Below, in pieces: positions 1-64,000 of a stretch of 64,000 bases of DNA. The notes beneath the pieces were generated by a model that searched no databases, was not told the origin of the DNA, and saw only the letters and a list, made by a program, of their open reading frames with translations. A program made the position numbers and the translations under genes. This DNA is from Escallonia rubra (Eukaryota; Streptophyta; Magnoliopsida; Escalloniales; Escalloniaceae): contig JAVXUO010002440.1 of the NCBI GenBank assembly GCA_033065855.1, positions 170,001 to 234,000 of the forward strand, written 5' to 3'. Every line of letters begins with the position of its first letter. Position 1 is the stretch's first letter.

Positions 1-93
1 AGCAATATAGAGCTGAGCACAATGGAGTCTTTATATAGACATGAAAAGACTATCCTTCAAGAAATAGAATAGAGAGTCTTACATGCCTTAGGA

Positions 94-763
94 CAGGGCG
101 GATCCAGAAAATCTAATAGCGGAGGCCCAAAAAGTCATAAAAGAAAAAAAAAATAATGGTTAACATAAAAGAATTTTTGAAGGGTCAAGATTACATAAAA
201 CATGACAAATCAAAAAAAATTTATAATTAGCATCACTATTTAATACGTTAAACGCAAAATAAATTGCTCAATTTGACTACTCTTCATACAGTTTTACTAT
301 TTATGGTAATTTATTTAACTTGGTAAGAATAGTCAACGATAAATTACTAATCTTGCTTAGAAGAATTTCAGTCACTTAATGTATAATTGTATTCCTAATG
401 TTATTATCAATTGTATGAGTACAATAGTAACATATAAGTCAATATATCATAAGAATTTAAAATAAAAAAAAAAGAACTAATCTTCATCTACTCATAATTT
501 TCTTGTAATCTGAAGTTTTAGAATTTCGAATTTGGAAGAATGAAGATGGAACAAGGGAATGAGAAAGACAAATATATGATGGCCGGTGGCACAAAGAGTA
601 AAAAACACAATAAAATAAAGTCCTAATTAGTTAATGTTACAATATAATGGCATGTAAATAATTATTTAAAAATGTTTATTCATTATCTAAAAAATTAAAA
701 GAAATTTTCCCAAAAGCTAGGGGGTGTCGTGGCCCCCACCAGTCATTTGGGTAGTCCGCCCCG
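94..763. mobile_element. Non-autonomous hAT element, copy 1 of 3
   Basis: 670 bp bounded by an 8-bp target-site duplication ccttagga (86-93 and 764-771), the hAT signature. The ends cagggcggat and the reverse complement cggggcggac form short TIRs. The interior is AT-rich with no coding capacity. The same element is at 43807-44470 in the same context, and a copy lacking its right end lies in PLR intron 3 (40228-40665). Confidence 0.8.
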
Positions 764-2137
764 CCTTAGGAGAGCTATAGAATATTCTAGACCTAGGACT
801 ATACGGAATAGGCAATTTACATATACCGCAAGAAAAATGACTTTTAGCAACGAAAGTTCGTAAACCGTTGGAAAAGAGTTTTAGCGACGGACAACCCGTC
901 GCTAAATCTCCATTGCCTACAACCCCGTCTCTAAAAGTTTTGTGACGGATTTCTACAATCCGTCGCCTAAAGCCCACCTTCAATGACGGGCAAATTAACA
1001 CAATTGCCGACGGAGTTTTCGTCGCTAATTCTATATTTCGTATTTTAATTTTTTCTGTAATAATTTATTTCGTAAAATATTTAACGACAAATATCCGTCG
1101 CTAAAAGTTTATCCTTTAAAACTTTAGCGACAAAAATTCCGTTGCAAAAACTCGTTCCCTTAAAATAGTTAGACTTTTAGCAACGGAATAAAATCCGTCG
1201 CTAAAAGTCAAACTATTTTTTAATTTTTTTTTAATACCTAAACCTGTAATTACAATCCAACAATAAAATGTATACAAAATTCAAGAGGGCATGAGAGCGG
1301 GGTACATTAATAGAGTAGGGGAAAGGAGTACAAGTTGTGCGCCAGGGGGGGTGGTGAGGGGTGGGGGGGAGCGGGATACAAAGTGCTAGCTAAAGAGGGG
1401 AAGGGCTGATCAGAGTTTGGCGAGTCCCGGGGCATGTCTAGTAGCAGTGCCCTGCATGTAAAGACAAAAACGCATTAATCTTGATAACAATCGTATAATG
1501 TTCACTACTTAAACGTATATAGTGGTTGTACCTAATTATGTGTCGTGATCCTCCTATAAACCTCCGCAGCAATGCGACAGACCTCGTCCTCATGTAACGA
1601 CGAGTGCTCCACGGTCGGTGTATGCGTCTGTGGAGATGCAGTGGGGGCTGGGAACGCTTCTATCACGGCACGTGCAGTCATACCGGGGAGGTCGCGTACG
1701 TGGCCTAATTAAAACTGATTAACCCTAATTTACTGTTAATTTAAACTCTGATTAGCCCTAATTAAAACTGATTAACCCTAATGAACCCTAATTTTACTGT
1801 TAATTTAAGTCCTAATCACCACTGATTACCCTAATTAAACCCTGATTGTCCTCATAAATCGTAGACAAACCCTAAATAAACTCAATTAGGGTAATTAACT
1901 GTAATATGTTCTAATTAGGCTCAACTAGCCCTAATTAATCCTTGAATAACACTAATTGAGTTTAATTAAATGCAATTAACTGTAATTAACCCTAAATAGC
2001 TCGAATTGCCCCTAATTAACACACCTCGGCATTTTCACCTTAATTAGCTATATATTATCTATTTAGGTTCGATACAAAATCATTTGGTTATAGTGAACTT
2101 GAGCAGAGAAAATCATCATTCTTAAATCCTTTAATAT

Positions 2138-2502
2138 TTAACAATCCACCAAATCGGGATTCCCAAGTAAACCCGATTTTTTTGGTTGGTAAGTAATGGA
2201 CTCAAAAATTTCCCTTAGCTTATCATGTTGAACCATCTTGTCTGAGATCTTATCTTCTGGAACTTCAGATAACACTTTTGGCTCGCAACTCTCTATGACT
2301 ACAGAAGAGAAGACTTTCTGAGACAAAAGATCTTTCTTAGCCTGTCGTAGACATTCCCTGCCCTCCATTGTTCCTGAGGTAATTAGACGATAAATACACA
2401 TAGTTTTCTTTAGACTAATCTCGTATGCCCGACATATGGCTTGCCTTTCAACTGATGGATTGCAACCAATATCAAGCAACAAAAATCTCAACGCCCCAAC
2501 CA
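2138..2502 (-). pseudogene. Captured SNF2 (CLASSY-like) C-terminus, left arm
   Basis: On the minus strand this reads as the end of a SNF2 helicase. It starts in the VGA segment, passes motif VI (NPSVERQAICRAYEISLKK; the G-Q of the usual RxGQKK is lost here) and continues through a C-terminal tail SEVPEDKISDKMVQHDKLREIF to a stop. The tail resembles CLASSY3/4-type proteins as I remember them, so the SNF2 call is firm and the CLASSY call is likely. Only the last 120 or so residues are present, without a start, so this is a transduplicated fragment and not a gene. Confidence 0.75.
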
Positions 2503-2603
2503 AATTTATGCCCCACATAGCTTGCCTTTCAAACCTCATTTAGCTCGAATTAGCCCTCATTGGCATTAACCTTATTTAGCTCGAATTAGCCTTAATCGGC
2601 CCT

Positions 2604-2971
2604 GGTTGGGGCGTCAAGAGTTGTTTTGATTGATATTGGTTGGAACCCATCAGTTGAAAGGCAAGCCATATGTCGGGCATACAGGATTGGTCAGAAGAAA
2701 ACTGTGTATATATACCATCTAATTACCTCAGGAGCAATGGAGGGTAGGAAATGTCTGCGACAGGCTGAGAAAGACCTTTAATTTGTCTCAGAAAGTCTTC
2801 TCTTCTGCAGACATGGAGAGTTACGAGCCAAAAGTGTTATCTGAAGTCTCGGAAGATAAGATCTTAGACGAGATGGTTCAACATGACGCGCTAAAGGAAA
2901 TTTTTGAGTCCATAACTTACCAACCAAAAGCACCGGGTTTACTTGAGAATCTCGATTTGGGGGATCGTTAG
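2604..2971 (+). pseudogene. Captured SNF2 (CLASSY-like) C-terminus, right arm
   Basis: Inverted partner of the left-arm fragment and the better preserved of the two around motif VI: NPSVERQAICRAYRIGQKK, followed by YIYHLITSGAMEGRK. A small insertion near 2777-2783 breaks the frame relative to the left arm. The frame then resumes with SQKVFSSADMESYEPKV and ends at the stop 2969-2971. The flanking sequence to about 3065 is also shared with the left arm, so the capture included 3' untranslated sequence. Motif VI is the arginine-finger helicase motif of SNF2 ATPases. Confidence 0.78.
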
Positions 2972-3095
2972 ATATTGAAGGAGTTAAGAATGATGATTTA
3001 ATTTCTCTGCTCAAGTTCACTATAACGAAATGATTTTGTACCAAACCTAAATAGATCATAGCTAATTAAGGTGAAAATGCCGAGTTAATGTGTTA

Positions 3096-4270
3096 ATTAG
3101 GGGCAATTAGGGCAATTCGAGCTATTTAGGGTTGATTATAGTTCATTGCCTTTAATTAGACTCAATTAGTGTTATTCAGGGATTAACTCGAGCTACTTAA
3201 GGCTAGTTGAGCCTAATTAAAATATATTACAGTTAATTACCCTAATTGGGTTTATTTAGGGTTTGTCTACGATTTATCAGGACAATTAGAGTTTAATTAG
3301 GTTAATCAGCGGTGATTAGGGCTGATTAGAGATTGAATTAACAGTAAATTAGGGTTCATTAGGGTTAATCAGTTTTAATTAGGGCTAATAAGGCTAACTC
3401 AAGCTAAATAGGGTTAATGCTAATTAGGGCTATTTCGACCTAAATAGGGTTAATTGGGTTTAAATAGACTTAACTATTGTTAATTAGGATTGAGTCCCTT
3501 TAGAATTCGTTGAGTTCATTCGAAGAGTTGATATTGTCTCACCTGTGATTGAGTCCAGGGTTTAAGTATATAGTTAGGGACTAGATTGTTAATTAGGAAT
3601 ATATTAATAGGGTTTAATTAGAGTTTAGTTAGGTTAATTAGGGTTACTTAAGAATGTGTTAGGGGTTAATCGGGATTAATTGAGGATTAATCGGGGCTAA
3701 TTAGGGTTAATCGGGGTTAATTATGTTTACTTAGGGTTAATCAAGGATACCTAGGAATGTGTTAGGGGTTAATCGGGGTTTATTGGTTCAATTAGGGTAA
3801 ATCGGGATTAATTAGGCTAATTGGTTCAATTAGGTTGAATCAGGGTTAATTACAATTAATTGGTTCAGTTATGGTTAATCGGGTTTAATTGGGATTAATT
3901 TGTTCAATTAGCTAGGGTTACTCATGGTTAATTATTGTTAAGTGGCTAGATTAGGGATAATTAAGGTTTGATTAGGGTTAATTTGGTTCAATTAGGGTTA
4001 ATTGAGAACAAATTAGGGATAATTAGGGTTTAATTGTTACAATTACATTACAACAAATTAAATACAATTACATTACAAAAAATTAAATTCAATTACATTA
4101 TAACAAATCAAGTGCAATTACATTACAACAGATTAAATACAATTACATTACAACAATAGATTCAATACGATAAATAATTTCTAGCATATTACAACAGATT
4201 CAATACGATAAATAATTTCTAGCATATTATAATTTCTAACATTATAACAGATCCAATACGATAAATAATT
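3096..4270. repeat. Degenerate short-unit arrays inside the CACTA
   Basis: 3096-4030 is built of loosely repeated units like ttagggttaat, ggttaattaggg and cggggttaatt. 4030-4270 consists of units like caattacattacaacaaatt and tacgataaataatttctag. The inner part of the first array belongs to the right arm of the inverted repeat. The units recall the plant telomere word TTTAGGG but are too irregular to be telomeric. Confidence 0.7.
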
Positions 4271-5474
4271 TCTAACTCGAAAAAAAAAGTGAGTTCGGGC
4301 AGTGGTGGTGCAAGGCGGACGACGACAGTGGCACACGGAAGGCAACAACAGTAGAGCGCGGAAGGCAGCGGCAGTGGCGCGCGAAACGCGACGGAGGGTG
4401 GTGGTGCGACGGGGTGGGGGTGGAATTATGGCGATGATGGTGTGACTGTGAGGTGGCTGTGGAGTGGTGGCACGATTATGGGGTAGCTGCGGGGCGCCGA
4501 GGTGGCTATAGGGGCGGCAGATGTGAGGGGAGAGGGAAGGGCGGTGTGGTGGCGGGGGCCTATCGCTGGCGGGGGGGTGGGGAGGGAATGAGGCTGGGAT
4601 GTACGGTGGATGGGGCAGTGGAAGAGGTAGAGGGGACGGTGTAGGAAGAGAGAGAGAGGGAGAGAGGAAAAGTGTGGCGGGGAGAAAAGAAAAGAGAAAA
4701 TAGTAGGGTTGCGTGACTTTTTGCGATGGATCTTTGCCGTTGCTAAAGGTCTGTCACTAAAAGGAATCTTTTAATCCATTTTTAGCGACGGACTTTTAGC
4801 GACGGAAACAACCGTCGCTACAATCCTTCAAAACTCTATAAAATACTACTTTCAGCGACGGACACATATTCGTCACTAAATGTTTGTCATTGATTATTTT
4901 TCAAAATTATTTTCTCCTAAGCCAAAAATCCGATTGAAAATAAAAAAATTAGAAAAAAAATATTTAACGACATAAATTCTGTCGGTTTTTACCCGTAGCG
5001 ACGGGTATTTTCGTCTCGAAAGGTGACTTTTGGCGATGGAATTGACTCCGTCGCTAAAGACTTATTTTCTTGTAGTGATACTACTGTATATTATCTAACA
5101 GTTCTAGCCATCAAGAGAAAAGTTAAATGGCATTCAAACCTCCTATCGTTTGAGTGTTTTCGCATTTAAGACCCGAAAGTTTCATATATCAAGCACCTGA
5201 TCTTTTTTATATTGACGCATTCAAATACAAAATGATCATATTTTTAGAATTAGAAGAGTTGACCTTACCCACACAAATATGAGTGATGAGGGAAAATATG
5301 AGTAATAAGGTGAAAAAAGAAATGATGGGATTAGATTGGCTTATAAAAAGAGAGGACCAGAAGAGGAAAGGGAGGAGATCAACTCGCGAAAGAAAAATGG
5401 GGAAAACAGCAAAGAGGAAAGAGAAGAAAATATGAAAGAGGAAAGAAAGAGGGACAATAAGAAATATATCTTCT

Positions 5475-5573
5475 TGATATGGAACTCTAAAGGTGAATCC
5501 TACCATTCGAAATGGAACTCTAAAGGTGAATCCTACCATTCGAAATGGAACTCTAAAGGTGAATCCTACCATT
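5475..5573. repeat. Three tandem copies of a 33-bp unit
   Basis: Units start with ggaactctaaaggtgaatcc and end with taccattcgaaat. Three are present here. The duplicated locus near 44920-44955 has a single unit, so the expansion happened after the duplication, or contraction happened in the other copy. Confidence 0.85.
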
Positions 5574-5684
5574 TTTTTCTCTTTTTTAATATGTCTCGTG
5601 CATGTTTAGTTATATTTCATGATTTATTAAGTCATTTATGGACCTCATAAATAAAATTCCATGAATGTCTTAAGAAAAAAATAA

Positions 5685-6470
5685 GGGCCCGTACATTTAC
5701 GTAATTCATTTTCAGTTTTCATATTCAGTTTTCGTTTTCATAATTTTCGTATTCAGACAGAAAATTCATTCTTGTACTTTTATTATTTTCACAATTCATT
5801 TTAGCTACTTTTTCTGTCGGATTTATGAACTTATATCATTTTCATTTTCACTTTTGTACTGGTATCCTTATATTATTTATAATATACACTACATGACCCA
5901 CACCCTCCCCCGCATCGACGCGTGGCTGGCTTTTCACTCAACCTGCCCAGTCTGCCGAGCAAACATGTCGCCTGAGATGGTGAGTCCAAAGATTGTCGTG
6001 GAAATTGATTGCCGTGGATGGCGAGTCCATCGACACGTGGCTGGCTTTCCATCCTGACTGTCGAGCCAACCTGGCTTTTCAAGATCAACTTTCGATTGCC
6101 GTGGAAATTGATCCATCGACGCAACCCCGGCTGCCTGAGATGCTGAGTCCAAAGCAAAATCGAAAGATTATAACGAAGAAGAGAGAGGGAGGGAGCATAA
6201 ATCTTTTGAGGTGGTGCTATGGTGGTTCAGTGGCGGCTCTGGTCTTTTGAGGTCATCGTGGTGTTAGGGGAGAGAGAGAGAGGGAGTGAGCAAAAATCTG
6301 ACACAGAAGAAAATTTCTGACATTGAGTTCACCTTTTTCGGATTTTTGCTACTGTTTCGAAAAAGTACCCAAAACGAATACGAAAAAAGATAAAAATACG
6401 CAAAAAAAAAAGGCATATTTTTCATCATCATTACAAAAACGAAAACAACATTTTGTCAACGTACAGCCCC
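5685..6470. mobile_element. Harbinger-like element with captured RING-H2 piece
   Basis: 786 bp flanked by taa (5682-5684, 6471-6473), as in PIF/Harbinger elements. The ends are gggcccgtacatttac and the reverse complement ggggctgtacgttgac. The second copy of the duplication near 45075-45085 is the empty site. The subterminal zones are rich in tttcattttcag-like sequence and the interior holds RING-H2 fragments. No transposase is visible. A smaller relative with a similar end is at 35399-35680. Confidence 0.72.
5896..6160 (+). pseudogene. Captured RING-H2 (ATL-type) fragments, repeated
   Basis: Near 5915-5966 the plus strand reads IDAWLAFHSTCPVCR, the second half of a RING-H2 finger (IDxWL..H..CPxCR), the zinc- and E2-binding part of ATL-type ubiquitin ligases. 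A second, shortened version near 6029-6073 reads SIDTWLAFHPDCRANL and has lost the CPxC step. The neighbouring phrase gagatg.tgagtccaaag occurs near 5975 and 6140, so a unit was duplicated. There are no first-half zinc ligands, no signal anchor and no full frame. This is a transduplicated fragment. Confidence 0.7.
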
Positions 6471-6975
6471 TAAGTGTTTCAAAAAAATGAACCCCTTTTA
6501 ATCTAGAGCTTTGGCCTGTTTTAAAATTAGAACAGGCTCAAAATTTGGCGTTTATATTCACTGCCCAATGACGCCAATCCCACTTCACCACCGTTTATTA
6601 AAAATTCAAGCAAATATGCACCATCGAGTTTTCAGGGGGCAGTAGTCATGTGTTCCTGCAAGGTGTTGTGGGCGACTCCGGTAACGACGTATCTCTTACC
6701 AATGTTGGGGGGTCCTTTGTGTTATATAAGGGATTAAAAACCCTAAGGTCTTTGATTAGTTAGACTCGTAGTTGGGACGAATCGTGTTTCTAGAGCTTTG
6801 ATAGTCGCTAGTGAATGATTAACTCGTAGGGCTATCTATGACTATTATTCAGTTCAGTGACAGTGTTTGTCTCGGGCCAGTGGTGGGATGAGTAGTCTTT
6901 CTAGTGATATGGGATTGGTCAATGGCACTGTGGCTAGTGAGTGGTCCCTTGATTACGAAATGCAACTACAACTAT

Positions 6976-7229
6976 ATTGTTTTGGAAAAAAATTGGCTGC
7001 TACCCCGATTGAAAGAATCTTTCTCCTACCTCTTATATAACGACAATCAACTGTCTCTAAATATTTCTAGTGGCTTTTATTTAGTGACGCTAAAAAAGTG
7101 CTGCTAATAATTGTTACTGAAAGTGTTAGAAGAAATGTCGTTTGAAACATCTAGCGACAATTAATTGTCACTATACATGGGGTTGAAGGAAGATTCCTAC
7201 AACCCGAGTAGGAGCCAAAGTTTGTTCTA
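6976..7229. mobile_element. Small foldback element
   Basis: About 250 bp absent from the duplicated locus near 47840. Its ends form an imperfect inverted repeat: ttggctgctaccccgattg on the left against ttggctcctactcgggttg on the reverse strand at the right. The superfamily is unclear because no convincing target-site duplication longer than 3 bp is visible. Confidence 0.6.
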
Positions 7230-7744
7230 TTGCTTTTATATCTTTTACGGCATTAAAATTTCAATTGATTTAATTGGTCGACTTAAATAGCCCTTAGAAA
7301 AGATCACGTGTTTGGCACATGTTCACTTTCATCCATAAAATTTCAAGAGTGGGCTAATTTTGGGTTTGAACGGTGTTATCAGACTCACTCCCAGCTCGAC
7401 AGCTCGACGGATTGACGGATTGACCGAATAAACCCATGACCCAATACTCAAGCTAGGCTAGTCCTTGAGATCGATGGGACACTTAGTTTGCCTGTGAAGA
7501 CCTACATGACCTAAATGGGTTTCAAGAACCGATTTGCTTCAAAAAATTATGATTATCGTGTCACAAGTTTTCAACGCTGGTATGTTGCACGAGACAAAAA
7601 TGCCATTGACCGTTGGACCACCAATGTGGATATGCAACATATATAGATGCTAATATGTAAAATCATAAAAAGCTTCTCAACCTAATCGCTCAAATATTTT
7701 TTACACTTTTCCTTTGGTTTTCGGTAAAAATTAACAAGATAGTT

Positions 7745-8943
7745 TTGTTTTTTTTTTGGGTGAAAGTCATCTTTATTGCCAATCCACGGTTTACATTTCT
7801 AATTCTATCTCATCTCACTTAATTCTCTATAATCATTCTAAGATATCTCATCTCTTCTACCACTATGGTCTAAGATATCAAAATCCTTTCATTTATTTCC
7901 CAATAAGAGCAAAGTCTTCTGTTGATGCTGTGTCCTTTTACCTGCTTCCAGCTGCGGATGCACCATTGCAATCACTGTTTGATTAACATGAGCAGCTCAT
8001 CACTAGAGTTCTGTTGTTGCTCAAATATCCTCATATTTCTCTCAAACCAGATCATGTACACAGTCACTGCCAATCCCAGCTTCCTTATCCTTGCTTGAAA
8101 GCTTTTTCCTCTGAATTCCTTGGAAGCATAGTCAAGGAAATGCTTCAAAGAATCCCTTTGAGTCTGTACCATCATTTTCCTCAGCACCTCTGTCCATACT
8201 CTTCTGGTGTAAGTACATTTCCAAAAGAGATGATCTTCATCTTCCCTATGATTATCACAGAGGGGGCATTTCTCATCCATGTTATTGTTCCATTTCACCA
8301 ATTTATCTTTGGTCTTCAGTCCTCCTTTGCATAACATCCACAGTATCACTGCACACTTAGGAATATTGCCTTGGAACCAAACTATTTTCCACCATGGTAC
8401 CACTTCCCCTTTGGTTCTTAAGGACTGCCATGCTGAGTTAACTGAAAATATGGCTTTTTTATTCATCTTCCAAAGTATTTTGTCTTCTTTATCTAGTTGG
8501 GGTTGACTAATGCTGCTCATATCTTCATGCCACCCTCTAAGAGCTTGGGACCTTGCTTGATGTAATTTCCAGTGATCATTTTCTATTATATCACTCATTT
8601 TGCTCTCCTTGCTTAGGCCAGAGTCATATATGATTCTATTATCAAACTTTGCAGCTAGGCTACCTTGATAATGTAGGTATGGCACCATTTCACCCGCAAT
8701 GAGTCCTTTTTATGAGCTAAGTCCCATATATGCTTATATATAGCTGCTCTGTTCCATTCGGCAAGTCTTTTTATCCCCAACCCTCCTTCTTGCTTAGGTA
8801 GACACATTTCCTTCCAAGCCACTTTGGCTTTAGTGCATTTTGTGTCTTTTCCATGCCAGATAAATGCCCTAATTTTAGCTTCTATTTGCTTGATGATTTT
8901 CTGAGGAAGAATGAATATAGAGCACCAATACACTTGCATGCTC
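7745..8943 (-). mobile_element. 5'-truncated LINE, reverse transcriptase C-terminal part
   Basis: Minus strand. 8655-8943 encodes the end of a plant LINE reverse transcriptase, including FIWHGKDTKCTKAKVAW and LPKQEGGLGIKRLAEWNRA. 7972-8688 encodes the following zf-RVT region, with CPLCDNHREDEDHLFWKC as its zinc-binding-like motif. The frame changes once near 8655-8688. A poly-T run at 7747-7757 marks the 3' tail. A target duplication of about 14 bp, ttaacaagatagtt (7731-7744) against ttaacgagatagtt (8944-8957), brackets the copy. The duplicated locus near 48260 lacks it. Confidence 0.88.
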
Positions 8944-8971
8944 ATTAACGAGATAGTTGTTCTTACAGAGA

Positions 8972-8972
8972 T

Positions 8973-9020
<48 letters not shown>
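8972..9020. repeat. (TA)n microsatellite
   Basis: About 49 bp of pure TA directly abutting the terminal inverted repeat of the next element. The duplicated locus has only a short tatat here. Confidence 0.95.
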
Positions 9021-9022
<2 letters not shown>

Positions 9023-9813
9023 NAAAGCGAATATGAGGCTAGCCTCACGCAAGTTGCGTGAGATTAGCGACAAAAACTACGTAGTTTTATTAAAAAATGA
9101 GGTCAAATGTCAGTCATTTTTTTTCTCTCCCTTCCCCCCACCCCACCTTTTCTCCTCCCCGTCTCTCTGTCGCAAGCTCTATCGGCGCCGCCCAACCTTC
9201 CCCCCAACCTTTCTTCACTGGCCACCATCACCAATCCCGGCTACCGTCACCAATCCCGGCCACCATCCCGCGCACCTAGTGATGAAAGAAGCTGTGACAG
9301 GCCTTTTATTGTTTCAGAGCTCATCTCAAAAGCTCATGTTGTGAATAATAATGTTAAGTAATTATCACATGCACATAATGATGCTTGTTCTAGACTGGCA
9401 TCTGTAGTAACCACCTCTGATTGCTCAGAGAAGGTCGGTTCTGTAAAGTTGGTCAATGGTGAAAGTAGAATCGGACATGGCAAAAGAGATGTAGATTTCT
9501 CAGGCTATGGAGTCTTGGCTTGTTGTAAATTAGAAGATGGAAACAAGAATCAACCAAAAATTCAGCCACCAAAAATTGGATTTCTCAGGCTATGGAGTTT
9601 TGGTGGACGGGATTGGTGATGGTGGCCGGTGAAGAAAGGTTGGGGCGGCGCCGGAAGGGCCTGCGACAGAGAGACGGGGAGGAGAAAAGGTGGGGTAGGG
9701 AGGAGAGAGAAAAAAATGACCGAGATCTGACCTCATTTTTTAATGAAATTACATAGTTTTTGCCACTAACCTCACGCAACTTGCGTGAGGCTAGCCTTAT
9801 ATTCGCTTTTCCC
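9021..9813. mobile_element. TIR element embedded in a TA microsatellite
   Basis: About 793 bp with long TIRs (ggnaaagcgaatatgaggct against gggaaaagcgaatataaggc), flanked on both sides by TA repeats (8972-9020, 9814-9830). Each TIR contains its own perfect hairpin, cctcacgcaa/ttgcgtgagg. Next to the TIRs lie matching GC-rich blocks (9130-9260 and 9600-9700) in inverted orientation. One base at 9023 is an N. Placement inside TA repeats recalls the rice micron family, but no transposase is present to assign the superfamily. Confidence 0.78.
9362..9580 (+). pseudogene. Possible captured exon, origin unknown
   Basis: In the centre of the TA-embedded element one plus-strand frame stays open for about 70 residues, with codon use unlike the flanks. 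It includes LASVVTTSDCSEKVGSVKLV and SRIGHGKRDVDFSGYGVLAC. I do not recognise the source. The preceding part (9280-9361) continues the same kind of sequence (SELISKAHVVNNNVK) before a stop. It looks like transduplicated host coding sequence, but chance cannot be excluded. Confidence 0.35.
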
Positions 9814-9864
9814 ATATATATATATATATAATCGAACTTTATGATTTTAAGAACTCAATTGCAT

Positions 9865-10414
9865 TACAGTTTTATCTAATCGAACTTTATGATTTTAAGA
9901 ACTCAATTGCACTGATTTGGGTATTGTGAGATGTGGTGGGGGAGAGAGCACGGGTAGTCATCGATTTCCACATGGTGGCAGTGGTTTGAGGTGGGGATGG
10001 TGGGTGGCCTTCATAGTTGTTTATGATAGTCACCGGCCATGGAGACTGGCTGGCGATGGTTGCCGATAATCTGGTAAGGTGATGGCTGGTGGTTTTGTGA
10101 TGTGGCAGGGGAAGAGAACACCGGCAGTCTTCGGCCCCTGTATGGTGGGAGTGGTTTTTGATGGCGGGGGTGTTGGGTGGTCCGTAGTTGTGATTTTTTA
10201 GGGTCGCCGACGATGGAGGCTGGGATCGAGCGAGGTAAAGTGGGGGCGGCAATGGTGACTTATGTATGATGGCGGCAGAGAGAAGTGAGAGAGAGAGGGA
10301 CAAAGAAACAAGGAAAAGTAAAAGAAATTGAGGTTTTTTTTTATATCAAAACTACGTCGTTTTGAAACCTAGCCTTAGGCAAGTTGTCTAAGGCTAGCAT
10401 TACATTCGCTTTTC

Positions 10415-10416
<2 letters not shown>
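9865..10416. mobile_element. Related TA-embedded element, left end missing
   Basis: The right end at about 10365-10416 has the same terminus (attcgcttttccc) and a comparable local hairpin, gccttaggcaagttgtctaaggc. It is followed by TA repeats (10417-10456). No matching left end is seen. The left border instead shows a direct repeat of about 35 bp, aatcgaactttatgatttta at 9829 and again at 9875. The interior is GC-rich, minus-strand biased and unidentified. Confidence 0.6.
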
Positions 10417-10456
<40 letters not shown>

Positions 10457-10459
<3 letters not shown>

Positions 10460-10767
10460 TTTTATAACGAATTGGGTCAATTAATACCTAAGTCGTGGAT
10501 CCATTGAACCAATGACCCAACGGTTGAACTAGTGACTTGTTGACCCACCCCTCCCACCAGGTTAGTGTCCAAAATTAGTTCCTCAATTTGAAACCCAAAG
10601 GTCTTATTTGACACAACGGACAATATTAAGAGATTAAATGTCAGTGTAAAAGTTTCTCAAGCTTAGACGTGTTGCCACTTTGGAGTGTATTGTAGAACTA
10701 CTTATACTCACTTGTTCACTTTGTTTTCTCTATGAAACGAGGAGAGCGGGAAAATGAGTTCCCACGA
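10457..10767. repeat. Duplicated block, end of the segmental duplication
   Basis: Matches 48287-48602 over about 310 bp, ending in gagttcccacgaacacatc in both. Beyond this the two loci diverge: pseudogene sequence of the TRANK1-like family here, an unidentified open frame in the other copy. This is therefore the right breakpoint of the shared segment. Confidence 0.85.
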
Positions 10768-12000
10768 ACACATCAATTTCACCTCTTAGACTTGCATGTT
10801 TTAGGGAAGCATTCAAATCTTGACTCATTTGTGACAAACTATTCCTGCGGCCAGAAAGAGCTTCAGCCTCTTTGGAGTTTGTCGTACAAAAGGTGTCTGA
10901 TTTTTCTTTGCACATGATGTTGCTTTTTCCAAAATCTCTTCCTTCTGAGGAAATTGTTTCAATTGCCAACCTTTGCTCCCAGGTAGCCAAAGAGACTGAG
11001 CCAGAACATACCAGAGCTTGAGCTTAGATGCTTCTTCAAACTGTCTAGCTTTCTCAAGCAGACAGGACTAGCGACGAAGATCCCTTTTCTGTTCTAAGGT
11101 AGAAGCAGTTTCTAAGAAGTTTCCCTATTCTACTTCTAGCGACAAAAGCTCATCGAGACAACTTAAAGTCTTTAAGAATCCACGCTTCAGGTCCATCGAC
11201 CGAAATGCTGCTGCATGTTTCATCATGCTTTGCTTCTCTCCCATGCGAAAATAATGACGCGCACTTCTTTCCCGCAAATCTTGTTCAGTACGGTCTAGTT
11301 CATTATTGGTGACTCTACCAAGATACTTGGGCGCACTTTGTTTCCATTTTTGAATGAATTGCAATCTCATTTCCTGGACTTCTAATGGTATTGCCTTATG
11401 GCAAAATGGCAGACTCTTTGCAAACAAACTTGTAAAATTGATTGGACTGACTCTTTTCAATCAAATGGGCCTATGTTAAAAGCTTATTCATTTGACTTAA
11501 CTTGTTTAAAGCTTATTCATTTGACTTAACTTGTTTAAAAGCCCACATTTGCCTCTTAGTGACTCAAGAGAGTTTGAAAACATGGTATCACCTTTCATCT
11601 TTGCTACGTTAGCAGCTTCCGGAAAGTTTCACCACCCGCATTCCAATACTACGAGATCATCGAAGCACATTAAATTCCTCAAAATTTTCACATCAAATCC
11701 CTGGAGTGAAAAGACTTTACCAATTTCATCATGGTGGTGTTATCTTTCAAGGCATGATAATGTTGTGCAGATCTTTCGAGTAATTCTTCTTCGCTCTTTT
11801 CTAACGCATGACGTGTATTGCCCCTATCAAGACCTTCTGGTGCATTTTATTTCCAATGCCGAATAAACTCTAATCCCATCCTAAGGAGTTCGTCGTTGTT
11901 TTTCCCTTTCAGTAGAACATCAGCAGCAGTACACATAAACACGTTGAAGGGACCAGAATGACTCTCTGCAATTAATTTTGCTTTCATTAAGAGCTCTTCC
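10740..12000 (-). pseudogene. TRANK1-like TPR/ankyrin protein pseudogene, two modules
   Basis: Minus strand. 11125-11460 encodes LQFIQKWKQ, then MMKHAAAFRSMDLKRGFLK and a DELL segment, typical of the TPR part of the very large plant proteins annotated as TPR and ankyrin repeat-containing protein 1 (UvrD-like helicase family). Further 3', about 10740-11000 continues with SLWLPGSKGWQLKQFPQKEE and NASLKHASLRGEI, which match the next conserved blocks but lie in two different frames. Upstream, about 11560-12000, is a second, more decayed copy of the same TPR block (GLEFIRHWK, MMKLVKSFHSRDL), also with stops. The gene is dead, and either the module was duplicated or two neighbouring pseudogenes remain. 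A 29-bp tandem repeat (aaagcttattcatttgactt, 11480-11538) separates the modules. Confidence 0.75.
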
Positions 12001-14130
12001 ATGTACATAAATTGGTTCAAACATTTTCAGATGTCGCAAGTGCAAGTTAAAGAGAAGGAAGAGATCAAGTAGCATTGACAATCTCATGTTTCATAATCAA
12101 CACATCTTAAAGCAAACCTCAGTGTGAAGCAGTAGAAGAAAATTTAGCACAAAAACTAACCAAGATGCTTCAGCAAATCAATCCGCCCTGTAGAAATGAA
12201 CTTTGGCAAGATCACCTCATTACAATTGTAAACTGCTATAAAAAGCCCAAGGCCACAAGCTTTAGACCAACATGGAAGGTAGATGTCTGTAGTGGGAAAG
12301 CTTTGTTGGATAAGGGAGAGAGACTCGTTCTTAATTCTTTTGGCAGAGTATTAGTTGTGGTGCACATGCATTATACATGGGTAGTTACTCTGTGGTGGTC
12401 AATACTTAAGAAGGTAGATATTCACCTCCGTAGCATAGAAATAATTGATCAATTGTATTGGAAAAAGAAAACTTTAGGGTGATTCAAATGGGCGCTTAAG
12501 AGATATAGAAGAATCCAAACTAGAAAGAGTGGCAAAGAATATCGTTTTTCCAACACTCATTCCGTTAGTGAATACATGCAGATAGTGTTGAAAGCCAATT
12601 ATACAATTCGAAAAACATAAGCCGTAGAATCTCTCCTTCACGTTATATACTGAAAACATTATTCTAGACGACAACTTGGACCCAACCTGAAAAGAGCGCA
12701 AATTGACTTCAAAGTTTGCCTTAAAAAAGGCACTTTGCCATCTTGCTTGTCTGGCCTGTTATGTAGTTTTAGGACATCTTAACTTGCACTAAACTTTTAT
12801 AACTCTAGGAATCTCCAATAATGTTCCCATGTAAATCGGAGAGATTGGCAAAACAAAGGCGTGTTAGATTGACAAAACGTCTTTCGCCATAATAAATTTG
12901 TATGCTACTTTGGGCATCAAACCCGCTTGCTCAACTGAACATATTTCAATCTCCTCATTCTTATCTTATTTATAAAACTAAGAGTTCAAAATACTGTAGC
13001 AACAATAAATTTTTCTTGTACCATTCCTCTCTCTTTCTATAATGTCTACTATCTTCAATTGACACATTCACTTTTCATATCCTCAAAGTGACACAATAAC
13101 TTCTCATGTCCTGCCATATCAATCTGCTATATTGTCCAAAGTTGTTTGCTTCTTTTACATCTGAAATGCTATGATACCAGCAAAAGATTGAGTTTAACAA
13201 CACCTTTAAGATATGGGATTGATGTCTTAGCACTCTGACTTTGCCACTTCAATAAACTTGCTCAATCAAAGCCTGATGCTCATCTAATAAGACTTATTTA
13301 CTTAAGACCAAAGGGTTCCCAATCCACGAGTTAATTCCTCGATTTGAGGGGTCAATGCGGCCTATGTATACTGCACTTTCGCATGCTATCAAGGCTGATT
13401 TCTTCACGCACTTTAATGTGCTGAGCGGGCATGGAGAAAACACATAGTTACATGTGGAATTTAAGGGATGTATTCTCTCAATCAAATTACCAAAGACCAC
13501 CTTGGATGCAATTAATTGTGAAAACCGCATGTACTTTCTAAGATCGCCTACTTTTCTACTTAATTCCCTCTTACAAACCTATTGCATGGCCTGTTAAGGT
13601 AGTTTTAGGGATATGTTAACTTAAACTAAACTTTTATTCCTCTAAGAACCTCCAACAATGTTCCCATACATATTGCATGTGGCACCGCTATCTTCTAAAA
13701 ATGTTGCTCCCACGTTTCATAAGTCAAGTACTCCTCAATAGTCACTCATTCGTCACCCATGACTCCATTCAATTGCAGGCACACAGCCATAGTCTACAGC
13801 AAAGCTAATCCCGCTGTATACTGTAAAAGTGGTGGAAGCCCATGGCCTGTACTCTTTTTGGCTTTTATTGCCGAAGATTAAATTCGAGTATAACCACCAT
13901 ATGTTGGAAGATGACAATCTGCAATAGCTCTAAGATGTAGCCCTTGAAACCCCACCATTAGATCGATACATAATGCAGATGGTAACACCAACCAGAATGT
14001 CTGTGCGCATAAATCAAAATCTTCGATTTAAAGTGCGTACACTGTGTATATGTGAATCGTGATCATAGGCTGTATCTGAGGGAATGATGGTGATCGAAGA
14101 GGAAGCAATACAATGTAAAATAGGATTTGA
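12001..14130. other. Unassigned intergenic stretch
   Basis: No gene recognised. A direct repeat of about 80 bp (ggcctgtta.gtagttttagg; 12757-12837 and 13590-13670) is spaced by 0.83 kb. Short open frames on both strands show no family motif that I know. Confidence 0.6.
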
Positions 14131-15010
14131 TAAACCCTAATGTCGCTTAAAATTTATTTATGTTGATCGAAGCATATTAGGGTAGAAACATCGAAGAGAC
14201 AAACTACCCATGGAGCCGGTCTTAATAGACATCAATGGTACATGATAGGCAAAAACTGTAAGGGATCTAGCCTCCATCATCTGAAATGCACTTATATTGT
14301 CTAAAAAACTTGAAATAGATTGAAATTGTGGTAAGAAAGAGCGTGCCAGTGATTGATAGGCTCGATTGTAGCAGAGTGTGCATGCGTTCTCCAAATGCCT
14401 CGAGCTCGGTCATTGTCATCGGGGTCTCAGCATCTCCAATAGCATCGCTTTAACTCGGTCTTGGAAGGTTATCTTTGAAAGAGTCGTCCCCCAAAGTTGC
14501 CATCGTGGCTCCTTTTCTTGGGATCATTCCAACCAAAGCTCTGATACCACTTGTCACGGACTAAGAGTTGTGGGCCTCAAACACTAACCCAATCCCAGCG
14601 GCACCTAGGCAAGCAAGTCTGTCTACTGCCTAAGTCAGTCTTTAGCCCCCACGAAGTCTTGTCTAACTCTCGGCAAGCACCATGCCAATGCCCGTTGCCT
14701 CCCTGTTGGTGTGAAGTTCACAACCCCCCTCGGCTCTTATAGCAACGAAGGGTTTACATTAGAAGTATAGTATACAAGACTAGGAAGAGGACTTGGATGA
14801 TCTTACACAAATGACTCCTAGGCATCCAACTCCTCAATAGACGGACATGGACTGATTCGATCTATCGCTACAAATCCTATCCCAGAGTGTTCTTTAACTA
14901 TTTCTAAGTTTTTATACAATTTCACTGATCTTTAGAACACTCCAGAATGCACCGTACAATTTTACACAATCCGTTAACACATAAACACTCCATGTAGACC
15001 AATTTTGTGC
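14130..15010 (-). mobile_element. LTR retrotransposon relic: LTR plus leader
   Basis: Fossil on the minus strand. gctctgatacca at 14538-14549 is the complement of TGGTATCAGAGC, the usual plant tRNA-Met primer-binding site. Immediately beyond, from 14552, TGTCACGGACTAAGAG reads like an LTR edge in plus orientation. The LTR is taken to extend to roughly 15010, but its outer edge is not fixed. The internal side holds only leader or gag-like sequence. Superfamily unresolved; it is broken and old. Confidence 0.5.
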
Positions 15011-15569
15011 AGTCATTTTGCAGCCTCTCAAATTATGTGGGACGTTACCTTAAGCTCTTAAGCTTTGCTCATTCCAATAAACAAAAATCTATCAGGGTTC
15101 TCGTTAAGTTTAAGGAAAATTAACTTGAACAATAATTTGAAATCTTGGTAAATGCGAGCTAAGCATGAAGATGAGTTCTCGCCTAATTCAGAGTCCTAGG
15201 AGCTGGCACTGATTCCCTGGGAATCCCTTCAAAGGGAGACTCTAAACATTTTAGAGGAGAAACGGTTTCCACATGGTCAGTGCACAAGGACTTCCTGAGA
15301 TGCGTACCTGGCTTTCTTTAATTCATTGTCCCATTGATGGATGATATCAGCATCGACTGTGGCCCTTCTCTCCCTCTCTCTCCATCTCTTCATGTTTACA
15401 GCCAGGGTAAAAGGTGCTAGCACGGGGTTGTGCCAATTTTCCCGGTGCCAATTTAGGAAGTAGGAAGCAAACGTACTATTAGAACTGCCATTATCGGGAC
15501 ATATGACTCGCAGCTAAGCGAGAAAAGGTGGAGAAGAAGACAGATGTTATAAGAGTATTATAAAACAAG
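15011..15569. other. Unassigned stretch before the Mutator-like element
   Basis: No gene can be supported. A minus-strand stretch near 15315-15430 reads RATVDADIIHQWDNELKKAR followed by a GT that could be a splice donor, so an isolated exon remnant is possible. 15561-15569 is the target duplication of the next element. Confidence 0.4.
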
Positions 15570-16827
15570 GGGGAAAGTAGGGAATGACCCCTCTACTATA
15601 CACGTTGTGCGATTTGCCCCCCTCCACTTTAAACTTAAGCACTAAACCCCCCCACAGTTTGAGAAATTGGGCACGATTGACGGAAACCGTTAAATATAAC
15701 AGCGCGTGGTCAACACGCGCGTTGACTAACGATTTTTTTTTGTAAATGACGTTTTTGCCCTTTTAGAAAAGAATATCAGAAAAAAACCTAATTCTAACCA
15801 CCCCACCCCCCGCCACCCAACCCCCCTATCCCCCAACCCAATTCTGTCAACTCCCCCGACCACCGCACCCCTTCATCTCCCCCGTCTGCCTCCCTCTTCC
15901 CTGTCGCCGCACCACCCTCCCCCTTCCCCTTCCCAGTCGCAGCGACCGCCCTGCCCCTTCCCCGTCGCCGCGACCGGCCTCCCCCTTCCCCGTCGCAGCT
16001 ACCGCCCTTCCCCTTCCCCTTTCCCCGTCGCCGCGACCGGCCTCCCCCTTCCCCTTCCCCGTCGCAGCGACCGCCCTTCCCCTTCCCCTTCCCCGTCGAG
16101 GTGATCCATTGAATTGAATTGAAAATTTGAAATGGGATTTAGAGAGAGAAAGGGCTGCCGGCGTGGTGAGGTGGGTTTGCCAAGGGGCTCGCCGGCGTGG
16201 TGGGGTGGGGCGAGCCTGCCGGCGGCGTGGGGTGAGGAGGACACTTGGGCTGCCGGCGGCGGGATCAAATCTGGATAAGGAGGTTTCAAAACCCTAATTT
16301 TCGAATTAGGGTTTTGAAACCCTAATTTGAAAATTAGGGTTTCGAAACCCTAATTTTCGAATTAGGGTTTCGAAACCCTAATTCGAAAATCAGGATTTCA
16401 AATCTTCTAATTTTAGCATTTCAAAAGCTTAATTTGCAAATTAGTTGCTAAACCTAACGGCAATCGCGGTTCCTTTTTTTTTTTTGTAACTCACCGGTGG
16501 TCGGAAAAAAATACCAGTGGTTGTGCTCAGTGAAGTGGTTGTGCTCAGTGAATCACCAATTGTAGCGGGGTTGACCAGAGGAGGAGGGTCATGGGCAAAA
16601 ATTGTAATTTAAATTTCAGGGGGGGAAATTGTACACCGTGTATAGTACAGGGGGTCATTAGCTAATAAAGAAATAAGGGTATTTTGGTCATTTCACGCTA
16701 TTTTTAACGGATCCGTCAATCGTGCCCAATTTCTCAAACTGTGGGGGGGTTTAGTGCTTAAGTTTGAAGTGGAGGGGGGCAAATCGCACAACGTGTATAG
16801 TAGAGGGGGTCATTCCCTACTTTCCCC
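15570..16827. mobile_element. Mutator-like element (family A), copy 1
   Basis: 1258 bp. The 9-bp target duplication taaaacaag (15561-15569, 16828-16836) and long TIRs starting ggggaaagtagggaatgacc identify a MULE. TIR similarity continues through gtttgagaaattgggcacga and beyond. The interior has a cytosine-rich block of gtcgcagcgaccgcccttcc-like repeats (15890-16100), a GC-rich minus-strand open stretch, and a palindromic zone of ccctaattttcgaattaggg units (16290-16400). No transposase. A second copy is at 42252-43796 with its own 9-bp duplication. Confidence 0.88.
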
Positions 16828-16836
16828 TAAAACAAG

Positions 16837-18653
16837 TGATTAAGGGTGGCATTTGTTTTCACAGTTTGTGATTTCGTGTCCTAGTTAGGACGTGTAGAGG
16901 CAAAATGCACGAGATGAGAGATAGAAAATTGTATATCCATTCACGCCACTTACTCCTGTGAGATATGGAAGAAAACCAAACGTACCAAAAGTCATTTGAG
17001 TAATTTGATGTAATATGAGACTTATAGTTTCAACCATCTACCACCGTTAAATATATTCATTGAAAAAGAAACAAGATGAATCACGTCCCACGTACGTTCA
17101 ACTGCATGGGCGAGCTTGAGTGGTTTCTTTGCTAATAAACAGTATAGAACAACCCTGTTTTATGTGATTCATTTCATTAAAAAGCAGTTACAGAAGAGGA
17201 AAGCATAGTTTTACATAAGAAATGTTTATTTAAAGCACGACCCTGTTTTGCTTATGCCTTTATTCTATGTCAGGTAGCTACCTGAAGTCTCAAATCAACG
17301 TAATGCTTACTGAAATTGCAGATTCGAAAAAACCAATGATAAAACCTTTGAACCCTTATGTGGTTCTGCAAATTTGGTTAGAAGACATTTCCGCTGCGTT
17401 CAAGACACCCTAACTCTAGGACCCAGGAAATAGAAAGACAAGCAAGTTAGTGGTTATGCCACCTAACTACAAATTAAACATGCATCGTTGTGACCATAAT
17501 TCTTTTGGTACATCAATCCGATGTTATAAACGCGTTACGATTTTCATCCCGTGAAAGTAGAAAATATTTTCTACTTTCACAGGATGAAAATCGTAATGCG
17601 TTAATAAAGTGAATGTTACCTCGACTAAAAGAAAGAAAAAGCATAGTGGATTAATACATTATAAAGTGAGCCTAAGGTGCCAGTCGCGCGGTGTCTTTCT
17701 CTTTTCGTGAGGTCTGACTCTCATGGTCAAGATACTTCTTTTTAGTTAGATTCTTGTGGCATGAAAATGCTTAATGAATCAATATTTATATACTTACCGA
17801 AAATAGCTTTTCTAGTTACTTTGATCGAACCGAAGAAAAATGTTCAAATTTAAAGGTTTACTCAAGTTCGCCCAAAGTGACCTCTCCTCATAGGGATTAC
17901 ATTTTCCTGATAGGCATACCTCCCCACCAAAATTCAAAATATTTGTTTGCTTTTTGCTTTTTAAGCATGTTTTTTCTCGTTACGCCACTTTCCACGAATA
18001 TCACGTAATTTCCTTCCTTAAGTCCTATTATATATTAATCACCTAGCTGCGCGGGATAAAAACTGGTATTTTCGTAAAAAGAAGCGAGTCAATTCAAAGG
18101 GCATCTTAAAACTATATGATCTTAACGATACACGGGTTTAGCTAAAGACGACGCTTTCTACAAACAAGTTCTTATCCCAAATAAAAAAAAAATTGCTATA
18201 TAAAATGTAGCAGCAAAATAAAGTTTTATTTATGTGCAATTATAAAGCAATGAAGATAACAAACTATTTAGGGTGTGGACTAATTAGAAAAAACAAAAAA
18301 GGAAACAACACAAAGAATTAGCTAGTAATTGTAGTTGGTGAGCTTTCAAGTTATTTCAAAGAATCCAGCCAAGAGGAACCTTGAACTCGGTCGATGCTTA
18401 CCAAGTTTACATTTTCTCAGAATGGCAATTCTGCACCACCGGTAACCTTCCATGTAACACATGCATTTGAAATTTCTGGCCGTTTGCAAGATTTCCCCTT
18501 ACAAATATATGCTAATGATCGCAAGATTGTGTACTTCTTGAAGAGGAAAAGAAAGATTCAGGAAATCTTTTGAGTAAACTTTGACAGGATTCTCAAGATC
18601 CTAGAGCGAGCGAGCGAGCGATCGATCTAGCATTAAGGATCTTTTCTTGAGCC
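16837..18653. other. Upstream region of the LBD gene
   Basis: AT-rich, with no open frame that I can assign. It holds a 72-bp near-perfect palindrome (17530-17601), described separately. Just before the LBD start lies a gagc tetranucleotide run (18605-18620), probably in the 5' leader. Confidence 0.6.
17530..17601. repeat. Near-perfect palindrome, 36-bp arms
   Basis: acgcgttacgattttcatcc on the left returns as ggatgaaaatcgtaatgcgt on the right, meeting at gaaaatattttc with no spacer. Only a few mismatches are visible. It could be a tiny foldback element or an extruding hairpin, about 1.05 kb upstream of the LBD start. Confidence 0.9.
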
Positions 18654-20134
18654 ATGACTCGTTGTGCAGCTTGCAAGTATCTAAGGAGGAGATGCGCCTC
18701 TGATTGCATCTTCTCTCCTTATTTTCCTCCCAACAATCCCCAAAGATTTGCTTGCGTTCACAGAATCTATGGTTCCAGCAATATTGGAAAGATGCTACAG
18801 GTAATTATTAAAAGGGGAGTTGCTTTGTTACTCCTTCAGTATCTCCTCGTCTTTATAGATCGAGCACTATTTTCATGGTCGTATAGCTAGGTTACCTTTT
18901 TCAGTGCAAAAGCTAGTTAGTTGCTCCTTCAAAAATATGCTCTTCCAGAGTGAACATTGCAGTTATGATCTGGGGTTGAATTTTTGCATCTCAGTATGGC
19001 AAGGCTTGGCTTGAAACTGTATGTAATTTTCGTTGTAATTTGCTAATAAGTTAAGCTCCACGACTGTTGTGAATCCCGTTCATATCGAAACAGTAAAACT
19101 TCGCTCTTTTAGCCTCAGTATCTTGACATGCATTTTTGCTAGCGCTTGCTTTTTGATCATACGCAATTTGTGGATTTCATCTTCCTCCGCAGTAGTGAAT
19201 GCCGTGGTTGCTGTACTTCATTGGAAAAGTATTAGAACTCAGATTTTCGTGATTTGTGATTTCGGTTACTCATCATATAAGCGTCTTACCCCAAAGGTCG
19301 TGTCCTTTTCTTAAGTGTTACTTTGCACCCTTTCACTCTTCATAAACAAGAGGCCGTTTAGAGCAAGAAAACCCTAAATTCTGTAATTATGCATTAATAT
19401 CCTATTGCTCTTGATCTTGATTTTGAAATGCTTTTCGGAAATGTATGTTCTGTGATGCTAAAGAAATTTTCCAACATACATTCACACATAACTTGAATTA
19501 TGTGTAAAAGCGTCGAATGCCTTGAACGGAGTAAATAACTCGAGAGAGATCTTAATAACGCAATTTTGCCCGAAGATTTTGTATCGATACCTTCTGATGG
19601 TGCAGAACATATCTTTCTAGTGGAATGTGGAAGCCTGGAGGGTGGGGTGGGGTGGGGTTTGAATCTGTGATTGAGCTGTAGGGTGTTGTACTTCAGACAT
19701 TGCACGTCCTACTTTCCGGGATTACAGAAATGTAGCCTATTCGCTTCTCTGTAACGATTGGCTTGATTCATGTGGTTAATCGTATGATTTGTCAGCAACT
19801 CCCAGTTCATCGACGAGCTGAAGCAGCAGATTGCTTGTATTACGAGGCACAGTGCCGAATGAAAGACCCCGTGTATGGCTGCGTTGGGCTTATCACTCTT
19901 CTGCACCAAGAAATACATGACGCCCAAAGCCAATTAGCCAAAGCCCAGGCGGAGATGGCCTTTCTCAACGCTTCTTCAGCACAAGAACACCTGCAGCAGC
20001 AGCATCCCGCAATTGAACCTGCAAAACAAGGAGGAGAACCCCAGTTTTACGTGCAGCAGATTGAAGCTACTCAGGAGAATGGTGATGGCCCCTCATCCTT
20101 GTATGGCCCTTCCACTGCTACGTGGTTCTGCTAG
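18654..20134 (+). CDS. LBD24: LOB-domain transcription factor, LBD23/24-like
   Basis: Plant-specific nuclear DNA-binding protein of the ASL/LBD family. Two exons: 18654-18800 and 19796-20134, with a GT-AG intron of 995 bp, giving 161 residues. Residues 4-18 are the zinc-binding C block with C4, C7, C14 and C18 (CX2CX6CX3C). The GAS block follows (FACVHRIYGSSNIGKMLQ, with the intron exactly after this Q), then LPVHRRAEAADCLYYEA and DPVYGCVGLI leading into the leucine-zipper-like coiled coil. The intron position after KMLQ is the usual one in class I LBD genes. The very early start (C block from residue 4) and short tail fit the small LBD23/LBD24 type. The C-terminal part is glutamine-rich (QEHLQQQHPAIEPAKQGG). 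All key residues are intact. The exact target genes cannot be inferred. Confidence 0.93.
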
Positions 20135-20506
20135 AGCTGTGTAACCCAAGTGTCAAGCTAAAAACAAAACGCTAGCTTTGGTTTCTAAACTTTCTTTGAT
20201 TAACTAAACAAATAGTCTGCCGGAGCTCAGTATTAATTAAGATCAGTTATTCAGATGGGCTCTTCAACTCAATAACAAGTTTTATTTTTGTTATATTTCC
20301 TCATCTCTGTCCTTGAGTACTGGCCAATTGAGTAAAGTTTTGTACTACGGTTATTCGTAACTGTAGAGAAAATATTCAATAATTTTGGACCGCTGCACCA
20401 ACTTGTAAGACGGTTGGATTGTGAACACACACAAACAGTGTCACGAACCAGGGGTAATGGTCCTGGAAAATTGACGTCGTAGTTTCATTTTCAAAATGTT
20501 TCGATG
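20135..20506. other. 3' flank of the LBD gene
   Basis: Presumably 3' untranslated sequence and a spacer. I see no other feature before the LINE debris starts. Confidence 0.5.
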
Positions 20507-21484
20507 GAAGCACTGGAAGCAGTTCATGTTATACCAAAATTGCAGAAATGCGTTTGATTGGTCACGGGTGGGGGGACCCAGGTATTGAAGGCTTTCGGGT
20601 GCACTTAGTCCAACAACACCCTGTATCCAACTACGACCAGCAAAAGACTGGACAGAGGAGTTGCAGACGTGGTGTGGAATAATATGTTTCCTGATGCAAG
20701 AATCACCTTCTTGTAGGCTTGCTGATAGGGCCTCGTTCCAAAAATCTAATCTCCAATTCAGCAGCCCGACTCGGCAATTCAGCTAATCACATGGGAATCA
20801 TAAGCTGGATTGGAAAACTTTACAAATCAACTCGAGTCTCTATTACGCTATGAGGACGAGTGGCGGAATCAGAGGGCTCATACTGATTGGCCGAGTAAAG
20901 GAGATGGAACACTGGTCGTTTCCACGTGAAAGCAACTGAAAGCTGTAATCTAAAGCGCATCAGGGGACTTCAAAAGGGGAAAGGTTGCTGCAGATACCTT
21001 TGAAGCACTGGAAGCAGTCCATGTTATACCAACATTGCACAAATGCGTTTGATTGGTTGCGGGTGGGAGGACCCAGCTTTTGAAGGCTTTGGGTGCACTT
21101 GGTCCAACAACACCCTGTATCCAACTACGACCAGCGAAAGACTGGACAGAGGAGGGGCAGACGTGGTGTGGAATAATATGTTTCTTGATGCAAGAATCAC
21201 CTTCTTGTAGGCTTGCTGATAGGGCCTCGTTCCAAAAATCTAATCTCCAATTCAGCAGCCGATTCAGCTAATCACATGGGAATCATAAGCTGGATTGGAA
21301 AACTTTACAAATCAACTCGAGTCTCTATTACGCTATGAGGACGAGTGGCGGAATCAGAGGGCTCATACTGATTGGCCGAGTAAAGGAGATGGAACACTGG
21401 TCGTTTCCACGTGAAAGCAACTGAAAGCTGTAATCTAAAGCGCATCAGGGGACTTCAAAAGGGGAAAGGTTGCTGCAGATACCT
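20507..21484. repeat. Tandem duplication, period 495 bp
   Basis: 20507-20999 and 21002-21484 are direct copies (both start gaagcactggaagcag and end gttgctgcagatacc). The first 100 bp differ at a dozen or so positions while the last 250 bp look identical. The first copy has about 12 extra bases near 20763-20780 (gactcggcaattc). Confidence 0.95.
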
Positions 21485-22500
21485 GACTAATTCCAAACTA
21501 TTTTAGTCCTCGAGTCCAATTATTCCGGCAATTCAAAGGGTTCTTAAAGATATGTACACGTAACGTCGGAGATGAATGGAAACCTTGGAAAGCACTTCAC
21601 TGTAGGTGAGATAACCAGAGCCCCTTCCGAGATGTGTCCCACTAAGGCATGGGGCACTGGGCCCTAATGCCCAAGACGACGTTATCATTGCATATGTTCT
21701 TCATTTCTTTCATGATGGTCATTTCCCACGTAAACTTCATTAATTTCGCCTTTTCCTTAATTCCAAGATCCGGGAAACCTTTAGCCATTTCGTCATACAG
21801 GTCTACTCAATATCCTGTAGAAAAAAATACTTTCCAAAACTCTTGCAAAGTGCTTAAAACATGTATTAGCAAAAGTAACTAAGAATAGCTTTTGTCCCTG
21901 GTAAACTGACTAATAATTTCCTCAGAGGTTAAGAATCGAGTCATTTGATAAAATGCAAAACTTGGGGATCAAAAGCCATACTACCCTAAAGCTAGACGTG
22001 GATAACACCTAAGATCGGGGGTTCTAACGAAGAAATGATGCGTGTGTTAAATTGGTTTGGTCATGCAATGTTTCGCTTCGCTCTGATATGCCTTCAGATT
22101 CAACGGGGATCAACTTGGCTTATCTCCTTTCTGAGATGGGGGTTTAGCAAGGGGACCCCCTCTCACTGCGCATGTTTCTTATCAGTGCAGAAGGGTTCTC
22201 TGCCATGCTTAATAAAGCGGGAGATCGTGGTGACACAGTGGCCGTTCTCTTGGAGCAAACAGGTTGCCAACCGATTCACCAAATTCTTCACTTTTATGAC
22301 GCTGCGTCTTGACAAGTTGTCAGTCTACAAGAAATGGCAGCAGTGTTTCGCACAGAAATGGTGGCAGAGGTGATTTACTTCAAGTATTGGGGGTTCAAGA
22401 AGTACCTTCGCATGAAAAATATCGCGGACAGACTTCGGTTGTTGGCTGTTTTCCTGCCTTCAGGATCCATGCCCTGTGCATTTTGAGCTCTCGGTGACCT
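20507..22500 (+). mobile_element. Degenerate LINE with tandemly duplicated endonuclease piece
   Basis: Plus strand. 21056-21210 reads FGCTWSNN, SERLDRGGADVVWNNMF and DARITFL, the end of an APE-type LINE endonuclease. 21660-21880 gives NFAFSLIPRSGKPLAISSYR, the LIPK..P....YRPIS reverse-transcriptase block. 22130-22215 gives QGDPLS followed by MFLISAEGFSAMLNKAGD, the next RT block. Stops and frame changes are frequent, so this is a dead copy. The limits are approximate. Confidence 0.72.
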
Positions 22501-23567
22501 GTTTGGTGTCGTTTCAGGCCTCGGGCCATTTTCTGAGCATCATGATGCCAAAGCATTTTCGAGCATCCATGGCATACTTAGCGCGAATGACTTGTGCCGA
22601 GTTGACTAGATTGTTTCAAATCAGGTCCCGAACACGGCCAGTGTTCATATAGCTGCTGCGCTGCTCCCCTCTTAGTCAATGGGGCAGCAAGTAAGCAGAA
22701 ACGTGCCTGGAAAGTTCAACATTCTAGCAAAATTGGCTAGCAACAACCAATTATCAGGAGAGCAAAATGTTTGTAACTGATGCTTTTCATGTAACTTGAT
22801 CACAAGTAAGAAATTAACCGCATTTAACAATCGGTAACTTTCTACGGAAAGAAGCTACCAAATGCGCCCCAGAACATACTTAAGGATCAAAGGAAACCCA
22901 TGACCTAAGATATTCGAAGTTGCAACACCCCTTTTGAATAACAAGTTTTGTATTTGAAGGTCACGGGACATGGTACTGTGTACAACGGGTAGAATAAAAA
23001 AAGGTACAACACCTCTTATTAATGTAGTGATTAGAACGAATCTATAAGCCTACTCCTCTGTCCTTTAAGGCGGACCTCTTTCCTTTCTTGCTGTGTCCCA
23101 GAAATAGATAAGGAAGTACTATCTAAAATAAACGATAAACTCTATGATGTTCGGCACTCAATATTTACCCCAATTAAATCAAAAAAGAAAGACTCAAACA
23201 CAGAAAAAGGTGAAAGGCGGAATTAGGATTTAATATTGGCGTGAGTATATATAATTAGCTCTCTATTAAGCGGGACAGGGGATGTACACTCTTGTTTCTG
23301 CAAACTTTTGAAGATAAATTAGATGGTATGCCATTAGAATAAATAGTCAAATGCATTTAGTCAATGTGATCGTCCAACAATCTCTTATAAAGGTCAATGT
23401 TGTATTTCAGGAACTAACTAAATTTATTGCAGTAAAAGCAACACATTAAGTTTGCGATAGTTATTATAGACAAGCATCACATTACAGAGCTTTCTTCATA
23501 TTTTTTCAGGATCATCATATACTTGCATTACTGAAGGTTCTCACTACCAAGAATAAGCAAGGAACTT
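22501..23567. other. Unassigned stretch between LINE debris and MOCS2A
   Basis: Nothing recognised. The part nearest 23567 should include the 3' untranslated region of MOCS2A, which is transcribed leftward. Confidence 0.5.
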
Positions 23568-23885
23568 TTAGCCTCCACTAATAGGAGGTATGATGGCTAA
23601 TTCGTCTTTGTCTTTAACAATTGCAGAGTCGGCTGTGTATTCCTCATTCAGGGCCAGGACCATGCACCCACGGATCTCTTCCAAGGTGGGGAACTTGGCA
23701 ATAAGCTTATTTAAGCAATCATGAGCGCTACTACCAGATGACACTTCCAATGACATATCAGTCAGACCAGTAAGATCTCTGGCCCGTGCAAAGAACAATA
23801 CCTTTATCTTAACGAATGTATTCTCATTCCCTTCACGTGCACCATCTACGTTCGTGATCTTACTTTCTTTTCTGACGTCATCCAT
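23568..23885 (-). CDS. MOCS2A: Molybdopterin synthase sulfur-carrier subunit (MoaD type)
   Basis: Cytosolic small subunit of molybdopterin synthase. Its thiocarboxylated C-terminal glycine donates sulfur to convert cyclic pyranopterin monophosphate into molybdopterin, together with the large subunit MOCS2B. The 105-residue product has a ubiquitin-like fold sequence: [16 protein letters not shown] at the start of the domain, then [24 protein letters not shown] and [12 protein letters not shown] at the end. The terminal Gly-Gly is the reactive tail. The frame is open upstream to 23927, but a good splice acceptor (tgggcag, 23897-23903 on the minus strand) precedes it, so I take the ATG at 23885 and infer a 5' untranslated exon further right. 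Length matches plant MOCS2A. Intact. Confidence 0.93.
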
Positions 23886-25509
23886 AACATAAAGCCCTGC
23901 CCACCAGATAATGAGAGTGAGAAACATGCATGATGCAACAAAGAAACATTAGCTCTTACTTTTTATTACTAGAAGACAAAAAATGCTATGCACATCCATA
24001 TCAATGGCAAGCAGACTCATCATATAAGTCATTTGGTTGAGTTCAAGATGCGAATTGTATATAATCTTGCACAATTTTCTAGTTTTGGCAGATGACTAGA
24101 GAACTTGTAGCATCTGCACCATTGCCTCAGATCGAAATCCTCGTAAGAGTAGAACAAAGGAGCAAGTTGGTCTTTCATTCGTTATCATCAAAATGAGCTC
24201 AGATAATGGGAATTCACCGCAATTGATATTTTACACAATGTCTTAGTTAAATTCTTGTAGCCATTAAATGGAGTTGTTCCAAATACTAAAATGAGTGAGT
24301 ATAAGAGGGTATTAAGACTTGCAACCTAAGAAGCACGGACAAGGGTGTGAGTGCGAATAGTGTATACGGCATTTTTGAAAATTTCCAGATGGGTGCGGAG
24401 GGGATACAGCAAATATTGCATATATTTTAACTATGTACACTTAGTAGTGACTTACTAAACAAAATAGGGACCATTTGAATCTTAAAATAGTGCATAGTGC
24501 AATTTAACCATTCTACAATATCATCAAATATATCATAACCACCACCATATACATCATAACCAAATACATCATATTAGGAGTAGCATCAAAGTTTTAAAAG
24601 CAGGCAGTGGCTAAGTTCCAAAGTTCAAACCAGTGATGCTAAGTAGCACGGACACGGACACCGTGTCCGACACCGACCGGGACACCGCAATTTCCAAAAA
24701 ACCAGATTTTGGACACCGCTGAATTTTTTTATATATTTTTCTTATGTATATATATAGTCATTAAATATCAAATACATTCTACATCTAAAATAGTAAACAA
24801 TAATCAATAACCACAAACAAGCAACTCAAATAAAGTCTTACTTAAAATTTAAATGCAATATAGTACAAAAAATTGGTAGATAACATAACAAAGTACTTCC
24901 CTACTCAACTCTTACTAAGTCATGCAAACAGGTAACAGAAACAGGGAAAGCGCCCTCTTCTTCACCGTCCAAACAGGGAACTCTTGCAAAGTAATAAGAA
25001 ATTACTTCACTACTTAACTCTTACAAAGTCACACAACAATTATCTCTTTCTCTTCTCTTGACGCCGCAGGAGAGATGGGAGAGAAAGGAGGAGACCTCAG
25101 GAAAGAAGGAAAAAAGAGATAGATGAAAGAGAAAGACAAAGGTACCTGTTGCTGGAATCCGGCGACGGCGGCGAGATCCTCCGGCGACCAGTTTGGGACG
25201 GTCGTCTGCTTCGTTCTCTTCTCTTGACGCCGCAGGAAGAAGACTCAGAAGTCAGAACGGTCATGGGTCTATCTAATTAGGGCTTCCCTAAAGTCTATTT
25301 CTAAAAGAGCTCCAAAATTGTCAATTATTACACACAAACCCCCAAAATAAGTTTGAAAATTTTTACTTTGGCCCCATACTTTTGGACACTTCTCCATGAG
25401 GTGTCACGAAGTGTCGAAAACGGACGCTTACAAGGCGATGAATGGACAAAGTTTTCAAAAAGTTCACTAACTCTCTAAACATGCTTCCTGTATATTGAGA
25501 TAATTCTAA

Positions 25510-26682
25510 GAGTTAATTACACCGTTGACCATCGAACTATTAGGCAAATTTCACTTTGACCACTGAACTTCGATTTGTGTCAAAGTGACCACTGAATTCT
25601 CCAATTGAGCCTAATCGGGTCATTCTGTTAATTTTAGACATCCACAGGCCCGTTAATTTCATTAAGTCTGGGGTAAATTTGTCACTTTCAAAATATTTTA
25701 GGTTTTTGTTTTTTTTTTAACTTCTTTCCTTTTTCTTCTATTTTCTTCTTCTCTTCCTCCCTCCACCGCCGACCTAGCCCACTAGCAGCCGACCACCATA
25801 CCCAGGACACCCTATCCAAGCCTCGTTTCACACCCCAACACCTCTCGACACCCCATCCAAGCCTCGATCTGGTGTGTGACACCGCCTTCTCGTGCTCTTC
25901 CGTCCACGGCCAACTCGAAGAACCTCATGCGATCCCTAACCCAATCTTCAAACAGTAATTCGAGAGCTACAGGGAGTAATTCGAGCGCGATCGACTCATT
26001 ATTAATCATGATCGTGAAGTGGACAGTATATTGAATCAGCAGGTTTGGCAGGGGTGTTTGATTTTTTGCTTATGTGTATGAGATTGAGTTTGTGTGTGGG
26101 CGTGTGTTATGTTTGTGTGGTGTGGGGTGAATTGGATCATACGAGAGTCTCTGTATGTGTGGTGTATCGGGTGGGGGGTGGGATGAATTGTGGTGGCGTC
26201 GTATGGTGATGCCGTCATATGGTGCTCCGTCGCTGTGCTAGGTGGATTGTCGTTGTGTTAGGCTGGTGGTGGTGTGGTTGTGCTCCGTGGATCAGTGAGT
26301 GTGACGACGAGGGGAAGGGTGTTGCCGTAGTGTGTTTGGTGTGGTCTAGGCGTGGCTGTGCTGGGTGGATTGTGGTGGTGTGAGGCTGGTGGTGTAGTTG
26401 TGCTCCGTGGTTGGTGGCGGCGCTGTATGGTGATGCTGGGTTTGAAGAGAAACAGGAGATAGGGCTTGAAGAGAAACCAGGAGATAAGTGAAGAAGAAGA
26501 AATTGAAATGACATATTTACCCCTGAATAAAGTCACTTAACGGACTTAGGGCTAACGGAGCCTAACAGAGTGACTTGATTGGACAAATTAACAAATTCAG
26601 TGGTCACTTTGACACAAATCGAAGTTCAGTGGTCAAAGTGAAATTTGCCTAATAGTTCGATGGTCAACCGCGTAATTAACTC
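25510..26682. mobile_element. Mutator-like element (family B), copy 1
   Basis: 1173 bp with the 9-bp duplication taattctaa (25501-25509, 26683-26691). TIRs begin gagttaatta and continue with the phrase gaccatcgaactattaggca. The interior has a CT-rich zone, then a G/T-rich minus-strand-open zone. Its twin at 30957-32127 differs at only about ten positions by eye, so both moved recently. No transposase. Confidence 0.92.
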
Positions 26683-26788
26683 TAATTCTAAAGACTTGGA
26701 GAAGAACTCTAGAAACGTAGGAAGACTTGTAAATATCTAAATAATATTGTATATAGTTCTTGAGACAGAATATAGACCATAAAATCAA

Positions 26789-28205
26789 GGGATAATATCA
26801 TTTATATCCCTCAGTTTAGGGGTAAATTACAGTTAAAGACGTATATTTCAAAATTTTGTAATCTTTTCCAAAATGTGAAAATTTTGTATCAGATATGCCT
26901 ACCGTTAAGGCTCCGTGAACTTAACTAACGATTTTTGCTGATTTGGCAATACCGTATTTTGAAAATGGCAATACTACCCTCTCCTTCTTCCCATTTCCTC
27001 TATCCTCTCTCACAACCACTAGACCACCCAGCATCACTAACCAAAACCACTACACAACCTAGTTACTTTGTCCCAAAAATCCCACCCCAACATCATGGTT
27101 ACACACAAATTCAAAAACACACTTAAAGCACCACATGCCCCATCATCAACATCCACCAGCACCACCAACCTCCACCACTTTGCCCACAACCAATTCATAT
27201 ACAATTCAACTCCATTTTTCACACTGTTCATCTACCACTAGATTCTACCACAACAAATTGTGGTGCTACCACCCATATTATCTCTTGATTAGATCATCCA
27301 CCGCCTTGTTGGACGTTGTAAGAGAAGCCTCACCCTTTATTTTGCCATTACCCATAATTTAGGCCCAATTACTATGGGCACCGTCCACCACTACCAAGAT
27401 GGTTTCTACTATTTCTGCTGACCCGCGACTCTGGATCTGCTAACGTGAATGTACGCCTCCCAATCCTCATCGCCACCGGCCGATGCACGAGCCAATAAGA
27501 CCATCGATCACCGTCATTGCAGTTGCGGCTGAGTTTTTGCAGTTCCTGCTAACGTGCGCCTCTCCAAAATTGTCGGCCACCCACCACGACCCCAGATGGT
27601 CGCGGCGCCGGACAAGCCACCGCAGAAGTTTCTGCCACCGTGTGAGACGCAGGAGAAAGCGTTGTCCCTGATCGAGGCCTACAGCAAGAAGTGGTACGAG
27701 CTCTGCCGCGGCTACCTCCGCACGATCGACTAGGACGCAGTGGCCGCCAGTGTGGGTATTCGCTGCCCAGGGGCCTTCCTGGCAAAGACCTTCGCGTAGT
27801 GCCACCACAAGATGGAGAAGCCCGGTAGCGCTAATGAATGGGGTTGTGTGGACGCCTAATTGGGGTTTAATGTCAAATTTTATGGCTGTGGGTGTGTGTC
27901 GTGTGAATGTGTGTTCTGTGGTGTGGGGGGTGGGGGCGGGGGTGTTGGAGAGTAGGAGAAGGGGAAGAAGAGAGAGAAGTAGAAAAAAAAGACAGAAAGA
28001 AGAGGGGTTGATGCTAATGGAAGAAGAGAGACAAGAGGAAGAGAAAGTAGATGGTTTGGTCTTGAGGGGCAATCATGTCATTTAACACAAAATTTTAACA
28101 CCATTAGTATTATGTCTGGTCAACGGATATAAGTGATATAAACGCTAACATGTGTCCTCGACTGTAATATACCCCTAAACTCAGGGATATAAGTGATATT
28201 ATCCC
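26789..28205. mobile_element. Pack-MULE carrying a trihelix factor fragment
   Basis: 1417 bp with the 9-bp duplication taaaatcaa (26780-26788, 28206-28214). The ends gggataatatcatttatatc and (reverse strand) gggataatatcacttatatc form the TIR. The interior (27430-27840) is strikingly GC-rich compared with the rest and holds a captured piece of a host transcription factor gene. No transposase, so it depends on another element for movement. Confidence 0.88.
27596..27835 (+). pseudogene. Captured trihelix (SIP1/ASIL-type) domain fragment
   Basis: The plus strand reads KPPQKFLPPCETQEKALSLI, then EAYSKKWYELCRGYLRTID, a stop where the usual tryptophan of DWDAVA stands, DAVAASVG, and later LAKTFA followed by CHHKMEK. 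This order (first helix, KW..L.RG.LR, W-D-V-A, then K-T-..Q-C-x-HK-MEKL) is that of the Myb-like trihelix DNA-binding domain of SIP1/ASIL proteins. Several key residues are gone. GC content and codon use differ sharply from the surrounding element. Confidence 0.65.
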
Positions 28206-28629
28206 TAAAATCAAATGTATCCCTACAGTCCATTGAGGAGGTGGAATAGTATAATTAAATAGCAAAAGCCTCACTTGGCCAAGGCATAAACAGATCCAAA
28301 TATTGTAGCATTCTCCAAACAATATAGTAAATATCATTCTCTCAAACTCTCATTTTCTTTTGTTTATTATGTTTTTCTTTATTCATTTGCTCCTGACATC
28401 GCCGAGCCCGAGGGGGATAGGCTGACTTAGCATGCAAGTAGGGCGCTTGATTTAACTAAGTACAGCACGGTCGACTTTGGAAAGTCTTTAGTGCCGTGAC
28501 AGGTGATATTTTGAAATTAAAAAAATCGGATATTGCTGAAAGGTATCCGGAGGTGTCGGGGTGTCGGTAGGTATCAGACACCATACCTCGCCCCGTATGA
28601 GGTGTCAGTGCTTCCTAGCAGTGATGATT

Positions 28630-29400
28630 CCAAAAGTAAAGTACTTGCTCATTATGCCTGATCATATGTTCAAGAAGTCGGCGCTAACCTACCATAAGAG
28701 CTAAAGAATGTCCTTTGACGAAATTTCCATGTTCACTTGGAATTTCCACCATACCTTTCCTCAATTTGTGTGACATAATTCTATAGGGGTGCAGTATCAT
28801 GATCGGGTAGAGGTGAATGTATAGGATTTTGGTTGTCATTTATAGCTCCAAGTCCCAACGAAAAAACTAGCCCACAAGCCGCAAATTGCCTATGACATAG
28901 AGTACTACGGCAACAAGAATGAGAGAACGTAGAAGTGTGGAGCTTGTTTGAAAGAAAATAAGAAAATAGAGCAAATGTGAGAGAGGAAGACAAATCAAAA
29001 GACTTTCCTTCGGGGACACTGCTGCCGGTGGTGGCGGTCGGTCGTCGATGCTCCTCGTGGGACCCCGCCGTAGATCGCGAGTGGTCGCGCTCGTGCCTCG
29101 TTGCTTGCTTCGTCATCTCTGCTCTCTATGTTTTTCCTGAGTTTATTTAGATCAGAACTATCTTCTTTTTTTATTTCAGTGTGTGTGTGTATGCGCTGTT
29201 TGGGTGTCATGTGAGTGTGTCGGTGTCTGTGTCTGTGTGGGTGTGTGTGTATGCGTTGTTTGGATGTCATGTGAGTGTGTCGGTGTCTGTGTGGGTATGG
29301 GTGTGCTGTGGGTGTGTCTTTGTGTTTATCTTACAATTGTGTGTCGTGTGTGTGCTGTGGTGTGTGAAGTTGGAGTAGGAGGATGGCAATGGGAGGTTAC
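28630..29400. repeat. GT-rich minisatellite and flanking low-complexity DNA
   Basis: 29175-29335 holds units with gtgtatgcg.tgtttgg and atgtcatgtgagtgtgtcgg, in two copies about 68 bp apart, on a GT background. The flank at 28630-29170 shows no recognised gene. Confidence 0.65.
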
Positions 29401-29427
29401 TGTGGTGCCAAAATTGGTGAAATGACG

Positions 29428-29560
<133 letters not shown>

Positions 29561-29569
29561 GTCAAGATT

Positions 29570-29999
29570 ATTCATTCTAACAAGATAGACCCGAAAATTT
29601 GATGTATGTCTATTTCAATCACCATAACCCACGTCTATCTCGGAATGGGAGTGGGTCACAGCAATGGCTTGTGGTTGGTGGTGTTAGGGAGGTACAGTGA
29701 TGGGGTTAAGTTGGTTGTAGTTGAAGGGGGAAAAGAGAGACGAGAGAGGGAACAGGAAGAAGGAGAGATACGTACAAAATACATATTTAGTGTTAGACTA
29801 TGTATTAGGAATAGTATTGTCATTTTCAAAATATAAGATTGTCACATCAGTAACAATCGTTATTTAGGATCATTGAACCCTAACGTTGGGCATATTTAAT
29901 ACAAAAGTTTTACATCTTGGGTATGAGTGTCAACTTTGCTAACCCTATGTCTTTTAACTTATTTACTCCTAAACTCAAGAGCATAAGTGATATTATCAC
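29570..29999. mobile_element. Partial relative of the 26789 MULE, right end
   Basis: The end tttactcctaaactcaagag followed by cataagtgatattatc matches the right end of the element at 26789-28205. The body 29800-29940 resembles, in reverse, that element's left subterminal zone (aacgatt, ttttgtat, aaaatggcaatac). No left end was found, so it is truncated or rearranged. Confidence 0.55.
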
Positions 30000-30265
30000 T
30001 ATAATTTATGCTTTGGCCTTCAAAAAATCTATTTTCATTCTTAAATATTTCATTTTTGTTTTGACATCTAAAAATTTTTGTTTCCACCCTGAAGTACCTG
30101 ATACACATGCTATATCCTAGCCGTATCCTTAATGTGCCTGGTATTTAGGAAAATAAAAACATAAATCAAAATTTCATGACACTAAGCCAATTCAAGTTGC
30201 ACCTGACCCGCACTCGATGCTAGTACTTCATTCATTTTGGCGCACCCGTGCTTCAAGCTTCATAG

Positions 30266-30956
30266 CCTACAACTGATAAAATTAGGTAAAGTCTAATTTT
30301 CTAAGGTTAACCCCTCTAAAAATTAGGGAATCCAAATTATACTTTTTTTATCAAGAATATCAATTAGTATCTATGTCATATTGACTCTTAAAAATCCATG
30401 CAGTACGCATGTAAACGCTAGACACTCAGACATGGGTCTACGATATGTATGTGAGTGACACTTTCTTTAGGATATGCCACTAAAAACACTATCTTTATAT
30501 GCTTCACTTTATAAATTTTTCCTTTAAGATGAGAGACAATGTCAATTTAGTTAAGGTACATCACATATAACACTATTAATACTTAGGGATATATAACTTG
30601 AGAGTTAAAAAGAATTTGACTCCTAGACCCCGCCACGCTTTCTAAGTCCATGTAAAGCAGTTAAATAAGCGGGATAAAGAGAAAGAATGATAGCAACAAC
30701 AAACAAACAAACAAAATTAATGTTTGTTTGCTTTATTAAAAACCTACTTCTGACATACAACCTATGATTAAAAGCCATAAAATGTGTGGTAATGACATGA
30801 CAGCGATACTAAAAAAACTAAAAGATTAAGTTCCAATTTAATTTCTAGAGATTCAATAGCACAAACTTGCTGCAAGAAATGAAGACCAACTTCGAACAAT
30901 TTTGCTCTGCTACGTAGAAATGAAAAGTAACTGATAGTTACGAGACAAAAATTAAT
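30266..30956. other. AT-rich unassigned stretch
   Basis: No gene. A small palindrome of aacaaacaaacaaa and tttgtttg units lies near 30700-30730. 30948-30956 is the target duplication of the next element. Confidence 0.6.
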
Positions 30957-32127
30957 GAGTTAATTACGCCGTTGACCATCGAACTATTAGGCAAATTTCA
31001 CTTTGACCACTGAACTTCGATTTGTGTCAAAGTGACCACTGAATTCTCCAATTGAGCCTAATCGGGTCATTCTGTTAATTTTAGACATCCACAGGCCCGT
31101 TAATTTCATTAAGTCTGGGGTAAATTTGTCACTTTCAAAATATTTTAGGTTTTTGTTTTTTTTAACTTCTTTCCTTTTTCTTCTATTTTCTTCTTCTCTT
31201 CCTCCTTCCACCGCCGACCTAGCCCACTAGCAGCCGACCACCATACCCAGGACACCCTATCCAAGCCTCGTTTCACACCCCAACACCTCTCGACACCCCA
31301 TCCAAGCCTCGATCTGGTGTGTGACACCGCCTTCTCGTGCTCCTCCGTCCACGGCCACCTCGAAGAACCTCATGCGATCCCTAACCCAATCTTCAAACAG
31401 TAATTCGAGAGCTACGGGGAGTAATTCGAGCGCGATCGACTCATTGTTAATCATGATCGTGAAGTGGACAGTATATTGAATCAGCAGGTTTGGCAGGGGT
31501 GTTTGATTTTTTGCTTATGTGTATGAGATTGAGTTTGTGTGTGGGCGTGTGTTATGTTTGTGTGGTGTGGGGTGAATTGGATCATACGAGAGTCTCTGTA
31601 TGTGTGGTGTATCGGGTGGGGGGTGGGATGAATTGTGGTGGCGTCGTATGGTGATGCCGTCATATGGTGCTCCGTCGCTGTGCTAGGTGGATTGTCGTTG
31701 TGTTAGGCTGGTGGTGGTGTGGTTGTGCTCCGTGGATCAGTGAGTGTGACGACGAGGGGAAGGGTGTTGCCGTAGTGTGTTTGGTGTGGTCTAGGCGTGG
31801 CTGTGCTGGGTGGATTGTGGTGGTGTGAGGCTGGTGGTGTAGTTGTGCTCCGTGGTTGGTGGCGGCGCTGTATGGTGATGCTGGGTTTGAAGAGAAACAT
31901 GAGATAGGGCTTGAAGAGAAACCAGGAGATAAGTGAAGAAGAAGAAATTGAAATGACATATTTACCCCTGAATAAAGTCACTTAACGGACTTAGGGCTAA
32001 CGGAGCCTAACAGAGTGACTTGATTGGACAAATTAACAAATTCAGTGGTCACTTTGACACAAATCGAAGTACAGTGGTCAAAGTGAAATTTGCCTAATAG
32101 TTCGATGGTCAACCGCGTAATTAACTC
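30957..32127. mobile_element. Mutator-like element (family B), copy 2
   Basis: 1171 bp with its own 9-bp duplication aaaattaat (30948-30956, 32128-32136). Almost identical to 25510-26682; the differences are a 2-base change in a poly-T run and about nine substitutions. Two copies 5.4 kb apart in the same orientation suggest local transposition or a shared recent source. Confidence 0.93.
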
Positions 32128-32136
32128 AAAATTAAT

Positions 32137-34977
32137 CCTTATAGCTTTCGCTTTTGCATGCACAAATGTCATAGGATCACCGTGACAAAGCCAAACACGG
32201 GTGTTTGCCCATCAATCAGAGGATTGATGGATCAAGTGGAAGACGACGTCATGGGACAATCACCCTTAACTTAAGGCAAGGCCCCTAAGTTTGGTGGCAA
32301 GAGGAGCGAGTACATGTGTGCTTCTTGATCAAGAACTATGAGCAGTGTCAGTTTTATAATTGTAGAAAATAGGTTTTGGCAAGATTCTCAATGTGTTGCA
32401 TCGGATGGGCACGAATATATAACATAGTGTGGATCAATACGAGTACGAAGAGTTTTACGGCGTGCAATTCCGATATGATTAGAGTCGTCCAAAAAGCCAT
32501 TATGACTCCTCGAACATGATAGCGTCTACTACTATCGCTTTTGATTTTGCAACTAAAAGTACTACAAGGCGAGCATGTTAGTGTCGAGCACTAACTCCAT
32601 CACCCGTTGTGCTTTCATGGAAGCCATGGGGAATCAAGTGAAGCAACTCAAGGGAACTCGGGCAAGCTTTAAAGCATTAGAAATATGCTTGAGAGCTTCA
32701 ACTTAAGAAATATCTTCTCAGTGGACACTGCGGTTGGTGTTCGCTATTCTTCTCGAAGGCTGAAGATATGCACCTACTATGCCCCGGATTATAGTCAACC
32801 ATAAAGGTCATGCATTTTGTGGATTGGGATATATTTTTGCTTACACACAATGTGCGTAGGTGAGCATCGTCTTGGGTTCGACACGCTTACTGGATTGAAG
32901 GCAGCTTAGACATGCATGTTGGTAGCATGCCATGCTTCACGTACAGATCGGCAAATACCGTTGTTGGCATAATGCTAAGGTTGGCTAAGCTATTATCAGT
33001 TAAGTCCACATTAAGACAAATGAAGCACGGCTTAAAGCCAAGTTGAACAAGTGGACACGTTGTCATGCAAACCAGACCTACTGCCAGATATGTTAGCATG
33101 TCGCTACGTTGCATTGGCACACTGCTGCGCATGCGGCACACTGTTGGTGTGAGTTGGTGTATGTCTAGTGCACAGAGACAATGTAGACAGGCCGTGTACA
33201 TAAAGTGTTGGATATGCACACGAAGCACGATGAAGGGCATTTTAGTGCACATAATGTGAAGTGTTGAAAAGCATCAAGAGCTGTGGGCGCATGCATGTGG
33301 AATCTTGACAAGATCATTGTGTATGGTCTTTGAAACCTTATCAAGATGTTGCTATTTCTCTGAGGTCACAAGTACATGTAAGCATGGTTCTTGTGCAAGG
33401 CCAGTATCAGTGTGCATCCAGGGAAAACAGTATTGCCTTGTATGAGATGGCGGTTCATGATTCGAAGCATAAGTAGGTTATGAATGTCATGCCTCAAGGT
33501 CGTTCCGCTACATAACAAAAATGTGCGGGACTTGACAATAAGCCTTGTGGAGAAAGGTAGATTAAAGATAGCTATGTGGGAGAAGTGGGCATTAGAAGGT
33601 TTCTTAGAAAATCTACCCCAGAAACCTTTTAGAATCTCGTCTATCACTCCTAATTAAGAAGGTCCTCCCTTAAGAACGGTTGAAGCCACTCATGGCTGAT
33701 GAATCAAAGCTTATGTAACATCCCGGAAGTCCGGAACATTAGACACTCTCTCGATCGCTTACACTAAGACAGAAATACCCTCAACCTCAACAAACATGCT
33801 TCCACGATAGCTTCTCCTAATTGACACCTGCAACCATCACTAAGGGCTACATTTAGGACTTCTTTTAACATATTACAAATTAGGGATTCTACACTCAACA
33901 TGCACGTACTTAAATAAAATAGAAACTTCAAGTCAGGGCTTCGTCGTACAAATCATGCATAGGGGTTTCAAAATGATGAAGAAGGGTAGAAGAAATCGTG
34001 GATCAGGGTTTTAGTAGGAAAACATACCTTCGTGTTTAAGACGAGGTCCACGATCTTGATTCGAGAATTACCGTTCAGGGGTGCCATCGCCATCACCGTC
34101 GTGTTCACTTTTGCAGGCTTGATTGATTTTGATTCCATTTTCCCTCTCTCGATATCTATAGCCAAGAGCCAGACTTCTCAGTTTCCCTCCAAAATCCAAG
34201 ACGACACTGTGTAGTTAATATACGAGGGTAAAAATTTCTTTTTGCGTCCCATCGTTAACACTGTCAAAGAAATCGAGATTCAAGGAGCGGGTGTAATAAA
34301 AAAAGATGATAGCAGCCTTGTGTAATTTAGGTCAAACCTCAGGGGTACCGTATGTAATTTACCCAAATATTTTATACATTTCTTTTAGAAAAAATATAAA
34401 GAAGAATCCTAGCTCGGGTAAATGGGACTCAAAAGGCATTAGCAACGTACTCATCACTCTTACAACCTCGAGTATCTCAAGAAAGACCGTACAAAACAAT
34501 GCATTGAAATTCTAACCATGAAGAAAATTTTTGGCTGCAAAAGTCGAGACACAAAAATACTTTTGTCGAAGATTGAAATACTTGATCTCCCGGTAACTAT
34601 TCAGAGTCAATCTAGAAGTTTCTTGTTTTTTCGTTAATTATATTTAATCAACTGTAAAAATAAGATGACGATTCGAAAAATTAGTACTTTGGGATGCGCA
34701 TCCCCATAACCTTGAAGACTTGATCCACATTCTTTCGTACTCGTTTGTTGCAAGGTATGTTTGGCACCTCTTCATCCTAATCCACCAATTTAATGAAGAC
34801 ACATCCTTGTGCAAATAAGTTTGGGTTACCAAATATCGTGCCACTGATAGAGAAAAAAAGACTCTATCTCCCCTAGTCTCCCCCCCCCCTCCCTTCTCTG
34901 TTATACCGTGTCATTTAGCGCATGTATTATATTCCTTTCCAAACTCTAAACCTTCTGTTGAAAATCTGGAATTTGAC
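32137..34977. other. Unassigned stretch
   Basis: No gene recognised. 32137-33700 has an even base composition and short open frames on both strands, without any domain I know. It may be non-coding repeat, and tgtaacatcccgg at 33715 could be an LTR edge, but no partner is seen. 34330-34370 (ccgtatgtaatttaccc) resembles one transposon terminus without its mate. Confidence 0.45.
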
Positions 34978-34980
34978 TTA

Positions 34981-35395
34981 GGTAGCGTTTGAAATTACTT
35001 CCAGTTTTGATTTTCTGTTTCCAAAAAAAACAATAACCAATACTAGTTTAATTTTTTTTTTCAAAAACAAATGGGTGTTTGATTACCCCGTTTTTATTTT
35101 GAGTTTTTTCTTTTGGATATTTGATTACCCAGTTTTTATTTTGAGTTTTTTCTTTGGTGGTGGTTTGCAGTGCTAGGGCGTGGCGGTGGCCGACGGCAGA
35201 CGGTGGGAGGGTGGTGGTGGTGGTCTCAAATAAAAACCAAAACTGAAAACCCAAAACTCATAAATGAGAGTTTTAAAAAATAACCGTGTTTTAAAAACTA
35301 GTTTTCAAAACTGAAGAAAAAAAAACGAAAATTGTGTGTAACGCTTTTTTTTTTCCAATTAAAACTGAAAACTAACAAGTTATCAAAGAGAGACT
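34981..35395. mobile_element. MITE (family C), copy 1
   Basis: Shares with 54719-55112 and 58856-59145 the phrases caaatgggtgtttgattacc, tttttattttgagttttttc, ggtggtggtttgc and aaaccaaaactgaaaac. It is bracketed by tta (34978-34980, 35396-35398). The type is Harbinger-like or similar, and non-coding. Confidence 0.6.
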
Positions 35396-35398
35396 TTA

Positions 35399-35680
35399 GG
35401 CCCCGTACGCTTACCATATTTTTTTTTGTTTTCATTTTCACGATTTTCATATTCAGTTTGAAAACCTGTACCTGTACTTTTATAATTTTCACAAAAAAAA
35501 AAATTAGCTATTTTTTCTTATATTGGGTTAAGTTTGAGTAAAAAAGCTGATAACACTTTTCAGTTTTTTGTTAATATTTGAGTAATTTTATAAAAACGAA
35601 AACAGAAAATGATAAAAGTACGTAAAAAAATAATATTTTTCATCATCGTTGCTAAAAACAGAAAACGAATATGGTAAGCG
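35399..35680. mobile_element. Harbinger-like MITE
   Basis: Flanked by tta (35396-35398, 35681-35683). The inner parts of the ends pair (cgcttaccatat with atatggtaagcg), and the outer ggccccgta is present only on the left. Resembles a short version of 5685-6470. Confidence 0.6.
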
Positions 35681-35704
35681 TTAGTTTCTTTGTCTTTTTG
35701 AATG

Positions 35705-36062
35705 ACAGGTTATTTTAAATTCAACACAGATGGCTGCTCAAGGCATCCAATCCCTTAGTTATAGTGGAAACGGATCCAGAGGTAGTCGTCAAACTCATCG
35801 AGAAAAATGAAGATCAAAAGCATCAGTACCGAGGATTGACAGCGGTCTGTATATTCGTCATCGAATAATTTAGAGGTTTAGAACGTGCAACAAATACGCT
35901 TGATTCCTAGCAAATCTCGGAGCAGATCAAACTGAAGAACTCTCGATATTGGAAGAAGGACCCAGGAACCCGAGTCGCCTCCTTTTGGCCAATATGTGTG
36001 GGGTTGCCTTCGAAAGGCACTCCTAATCTCCTGTTTTCTCTTTCCTTTGTTACCAAAAAAAA
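35705..36062 (+). mobile_element. LINE 3' end, RNase H remnant
   Basis: The plus strand reads KFNTDGCSR, the entry motif of the RNase H domain, then VETDPEVVVKLIEKNEDQKH, the usual IVETDS..V..LI block. It ends in LLLANMCGVAFERHS and an A-run at 36053-36064. Frame changes show it is dead. It stands 1.1 kb upstream of PLR. Confidence 0.65.
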
Positions 36063-36064
36063 AA

Positions 36065-37140
36065 GGTGGAGACTACGGATGATAACCCCCTTATACTTGA
36101 AAAGAAAGAAAGAAAGCAGGACACTAAAAATGGAAAGACAGTAACAGCAGAACCAAGATGGGATTTCTTACTTAAGATGTTAGGGCCCCAGGAATCATAT
36201 GACCTATAGATTTGGAAAGAAAGCAAACGCTCAGATGAAAGCAAACCCTTTGTACAATGTCTTTGGGGCACTGCTCTAATTTATTTATGTTGATCGAAGC
36301 ATATTAGGGTAGAATTCTAGCAACCAACCCAAAATCTTCCTTTATTTTCAAGATAAGCAACAAACACCTCCACCAGAATTGCTCCCATTGCCAAGTTAAT
36401 TGCACTGCAAAGATACCAACAAGGAACCGGATGCTTCTGAGTTTTGTCACTGCAACCATACATCGATTGCTAAATCCATCTGTCTGTCTCTAAAGGAAAG
36501 CAACGATTGACACCTTTAGAGGCCAATTACATTATCTCACCTCCATTCATGTATAAATTCTTGATCTATACGACTACAAAGTCCCGTTCCACCAGAAGAC
36601 TACACAAGGAAACCCTGTCGCTTAAGGAAGCAGTAGAAATAGTGTATACTCAAAGCAAAAACTCCTACATTTTTAATCTATACAATGGATATGTGTGTTT
36701 GTGCGTGTGTATGATGTTGGATATAAATCTTTTTGCAAATATTTTAAAAATGGAATCACACTTTCTTACATAAAACAACAAATATTATTATACAATATAA
36801 AATATATAGTGTCAACGCTACAAAATAAGTAAGAACAATCTTACCAAACTATAGAATCAAACCGAAACTTTGTCCTAAAAGGTTGATTTGCGCCCCCAAG
36901 AACTAATGGCTCGATACGATAAGTTTCACGATATGCAAATTTCAGGATTAATTTATAGTACTATCTTCGTTTGCACGCACTTGCAGCGCAGATTAGATTA
37001 TGAACAACTCTCTTTCGGCTAAAACTGGCAAAAAAAAGCAAGTGAACTCCAATAAATACATAAAATTAAACATGTGAGAGAATGCGCGCGCGCACATATA
37101 TATGTAGAGAGACAGATACAAAGGAGAAAGAGAGAGAGAG
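36065..37140. promoter_or_regulatory. Upstream region of PLR
   Basis: No other gene seen. Immediately before the start codon lies gcgcgcgcgcacatatatat followed by a GA-rich tract (37105-37140), probably the 5' leader. 36278-36314 is an exact 37-bp match to 14151-14187, inside the LTR relic there, so LTR-element debris is probable at that point. Confidence 0.45.
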
Positions 37141-40100
37141 ATGAAAAAGAGCAAAGTACTGATTGTTGGGGGAACCGGGTACTTGGGGAAGAGGCTGGTG
37201 AAGGCAAGTTTAACAGAAGGACATGAAACATACGTCGTCCATCGACCGGAGATCGGCGTCGAAATAGAGAAAGTACAGATGCTGTTGTCATTCAAGGCTC
37301 AAGGAGCACACCTAGTGGCAAGTTCTTTTGACGATCACCGGAGCTTGGTGGACGCCGTGAAGCTAGTCGACGTGGTTATATGTGCAATATCCGGTGTCCA
37401 CATACGTAGCCACCAAATCCTGCTTCAGCTCAAGCTTGTTAATGCCATTAAGGAGGCTGGAAATGTGAAGGTACTGGTAAACCATATTACAAAAGTGAAA
37501 AAAGGAGTTAGCTACTTAAGTCCTAAGGTTTACGGATGACATTCAAGATAACTTAGGCGTGGTCTGAAGAATCTAGGTAAACATATCCTTGTCTGATGAA
37601 TGATATGCATGTCAACTTTGCAGAGGTTTTTGCCTTCCGAGTTTGGAACTGATCCTTCAAGAATGGAGAACGCTATGGCACCTGGAAGAGTGACATTTGA
37701 TGATAAAATGGTGGTTAGAAAAGCAATTCAAGAAGCTGGAATACCTTTTACCTACGTCTCCGCCAACTGCTTCGCCGGCTACTTCCTCGGCGGACTTTGT
37801 CAACCTGGTTTCATACTTCCTTCAAGGGACTCCGTTAACTTGCTGGGAGATGGCAATCAAAGAGGTACTTCCGGTTCACAAATTCTAGTCGCAAATAATA
37901 GCCGAAGTTATACTTTTGGGTGTTTACTCACCGAAGTAAAGTGCAAGTAATAAAAAGTGAAATGCGAATATTAATGTCCTTTTAGATGTCTCCTCGATCA
38001 TGAAAAAAAATGTGAGCGTCCCTAAATGGACCACGGAGTTTTATTTCTGATGTAAAGTTTACAAGTCGTTGCTAAATTTGCCTCGCTTTCAATGCTAGCA
38101 AGTAGAGCCATCCTATACTCATTTACCGACAAATCCACTTTTAGCGAAGAACCAAATTAAAGGATCTGGGGTAGTCCAATATGCTAGCAAGAACTTGTAC
38201 TACATCACTGGTTTGGGGTGAAAATCAGTTCTACCGAATTCGTGTCGCTAAACCTACATTTTCTTTAGAGGCAAAACTACAGTGAAGGTTTTCAGCGATA
38301 ATTGATGACGGTGCTGGCTTCTGAATTTTTTTTTTTCTTACCCTTCATGCATGTTCTGAAGCTATCTATGTTGATGAAGCCGACATAGCCACGTACACTA
38401 TCAAGACCATAGACGACCCGAGGACTCTTAACAAGACTCTGTACCTTAGGCCGCCTCAAAACATCCTTTCTCAGAGAGAAGTTGTCCAGATTTGGGAAAA
38501 ACTCATTGCTAAGCAACTCCACAAGTCATCAATCTCCAAGGAGCAATTTTTAGCTTTTATGAAAGGTTAGCTATTTACAGATTTGCTTGAGATTTATACG
38601 CAACTTTCACTATGCACGATTTCGAATGGCCATGCAAATATATGGTGTGGTAGAAACAATTCGTCCTTAAAGGTGGAATTGAACTCTTTAGCGACAGATT
38701 ACAGTTATAGGCGACACTTAGCACCCTTTGATTGTAATTTGGTGCTGCTAATATAGTCACATGTCACCAACATGAACATTGATGTGAATTAGCTCGTTTA
38801 TGAGGGATACTTCACAAAAAATATAAAAGTTGATGAAAGAATAGATAAACGTTGATGTGAATTAGCTCGTTTAGGATGGCTTTTGCCCATGAATAAGGGT
38901 TTTGAAGGAAATTTGCTACAACCAAGTCGAAGCAATACTAGTCCTTCCACACTAATTAGTTTTGGCGTGCTCTTGATATGAGTTAGAGAATAAACTATGT
39001 CATGAAAGGGGCTTGTTGCTGCTAAAAATGTGTTTTAAGTGATGAAATTCCAAAAGATTGTCATTAAATGTGGAACTCCTTTAGCGTCATAATGCATTTA
39101 GCAACAATTAGCCCCCAATGGTTGGGAATCACAACTAAAGCAAACAGTCTATGGATTACTTTGTCGAAAAACGATATACTGATCCTTTAGTCTCTCATGG
39201 TTGTGTAGTATGTGTGTGTGTGTGCGCGCGCGTATGTGTCTATATGTGTGTGTGTGTGTGTGTGTCTTGACTGTGGCCGAAAGAGGATGGTGGTAAAGTT
39301 GGGCTAGCTCGGATTTGATTGGGTGGGTTCTTAGTAGGTTGTTGAACAGGTGGGGGGAGGGAAATGGTGATGGAAGCAGTTACGACGTGTTGATTGACAT
39401 CTCTAATGGTGATTGAGGTGGGAGGTGGTGTTGAATAAGGTGGAAGAAAGAGTTAACTTAGGGCTGCAATTTGGGCAGGCTGAACGGGCCTAAGGGCAGG
39501 ACCATGCGCAGCGCACTCTCAGAAAGTTGTGCCCATGCCCAGCCCAGCCCATCTACGGGCTGAATAATATTTGTCCATGCCAAGCCCATGAAAAATTTGG
39601 TGGACATGGGCTAAACACGAGCTGCCCACATATTGTCCATGGTTACAAATTAGTTTTGATTTACTCAACTTTTAAGCATATCAATTATTATCTAAGTCTA
39701 CTAATTAGTATAATAAGAAAAAGATTATTGATGTTTCAAAACGAGTTTCAATAATAACATTTTTAGGACCAAAAAAAAAAGGAAAGAAGACAAGAGTATC
39801 AAGCAATCTTAAGAGGTCTACTCTTACAATAAGAAATAAAGTTAAAAAAACAAAAAGTCTTGAAAGGTCTACAAAATATATGCTTAAATGATTTTAAAGA
39901 CTAAAGAAAATAAAACACATATCTTATACACATAGTACCTATACATAATTAATGTGATGAAAATTTTGGACGGGCTGGATTATCCATAAGATGGGAGGGC
40001 CTTTAAAGACGTTTGCACATGCCCAGTCCATATTGTTGCCCGGCCCAAAATTTTGTGCTCACGTCCACCACGGTCTCTGTAAAAATAAATCCACGACCAT

Positions 40101-41618
40101 ATTTTTACGGGCTGGTACGATTGCCCACCAGCCCAAGTTATACCCTTATTTAACTTGCAAAGGCAACAGATTAATTAACTTGGTAAAACATTTGATTTAA
40201 CTTCATCTATCGAAAATACTCATAAAGCAGGGCAAACCAGAAACTCTAATGGGGGAGGCCGAGAGGGGGCAAAAAGTCATAAAAAAAATTGATGACTAAT
40301 ATAAAAGAATTTAGAAGGTTTAAGTTTACATAAAGCATGAAAAATCAAAAAAATATCATAGTTAGCGTCACTATTGAATACGTTAAATGCAAAATATATT
40401 GCTCATTTTGCCTACTAATCATATATTTACGATACATAGTAATTTATTCAAGTTGGGTAAGGTTAGTCAGCAACTTGAATAAATTATCAGTTGTATGAAT
40501 ACAATAATAACGTATAAATTAATTAATGATGGCCTGTGACACAAAGAGATTAAAAAACACAATAAAATGAAACCTTAATTAATTAATGTTACAATATAGT
40601 GGCACTTTTTTAATTATTTTAATTATGTTTATCCATTATCTAAAAAATTAAAAATTAAATTATCCCTCATACCGATGAGGTTTTTATTCGGAATATTGTC
40701 GAGGAGTGTTACGTGCTAAACTTATAAAATTTAGGGCACTAACATTTTGCTGGCAAGTGCTGCCGCAATTAAACTTGGCGGGTGCCAGCTGTCATAACCC
40801 TAACATTTTGCAAGTGTTGACACGTAATCTTTTTTTGCATGATGATAGGCCAACCTACTTTTTTCGGGTTCAACGAGTCCAAAACTTAGCTCTCATTCTA
40901 AGATCAATAGCCAACTAAACAAAGAAGGTTGCTCACAACCTCACAACAATCTGAGCACAAGGTAATAACTGAGCAACAATATATAAAATGAACAATACTC
41001 TCATACCACAAGAGAACTTGAAACAAATGAGAGTAGTCCTTTTTTATAAGCCCTAGACATTATCATTCTCGGATTGTAGGAGGCCAAGATAGAATAAAAG
41101 ATGCAAGAAAATACTTAGAAATCAAACTTCGAACATGCCGAACTCCCCTCATAGACAGTCTTTTTTGGACCGTTATTGCTTGATTCCGAGGTCTGTTATT
41201 CTTGCTTACTGATCAATTATATCACGCGTTTATGCATATTTCAACATGCTAATGATAAATTTCGTAAAGTTCACTTCATTTCATTTACATTTCTGGCAGT
41301 TTAGTTCTTTAATATACCTCAATTTTGACTATGTTTTGGTTTCTATTTATGATTAAGTGCTTGTTAACCCTTGCTTCTTCATGGTTTAAGATTATGAAAG
41401 TCCCTATGAAATTTTCCTTAATTGTTGACTCCGATCATTTTCCTCTTTTAATAGGACAAGGTTATGCAGAGCAGGTTGGACTAACTCATTACTTCCATGT
41501 GTGCTACGAAGGATGTCTCACAAATTTTGAAATAGGTGATGAGGGGGAAGAGGCATCAAAGCTCTATCCAGAAGTCAAATATACCAATGTGGAAGACTAC
41601 CTCAAACGCTATATATAA
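37141..41618 (+). CDS. PLR: Pinoresinol-lariciresinol reductase
   Basis: NADPH-dependent reductase of lignan synthesis in the PCBER/PLR/isoflavone-reductase family. It reduces pinoresinol to lariciresinol and usually on to secoisolariciresinol, most likely in the cytosol. Four exons: 37141-37470, 37624-37864, 38362-38565 and 41455-41618, all with GT-AG borders and consistent phase, giving 312 residues, the family's usual size. GGTGYLG at residues 10-16 is the GxxGxxG nucleotide site. Lys138 in TFDDKMVVRK is the catalytic lysine. IYVDEADIATYTIKTIDDPR and the last exon (CYEGCLTNFEIG, YPEVKY) are typical. The last intron (2889 bp) is swollen by repeats, while introns 1 and 2 are 153 and 497 bp. 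No damage is visible. Which pinoresinol enantiomer it prefers cannot be read from the sequence. Confidence 0.93.
39206..39266. repeat. GT/GC microsatellite in PLR intron 3
   Basis: Runs of gt interrupted by gcgcgcgcg and tatgtgtctata. Confidence 0.9.
39459..40189. mobile_element. hAT-like element in PLR intron 3
   Basis: Ends agggctgcaatttgggc and (reverse strand) aagggtataacttgggct. Flanks gttaactt on the left and tttaactt on the right agree at 7 of 8 bases. The subterminal zones are full of gcccatgcccagccc-type words in opposite orientations. Non-coding. The borders are good to a few bases. Confidence 0.5.
40228..40665. mobile_element. Non-autonomous hAT element, partial copy 3
   Basis: Starts cagggcaaaccagaaact and follows the element at 94-763 through aatacgttaaatgcaaaat and acaatataatggca-type phrases. 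The right terminus is missing. It lies in PLR intron 3. Confidence 0.75.
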
Positions 41619-42109
41619 GCTGAAATGAACACAAAACCATTCAAGTTTTCGATTTTCTGTTCGACAAGTAATAATGCAAGTTTACTTGCTGTGAAATACG
41701 TAAACAAGTTGATCGATACGATCTATCGGTTTGAGAATCTTTCAACTATTTTCACAAACTCCGGCAGGCCGTTCGTCCGGCCAACTCGTGCACTTCTGTT
41801 TCTTTTCATGTTCTTCTTTTATTCTTGAATTCAAAATTTTAGTCTTTTTCTGCCCTTTCTTCACAGTGATCTTCGCTTTGTTGAAACCCTAGTGATTGTC
41901 CATAATCACAATGTGCCTTTTGACCTTATGGATTGTCTTTTCCCTTCTTATTTATGCAATTTTCTGTCTGGGTGGGCTATTGAGGTTCTATTTTGATGCA
42001 AAGATTTATCACAAAATTCCCGACCAAACACCACAAACCATGCCGCCAAAACTCTCCTCACACACTGCCACGCGCCACTCAGATCTCTGCCACCAGTATC
42101 GTTGTTTTT
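41619..42109. other. 3' flank of PLR
   Basis: Begins as the PLR 3' untranslated region. From an undefined point (perhaps 41830) it becomes the leader of the minus-strand LTR element that starts at 42122. No coding region is supported. Confidence 0.5.
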
Positions 42110-42251
42110 GTTCTGATACCATGATAGAAAAGATGAAAGAAAAGATAATTATATTAGAGAGTAATATAGAGTTGAGTACAATGGAGTCTTTATATAGGCA
42201 TGGAAAGACTATCCTTCAAAAATTAGAATAGAGAGTCCAACATTCTTTATA

Positions 42252-43796
42252 GGGGAAAGTAGGGAATGACCCCCTCTCTACTATATACGTTGTGCGATTT
42301 GCCCCCCTCCACTTCAAACTTAAGCACTAAACCCCCCCACAGTTTGAGAAATTGGGCATGATTGACGGAAACGTTAAAAATAGCGTGAAATGACCAAAAT
42401 ACCCTTATTTCTTTATTAGCTAATGACCCCCTGTACTATACACGGTGTGCAATTTCCCCCCCTCAAATTTAAATTACAATTTTTGCCCATGACCCTCCTC
42501 CTCTGGTCAACCCCGCTACAATTGGTGATTCACTGAGCACAACCACTTTACTGAGCACAACGACTGGTCTTTTTCTCCGAAAAGATAACAAGAGACAAAT
42601 CCAATTTGCTAAAGTGATTGCCGTTAGGATTAGCAACTAATCCTAATACACGTTGTACTGAGCACAACCTCGTGTCAACCGTGATTGCCGTTAGGATTAG
42701 CAACTAATTTGCAAATTAAGCTTTTGAAATCCTAAAATTAGAGGATTTGAAACCCTGATTTAAAAATTAGGGTTTTGAAACCCTAATTTTCAAATTAGGG
42801 TTTCAAAACCCTAATTTGAAAATTAGGGTTTCAAAACCCTAATTTGAAAATTAGGGTTTCAATTTTTTCGGCAAGCATGCCCAAACCCGTGCCCTTCCCT
42901 TCTTCTTCCTGTTCTTCACTCTTTTCCGCGCTTCCCTTCTTCTTCCTGTTCTTCACTCTTTTCCCCTTCCCATTCTCTACATTTCCCCTTCCCATTCTCT
43001 GCATTTCCCCTTCCCCTTCCCCGTAGTTGTGGTTGTGATTGCGATTGGTGGCGGTTGGGTTTGGTTGTGCGGCGGCTGATGGTTTTGGATGGCCGATCGA
43101 TGGCCCACGGCATGCGACAGGAATGGTGGTTGTGCGGCGGCGTGTGTGGGTGCCTGGTGGAGGGAAGACTCCGACATTGGCCGTGGGTGGGCCAATCGAT
43201 TGATGGCCGTAGCGTGGTTGGTCGATTGGTGGCGAGCAGGAGTCTGCGGCGGACATATGGGGACTCGGGTGTGCGGTTGTGGAGATGGTGACCGGAGCTC
43301 CGACGTCCGTCACTGAAGGCTACTTTGACTCCGGGGCTGTTGCGGCGGGGAGTCTGCCGGGGCTGTTGCGGCGGGGAGTCTGCCGGGGCTGTTGCGGGCT
43401 GTCGCGGGCTGTTGCGGCGGGGAGTCTGCCGAGGCGAGTAGAAGTCTGCCGGGGCTGTTGCGGCGGGGAGTCTGCCGGGGGTGTTGCGGGCTGTTGCGGC
43501 GGGGAGTCTGCCGGGGCTGTTTGCGCCGGCGCCGGCGCCGTTCCGGTGGTGCGGTGGTAAAAGGTGAAGAGGAAGAAACTGAAATTGAAGAGCCAGGAGA
43601 AGAAGGGGCAAAATTGTCATTTAAAAAAAAAAAATTTAGTCAGCGCATGTGTTGACCACGCGCTGTTTAGTTTAACAGTTTCCGTCAATCGTGCCCAATT
43701 TCTCAAACTGTGGGGGGGTTTAGTGCTTAAGTTTGAAGTGGAGGGGGGCAAATCGCACAACGTGTATAGTAGAGGGGGTCATTCCCTACTTTTCCC
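42252..43796. mobile_element. Mutator-like element (family A), copy 2
   Basis: 1545 bp with the 9-bp duplication ttctttata (42243-42251, 43797-43805). TIRs match those of 15570-16827, including gtttgagaaattgggca. The interior shares the ccctaatttgaaaattaggg palindromic zone (42770-42860). Its GC-rich part differs: 43320-43530 is a tandem array of gttgcggcggggagtctgcc units. No transposase. Confidence 0.9.
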
Positions 43797-43806
43797 TTCT
43801 TTATAA

Positions 43807-44470
43807 CAGGGTGGACCCAGAAAATCTATTCGCGGGGGGCCAAAGTCATAAAAGAAAAAAAATTAATGGCTAACGTAAAAGAATTTTCAAATGTTCAAGT
43901 TCATGTAAAACATGACAAATCAAAAACATATTATGATTATCATCACTATTTAATACGTTAAATGCAAAATAAATTGCTCAATTTATAGTTTTACTATTCA
44001 TAATGATTTATTTAACTTGATAAGATTAGTCAACAATAAATTACTAATCTTGCATGGAAGATTTTCAGTCACTTTGTATATAGTTGTATTACCATGTTAT
44101 TATCAATTGTATGATTACAATAGTAACGTGTAAGTTAACGTACTATAAGAATTTAAACTAAAAAAAAAATGACATATAATCTTCGTGTACTTGTGTTTTT
44201 TTCTTTTTTCTGTAATCTGAAGTTTTAGAATTTAGAATTTGGAAGAATGAAGATGGAATAAGGGAATGAGAAAGACAAATATATGATGGCCGGTGGCACA
44301 AAGAGTAAAACATACAATAAAATAAAATCCTAATTAGTTAATGTTACAATATAATGGCATTTACGTAATTATTTAAATATGTTTATCCATTTTCTAAAAA
44401 ATTAAAAGAAATTTTCTCAAAAGCTAGGGAGTGTCGTGGCTCCCACCGGTCATGTGGATGGTCTGCCCCA
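43807..44470. mobile_element. Non-autonomous hAT element, copy 2
   Basis: Same element and same insertion point as 94-763. The right duplication ccttagga is kept (44471-44478); the left one has drifted and overlaps the MULE target site. Confidence 0.78.
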
Positions 44471-45408
44471 CCTTAGGAGAGCTATAGAATATTCTAGACC
44501 GAGGACAATACATAATAGGCAATTGACATACTAATATATATTATCTAAGAGTTCCAACCATCAAGAGAAAAGTTAAATGGCACTCAACCTCCTAGCGTTC
44601 AAGTGTTTTCACATATAAGACCCGAAAGTTTTATATCAAGCACCTGATCTTTTTATATTGTCGCATTCATCCAAAATGATCATATTTTTAGGATTAGAAG
44701 AGTTGATATCCAAGACAAATATGAGTGATGAGGGAAAATTCTGAGAAATAAGGTGAAAAAAGAAATTATGCGATAAGGTTGGCTTATAAAAAGAGAGGAC
44801 CAGAAGAGGAAAAGGAGGAGATCAACTCAGCAAAAGAAAAAAGGTGGAAACAACATTGAGGAAAAGGAGGAAAATATGAAAGAGGAAAGCAAGAGGGTTA
44901 AGAAGAAATATATCTTCTTGAAATGGAACTCCAAAGGTGAACCCTACCATTTTTTCTTTTTTCTTTTTTAATATTTCTCGTGCATGTTTAGTTATATTTC
45001 ATGATGTATCAAGTCATTTATGGACCTCATAAATAAAATTTCATATGAATGTCTTATAAAGAAAGAACTAAGAGTATTTCAAAAAATGAACCCTTATAAT
45101 CTAGAGCTTTGAGCCTCTTTTAAAATTAGAACAGGCTCAAAATTTGGCGTTTACACTCACCACCCAATGACGCCAATCCCACCTCACCACATTTATTAAA
45201 AGTTCAAGCAAATATGCACCATCGAGTTTTCAGGGGGATTTCAAGTCACTCATCATGGTGTTCCTGCAAGGTTGTGGGGTCCTTAGTGTTATATAGGGAT
45301 TAAAAGACCTAAAGTCTTTGAATAGTCATACTCGAACTTGGGACGAATCGTGTTTCTAGAGCTTTGATAGTCGATAGAGAATGATTAACTCGTATGGCTA
45401 TCTATGGT

Positions 45409-46337
45409 TAGGGTTGTATACGAACCAATTTCGTGCCGAATATGGGCGTGTTCGAGCTTAGTTCGTGTAAGATTTGGTATGTTCGAACTCGGATCGAGTT
45501 CATTAAAGGGCCAGAAAATTGTTTGAACTCGACTCGAGTTCGTGTCCTTCAAATTCGGGCTCGGCTCGTTCAACTCGTTTAATTAAACGAGTTGAACTCA
45601 AGCTTCAAAACTCGACTCGTTTCTCTTGCACAAAATCAGATGGAGAGGCCTCAAGCTCAAAAGATAGACACGCCTCAAACTGACAAGCAATTAATCACAA
45701 AAGATAGACATGCCTCAGAAGAAACTGAATGGAAATTCTCTTAAAATCCAAAAATAGGCAAAATCGCACCAGCAATGAAGCAATACGACGCACGATGTCC
45801 AGGATCGCACCATCTATCTTCCTTCACCTTGATTCGTGAAGGCTTGTCCGTGATCGATGAAGGTGAAAGGAGAGAAAGAGGACTGAGAAGATGATCTGGT
45901 TTCCACCGCCGTGCACTTGGCGTCGCCATTACTAGAGAGTGATGGCGTTGTGTTGAGTTATGATATCAGGGTTTAATAAAGATTTTAGGTTTCGGCTTGG
46001 GAATTTACAAAGGAATTGGGCTCTTTGGGCTATTTGTCTATAAGGCAATTCTTTGAGTCCACACTAACATATTGTTCGCCTGTTTATCTAGATTAATAAT
46101 TGGTATTTGGACAACTAAGATGCATTATTTGTTAAATTAATATATATTACACATATACGAGTTGTTCAAGAACAAATTCAGGAATAAATGCATGTGTTCA
46201 AGCTCGGCTCGTTTAATAAACGAGCTCTAAAAATGTGTGCATGTTCAGTTCGTTAAGCATACATACGAACATAAATGAGCTTTTGAAGAACTGAAATGAG
46301 AACTCTTCATGAACAGCTCTGTTCATTTCCAACATTA
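45409..46337. mobile_element. hAT element with gttcg-rich ends
   Basis: 929 bp with the 8-bp duplication tctatggt (45401-45408, 46338-46345). The ends tagggttgtatacgaacc and (reverse strand) taatgttggaaatgaaca pair imperfectly. Subterminal zones are rich in gttcgaactcg-type words. An unrecognised minus-strand open stretch (45741-45929) lies inside. Absent from the left copy of the duplication. Confidence 0.8.
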
Positions 46338-46349
46338 TCTATGGTTTAG

Positions 46350-47711
46350 GGGTTAATTTTACGCTACACCCTGTACTTAGGGGTCAATTGCACCCAGCAC
46401 CCCAGAGTTTCAAAATTGGCACCCAACACCAAATGACGGTCAAACTGCCTATTGACCAGACGGCTGTTAGTTTTTTAGGGGCAAAATGTGATTATTGCCC
46501 CTAAAGCTTATATGTCATCCCAATCAGCTACACATGGCCAATTGTCTCTCCACGTTATTTCCCACCAACAGCCCTTATTCTTTCTCTCTCCACATATCCG
46601 TCAAACGGGAAATCAGAAATCCCAAATTCACAATTACCAAATTTTCCAATTGTTTGTTTGATTGAGGGGCATATCAATCGGCGATTCACAGAGAGATTGA
46701 GCGGAAATTTTTTTTCTAATTTCTATATCACATCTCCCTAATTATATTTCTTTTTTCCTTTCAACTCCAACCACCTCAACACCACCACGGCACCGCCACG
46801 CCACCTCCACCACCGAAATACAATTCAATCGAATAAAGCCCAACACAATTGATGGACCAAAAATCAAGCACCGCCCGCAAACCAAAATCAACGCCGCAAC
46901 ACCTCTGCCTTGTTTTCTCTATAAATACCTACGTACCATTATCAACACCATAACCCACTCATCAATGGTGGCGGGGGACTTCGGTAGCTGTTGATCTGGA
47001 TTTGGATCTGGATCTGGATCTGCTAATTGTTTGTAACTTTGTTTCAGCGCTTGCTGGTGGCACCACAATATTGATGCTGGGCCATTGTTGGTTGGTGGGG
47101 CAATTGAAGAGGGCTCGGTGGTGGATGAGTAGGGTGGTCAGCTATGGTGGGTGGGTACGATTACGGGTTGCTGGCGGTGGAGGGGTGGGGTAGTCAGATT
47201 TGGTGGAGGTGTATGATTTCGGGTTACTGGCAGTGGTGGGGTTTCAGTTCATGATGAAAGTAAAGATTTGTAGGTTGGTTGGCCATGGGGGGTTTGGTTG
47301 CAGGTCAGTTATGGTGATAGGGGTTTGTAGGTTGGTGGTGGTAATGTGCTCGGTAAGGGTGGTGATAGAAAAGAGTGGGTGGGGGTGAGGTGCTCGGTAA
47401 GGGTGGTGATAGAAAAGAGCGGGTGAGGGTGAGGGTGAGGGTGAGGAAGATAATCAGGTGGGTCAAGGGGAGAGATTGAGTGAGGAATTAATCACAGGGA
47501 AATGACATGAACACAATGTCAATTATAAAGGACAAATAGACTATTTTGCCCCTAAAAAAATTAACAAACATGTGGTCAAAGGCCATTCTGACCGTTATTT
47601 GGTGTTGGAAATCAAGATTTTCAAAATTTCGGTGTTAGATGCCAATTTAAAAACACTGGGGTGTTGGGTGCAACTGACCCATAAGTATAGGATGTAACGT
47701 AAAATTAACCC
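46350..47711. mobile_element. Mutator-like element (family D)
   Basis: 1362 bp with the 9-bp duplication atggtttag (46341-46349, 47712-47720). TIRs gggttaattttacgctacac and (reverse strand) gggttaattttacgttacat continue through caattgcaccc. It inserted into the hAT's right target duplication, so it is younger than that hAT. The G/T-rich interior (46960-47460) has tandem gtggtgatagaaaagag units. No transposase. Confidence 0.88.
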
Positions 47712-48602
47712 ATGGTTTAGTGACAGTGTTGTCTCGGGCTAGCGGTGGTGGGATGACTAGTCTTTCTAGTGATATGGCAGTCGTCCATGGCACTGTGGCT
47801 AATGAGTGGTCCCTTGATTACGAAATGCAACTACAACTCTAATGCTTATATATATTTTACATTATTAAAATTTCTAATTAATTCAGTTGGTCGACTTAAA
47901 TAGCCTTTAGAAAAGGTCACGTGTTTGGCACCTGCTCACTTTCATTAATCCTTGAGATCGATGGGACACTCAGTTCGCCTGTGAAGACCTACATGATCTA
48001 GATGGGTTTTAAGAACCGATTTGCTTCAAAAACTTACGATTATCGTGTCACAAGTTTTCAACGTTGGTATGTTGCGCAAGACAAAAATGCCATTGACCGC
48101 TGGATCACCAATGTGGATATGCAACATACCTAGATGCTAATATGTAAAATAATAAAAAACTTCTCAACCTAATACGTCCAAGATTAATCAATATGTTATA
48201 TTTGCTCATATGTTTTTTACACTTTCCTTTTGGTTTCCAGTAGAAATGTATAAATTAATGAAATAGTTGTTCCGTCAAATACTTATATGCCTTCTATACT
48301 AATTGGGTCAGTTAATACCTTAGTCATGGATCCATTGAACCAATGACCCAACGATTGAACTAGTGACTCGTTGACCCACCCCTTCGACCAGGTTAGTGTC
48401 CAAAATTAGTTCCTCAATTTAAAACCCAAAGGTCTTATTTGGCACAATGGGCAATATTAAGAGATTAAATGTTAGTTATCTCAAGCTTAGACTTGTTGCC
48501 ACTTTGGAGTGTATTGTAGAACTAATTATACTCTCTTGTTCACTTTGTTTTCTCTATGAAACGAGGAGAGCGGGAGAATGAGTTCCCACGAACACATCCA
48601 TG

Positions 48603-48850
48603 TACTCGATAATAAGTTTGAATCTTTCTCTTTCACAATTCCGAGTAGTGCATTACCAAAAACTGGGCAATAGGAACTTTTGTTGATCGTACGATCAGTT
48701 CTTTAAGTTGATCCACAGCAGCTTGACCATCGTCTTTTAGTTCGGGCAGAGCACTCGGAATTTCATCATCGGAAGACTTCAAGTCTAATTTTTCTTCTTC
48801 AGTAATATGATTTGAAGTCAATATCACTCTAGGCCCATCTTCTTCCTAGT
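48603..48850 (-). pseudogene. Possible gene remnant at the duplication breakpoint
   Basis: The minus strand is open for 64 residues with protein-like composition (LKSSDDEIPSALPELKDDG, VDQLKELIVRSTKVPIAQF) and stays readable upstream. I do not recognise it. In the left copy the same breakpoint is joined to TRANK1-like sequence, so both could be pieces of neighbouring host genes. Confidence 0.3.
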
Positions 48851-49191
48851 GTAAGTCATCCAACTATCAAAGAGTATTCTCATCTGTTATTCGAGCACAA
48901 AATATGATCTCGCAAATGAGTTACATGTTATTTCAGTAACCAATTCATTATTTTCGAAAGCAAGTTCTAATATAACTAATAATAAAAGAGGGTTCCTCAG
49001 CAAAATTCATACCAACCGGCCAGAAATCTCAAAAATAGATTTTGTGGAAAAGATTTGTGCAATTGGGGTGAGTTTCTTCTTTAATGGTGAAAAAAATCGT
49101 CCGACACACATACTTCTTTTCTTGAAAAAAAGAAATTACTATCTTTAATTTTTTTATAAAACCAACAGTAGTAAATTCCAATGCATAAGAG

Positions 49192-49787
49192 GGTGTTTGG
49201 GATTGATTATGAGATGGTCAAACCTGATTTAATTTAGATTAAATCAGGTTTGTGAGTGTTTGGCAAAAGAAATTAAGAGATTTAATTTATCTTCAAAAGC
49301 TAAAAACTGATTTAATCCATAATCCTCAAAAGTGGGGATTATGGAATAATCATTTTTTCATAATCAGGTTTGACCTTTTAATTTACCATCATATCCCCAT
49401 TTTTTTCACAAAACGATATCTCATACCCTTTAATTAATTAGATAGTTTCTGGAGGTTATCCCTTCTCCTATTGCCAAAATATTCTCTTACGGCTAACAGA
49501 GAGGGATACACCCGCCCTCTTCAATTCCTCCACACAATTTCTGTAAGTTCTTCTATCTACAATTCCTCCACACCATTTTTTTCACACAATTGTTTATTGA
49601 GTGTCATCTATGGTCATTTTGTCATAGTGAAACTGATTTAAGTATTTTTTATCCAAACACGTTTTATAAATTTAATCTAGTTTACAACTACTTTTGTCAA
49701 ACAGCAAACTGATTCTGATTAAATCAGATTTTGAAAACTAATAAAGATTTAAGCTGAATCTGCTTTTTTTAATCAATCTCAAATGGG
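49192..49787. mobile_element. MITE with gtttgggattgattat ends
   Basis: 596 bp flanked by taagag (49186-49191, 49788-49793). Ends ggtgtttgggattgatta and (reverse strand) cccatttgagattgatta. Further inward tgatttaat/attaaatca words mirror each other. Non-coding, superfamily unclear. Confidence 0.65.
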
Positions 49788-49793
49788 TAAGAG

Positions 49794-51644
49794 CTTTCCA
49801 ATTTGAATTTGTAACCAATATGATAAACATTCTTTCACTTGTAGTCATCACTAGAAAATTAGATTTCTAACATTCCAAATAGACTATCCAAGGTTTTGTG
49901 AAAGAGTGGGACAAACGTTATTTCCACTAATAACTTGTTCTCGTTATTCGTTGTCGCTGGGGCAAATCCCATCATATGGCAGTGCTTATATTAATAAAAT
50001 GAATTCATATTCTCAATTAATTGAAAGTTAATTGTTAATACATCCCAAAATATAATGGAATAGCCTCCGATCATAGAAACACATAAAAATGACGAAAACA
50101 ATCAACCAATGGAACATAATGAAAAAAATGGGTTGCATGCATAAAAATCGTACATACGTTGCAACTTAGTACATAGCAGCAAATATAGATGAGAGCAGAG
50201 GGATATCGTTTACCCTGTCCTCGATAGCAGTAATACTTTCTCTCTCTTGTTTTTTCCTTTCTTTTCTCTTTTTCTTCTTTCGACTGTTTTCTCTTTCTCC
50301 TTCTAGTCTTGCTCTTTCTTTTATAAGCCCAAGTGTCGTTTCATTGTTTGGCCCCATCTCAAACTCTTTATTTGGCCTGGGCTTTTATGAAGAGGCCAGT
50401 TAATGAGGACAAAAGGATGCTTCTCATTCCTTTTAATTTTTCTTCCATTGGCCCATTTCAGATATTGACCCAATGCAAATAGAAATCATCTTCTTTTCTA
50501 CTTTACATGTATCCTTTGTCCCTGGTTAGAGCAGACACACATACATGTTCTGTAGGAAGCTTTTGGTTTATATGCAAAGGTTGTTCTTGCCAATTACTAC
50601 TATCATATCCTTGAGTCATTTACGTCTTGGCATAGAAGTGTTGGAATAGCGAGCCATTGTACTCATTCTTCAGGATATTCTCTAATGTCAACCGACTTAA
50701 TGATTGACGAAAAGATGAAAAACTTGACGCACATGAAATAATTTCTTGTAAACCTATCCCGCACATTGTCATCTGCTAATAGATTGCAAGATGTGAAAAA
50801 GCTCGCGTCAGGATAGTTGATAGCCTCGCCCATTTGTTATGTTGATATATACGAGTTTATAATATTTTGCACGCAGTTTTCGGGTGTTGGTTCCCTCCGA
50901 TATTTCAAGTTTTTGCATTCCATATCAGTAGCTATCATGATTGAAAACTTACTAGGAGCTTAACTGCAATTTTAAAGAAGATATATGCATTTCTAAGTAT
51001 TCAACTCCACAACCATATAATGGAAGAAATCGTGGATTGCATGATCAACTTATAAGGGATAAATAGGAATTTTGTGACTGTGAATAGCAAAACAACTTTG
51101 AAGCTCTTACACAAACTGTGTGATGCTCAGTACCATTCATGTACTTTGTTACACAAGAACGTACAACATTCTAATGGAACTTGTGTTGGAATGAGTGACC
51201 ATAATTTGTTCACCAGAAGGCATCATGAAGGTGTGATTGGCCAAGTTGTTCACCATATCAGCAGCTATCATGGAGATGTTAGTGCATGGCTTAATTTGTT
51301 CACCAGAAGGCCTATTTACATTTGTCAATTTGATCATTAAACTATGTCTCTGCTGATAATTAGACCAAGTCATCGAAAATGTGTGATTGGCCAAGTTGGA
51401 TTCCTTTCTCTGAATACATTTCCTAAGTAAGCTCGAATTTCATGCTTATGGATTCCAAGTAATAGGCTTCGCCCATCTGCGGTGGTAACAAAACTAACAA
51501 CAATTGCCGGCATTTCTTCGAACAAACCCACAATATTATCAGTCAATCAGTTTTGATCCATTCCTTGATCGGTTGGAGGATCAAATTCACGTGCCAACGC
51601 GATTGTTTCACCGACAATAATATCAAGGAAAAATATACACTCGC
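49794..51644. other. Unassigned stretch
   Basis: No gene recognised. 51200-51410 contains short direct repeats (taatttgttcaccagaaggc twice, gtgtgattggccaagttg twice) that look like transposon debris. Confidence 0.5.
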
Positions 51645-51939
51645 TGAGTTTTTGGTTTAATGCACTCGCTACCCTTGCCTTTTGAAAAAATATATTGACC
51701 TCCCTTCACATTGTGCGTCGTGCATCACAAACCCCCTCCCATTATTTTCCAACGCCGTTTTGGGGTCAAGATATTTTAAAAACCAAATACACCCATACCA
51801 CCATCACCTTAGTAATTCAACAATGTCCCAAAATCAACACCACAGCCGCCCAACCCAAGGCTTCCTTCACCCCACACCCGTGGTCATCTCTCGTCTACCT
51901 AACCCTTCCACCACTGCTCCCACGCCTTGCCGCTTCTAT

Positions 51940-51969
51940 TTACCGAGGGTTCGAATCCCTCTCTTTCCG
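51940..51969 (+). other. Plastid tRNA-Ser 3' fragment
   Basis: ttaccgagggttcgaatccc followed by tctctttccg is the end of the variable arm, T arm and acceptor strand of plastid trnS-GCU as I know it. The T-loop word gttcgaatc is intact and gaggg/ccctc pairs as the T stem. The 5' half is absent, so it is not a gene but a captured organelle fragment. Confidence 0.6.
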
Positions 51970-52362
51970 TACCTTCACCATACACACACCTACCCCTTAC
52001 ACAACCCCCCACCCCCCCGGGCCACCCACCACACACGCACGACAAACACCACACCCGTAGACACACGACACACAAACACACACTTATAGACAGACACGAG
52101 ACGCAAACGCGCACACTCGGAGGCTACGGTGGTGACAATTTGGCGTCTGTGGTGGTGTTGGCAACAATTTGGTGGTGTGACGTGTTGGCAACAATATGGT
52201 TTGCAGTGGTGGAAGCAATTTGGCAGCTGCGGGGTATTGGAGTTTCCATTGGATTGGACTCTAGGCTTTTGTTGGTAATTGAGGAATCGGTAGGGGTGGT
52301 GGGACTGTTTGGGGTTGGTTTGAGGTGGTAGGATAAGCTAGGGGTGGTTGGTCTATGGTGGT

Positions 52363-53797
52363 CAGGGGCGAAACTACGCTTGTACGAGGGGGTGCTGTAC
52401 GTAGCCCCCCCTCAGATTTTGAAAAAAAAAAATTTAAATATATATAGTGTTTTTTTTCATTTGCAACTTTTCCTTTCTCTCTCTTTCTCTCTCTCTCTCT
52501 CCTCCTCTCTCGGCCGGCCCACAGTCACCTCACCGGACAGTCGGACACCCGTCACCGGCTCACCGAACTGCACTTACGCTGGTCAGCGGTCGCCGTCAGT
52601 GAAGCTCAAAATATATATAGTGTTTTTTTTCATTTGCAACTTTTCCTTTCTCTCTCTTTCTCTCTCTCTCTCTCTCCTCCTCTCTCGGCCGGCTCACAGT
52701 CACCTCACCGGACAGTCGGACACCGGCTCACCGAACTGCACTTACGCTGGTCAGCGGTCGCCGTCAGTGAAGCTCTCACGCCGTGACGCCGGCATCTCTC
52801 TTCCAGTCCTCTTCTCTCGGCTCTCTCAGCCACCACGGCTCGCCACACCGCCCACACGCCGGCACCACCCACCGACCCACGGCCACCGGTCGTCGGCTCA
52901 GTTGGGCTCATCAGTTGGTCGCCGTCCGTCCCTCGATTCCGAAGCGCGAAGCCGGTGAAGGCCCTCCTCAGTCCGGCTGTCCCCACCCCAACTCCGGCCA
53001 GTCCCCACCCAACTCCGGCGACTCCGGCCAGAACAAATCTGGGCGGCAGATCTAGCTTAGATCTACCGTCTACGAGCCGGCGCATGAACCGAGGAAGTTC
53101 CGCCACTGCCGTTCAGCAGTCACGGCGCTTGAAATAGTGAAATTACAGATCTGACTTTGAGTTTCAGTCACCGACAACATTGCGACAACGACGCCGTTCT
53201 GATTTCTGAGGACCAAGGTCAGTGTGCATTTTGAACAATTTCTTTTGCTATTGAGAATTGATTATTTGATTAATAATTTTAGGTTGTTAGTTGTGTATTT
53301 GATAATTTAGATTACTAATTGATGCTTTATGGATGTTAATCGTGCATTGAGCACTTAGATTTGAGATTGTTGATGGAGGATAGGACCCAATTGAATTTTT
53401 ATCCCATTTGAGCATTGATTATTTGATTGATAGCTTGGTTTGTTACGAATGGATGAATGATAGCTTGATTTGTTACATCGAGAAGAATGTCTTCAAAACT
53501 ATTACAAATGAGGCAATTATCAAACGCTACCAATTTTTGGCGCCTCATCGAGTAGTTATTTAATGCTTTCGTTTGTAAACACTGAAATATGTATTTTGTA
53601 TTCTCTTCTTTGGTGTTGTAAAGAGTCCTTAGTGGCTCTCATGAAACTTAATAAGACCTTTTAGATGTTTTTTAGTATGTTTTGTGTATTATCGAAAAGT
53701 GCACTTTGTTTTTGTATACTATTTTACTTATAAAAATATTTATCTCCTTCGATATATTTTTAGCCCCCCCTGGGATGAAATCCTGATTCCGCCACTG
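52363..53797. mobile_element. hAT element with internal tandem duplication
   Basis: 1435 bp with the 8-bp duplication atggtggt (52355-52362, 53798-53805). Ends caggggcgaaactacg and (reverse strand) cagtggcggaatcagg are common for plant hATs. Interior 52435-52607 and 52608-52780 are near-identical direct copies, each with a CT microsatellite and a block starting ggccggc.cacagtcacc. No transposase core is seen. Confidence 0.85.
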
Positions 53798-54289
53798 ATG
53801 GTGGTGGGTTTGTGGTTGGCCGCTGGTAGTGGGTGTTTCAGCAATGGTGGTGGATGATGACTCAGCGATTGCTGTGGGTTGGTCGATGGTTATGTTTATC
53901 ACTGGATTTAAGGTTTTGTTTGGATAGAGAGTTGGGATTTCTGGATTGAGATTTTGGTTTTTGTGATTTATGAGATAGATTTCTGCAAAAAGTGTCAACA
54001 TTTGAAAATTCGTTACACCCGTAAGGTTAATTATGTCATTTTAATTAATTATTTAACACCTTCTACCGAAATTTAATGGCATGTGAGTGTCGGTGTAATT
54101 TCTCAATTAAGTTCGAGTAGCGAGTGTATTAAATTGAAAACGCAAATTCAAAATATTGTGTTATTTTAAGCAGCTAGAGCCCCCAAATAATATGTCTAAG
54201 TCACCGTGATGTCCCCCATTAGCTCAACGACATGGTCGACATTACCACACACATCAATCTCTGTCTTTCTTGGTTCTGGTCTATTTCTT

Positions 54290-54553
54290 CAAATAATTAA
54301 ATCAAAAAAATGTAGAGATTTGATTTAGGAGTAATTGTATTGAACGAGAACACGATTTTAAAGTTCGAGTTTGGTTCGTATATTTAAAGGAACGAACTCA
54401 AGTCGAACACGAGTTTGAGAACCGATTGCGAACTGAATTCAAACAAAATTCTGAAGATTAAACGAACACGAGTTCGTGCATGGCCTAAAACTAAGCAAAC
54501 AACTTTGAACATACCTCTATTTAACTCGAACTCGGTTCATATACAGCCTTAGT
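54290..54553. mobile_element. hAT-like fragment with gttcg-rich end
   Basis: The right end (reverse strand) taaggctgtatatgaaccga resembles tagggttgtatacgaacc of the hAT at 45409. The interior has cgaacacgagttcg-type words. The left end is not convincing. Confidence 0.45.
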
Positions 54554-54718
54554 GACAGACTAGAGTACTTTGGCTAAAAAACAATCTTGTGCAATGAGGC
54601 TTACGTGAAAGTATCTGTTATTTTTCATGAGTTTTTTAAATGGTTGAAGTTTGAACTGTTTTGGAGTACTGTGGAACTGATTTACCAATTAGTCAAAATG
54701 TTTATGGAGGATAACTTA

Positions 54719-55112
54719 GGAGCCTTTGGTAACACTATCAATTTTGATTTTCTGTTTCCAAAAAAATAAAAATAAAAACGAGTTAAATTTTTTTTTTTTT
54801 ACAAAAAACAAATGGGTGTTTGATTACCCAGTTTTTATTTTAAGTTTTTTCTTTGGTGGTGGTTTGCGGTGGTGGGGCGTGGCAGTGTCGGTGGCTGGTG
54901 GATACCGGTCGCCGGCGGCCGGCTGTGGGATGGTGGTGGTGGTCTCAAAATAAAAACCAAAACTGAAAACCGAAAACCGAAAATTTCTTTTTGGAGTTTT
55001 AAAAAATAGCCATGTTTTCAAAACTGAAGAAAAAAAATAAAAACTGTGTATCAAACGCGTTTATTTTCTCCAGTTTACAAAACTGGAAAAAATAAGTGCC
55101 ACCAAACGGAGT
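54719..55112. mobile_element. MITE (family C), copy 2
   Basis: The best bounded of three. Left ggagcctttggtaacact, right (reverse strand) aactccgtttggtggcact, flanked by tta. It shares its core with 34981-35395 and 58856-59145. Confidence 0.65.
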
Positions 55113-55719
55113 TTAATTTAATTGCCCTCAGAAAATCTATCAGACTGACTTGAGAATCCATCTGAATGATTTGCTTCAAACGCGGATCGATTGAGCTGCT
55201 TCTCTAAAACAACTTTGAGAAAGCTGGGAGAATAGTTGGACTAAATCTAGAAATCATTGGCCTGATCCAAGATCAGTCGAACTAAATTGCCATTCAATTC
55301 AGATCTTTCTTCCTTGTAAGTTGTGACAAACTCTATCACCAAAATCGTCCAACTAGTTTGACACTAGTCAAATGGTTTTAGCTTAGAGATGGATGTTTCA
55401 TAAGTGAACTTTTTTTTTAAGTCATTCTTTGGGCTAAATATGTCATAATTAAGTAAGGATACACTCGACACAAGGTCAACAATCATGTCAGAAGCGCAAC
55501 TATTAGCTTAAGTATCTACCTAACTCTGCAGATATATCAAAGAGGAAGAAAAATGACGTAAAAATGTCATGAAAACTCTCTGGCTCAATTAGAAGGTCAA
55601 CCACTTGCTGAAATTTACTTATGAAAGTCCATTCTCAAATAGTAGTTGATATAACTCAAATATAACTCTCAATAATTGGGAAACACCAGGCGAATCCCAG
55701 TCAAATTGAGAGATTTATG
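55113..55719. other. Unassigned stretch
   Basis: Nothing recognised on either strand. Confidence 0.5.
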
Positions 55720-56045
55720 ATTATCTTATCAGGATTCTAAAAGAGACTTTAAAGATTGTGACGTGATCCTCGAGGATCCTAACGCGATCCTAACACATCT
55801 GGCCCACGGCCCAGTCCTATTAGGACTCTCCTCCTACAACTATATAAAAGGGTCTACCCCCAGGTATGAGGACAACTACACACAGATACACATTTGTGTC
55901 TTTCATGCTTTTTCAGAATTATTATTCTGTAGCTGCGCTCTGACCTAAGCATCGGAGAGTTCTCCGCCGGGAACCCCACCCGGCGGTCACTCGTTTTCTG
56001 TCTTGCAGGTCATCGGTCCAAGCTCGGGTTCCGTAATTTGCGCTG
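55720..56045 (+). mobile_element. LTR-like fragment (promoter and R-U5 type)
   Basis: Fossil. ctatataaaaggg at 55838 is followed by ctgacctaagcatcggagag, the ccgccggg...cccggcgg hairpin and tcttgcaggtcatcgg, a layout typical of the R-U5 part of plant LTRs. The outer edges are uncertain and no internal region is attached, so a solo LTR is likely. Superfamily unresolved. Confidence 0.5.
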
Positions 56046-58855
56046 AGCATATTTTTAGCAGCAACAGTAGCCATTTAAGAAGTACCTCACAAATGTGTTG
56101 TCAGCTATAGACAATCTCTTGTTGTTGATGTTTCCAAAAGAAAATCACACAAAACATTTCTCATCACTGCTTTGAAGACATGCATCAACTTATGGTAGAG
56201 AAGCTTGAAACTCTATACGCCTTCGTCATCTCACTCACAAGCCACAAATCACCCATCAACACACAACCACCACGTCCCAACCTTAGAAGCGCCACCTCTC
56301 CATCACGGAGTCGAGATATGGACAAAGTCAACAAGTAATCCATGAGTAATATTATCACAGTAACCACCAGTATCTGCTTGAAAACTAGTTATCTCACTGA
56401 ATAATTGAAAAATCCCACTCCATTCTGTCTCACATGTCACATGAATAATGCCGGTTTGGAGTGGATGACTCATTCTGCAGATTATCATCTCTTTTGTTAC
56501 GATAATCTGTCGACAGAACCCCAATACGATACTTGAAGAAACACTTCTTCAAATAAGATGTATGAATGTATAGGAGCGGGTTTTTCTTTGTTTTGCAAGC
56601 AACATATGCAAGATCAAATTGAAAAGAAACAATGTTGTTTGTAAAGGGTCGGACAAAGTGTTGATCCACGAACATGAGTAAGAATGGAAGGTTAATGAAC
56701 AAATAGATTATAAAGAACATATGTAATTGACCCATGTTTAAGAAAAGCCTTTAGCCGGCTGTTGGATACATAAATATTTTTACCATGGCCAATAAAAGCA
56801 CAGACACGTGAAATGCTAAGAACTGCACACAGGAAAAGGTGCTTGGGAGACATAATCAAGCAGTTTAATGTGAATTGCGCGGGAAACGAGATTTGAATGA
56901 AATTGTACGAAAAGGACAGCTATCAACAAGAACAAGACAATCAGTAGTAATGATCGACATGGATGCACGAAGTAAGACGGTTGTCAACAAAAGATAAGAC
57001 GATTGGCAGTAGCAATTGATAAATGGTTCTCACAAATACACGAGGGTGGACAGTTGTCAACACGAACATAGCGATCGATGAAAGTGATCAGCAAATAGAC
57101 TGCATAAAAAAGTACAGCTATATATTGACAGGAACTAAGCGGTTGAAGATAACGGTTGATAAACCGTACTTGGCAAAATATAGGAATAGACAGGTAAATT
57201 GAATCACGATTACAAACAAGCGAGTATAAAAGAAAGAGAGGGGCAACAGAGCAAGGGGTCGTCAAATTCATAAATCACACCTGACTTAGAAAAGTCAATT
57301 TGAAATGCACTTATCTTTTTCTTTCATCTTTGTCAAGTTTTTCATATGATTTGCCTGTGTCCATAGAGAATCTCGTATACTGTCGTACTTGTATTCATTC
57401 TATTGTGAGAAAAAACTTTACCTTAGTGGGCGCATCCTTTATAGATTTGTTTAGCATCATATCTCTAGTAAGTTTCCATTTTTAGTGAAGTCATCAGGCT
57501 CTAGAGGCAAAAAATATCTCACACTATTAATCGATTGTACCGTGGGTGTATTAATCAATTGTACCGTGGGTGTACAAATCGATTGTGAATTGGTCCAATA
57601 GCGCAAACACTAATTTTCTGTCTCTAAGAAAAGAAAGGAAGAGAATGGAGGAGAAGAGAAAAGAAAGGAAGACAATAGAAGACAATTTTCTTTCCACTTG
57701 TTTGTAAGTTTAACAGAAAGGAAAGAAAATACGCCAGATTGCGTGTATACCCTTATGTTACATTGTGATAATTCTGATAAAGACTGTGAATGTATGATCT
57801 TAAAAAAGAACATGATTTTGACGGGAAAACAAATTAGTCATTAATGATATCATACCATATTCATACCATACTAATGTAATAAGCCTTATATCACCGGTTA
57901 ATGTCACAATAGAAAAAATAAAAATTAACAATGAGTTGATTACAAACATCCTAATATCAAAATCTAATTGATGTCACATCAAAAGCGAAATAATCAATTT
58001 TGAGTCAACTCTAACATCTAAAATAATTATCTATTAACACATAAAAAAATTACTTGTTTGTATGTAAAATAATAAGTTCTTGCAAGAAACCCTTAAACCT
58101 AAACGTTACTAAATATTTAATCTTTATTAGGTCAAGGATACTATGGACACCATTAAAATATTACTTATGAGAGTTTTCTTTCTCTTCATTTCTTTTCAAT
58201 TAGGAGAAAAGATTTAGAGACAAAAGATGCTGAAATTTTCCTCCATTCTCTCTCTTTAAAAAAACTCACAAACTAGAAAAAAAGAAAAAAAAGTGGGTCA
58301 CTTTCCTTTCTTTTCTCTCCTTAACAAAAATTGGCAAACAGGCACCACACCCACACAAAAAGCCGGCGGGGGGGAGGGGCTAAGGGATGGCTTGAAGCTT
58401 TATCTCCTCTTTCTTTGTGTTCGTTAGTTTTTTTTATTTTTTGTGTGTTTGTGTATGTTTGTGATACTTGCAAGGAGTTCACAAAGGGTGGCCGATGGTA
58501 GGGTGTGGTGCTGACATGTTGGCGTAAACTTGGATATAATCAGATCTCTTGAGATCTTCTAGGTCACTGCAATTTGTTGATCAAAGAGACTTATACCATG
58601 GAATCTTGATCAACTCATTTGTTGGATAAAGGATTCTCCGAGTTTGGGACTTGGTGTCTCACCAGGCGAGGGCCTAAATTTCGTCGATAGTGGTCAGAAT
58701 TTCGTCGGTGACTGGTCAAAGATGCAGCGACGGTGGTCTAATCCTGCTTGGTGCTCAGTGTCTTCACTATTCCCGCCTACAAACTTTTTCCCTGCCGCTT
58801 CTAGCGTTTTTTATTGAATTTTATTGGTTTGTGGGGGGTAAGAGTGGTATGTCCA
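56046..58855. other. Unassigned stretch with weak repeats
   Basis: No gene recognised. 56917-57170 holds about four degenerate units of 50-60 bp built on acagttgtcaacacgaaca and gacgat.g. words. 57515-57590 has a shorter repeat (atcgattgtaccgtgggtgt, about 2.5 copies). 57840-58130 is AT-rich. Confidence 0.5.
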
Positions 58856-59145
58856 GTCTGGTAGCATTTTTTTACAAAAACAAGTGGATGTTTGATAACC
58901 CAGTTTTTATTTTGAGTTTTTTTTTTGTGGTGGTTTGCGGTGACAGTGGTGGGGCGTGGCGGTGGCTGCCAACGGTGGGAGCGTGGTGGTGATCTAAAAA
59001 AACAATCAAAACTGAAAACCGAAACTCATTTTTTGAGTTTTTAAAAACAGCCTTGATTTAAAAACTAGTTTTTTAAACTGAAGAAAAAAAATTGTTACCA
59101 AACGCAACTTTTTTTTTCAGTTTCCAAAACTGGAAACAGGGCCTA
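58856..59145. mobile_element. MITE (family C), copy 3, left end missing
   Basis: Starts inside the family core (acaaaaacaagtggatgttt) and runs to ccaaaactggaaacagggcc. Lies about 0.47 kb upstream of the DUF1995 gene. Confidence 0.6.
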
Positions 59146-59614
59146 AGTTTCTCGCTCTAAAATGCAAACCAAAAATGAGAAGGATGCTGAACAAGATCCT
59201 GCAGTCCCTAATTTGCAATCTTGGTACAATCTCGTATGGTTGTACGGTTAATAAATTGAAGAGTGCATATTTCCAATGTTTGGGTCAAACCAATAGAGTC
59301 AAACCAAAATTTTCAGTCACACGATGTTTAATTCTGTTATCAAACTTGAAAATTTGAAAACTTTGGTATTCTGATATGAAAAACGAACATTTGACTTTTA
59401 CTAATTTGCAATAAACAAATTTTTAAAAATAATTCAAGCATCAATATGCAATATATTTCGGTATGAGTTCGATTTGGTCTGATTCAATTAAGTTAGGTTC
59501 AATAAACCGAGATGCTCACCCTAAATATTCCTAATTATAAGTGTGGTACGGTACCCAACCAACGCTAACATATATAAACCACAATTTTGTATCCCCCTCT
59601 CGTGTGGTTTCAAA
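59146..59614. other. Upstream region of the DUF1995 gene
   Basis: AT-rich, presumably promoter and leader. No clear TATA box can be chosen. Confidence 0.4.
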
Positions 59615-62600
59615 ATGCCGTTATCCACTGCCCCAACCGCTTTCAGGGCTCCAGTTGCGATCGCTTCTCCTCCAAATCCCAAGGTAAGAGAAATCTCAGC
59701 ACCAATCTTCATCGTTCTAGTGTCAGCTTCTCATTTATGATCCCGTTGTGTTGTTGAGAAAATCAAGAAAAGGTAACTGAGTTGAAGCTACCCACTGAGC
59801 TTAATTCAGCTACCCTTTATGCTTAGTTGAGTCTAAATCTTCAATGCTGGTAATCTGAAACAAAACAACCCTCAAAATATCCATCATTGGTATCTTCAGT
59901 CCTAGTTAATTCAACCATTTTCTTTACTTTTCCTTTTTCTTTAATTCAAAATCGAGGTTGTTGCTAAATTTCCCGTTGAGTATTTATTTGGTTTCTGACG
60001 TATAAGCTAAAGCGTAATGTAGGATGTTAGATTGGGGAGCTTTCAGGTGAAAAATGGTATGAATCTTTTCCAAAAAAAGATTTCGAGAGATGTGAAATTC
60101 GTTACCAATTCACTTTCTGGGGGTACTGGTGCTTCGGTTGAATATGATGTGCCATTTCCAAGTGATTATTCTGAACTTCTTGAACAAGTAAGCCTTTACT
60201 TCACTTACTGCAAAATGTTTGAATGTGTGAGCAAAATCTTACTGATTTGATGCAAATTAAATATGCCGCTGGTTACCAGCGGCTGGTATGAGTAAAGTTC
60301 TGTGGAGAAGCTATCCGCTGTTTATTTGACATGAATTTTCCACATCAGATGAGTGTCACCGTGTTGTTACTCCATTCTGTCAACTTTCTGATTTTGCAGC
60401 TATTGCTTTTGCTGATTTTGAGATTTTAGGCGTGTAATGACTAACAGGCTAAAGAAGCAACTGCATTAGCTTTGCAAGATAAAAGACAGTTGATGGTGGG
60501 TTTTTATCTGGGTTTTTCATTAACTTTGAAATTTGAGAATGGAAGAGATACCTAGGTATACATGGAACTGACCGACAAGTTTTTGCTACAGGAGATTGAA
60601 TTTCCAACTGCTGGGCTGGAATCTGTACCAGGTCTGTTGCTGCCCCATGATCCTGTTCTCCCCTTTCTTTGTTCCTTAATTTGCCTCTTATAGAACATCG
60701 GATGTTCCTATGATCTTGATTCACCTCTCTCATGATAATTTTTTTTTTTAGGCGATGGTGAAGGTGGTATAGAAATGACAGGAAGTATACAATTGATTCG
60801 TGAGTTCTGTGACCTCCTCGTGAGCCCGGAGAAAGCTACACGAACCAGGATAGTATGTCTCAAACATTTGGAACAGTTTCATTATTTCATCTCTTATGCT
60901 TTGCCCTAGAAATGAGTTGTCTACCCTCATGTTCTTCTATGTTTCTTGTGAGGCTTATCATGTTCCTTATGGCAAGCATCTTAATCAAAGTAGTAAAAGA
61001 GAACTATTTCTTACGGTTCAAAGTTGCGCTGATTAGTTCTATTGTGATGTATGCTGTTGGACTGCTCTGATAATCTGATATAGAATTCTTTAAATTCACG
61101 AAGGATGAGAACTTTGAACGAGAAATACCATTTATTCATGGTGCTCTAACCTGCCAAATAAGTAATCTGAACATAGATTCAGCACAGATGTATCGTGTAT
61201 CTTGGTCAAATCAGCAATTCACACACTTACAATTTCGATCTCAATGCAGTTTCTTCTGAGGAAACAGTTTAGTTAAAACAATACTATATGAAAAATGTAC
61301 AACTATGTGTGACATGTGTTCTTAATTCAACACAATATAGTGTTTTATTCAACATCCACATGTATTAATCTGTTTTTGAGGCCAGGAATAAGATATTTGC
61401 GCATACACGTTTTTCTCTATATTTTTACGGTTTCTTTTCTTATTTGTTTGCCATTTGCTTGCTTCGTTGTGAAAATATTGGTTGATGCGTCCATATTTTT
61501 ATTGCCACTTATCTATTTCTGTACCTCGCTTATGTAGGATACTTTGATCTACATGCTTCAATTTTGCTTTCCTATTTGGTTAGCTATTTTTTCACTTTTT
61601 TATGTTCATTTCACACACCATTATGCAGTGAGGCCCAAAGCATGATGATTTTCTTCAAAGGTGTTGATGTCCCCACTCTGTCTTAGAAACTTCATTTGCT
61701 ATCACTACTATTTTTGGGCTTTCATCAAAATAATGTCCTGTCACATCATATGCAGTTAGGCTTATAATCCTTTCATGAAACTTCCAGTTTTTCCCGGAGG
61801 CTAATGAAGTTGGATTTGCAAGAGAGTCGGTGTTTGGAGGAGCTTCTTATAAGTTGGACTATCTTACAAAGCCATCATTTTTTGAAGATTTTGGTTTTGT
61901 CACAAAAGTGAAAATGGCAGACAGAGTTAAGTCAAAAGATGAACTATTCCTAGTTGGTTACCCGTATTTTAATGTCAATGGTAACCTCAGAGTCTTTCTC
62001 TACTGTTTTCCATTGATTTTCTTGCCACAATGTTTCTTTGATGCCCATTTTCTTTTGAAACCAAGAAATGATTGTCGTCGAAGAGCTTTTTAAAGAAGCT
62101 GTGGTGGGCACTGCCCGACAACTGATTATATTCAATGGAGAGCTCGACCGTATCAGATCTGGTTGTATCCTTTGTTTACTCTATTTTTACTCTAGTAAAT
62201 TCACATTGGATGAAGCTACTGGGGGTTTCAAATTGCCATGTTTTCAAAAGTAGCTTCCTGCATTTAGTTCACCGTCTGCAGCCCCTCACTTATCATGGTT
62301 TTAGAATAAGAAGAGAACAGTTTCTTTAACAAACGAGTTGAGGCGATGGTTAAAATTCATGATGTCTTTTTAATCCCAGCCTTGGATTGCACCAAAACTG
62401 ATTTTGTTGAATTTTTTACAGTATAGTTAAGTTGTTAGGTCAAAGTTCGAACGTCTTAGCAACTACAACATCTATTCTTAGTGTGCTATGGTTGTCCTTG
62501 AGCTGTATAGATTATCCACCATTCTTCTATCCAAAGCTAGGTGCACTTACCAAGACACTCTTTCCTAAGATGGAGACTGTGTACTACATCCACAATTTCA

Positions 62601-62921
62601 AAGGTCGCAACGGGGGTGCCCTTTTCAGGTTTGCTACCGAAACCTAAATAATCAGAAACTTTATACTTTTCCTGAGAAGTTTGCGATGCTAGTTATTGGT
62701 GATATTCTCGTTATGGAGTACTCACTGCTTTCTCAGTGACATGATTTAACTCCGTTTGTACAACTGCAATCAACATCTTGATTTTGTTAACTTTTTTTAG
62801 GTGTTACCCTGGCCCCTGGAAGGTGCTTAAAAAAGCACGGAATAAATATGTCTGCGTGCATCAGCAGGAAGTGATGCCCTCCCTTAAGGAAGTTGCCTTG
62901 GATATTCTGCCGTCAGCTTGA
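59615..62921 (+). CDS. DUF1995 protein, LPA3-like, probably plastid
   Basis: 308 residues in nine exons: 59615-59683, 60047-60187, 60448-60495, 60592-60631, 60752-60852, 61788-61980, 62066-62161, 62511-62628 and 62801-62921. All introns are GT-AG and phases agree throughout. The family includes LOW PSII ACCUMULATION 3 and the C-terminal part of plastid adenylate kinase 5. LPA3 helps photosystem II assembly; the role of this smaller member is not settled. Visible blocks are YDVPFPSDYSELLEQAKEA, IEFPTAGLESVPGDGEG, KATRTRIFFPEANEVGFA, LFLVGYPYFNVNE, IIFNGELDRIRSDYPPFFYP and IHNFKGRNGGALFRCYPGPW. The N-terminus (MPLSTAPTAFRAPVAIASPP) is rich in Ser, Ala and Pro, as in plastid transit peptides. 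The ATG at 59615 is the first in frame after stops. Exon 7 ends just before gttgta, a weak donor, so its 3' edge could shift. Confidence 0.9.
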
Positions 62922-64000
62922 AAATACAGTGAACAGTTCTTCTGGTGAGACATTTCAGCTTTGGAACTAATATAAAGAGTAATTACCCACAAGCTCTTTC
63001 TATATTGATTGATCTTTCCGAGAAATTAGCCTTCTATCTTTCTTTTGTACAACACCAGAATCAAAACTTTCATGTGAAAACGGTGATATATGTAACGTTC
63101 GTAATTTGCCCCTGCCTTTTGTAAAAACAAATCCCCCCCTGCTTTTTAGTTCAAGTCCACTTTTGCACATGTCACTCCTCTTTTTAGTATGTGAGTTATG
63201 TTTCTTCAAATAGTTGATTAGAGGTTGAAACCTCAGCATAAATCTTACACTTGCACATATGAAAAGCCAGACTTATAACTCCTGTAGTATAAATCAGTCT
63301 CAGTCCAGAGTTAATAGGCACAGTTCCAGGTCCTGATGCTTAACATAATGTTCAGCAACTTTTGCATCCACTGCCCCCAGGGAAATTTTTAAATGGTTAT
63401 GAGGACTTAATGTTGCGTTAGGCTTTAAGGTTTCAAACCCTCACATGCTTTCACTCATGCCTGTCATCAGGCATTAGTTCTGAGTTTTTTTCATGCTTCG
63501 TCTATCAAATGCTTGGAACTGCGTGGGATTGTGTTCATCGAAAACCTCCTCTTTTGTTTATTCATTTCTCTTTCTGGACTAACACTGCGGTTGATTCTCT
63601 AATTGATCAAGTGGTTTTCCCCTCTAATAATCTCATTATTGAAGCTTCCATTTCCTTTGGTGCTCGGGGCAGATTCCTAGATTGGGATGGTCCAAGGATG
63701 ATGAACGGTTGGGCCCGGGATTTCTGTTTGGGATCAAACCAAGCCACAGTGCTAGTTCAGCAAATTTCAGTTCTAAGTTGGCTCAATTTTGTTTTTGGGT
63801 GAAGAGAGCAGGACTAGCAAAACTGGAAATCAAACTTATCTCGGTTGTCTTTCCTAGTGAATCGAGAGCACGCTGGACAATGATCTGAAGGATCCAGTTT
63901 GGGTTGTACATAGTCGCCTTTTATCTGCTCATAGCTGTATGGATTTGATTGCAAAATTTTGATGTAAATCAGCCTTTATTTAGCATTCTCTGTTCAGCTT
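62922..64000. other. 3' flank of the DUF1995 gene
   Basis: Probably begins with the 3' untranslated region. A plus-strand open stretch (63509-63802) has no recognisable domain, and I do not call it a gene. Confidence 0.5.

Follow-up and report, generated by a model that had tools for sequence, protein, structure and literature searches.

Sequence comparisons show, or closely argue, that a family of CACTA elements in Escallonia rubra captured the 3' terminal part of a SNF2 gene of the host, holds it as an inverted duplicate and has spread in that form. The apparent donor gene persists in the same genome with an open SNF2 frame. The element studied lies in a stretch of 64 kb (C2512:170001-234000, hereafter the window), and its relatives were sought in the 3,222 contigs of the genome sequence (566 Mb). 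We put at about 0.5 the probability that siRNAs from the hairpin formed by this duplicate once acted in trans on the gene, which looks like a member of the CLASSY3/4 type, as a by-product of the structure, the effect being weak or absent in the present copies.

The DNA between 824 and 5077 is a CACTA (En/Spm) element by its terminal inverted repeats (TIRs), its 3-bp target site duplication (TSD) and its subterminal repeats (Table 1). A preliminary description of this DNA had proposed a CACTA-type element at 1735-3395; the type is borne out by the TIRs, the ATA duplication and the TAGCGACGG subterminal repeats, and the palindrome at that place is real, but the full element is longer than claimed, with a length of 4,254 bp. 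The right TIR reads TTTTCTTGTAGTG and is intact. The left end, from 824, reads TACCGCAAGAAAAATGAC where other copies have CACTACAAGAAAAATGAC, and CACTACAAGAAAA was intact at the equivalent of the left end in 11 other copies inspected. Both ends were located in four copies and flanked by matching 3-bp TSDs in three of them (ATA in the window, GTT in L019 and TCG in L024); in the fourth, L027, both ends are present and the TSDs do not match. All frames inside the element are shorter than 220 aa, and no transposase domain was detected by a Pfam scan of six element frames. Dense degenerate repeats of the AATTAGGGTT type are present to the right of the palindrome, at 3560-4040, and also in the outer arms; by appearance, those at 3560-4040 have a likeness to plant telomere-like repeats. 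Elsewhere in the window, a 245-aa frame at 7972-8709 on the minus strand carries a zf-RVT domain (E 3.2e-24) and corresponds to the tail of the reverse transcriptase of a non-LTR retrotransposon.

Table 1. Coordinates, in the window, of the CACTA element and of the palindrome that it carries.
Feature	Position	Strand	Remarks
CACTA element, transposase not recognised	824..5077		4,254 bp; both ends and TSD
Left TSD, ATA	821..823		matches right TSD
Right TSD, ATA	5078..5080		matches left TSD
Left TIR, decayed: TACCGCAAGAAAA instead of CACTACAAGAAAA	824..836	+	other copies intact at the matching place
Right TIR, intact; CACTACAAGAAAA on the minus strand	5065..5077	-	sequence read
TAGCGACGG-type repeats near the left end, in either orientation	882..1203		exact copies at 882, 896, 1095, 1195
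TAGCGACGG-type repeats near the right end, in either orientation	4783..5056		exact copies at 4783, 4797, 4812, 4996, 5048
Palindrome, left arm	1718..2502	-	BLAST self-comparison; gene part antisense to plus strand
Palindrome, loop, 100 bp	2503..2602		BLAST self-comparison
Palindrome, right arm	2603..3418	+	BLAST self-comparison; gene part sense
Putative CLASSY3/4-type coding end, left-arm copy, open to its stop	2138..2516	-	donor comparison
Donor 3' UTR piece, left arm	2044..2137	-	DNA comparison with donor gene
Putative CLASSY3/4-type coding end, right-arm copy, frame broken	2603..2971	+	4-bp insertion near 2778
Donor 3' UTR piece, right arm	2972..3069	+	DNA comparison with donor gene

The core of the element is an inverted repeat whose arms share 85.0% identity over 825 columns in a BLAST self-comparison (reported E 0.0), in agreement with the hairpin with arms of about 0.78 kb that had been described. 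No second inverted repeat of at least 120 nt with arms at most 8 kb apart was found in the 64-kb window. The gene-derived part, comprising a coding end and a 3' UTR piece, is confined to the inner ~460 bp of each arm; the outer ~320-350 bp of each arm are an AT-rich TE repeat. In a PDB sequence search, the left-arm frame matched the last part of SNF2 ATPases, namely RAD54-like, ERCC6 and ATRX chains (best E 9.4e-10, RAD54-like). The Pfam Helicase_C domain was matched by the right-arm frame with an E value of 0.0013, under the curated cut-off, and was not matched by the left-arm frame. The earlier proposal that both arms encode the C-terminal end of a SNF2 protein thus stands with respect to their origin, whereas a frame running to the stop is present in the left arm only, the right one being interrupted near 2778.

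To find the host gene, family searches were made with SNF2 (82 matches) and Helicase_C (at least 140 matches, with 150 candidates scored out of 238), and four genes in which the two domains share a single long frame were compared. The consensus left-arm peptide is identical to the product of the gene on C2428 at 102 of 127 residues (80%, E 7e-66), compared to 36% over 112, 48% over 56 and 41% over 64 residues for the three other SNF2 genes. In the C2428 gene, an acidic frame of 743 aa and a short frame with cysteines precede a 641-aa SNF2 frame, in which SNF2-rel_dom (5.6e-24) and Helicase_C (1.2e-16) are both located in one exon. We take it to be probably of CLASSY3/4 type from this layout and from a likeness to the tail of Arabidopsis CLSY4. 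An approximate C-terminal piece of CLSY4, used as query in place of a database sequence, is 54% identical to the C2428 gene over 210 aa and 37-39% identical to the three other genes. On the basis of the layout, the match to one SNF2 gene in four and the approximate CLSY4 tail, the donor gene looks like one of CLASSY3/4 type. For the CLASSY3/4-like arms of the preliminary description, this means that the origin is upheld, the C2428 gene being the best of four, and that the choice of CLSY3/4 over DRD1 or CLSY1/2 is a tentative one, drawn from the match of the arms to one gene in four and from the approximate CLSY4 tail. A copy of the gene on C1563 is 99.2% identical over 6,019 columns and is most likely a second allele; in a DNA search with a 5'-extended fragment, the gene itself was found on C2428 and C1563 only among the best 40 of 176 candidates. 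Within the part of its exon end that the arms match, the C2428 gene (L029) has a 21-bp near-repeat, SEDKILYSEDKIL, of which the element copies are devoid.

The arms of the window family correspond to positions 6065-6459 of the gene, ending just past the stop codon, joined to positions 7141-7216 in the 3' UTR, and followed by the AT-rich element repeats. The left arm consensus agrees with the gene at 391 of 443 ungapped columns and the right one at 402 of 447, and the identity of the window's own arms to the gene is 83.5% and 87.7%, respectively. Older copies carry a longer fragment, 5966-6452 plus 7141-7463, with the identical 6452/7141 join. This join was found, within a few bases, in 11 of the 14 loci mapped (L040 and L043-L055); L044 and L055 are compatible with it and L052 stops short of it. 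Because the internal join is common to window-type and older copies, the comparison points to one capture event behind all copies; the tree described below has the gene as its only outgroup and cannot itself show a single capture. Capture of a spliced mRNA, with the 6452-6461/7141 join taken as a 3'-UTR intron, is not favoured, as the missing stretch is devoid of GT-AG ends. A deletion at a GGA microhomology may explain the join. We also considered the one-armed locus L040 (C1518) as a progenitor preceding the inversion. This locus has the ancestral letter at the polarisable left- and right-specific sites and 40 bp of extra gene sequence; against the proposal, older two-armed copies carry the same extra sequence and, in the tree, L040 clusters with a single arm of L047. 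It was dropped as a progenitor, and loss of one arm may account for L040 equally well.

The number of copies, which the preliminary description had left to be counted, was obtained from three DNA searches of the genome, in which the best 40 of 686, 262 and 176 first-look candidates, respectively, were scored. Fragments were present at 84 or more places in the union of the searches, duplicates included. These copies are not all independent: the flanks of L013 and L015 are 98% alike and L037 and L038 look identical. L010 (C1225) and L012 (C28) have 1.68 kb of left flank in common at 92%, so that part of the copies stem from the duplication of a larger segment rather than from transposition. Both arms were present in 30 of 40 scored places and one arm in 10, though C1475 has both by another search; the six one-armed places that were fetched all carried a single arm in the stretch. 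Both arms were seen in the window and in each of 20 copies chosen as near-full-length top matches (21/21, partly a result of this choice) and in 10 of 13 older copies fetched, some of them partial. On C3164, the older long-arm copies L049, L046 and L043 occupy 24550-26350, 73360-75160 and 152900-154700, respectively, within 130 kb.

The two arms have separate histories. Over the 458-bp gene piece, left arms of different copies are 91.2% alike and right arms 91.3%, and a left arm resembles a right arm at 89.1% within copies and 88.8% between copies. The two arms had thus separated before the window-type copies spread. The left and right arm consensuses are 96.2% alike and, in a tree built without the duplicates L015 and L038, the left arms form one clade with a support of 95. 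Compared to the gene, the inferred state of the element shows 6, 6 and 20 coding mismatches at codon positions 1, 2 and 3, a pattern expected where the gene kept evolving under constraint. Substitution rates in plants are 0.7-1.3e-8 per site per year; with these rates, the 9% pairwise difference between copies would place the spread very roughly at 3-7 million years ago.

The copies were then compared with the gene at the length of small RNAs. Among the 42 arms of the 21 near-full-length copies, 41 contain perfect 21-mers to the gene and 37 contain perfect 24-mers, so that perfect matches of both lengths are present, in either arm, in all 21 copies. In the window, the right arm has 33 perfect 21-mers with a longest exact run of 41 nt and the left arm 10 with a longest run of 28 nt; the longest exact run in L010 is 54 nt. 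An RNA covering 2044-3069 is predicted to fold along the arms with a value of -666 kcal/mol, to be read without a shuffled comparison at that length. The expectation that arms and donor gene would be alike enough for pairing was thus confirmed in every copy examined (21/21), the donor-type gene being present in the genome, and a transcript of the element could form, by folding back, double-stranded RNA in which the match to the gene is still present.

Long hairpins can be diced in plants independently of Pol IV. From the behaviour of long inverted repeats in plants, we infer both the production of siRNAs and their contact with the gene. Read-through or internal transcription of a copy would give an RNA with arms paired over ~460 bp of gene-derived sequence; Dicer-like enzymes would cut the paired arms into siRNAs, with no requirement for Pol IV, and some of these siRNAs would perfectly match the CLASSY3/4-type mRNA and could reduce it in trans. 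Such trans-active siRNAs may have arisen at least when the copies were younger, as a by-product of the structure, and would have little or no effect in present copies because the arms are decaying. No selection of the element for its effect in trans is claimed in this reading. The siRNAs might instead be directed mainly against the element itself, or the likeness to a host gene that is needed might restrain silencing and serve as camouflage, two possibilities that we regard together as quite unlikely. The maize Mu killer locus is an inverted duplication proposed to yield a hairpin RNA (PMC3440606), and captured gene pieces have been reported as sources of siRNAs, together with the idea of camouflage (PMC13317346); however, no part of a transposase was recognised in the arms, which would leave non-coding copies as the only targets of self-silencing.

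The closest parallel is found in rice. According to PMC3459959, five CACTA copies in Nipponbare carry pre-miR820, which is similar to OsDRM2, and miR820 lowers OsDRM2; at least 18 copies are reported in a BB genome. Changes in step between miR820 and DRM2 have also been reported. As in that case, the present fold-back is borne by a multicopy CACTA family, derives from its putative target gene and would be aimed at RdDM. The miR820 system as reported there has a short precursor, a defined 22/24-nt small RNA and a demonstrated regulation of OsDRM2 (PMC3459959), whereas here the predicted hairpin is long and imperfect, with ~0.8-kb arms containing a CLASSY3/4-type coding end and 3' UTR. The family also occupies at least 84 places, compared to five in Nipponbare and at least 18 in the BB genome (PMC3459959). 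It resembles Pack-CACTA and other Pack-type TIR elements as described in PMC13317346 in carrying a host gene piece between CACTA ends without a recognised transposase, and differs from Pack-CACTA in that the captured piece has been duplicated in inverted orientation, so that it forms a long palindrome, and in that its source is a silencing gene. It resembles Mu killer in the inverted duplication and in the hairpin RNA and siRNAs that are expected; in contrast, Mu killer is presented as one rearranged MuDR locus acting against a transposase (PMC3440606), whereas arms matching a host SNF2 gene are carried here by a multicopy CACTA family. CACTA elements that capture genes and rearranged transposons that give hairpin RNAs are already known (PMC13317346, PMC3440606), and what is new compared to miR820 is the long hairpin and the different RdDM gene. 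No description of a CLASSY piece in a CACTA hairpin was found in the open-access literature, surveyed mostly by titles and abstracts, a survey that leaves its absence unproven.

The rice precedent, in which the superfamily and the pathway are the same and the RNA derives from its own target (PMC3459959), speaks for a counter-defence under selection of the kind proposed for miR820: siRNAs from the hairpin would lower the CLASSY3/4-type gene, RdDM would weaken, elements with the hairpin would transpose more and the hairpin form would spread. Arabidopsis CLASSYs dock to Pol IV (PMC11603163), and CLSY3 and CLSY4 direct Pol IV siRNAs in ovules (PMC8752594); the site of action would probably be reproductive tissue, where CLSY3/4 act in Arabidopsis. 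The hairpin predates the spread of the window-type copies (the left-arm clade). As dicing does not require Pol IV, the siRNAs could be made independently of the gene that they attack. If true, this would bring to two the CACTA attacks on RdDM, built independently of each other, with miR820/OsDRM2 as the other one and the present one at the recruiting step, and few cases of plant transposons countering silencing are known. Should siRNAs be present and active, the same superfamily would have struck RdDM twice by one trick; should they be absent, the family would be a clean case of a suggestive structure as a mere passenger. In either case, a multicopy hairpin of a Pol IV-recruiting gene offers a direct and cheap test case for counter-silencing by transposons.

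Selection and targeting were analysed with four sequence tests, and none gave a family-wide signal of ongoing selection or targeting. Firstly, coding constraint was absent: copies differ from the arm consensus by 5.2, 4.4 and 5.4% at codon positions 1, 2 and 3, and the left-arm frame reaches 120 residues or more in 5 of 21 copies and is broken earlier in the other 16. Secondly, among 20 copies, the gene-derived arms are no less diverse than the loop (0.093 each vs 0.081); the outer arms reach 0.105-0.114 and the sequence further left 0.16-0.25, the core being less diverse than the flanks. Thirdly, no CpG loss was seen in the gene, where the CpG ratio is 0.67 in the matched exon stretch vs 0.39, 0.39 and 0.67 elsewhere in that exon; a methylation footprint in the C2428 gene was rejected on this unlowered ratio. 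Fourthly, arms of one copy are slightly closer to each other than shuffled pairs (p ~0.014 for 20 short-arm copies and p ~0.013 for 9 long-arm copies). Homogenisation of the arms was nevertheless rejected, as p rises to 0.17 without L010 and to 0.11 without L051, respectively, and the signal is that of single copies.

These tests gave no sign of selection for matching after the spread. That a CACTA family was armed with a CLASSY3/4-type hairpin, that its Pol IV-free siRNAs cut the recruitment of Pol IV, that the family spread and that the weapon wore out as copies decayed is a scenario that we think improbable. The same results agree with a passive passenger, a gene piece captured, inverted by chance and carried along, whose origin from a silencing gene would be a coincidence and whose effect in trans would never have mattered. 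Arm decay looks neutral by codon positions and by the diversity of arms and loop, the family shows neither arm homogenisation once a single copy is dropped nor a CpG footprint in the gene, most left-arm frames are interrupted, the one-armed places suggest that the hairpin can be lost at no obvious cost, and CACTA elements are documented to capture genes (PMC13317346). On the other side stand the perfect 21-24-nt matches kept in every copy examined and the presence of both arms in three quarters of the scored places; recent amplification alone would also give such persistence. We give the passive passenger slightly less than an even chance; this explanation and the former action of hairpin siRNAs in trans as a structural by-product are about level, and a selected counter-defence ranks lower. 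Among the transitions that distinguish the arms from the C2428 gene, which are unpolarised, 15 sites have A/T in the gene where the element has G/C, and 6 show the reverse.
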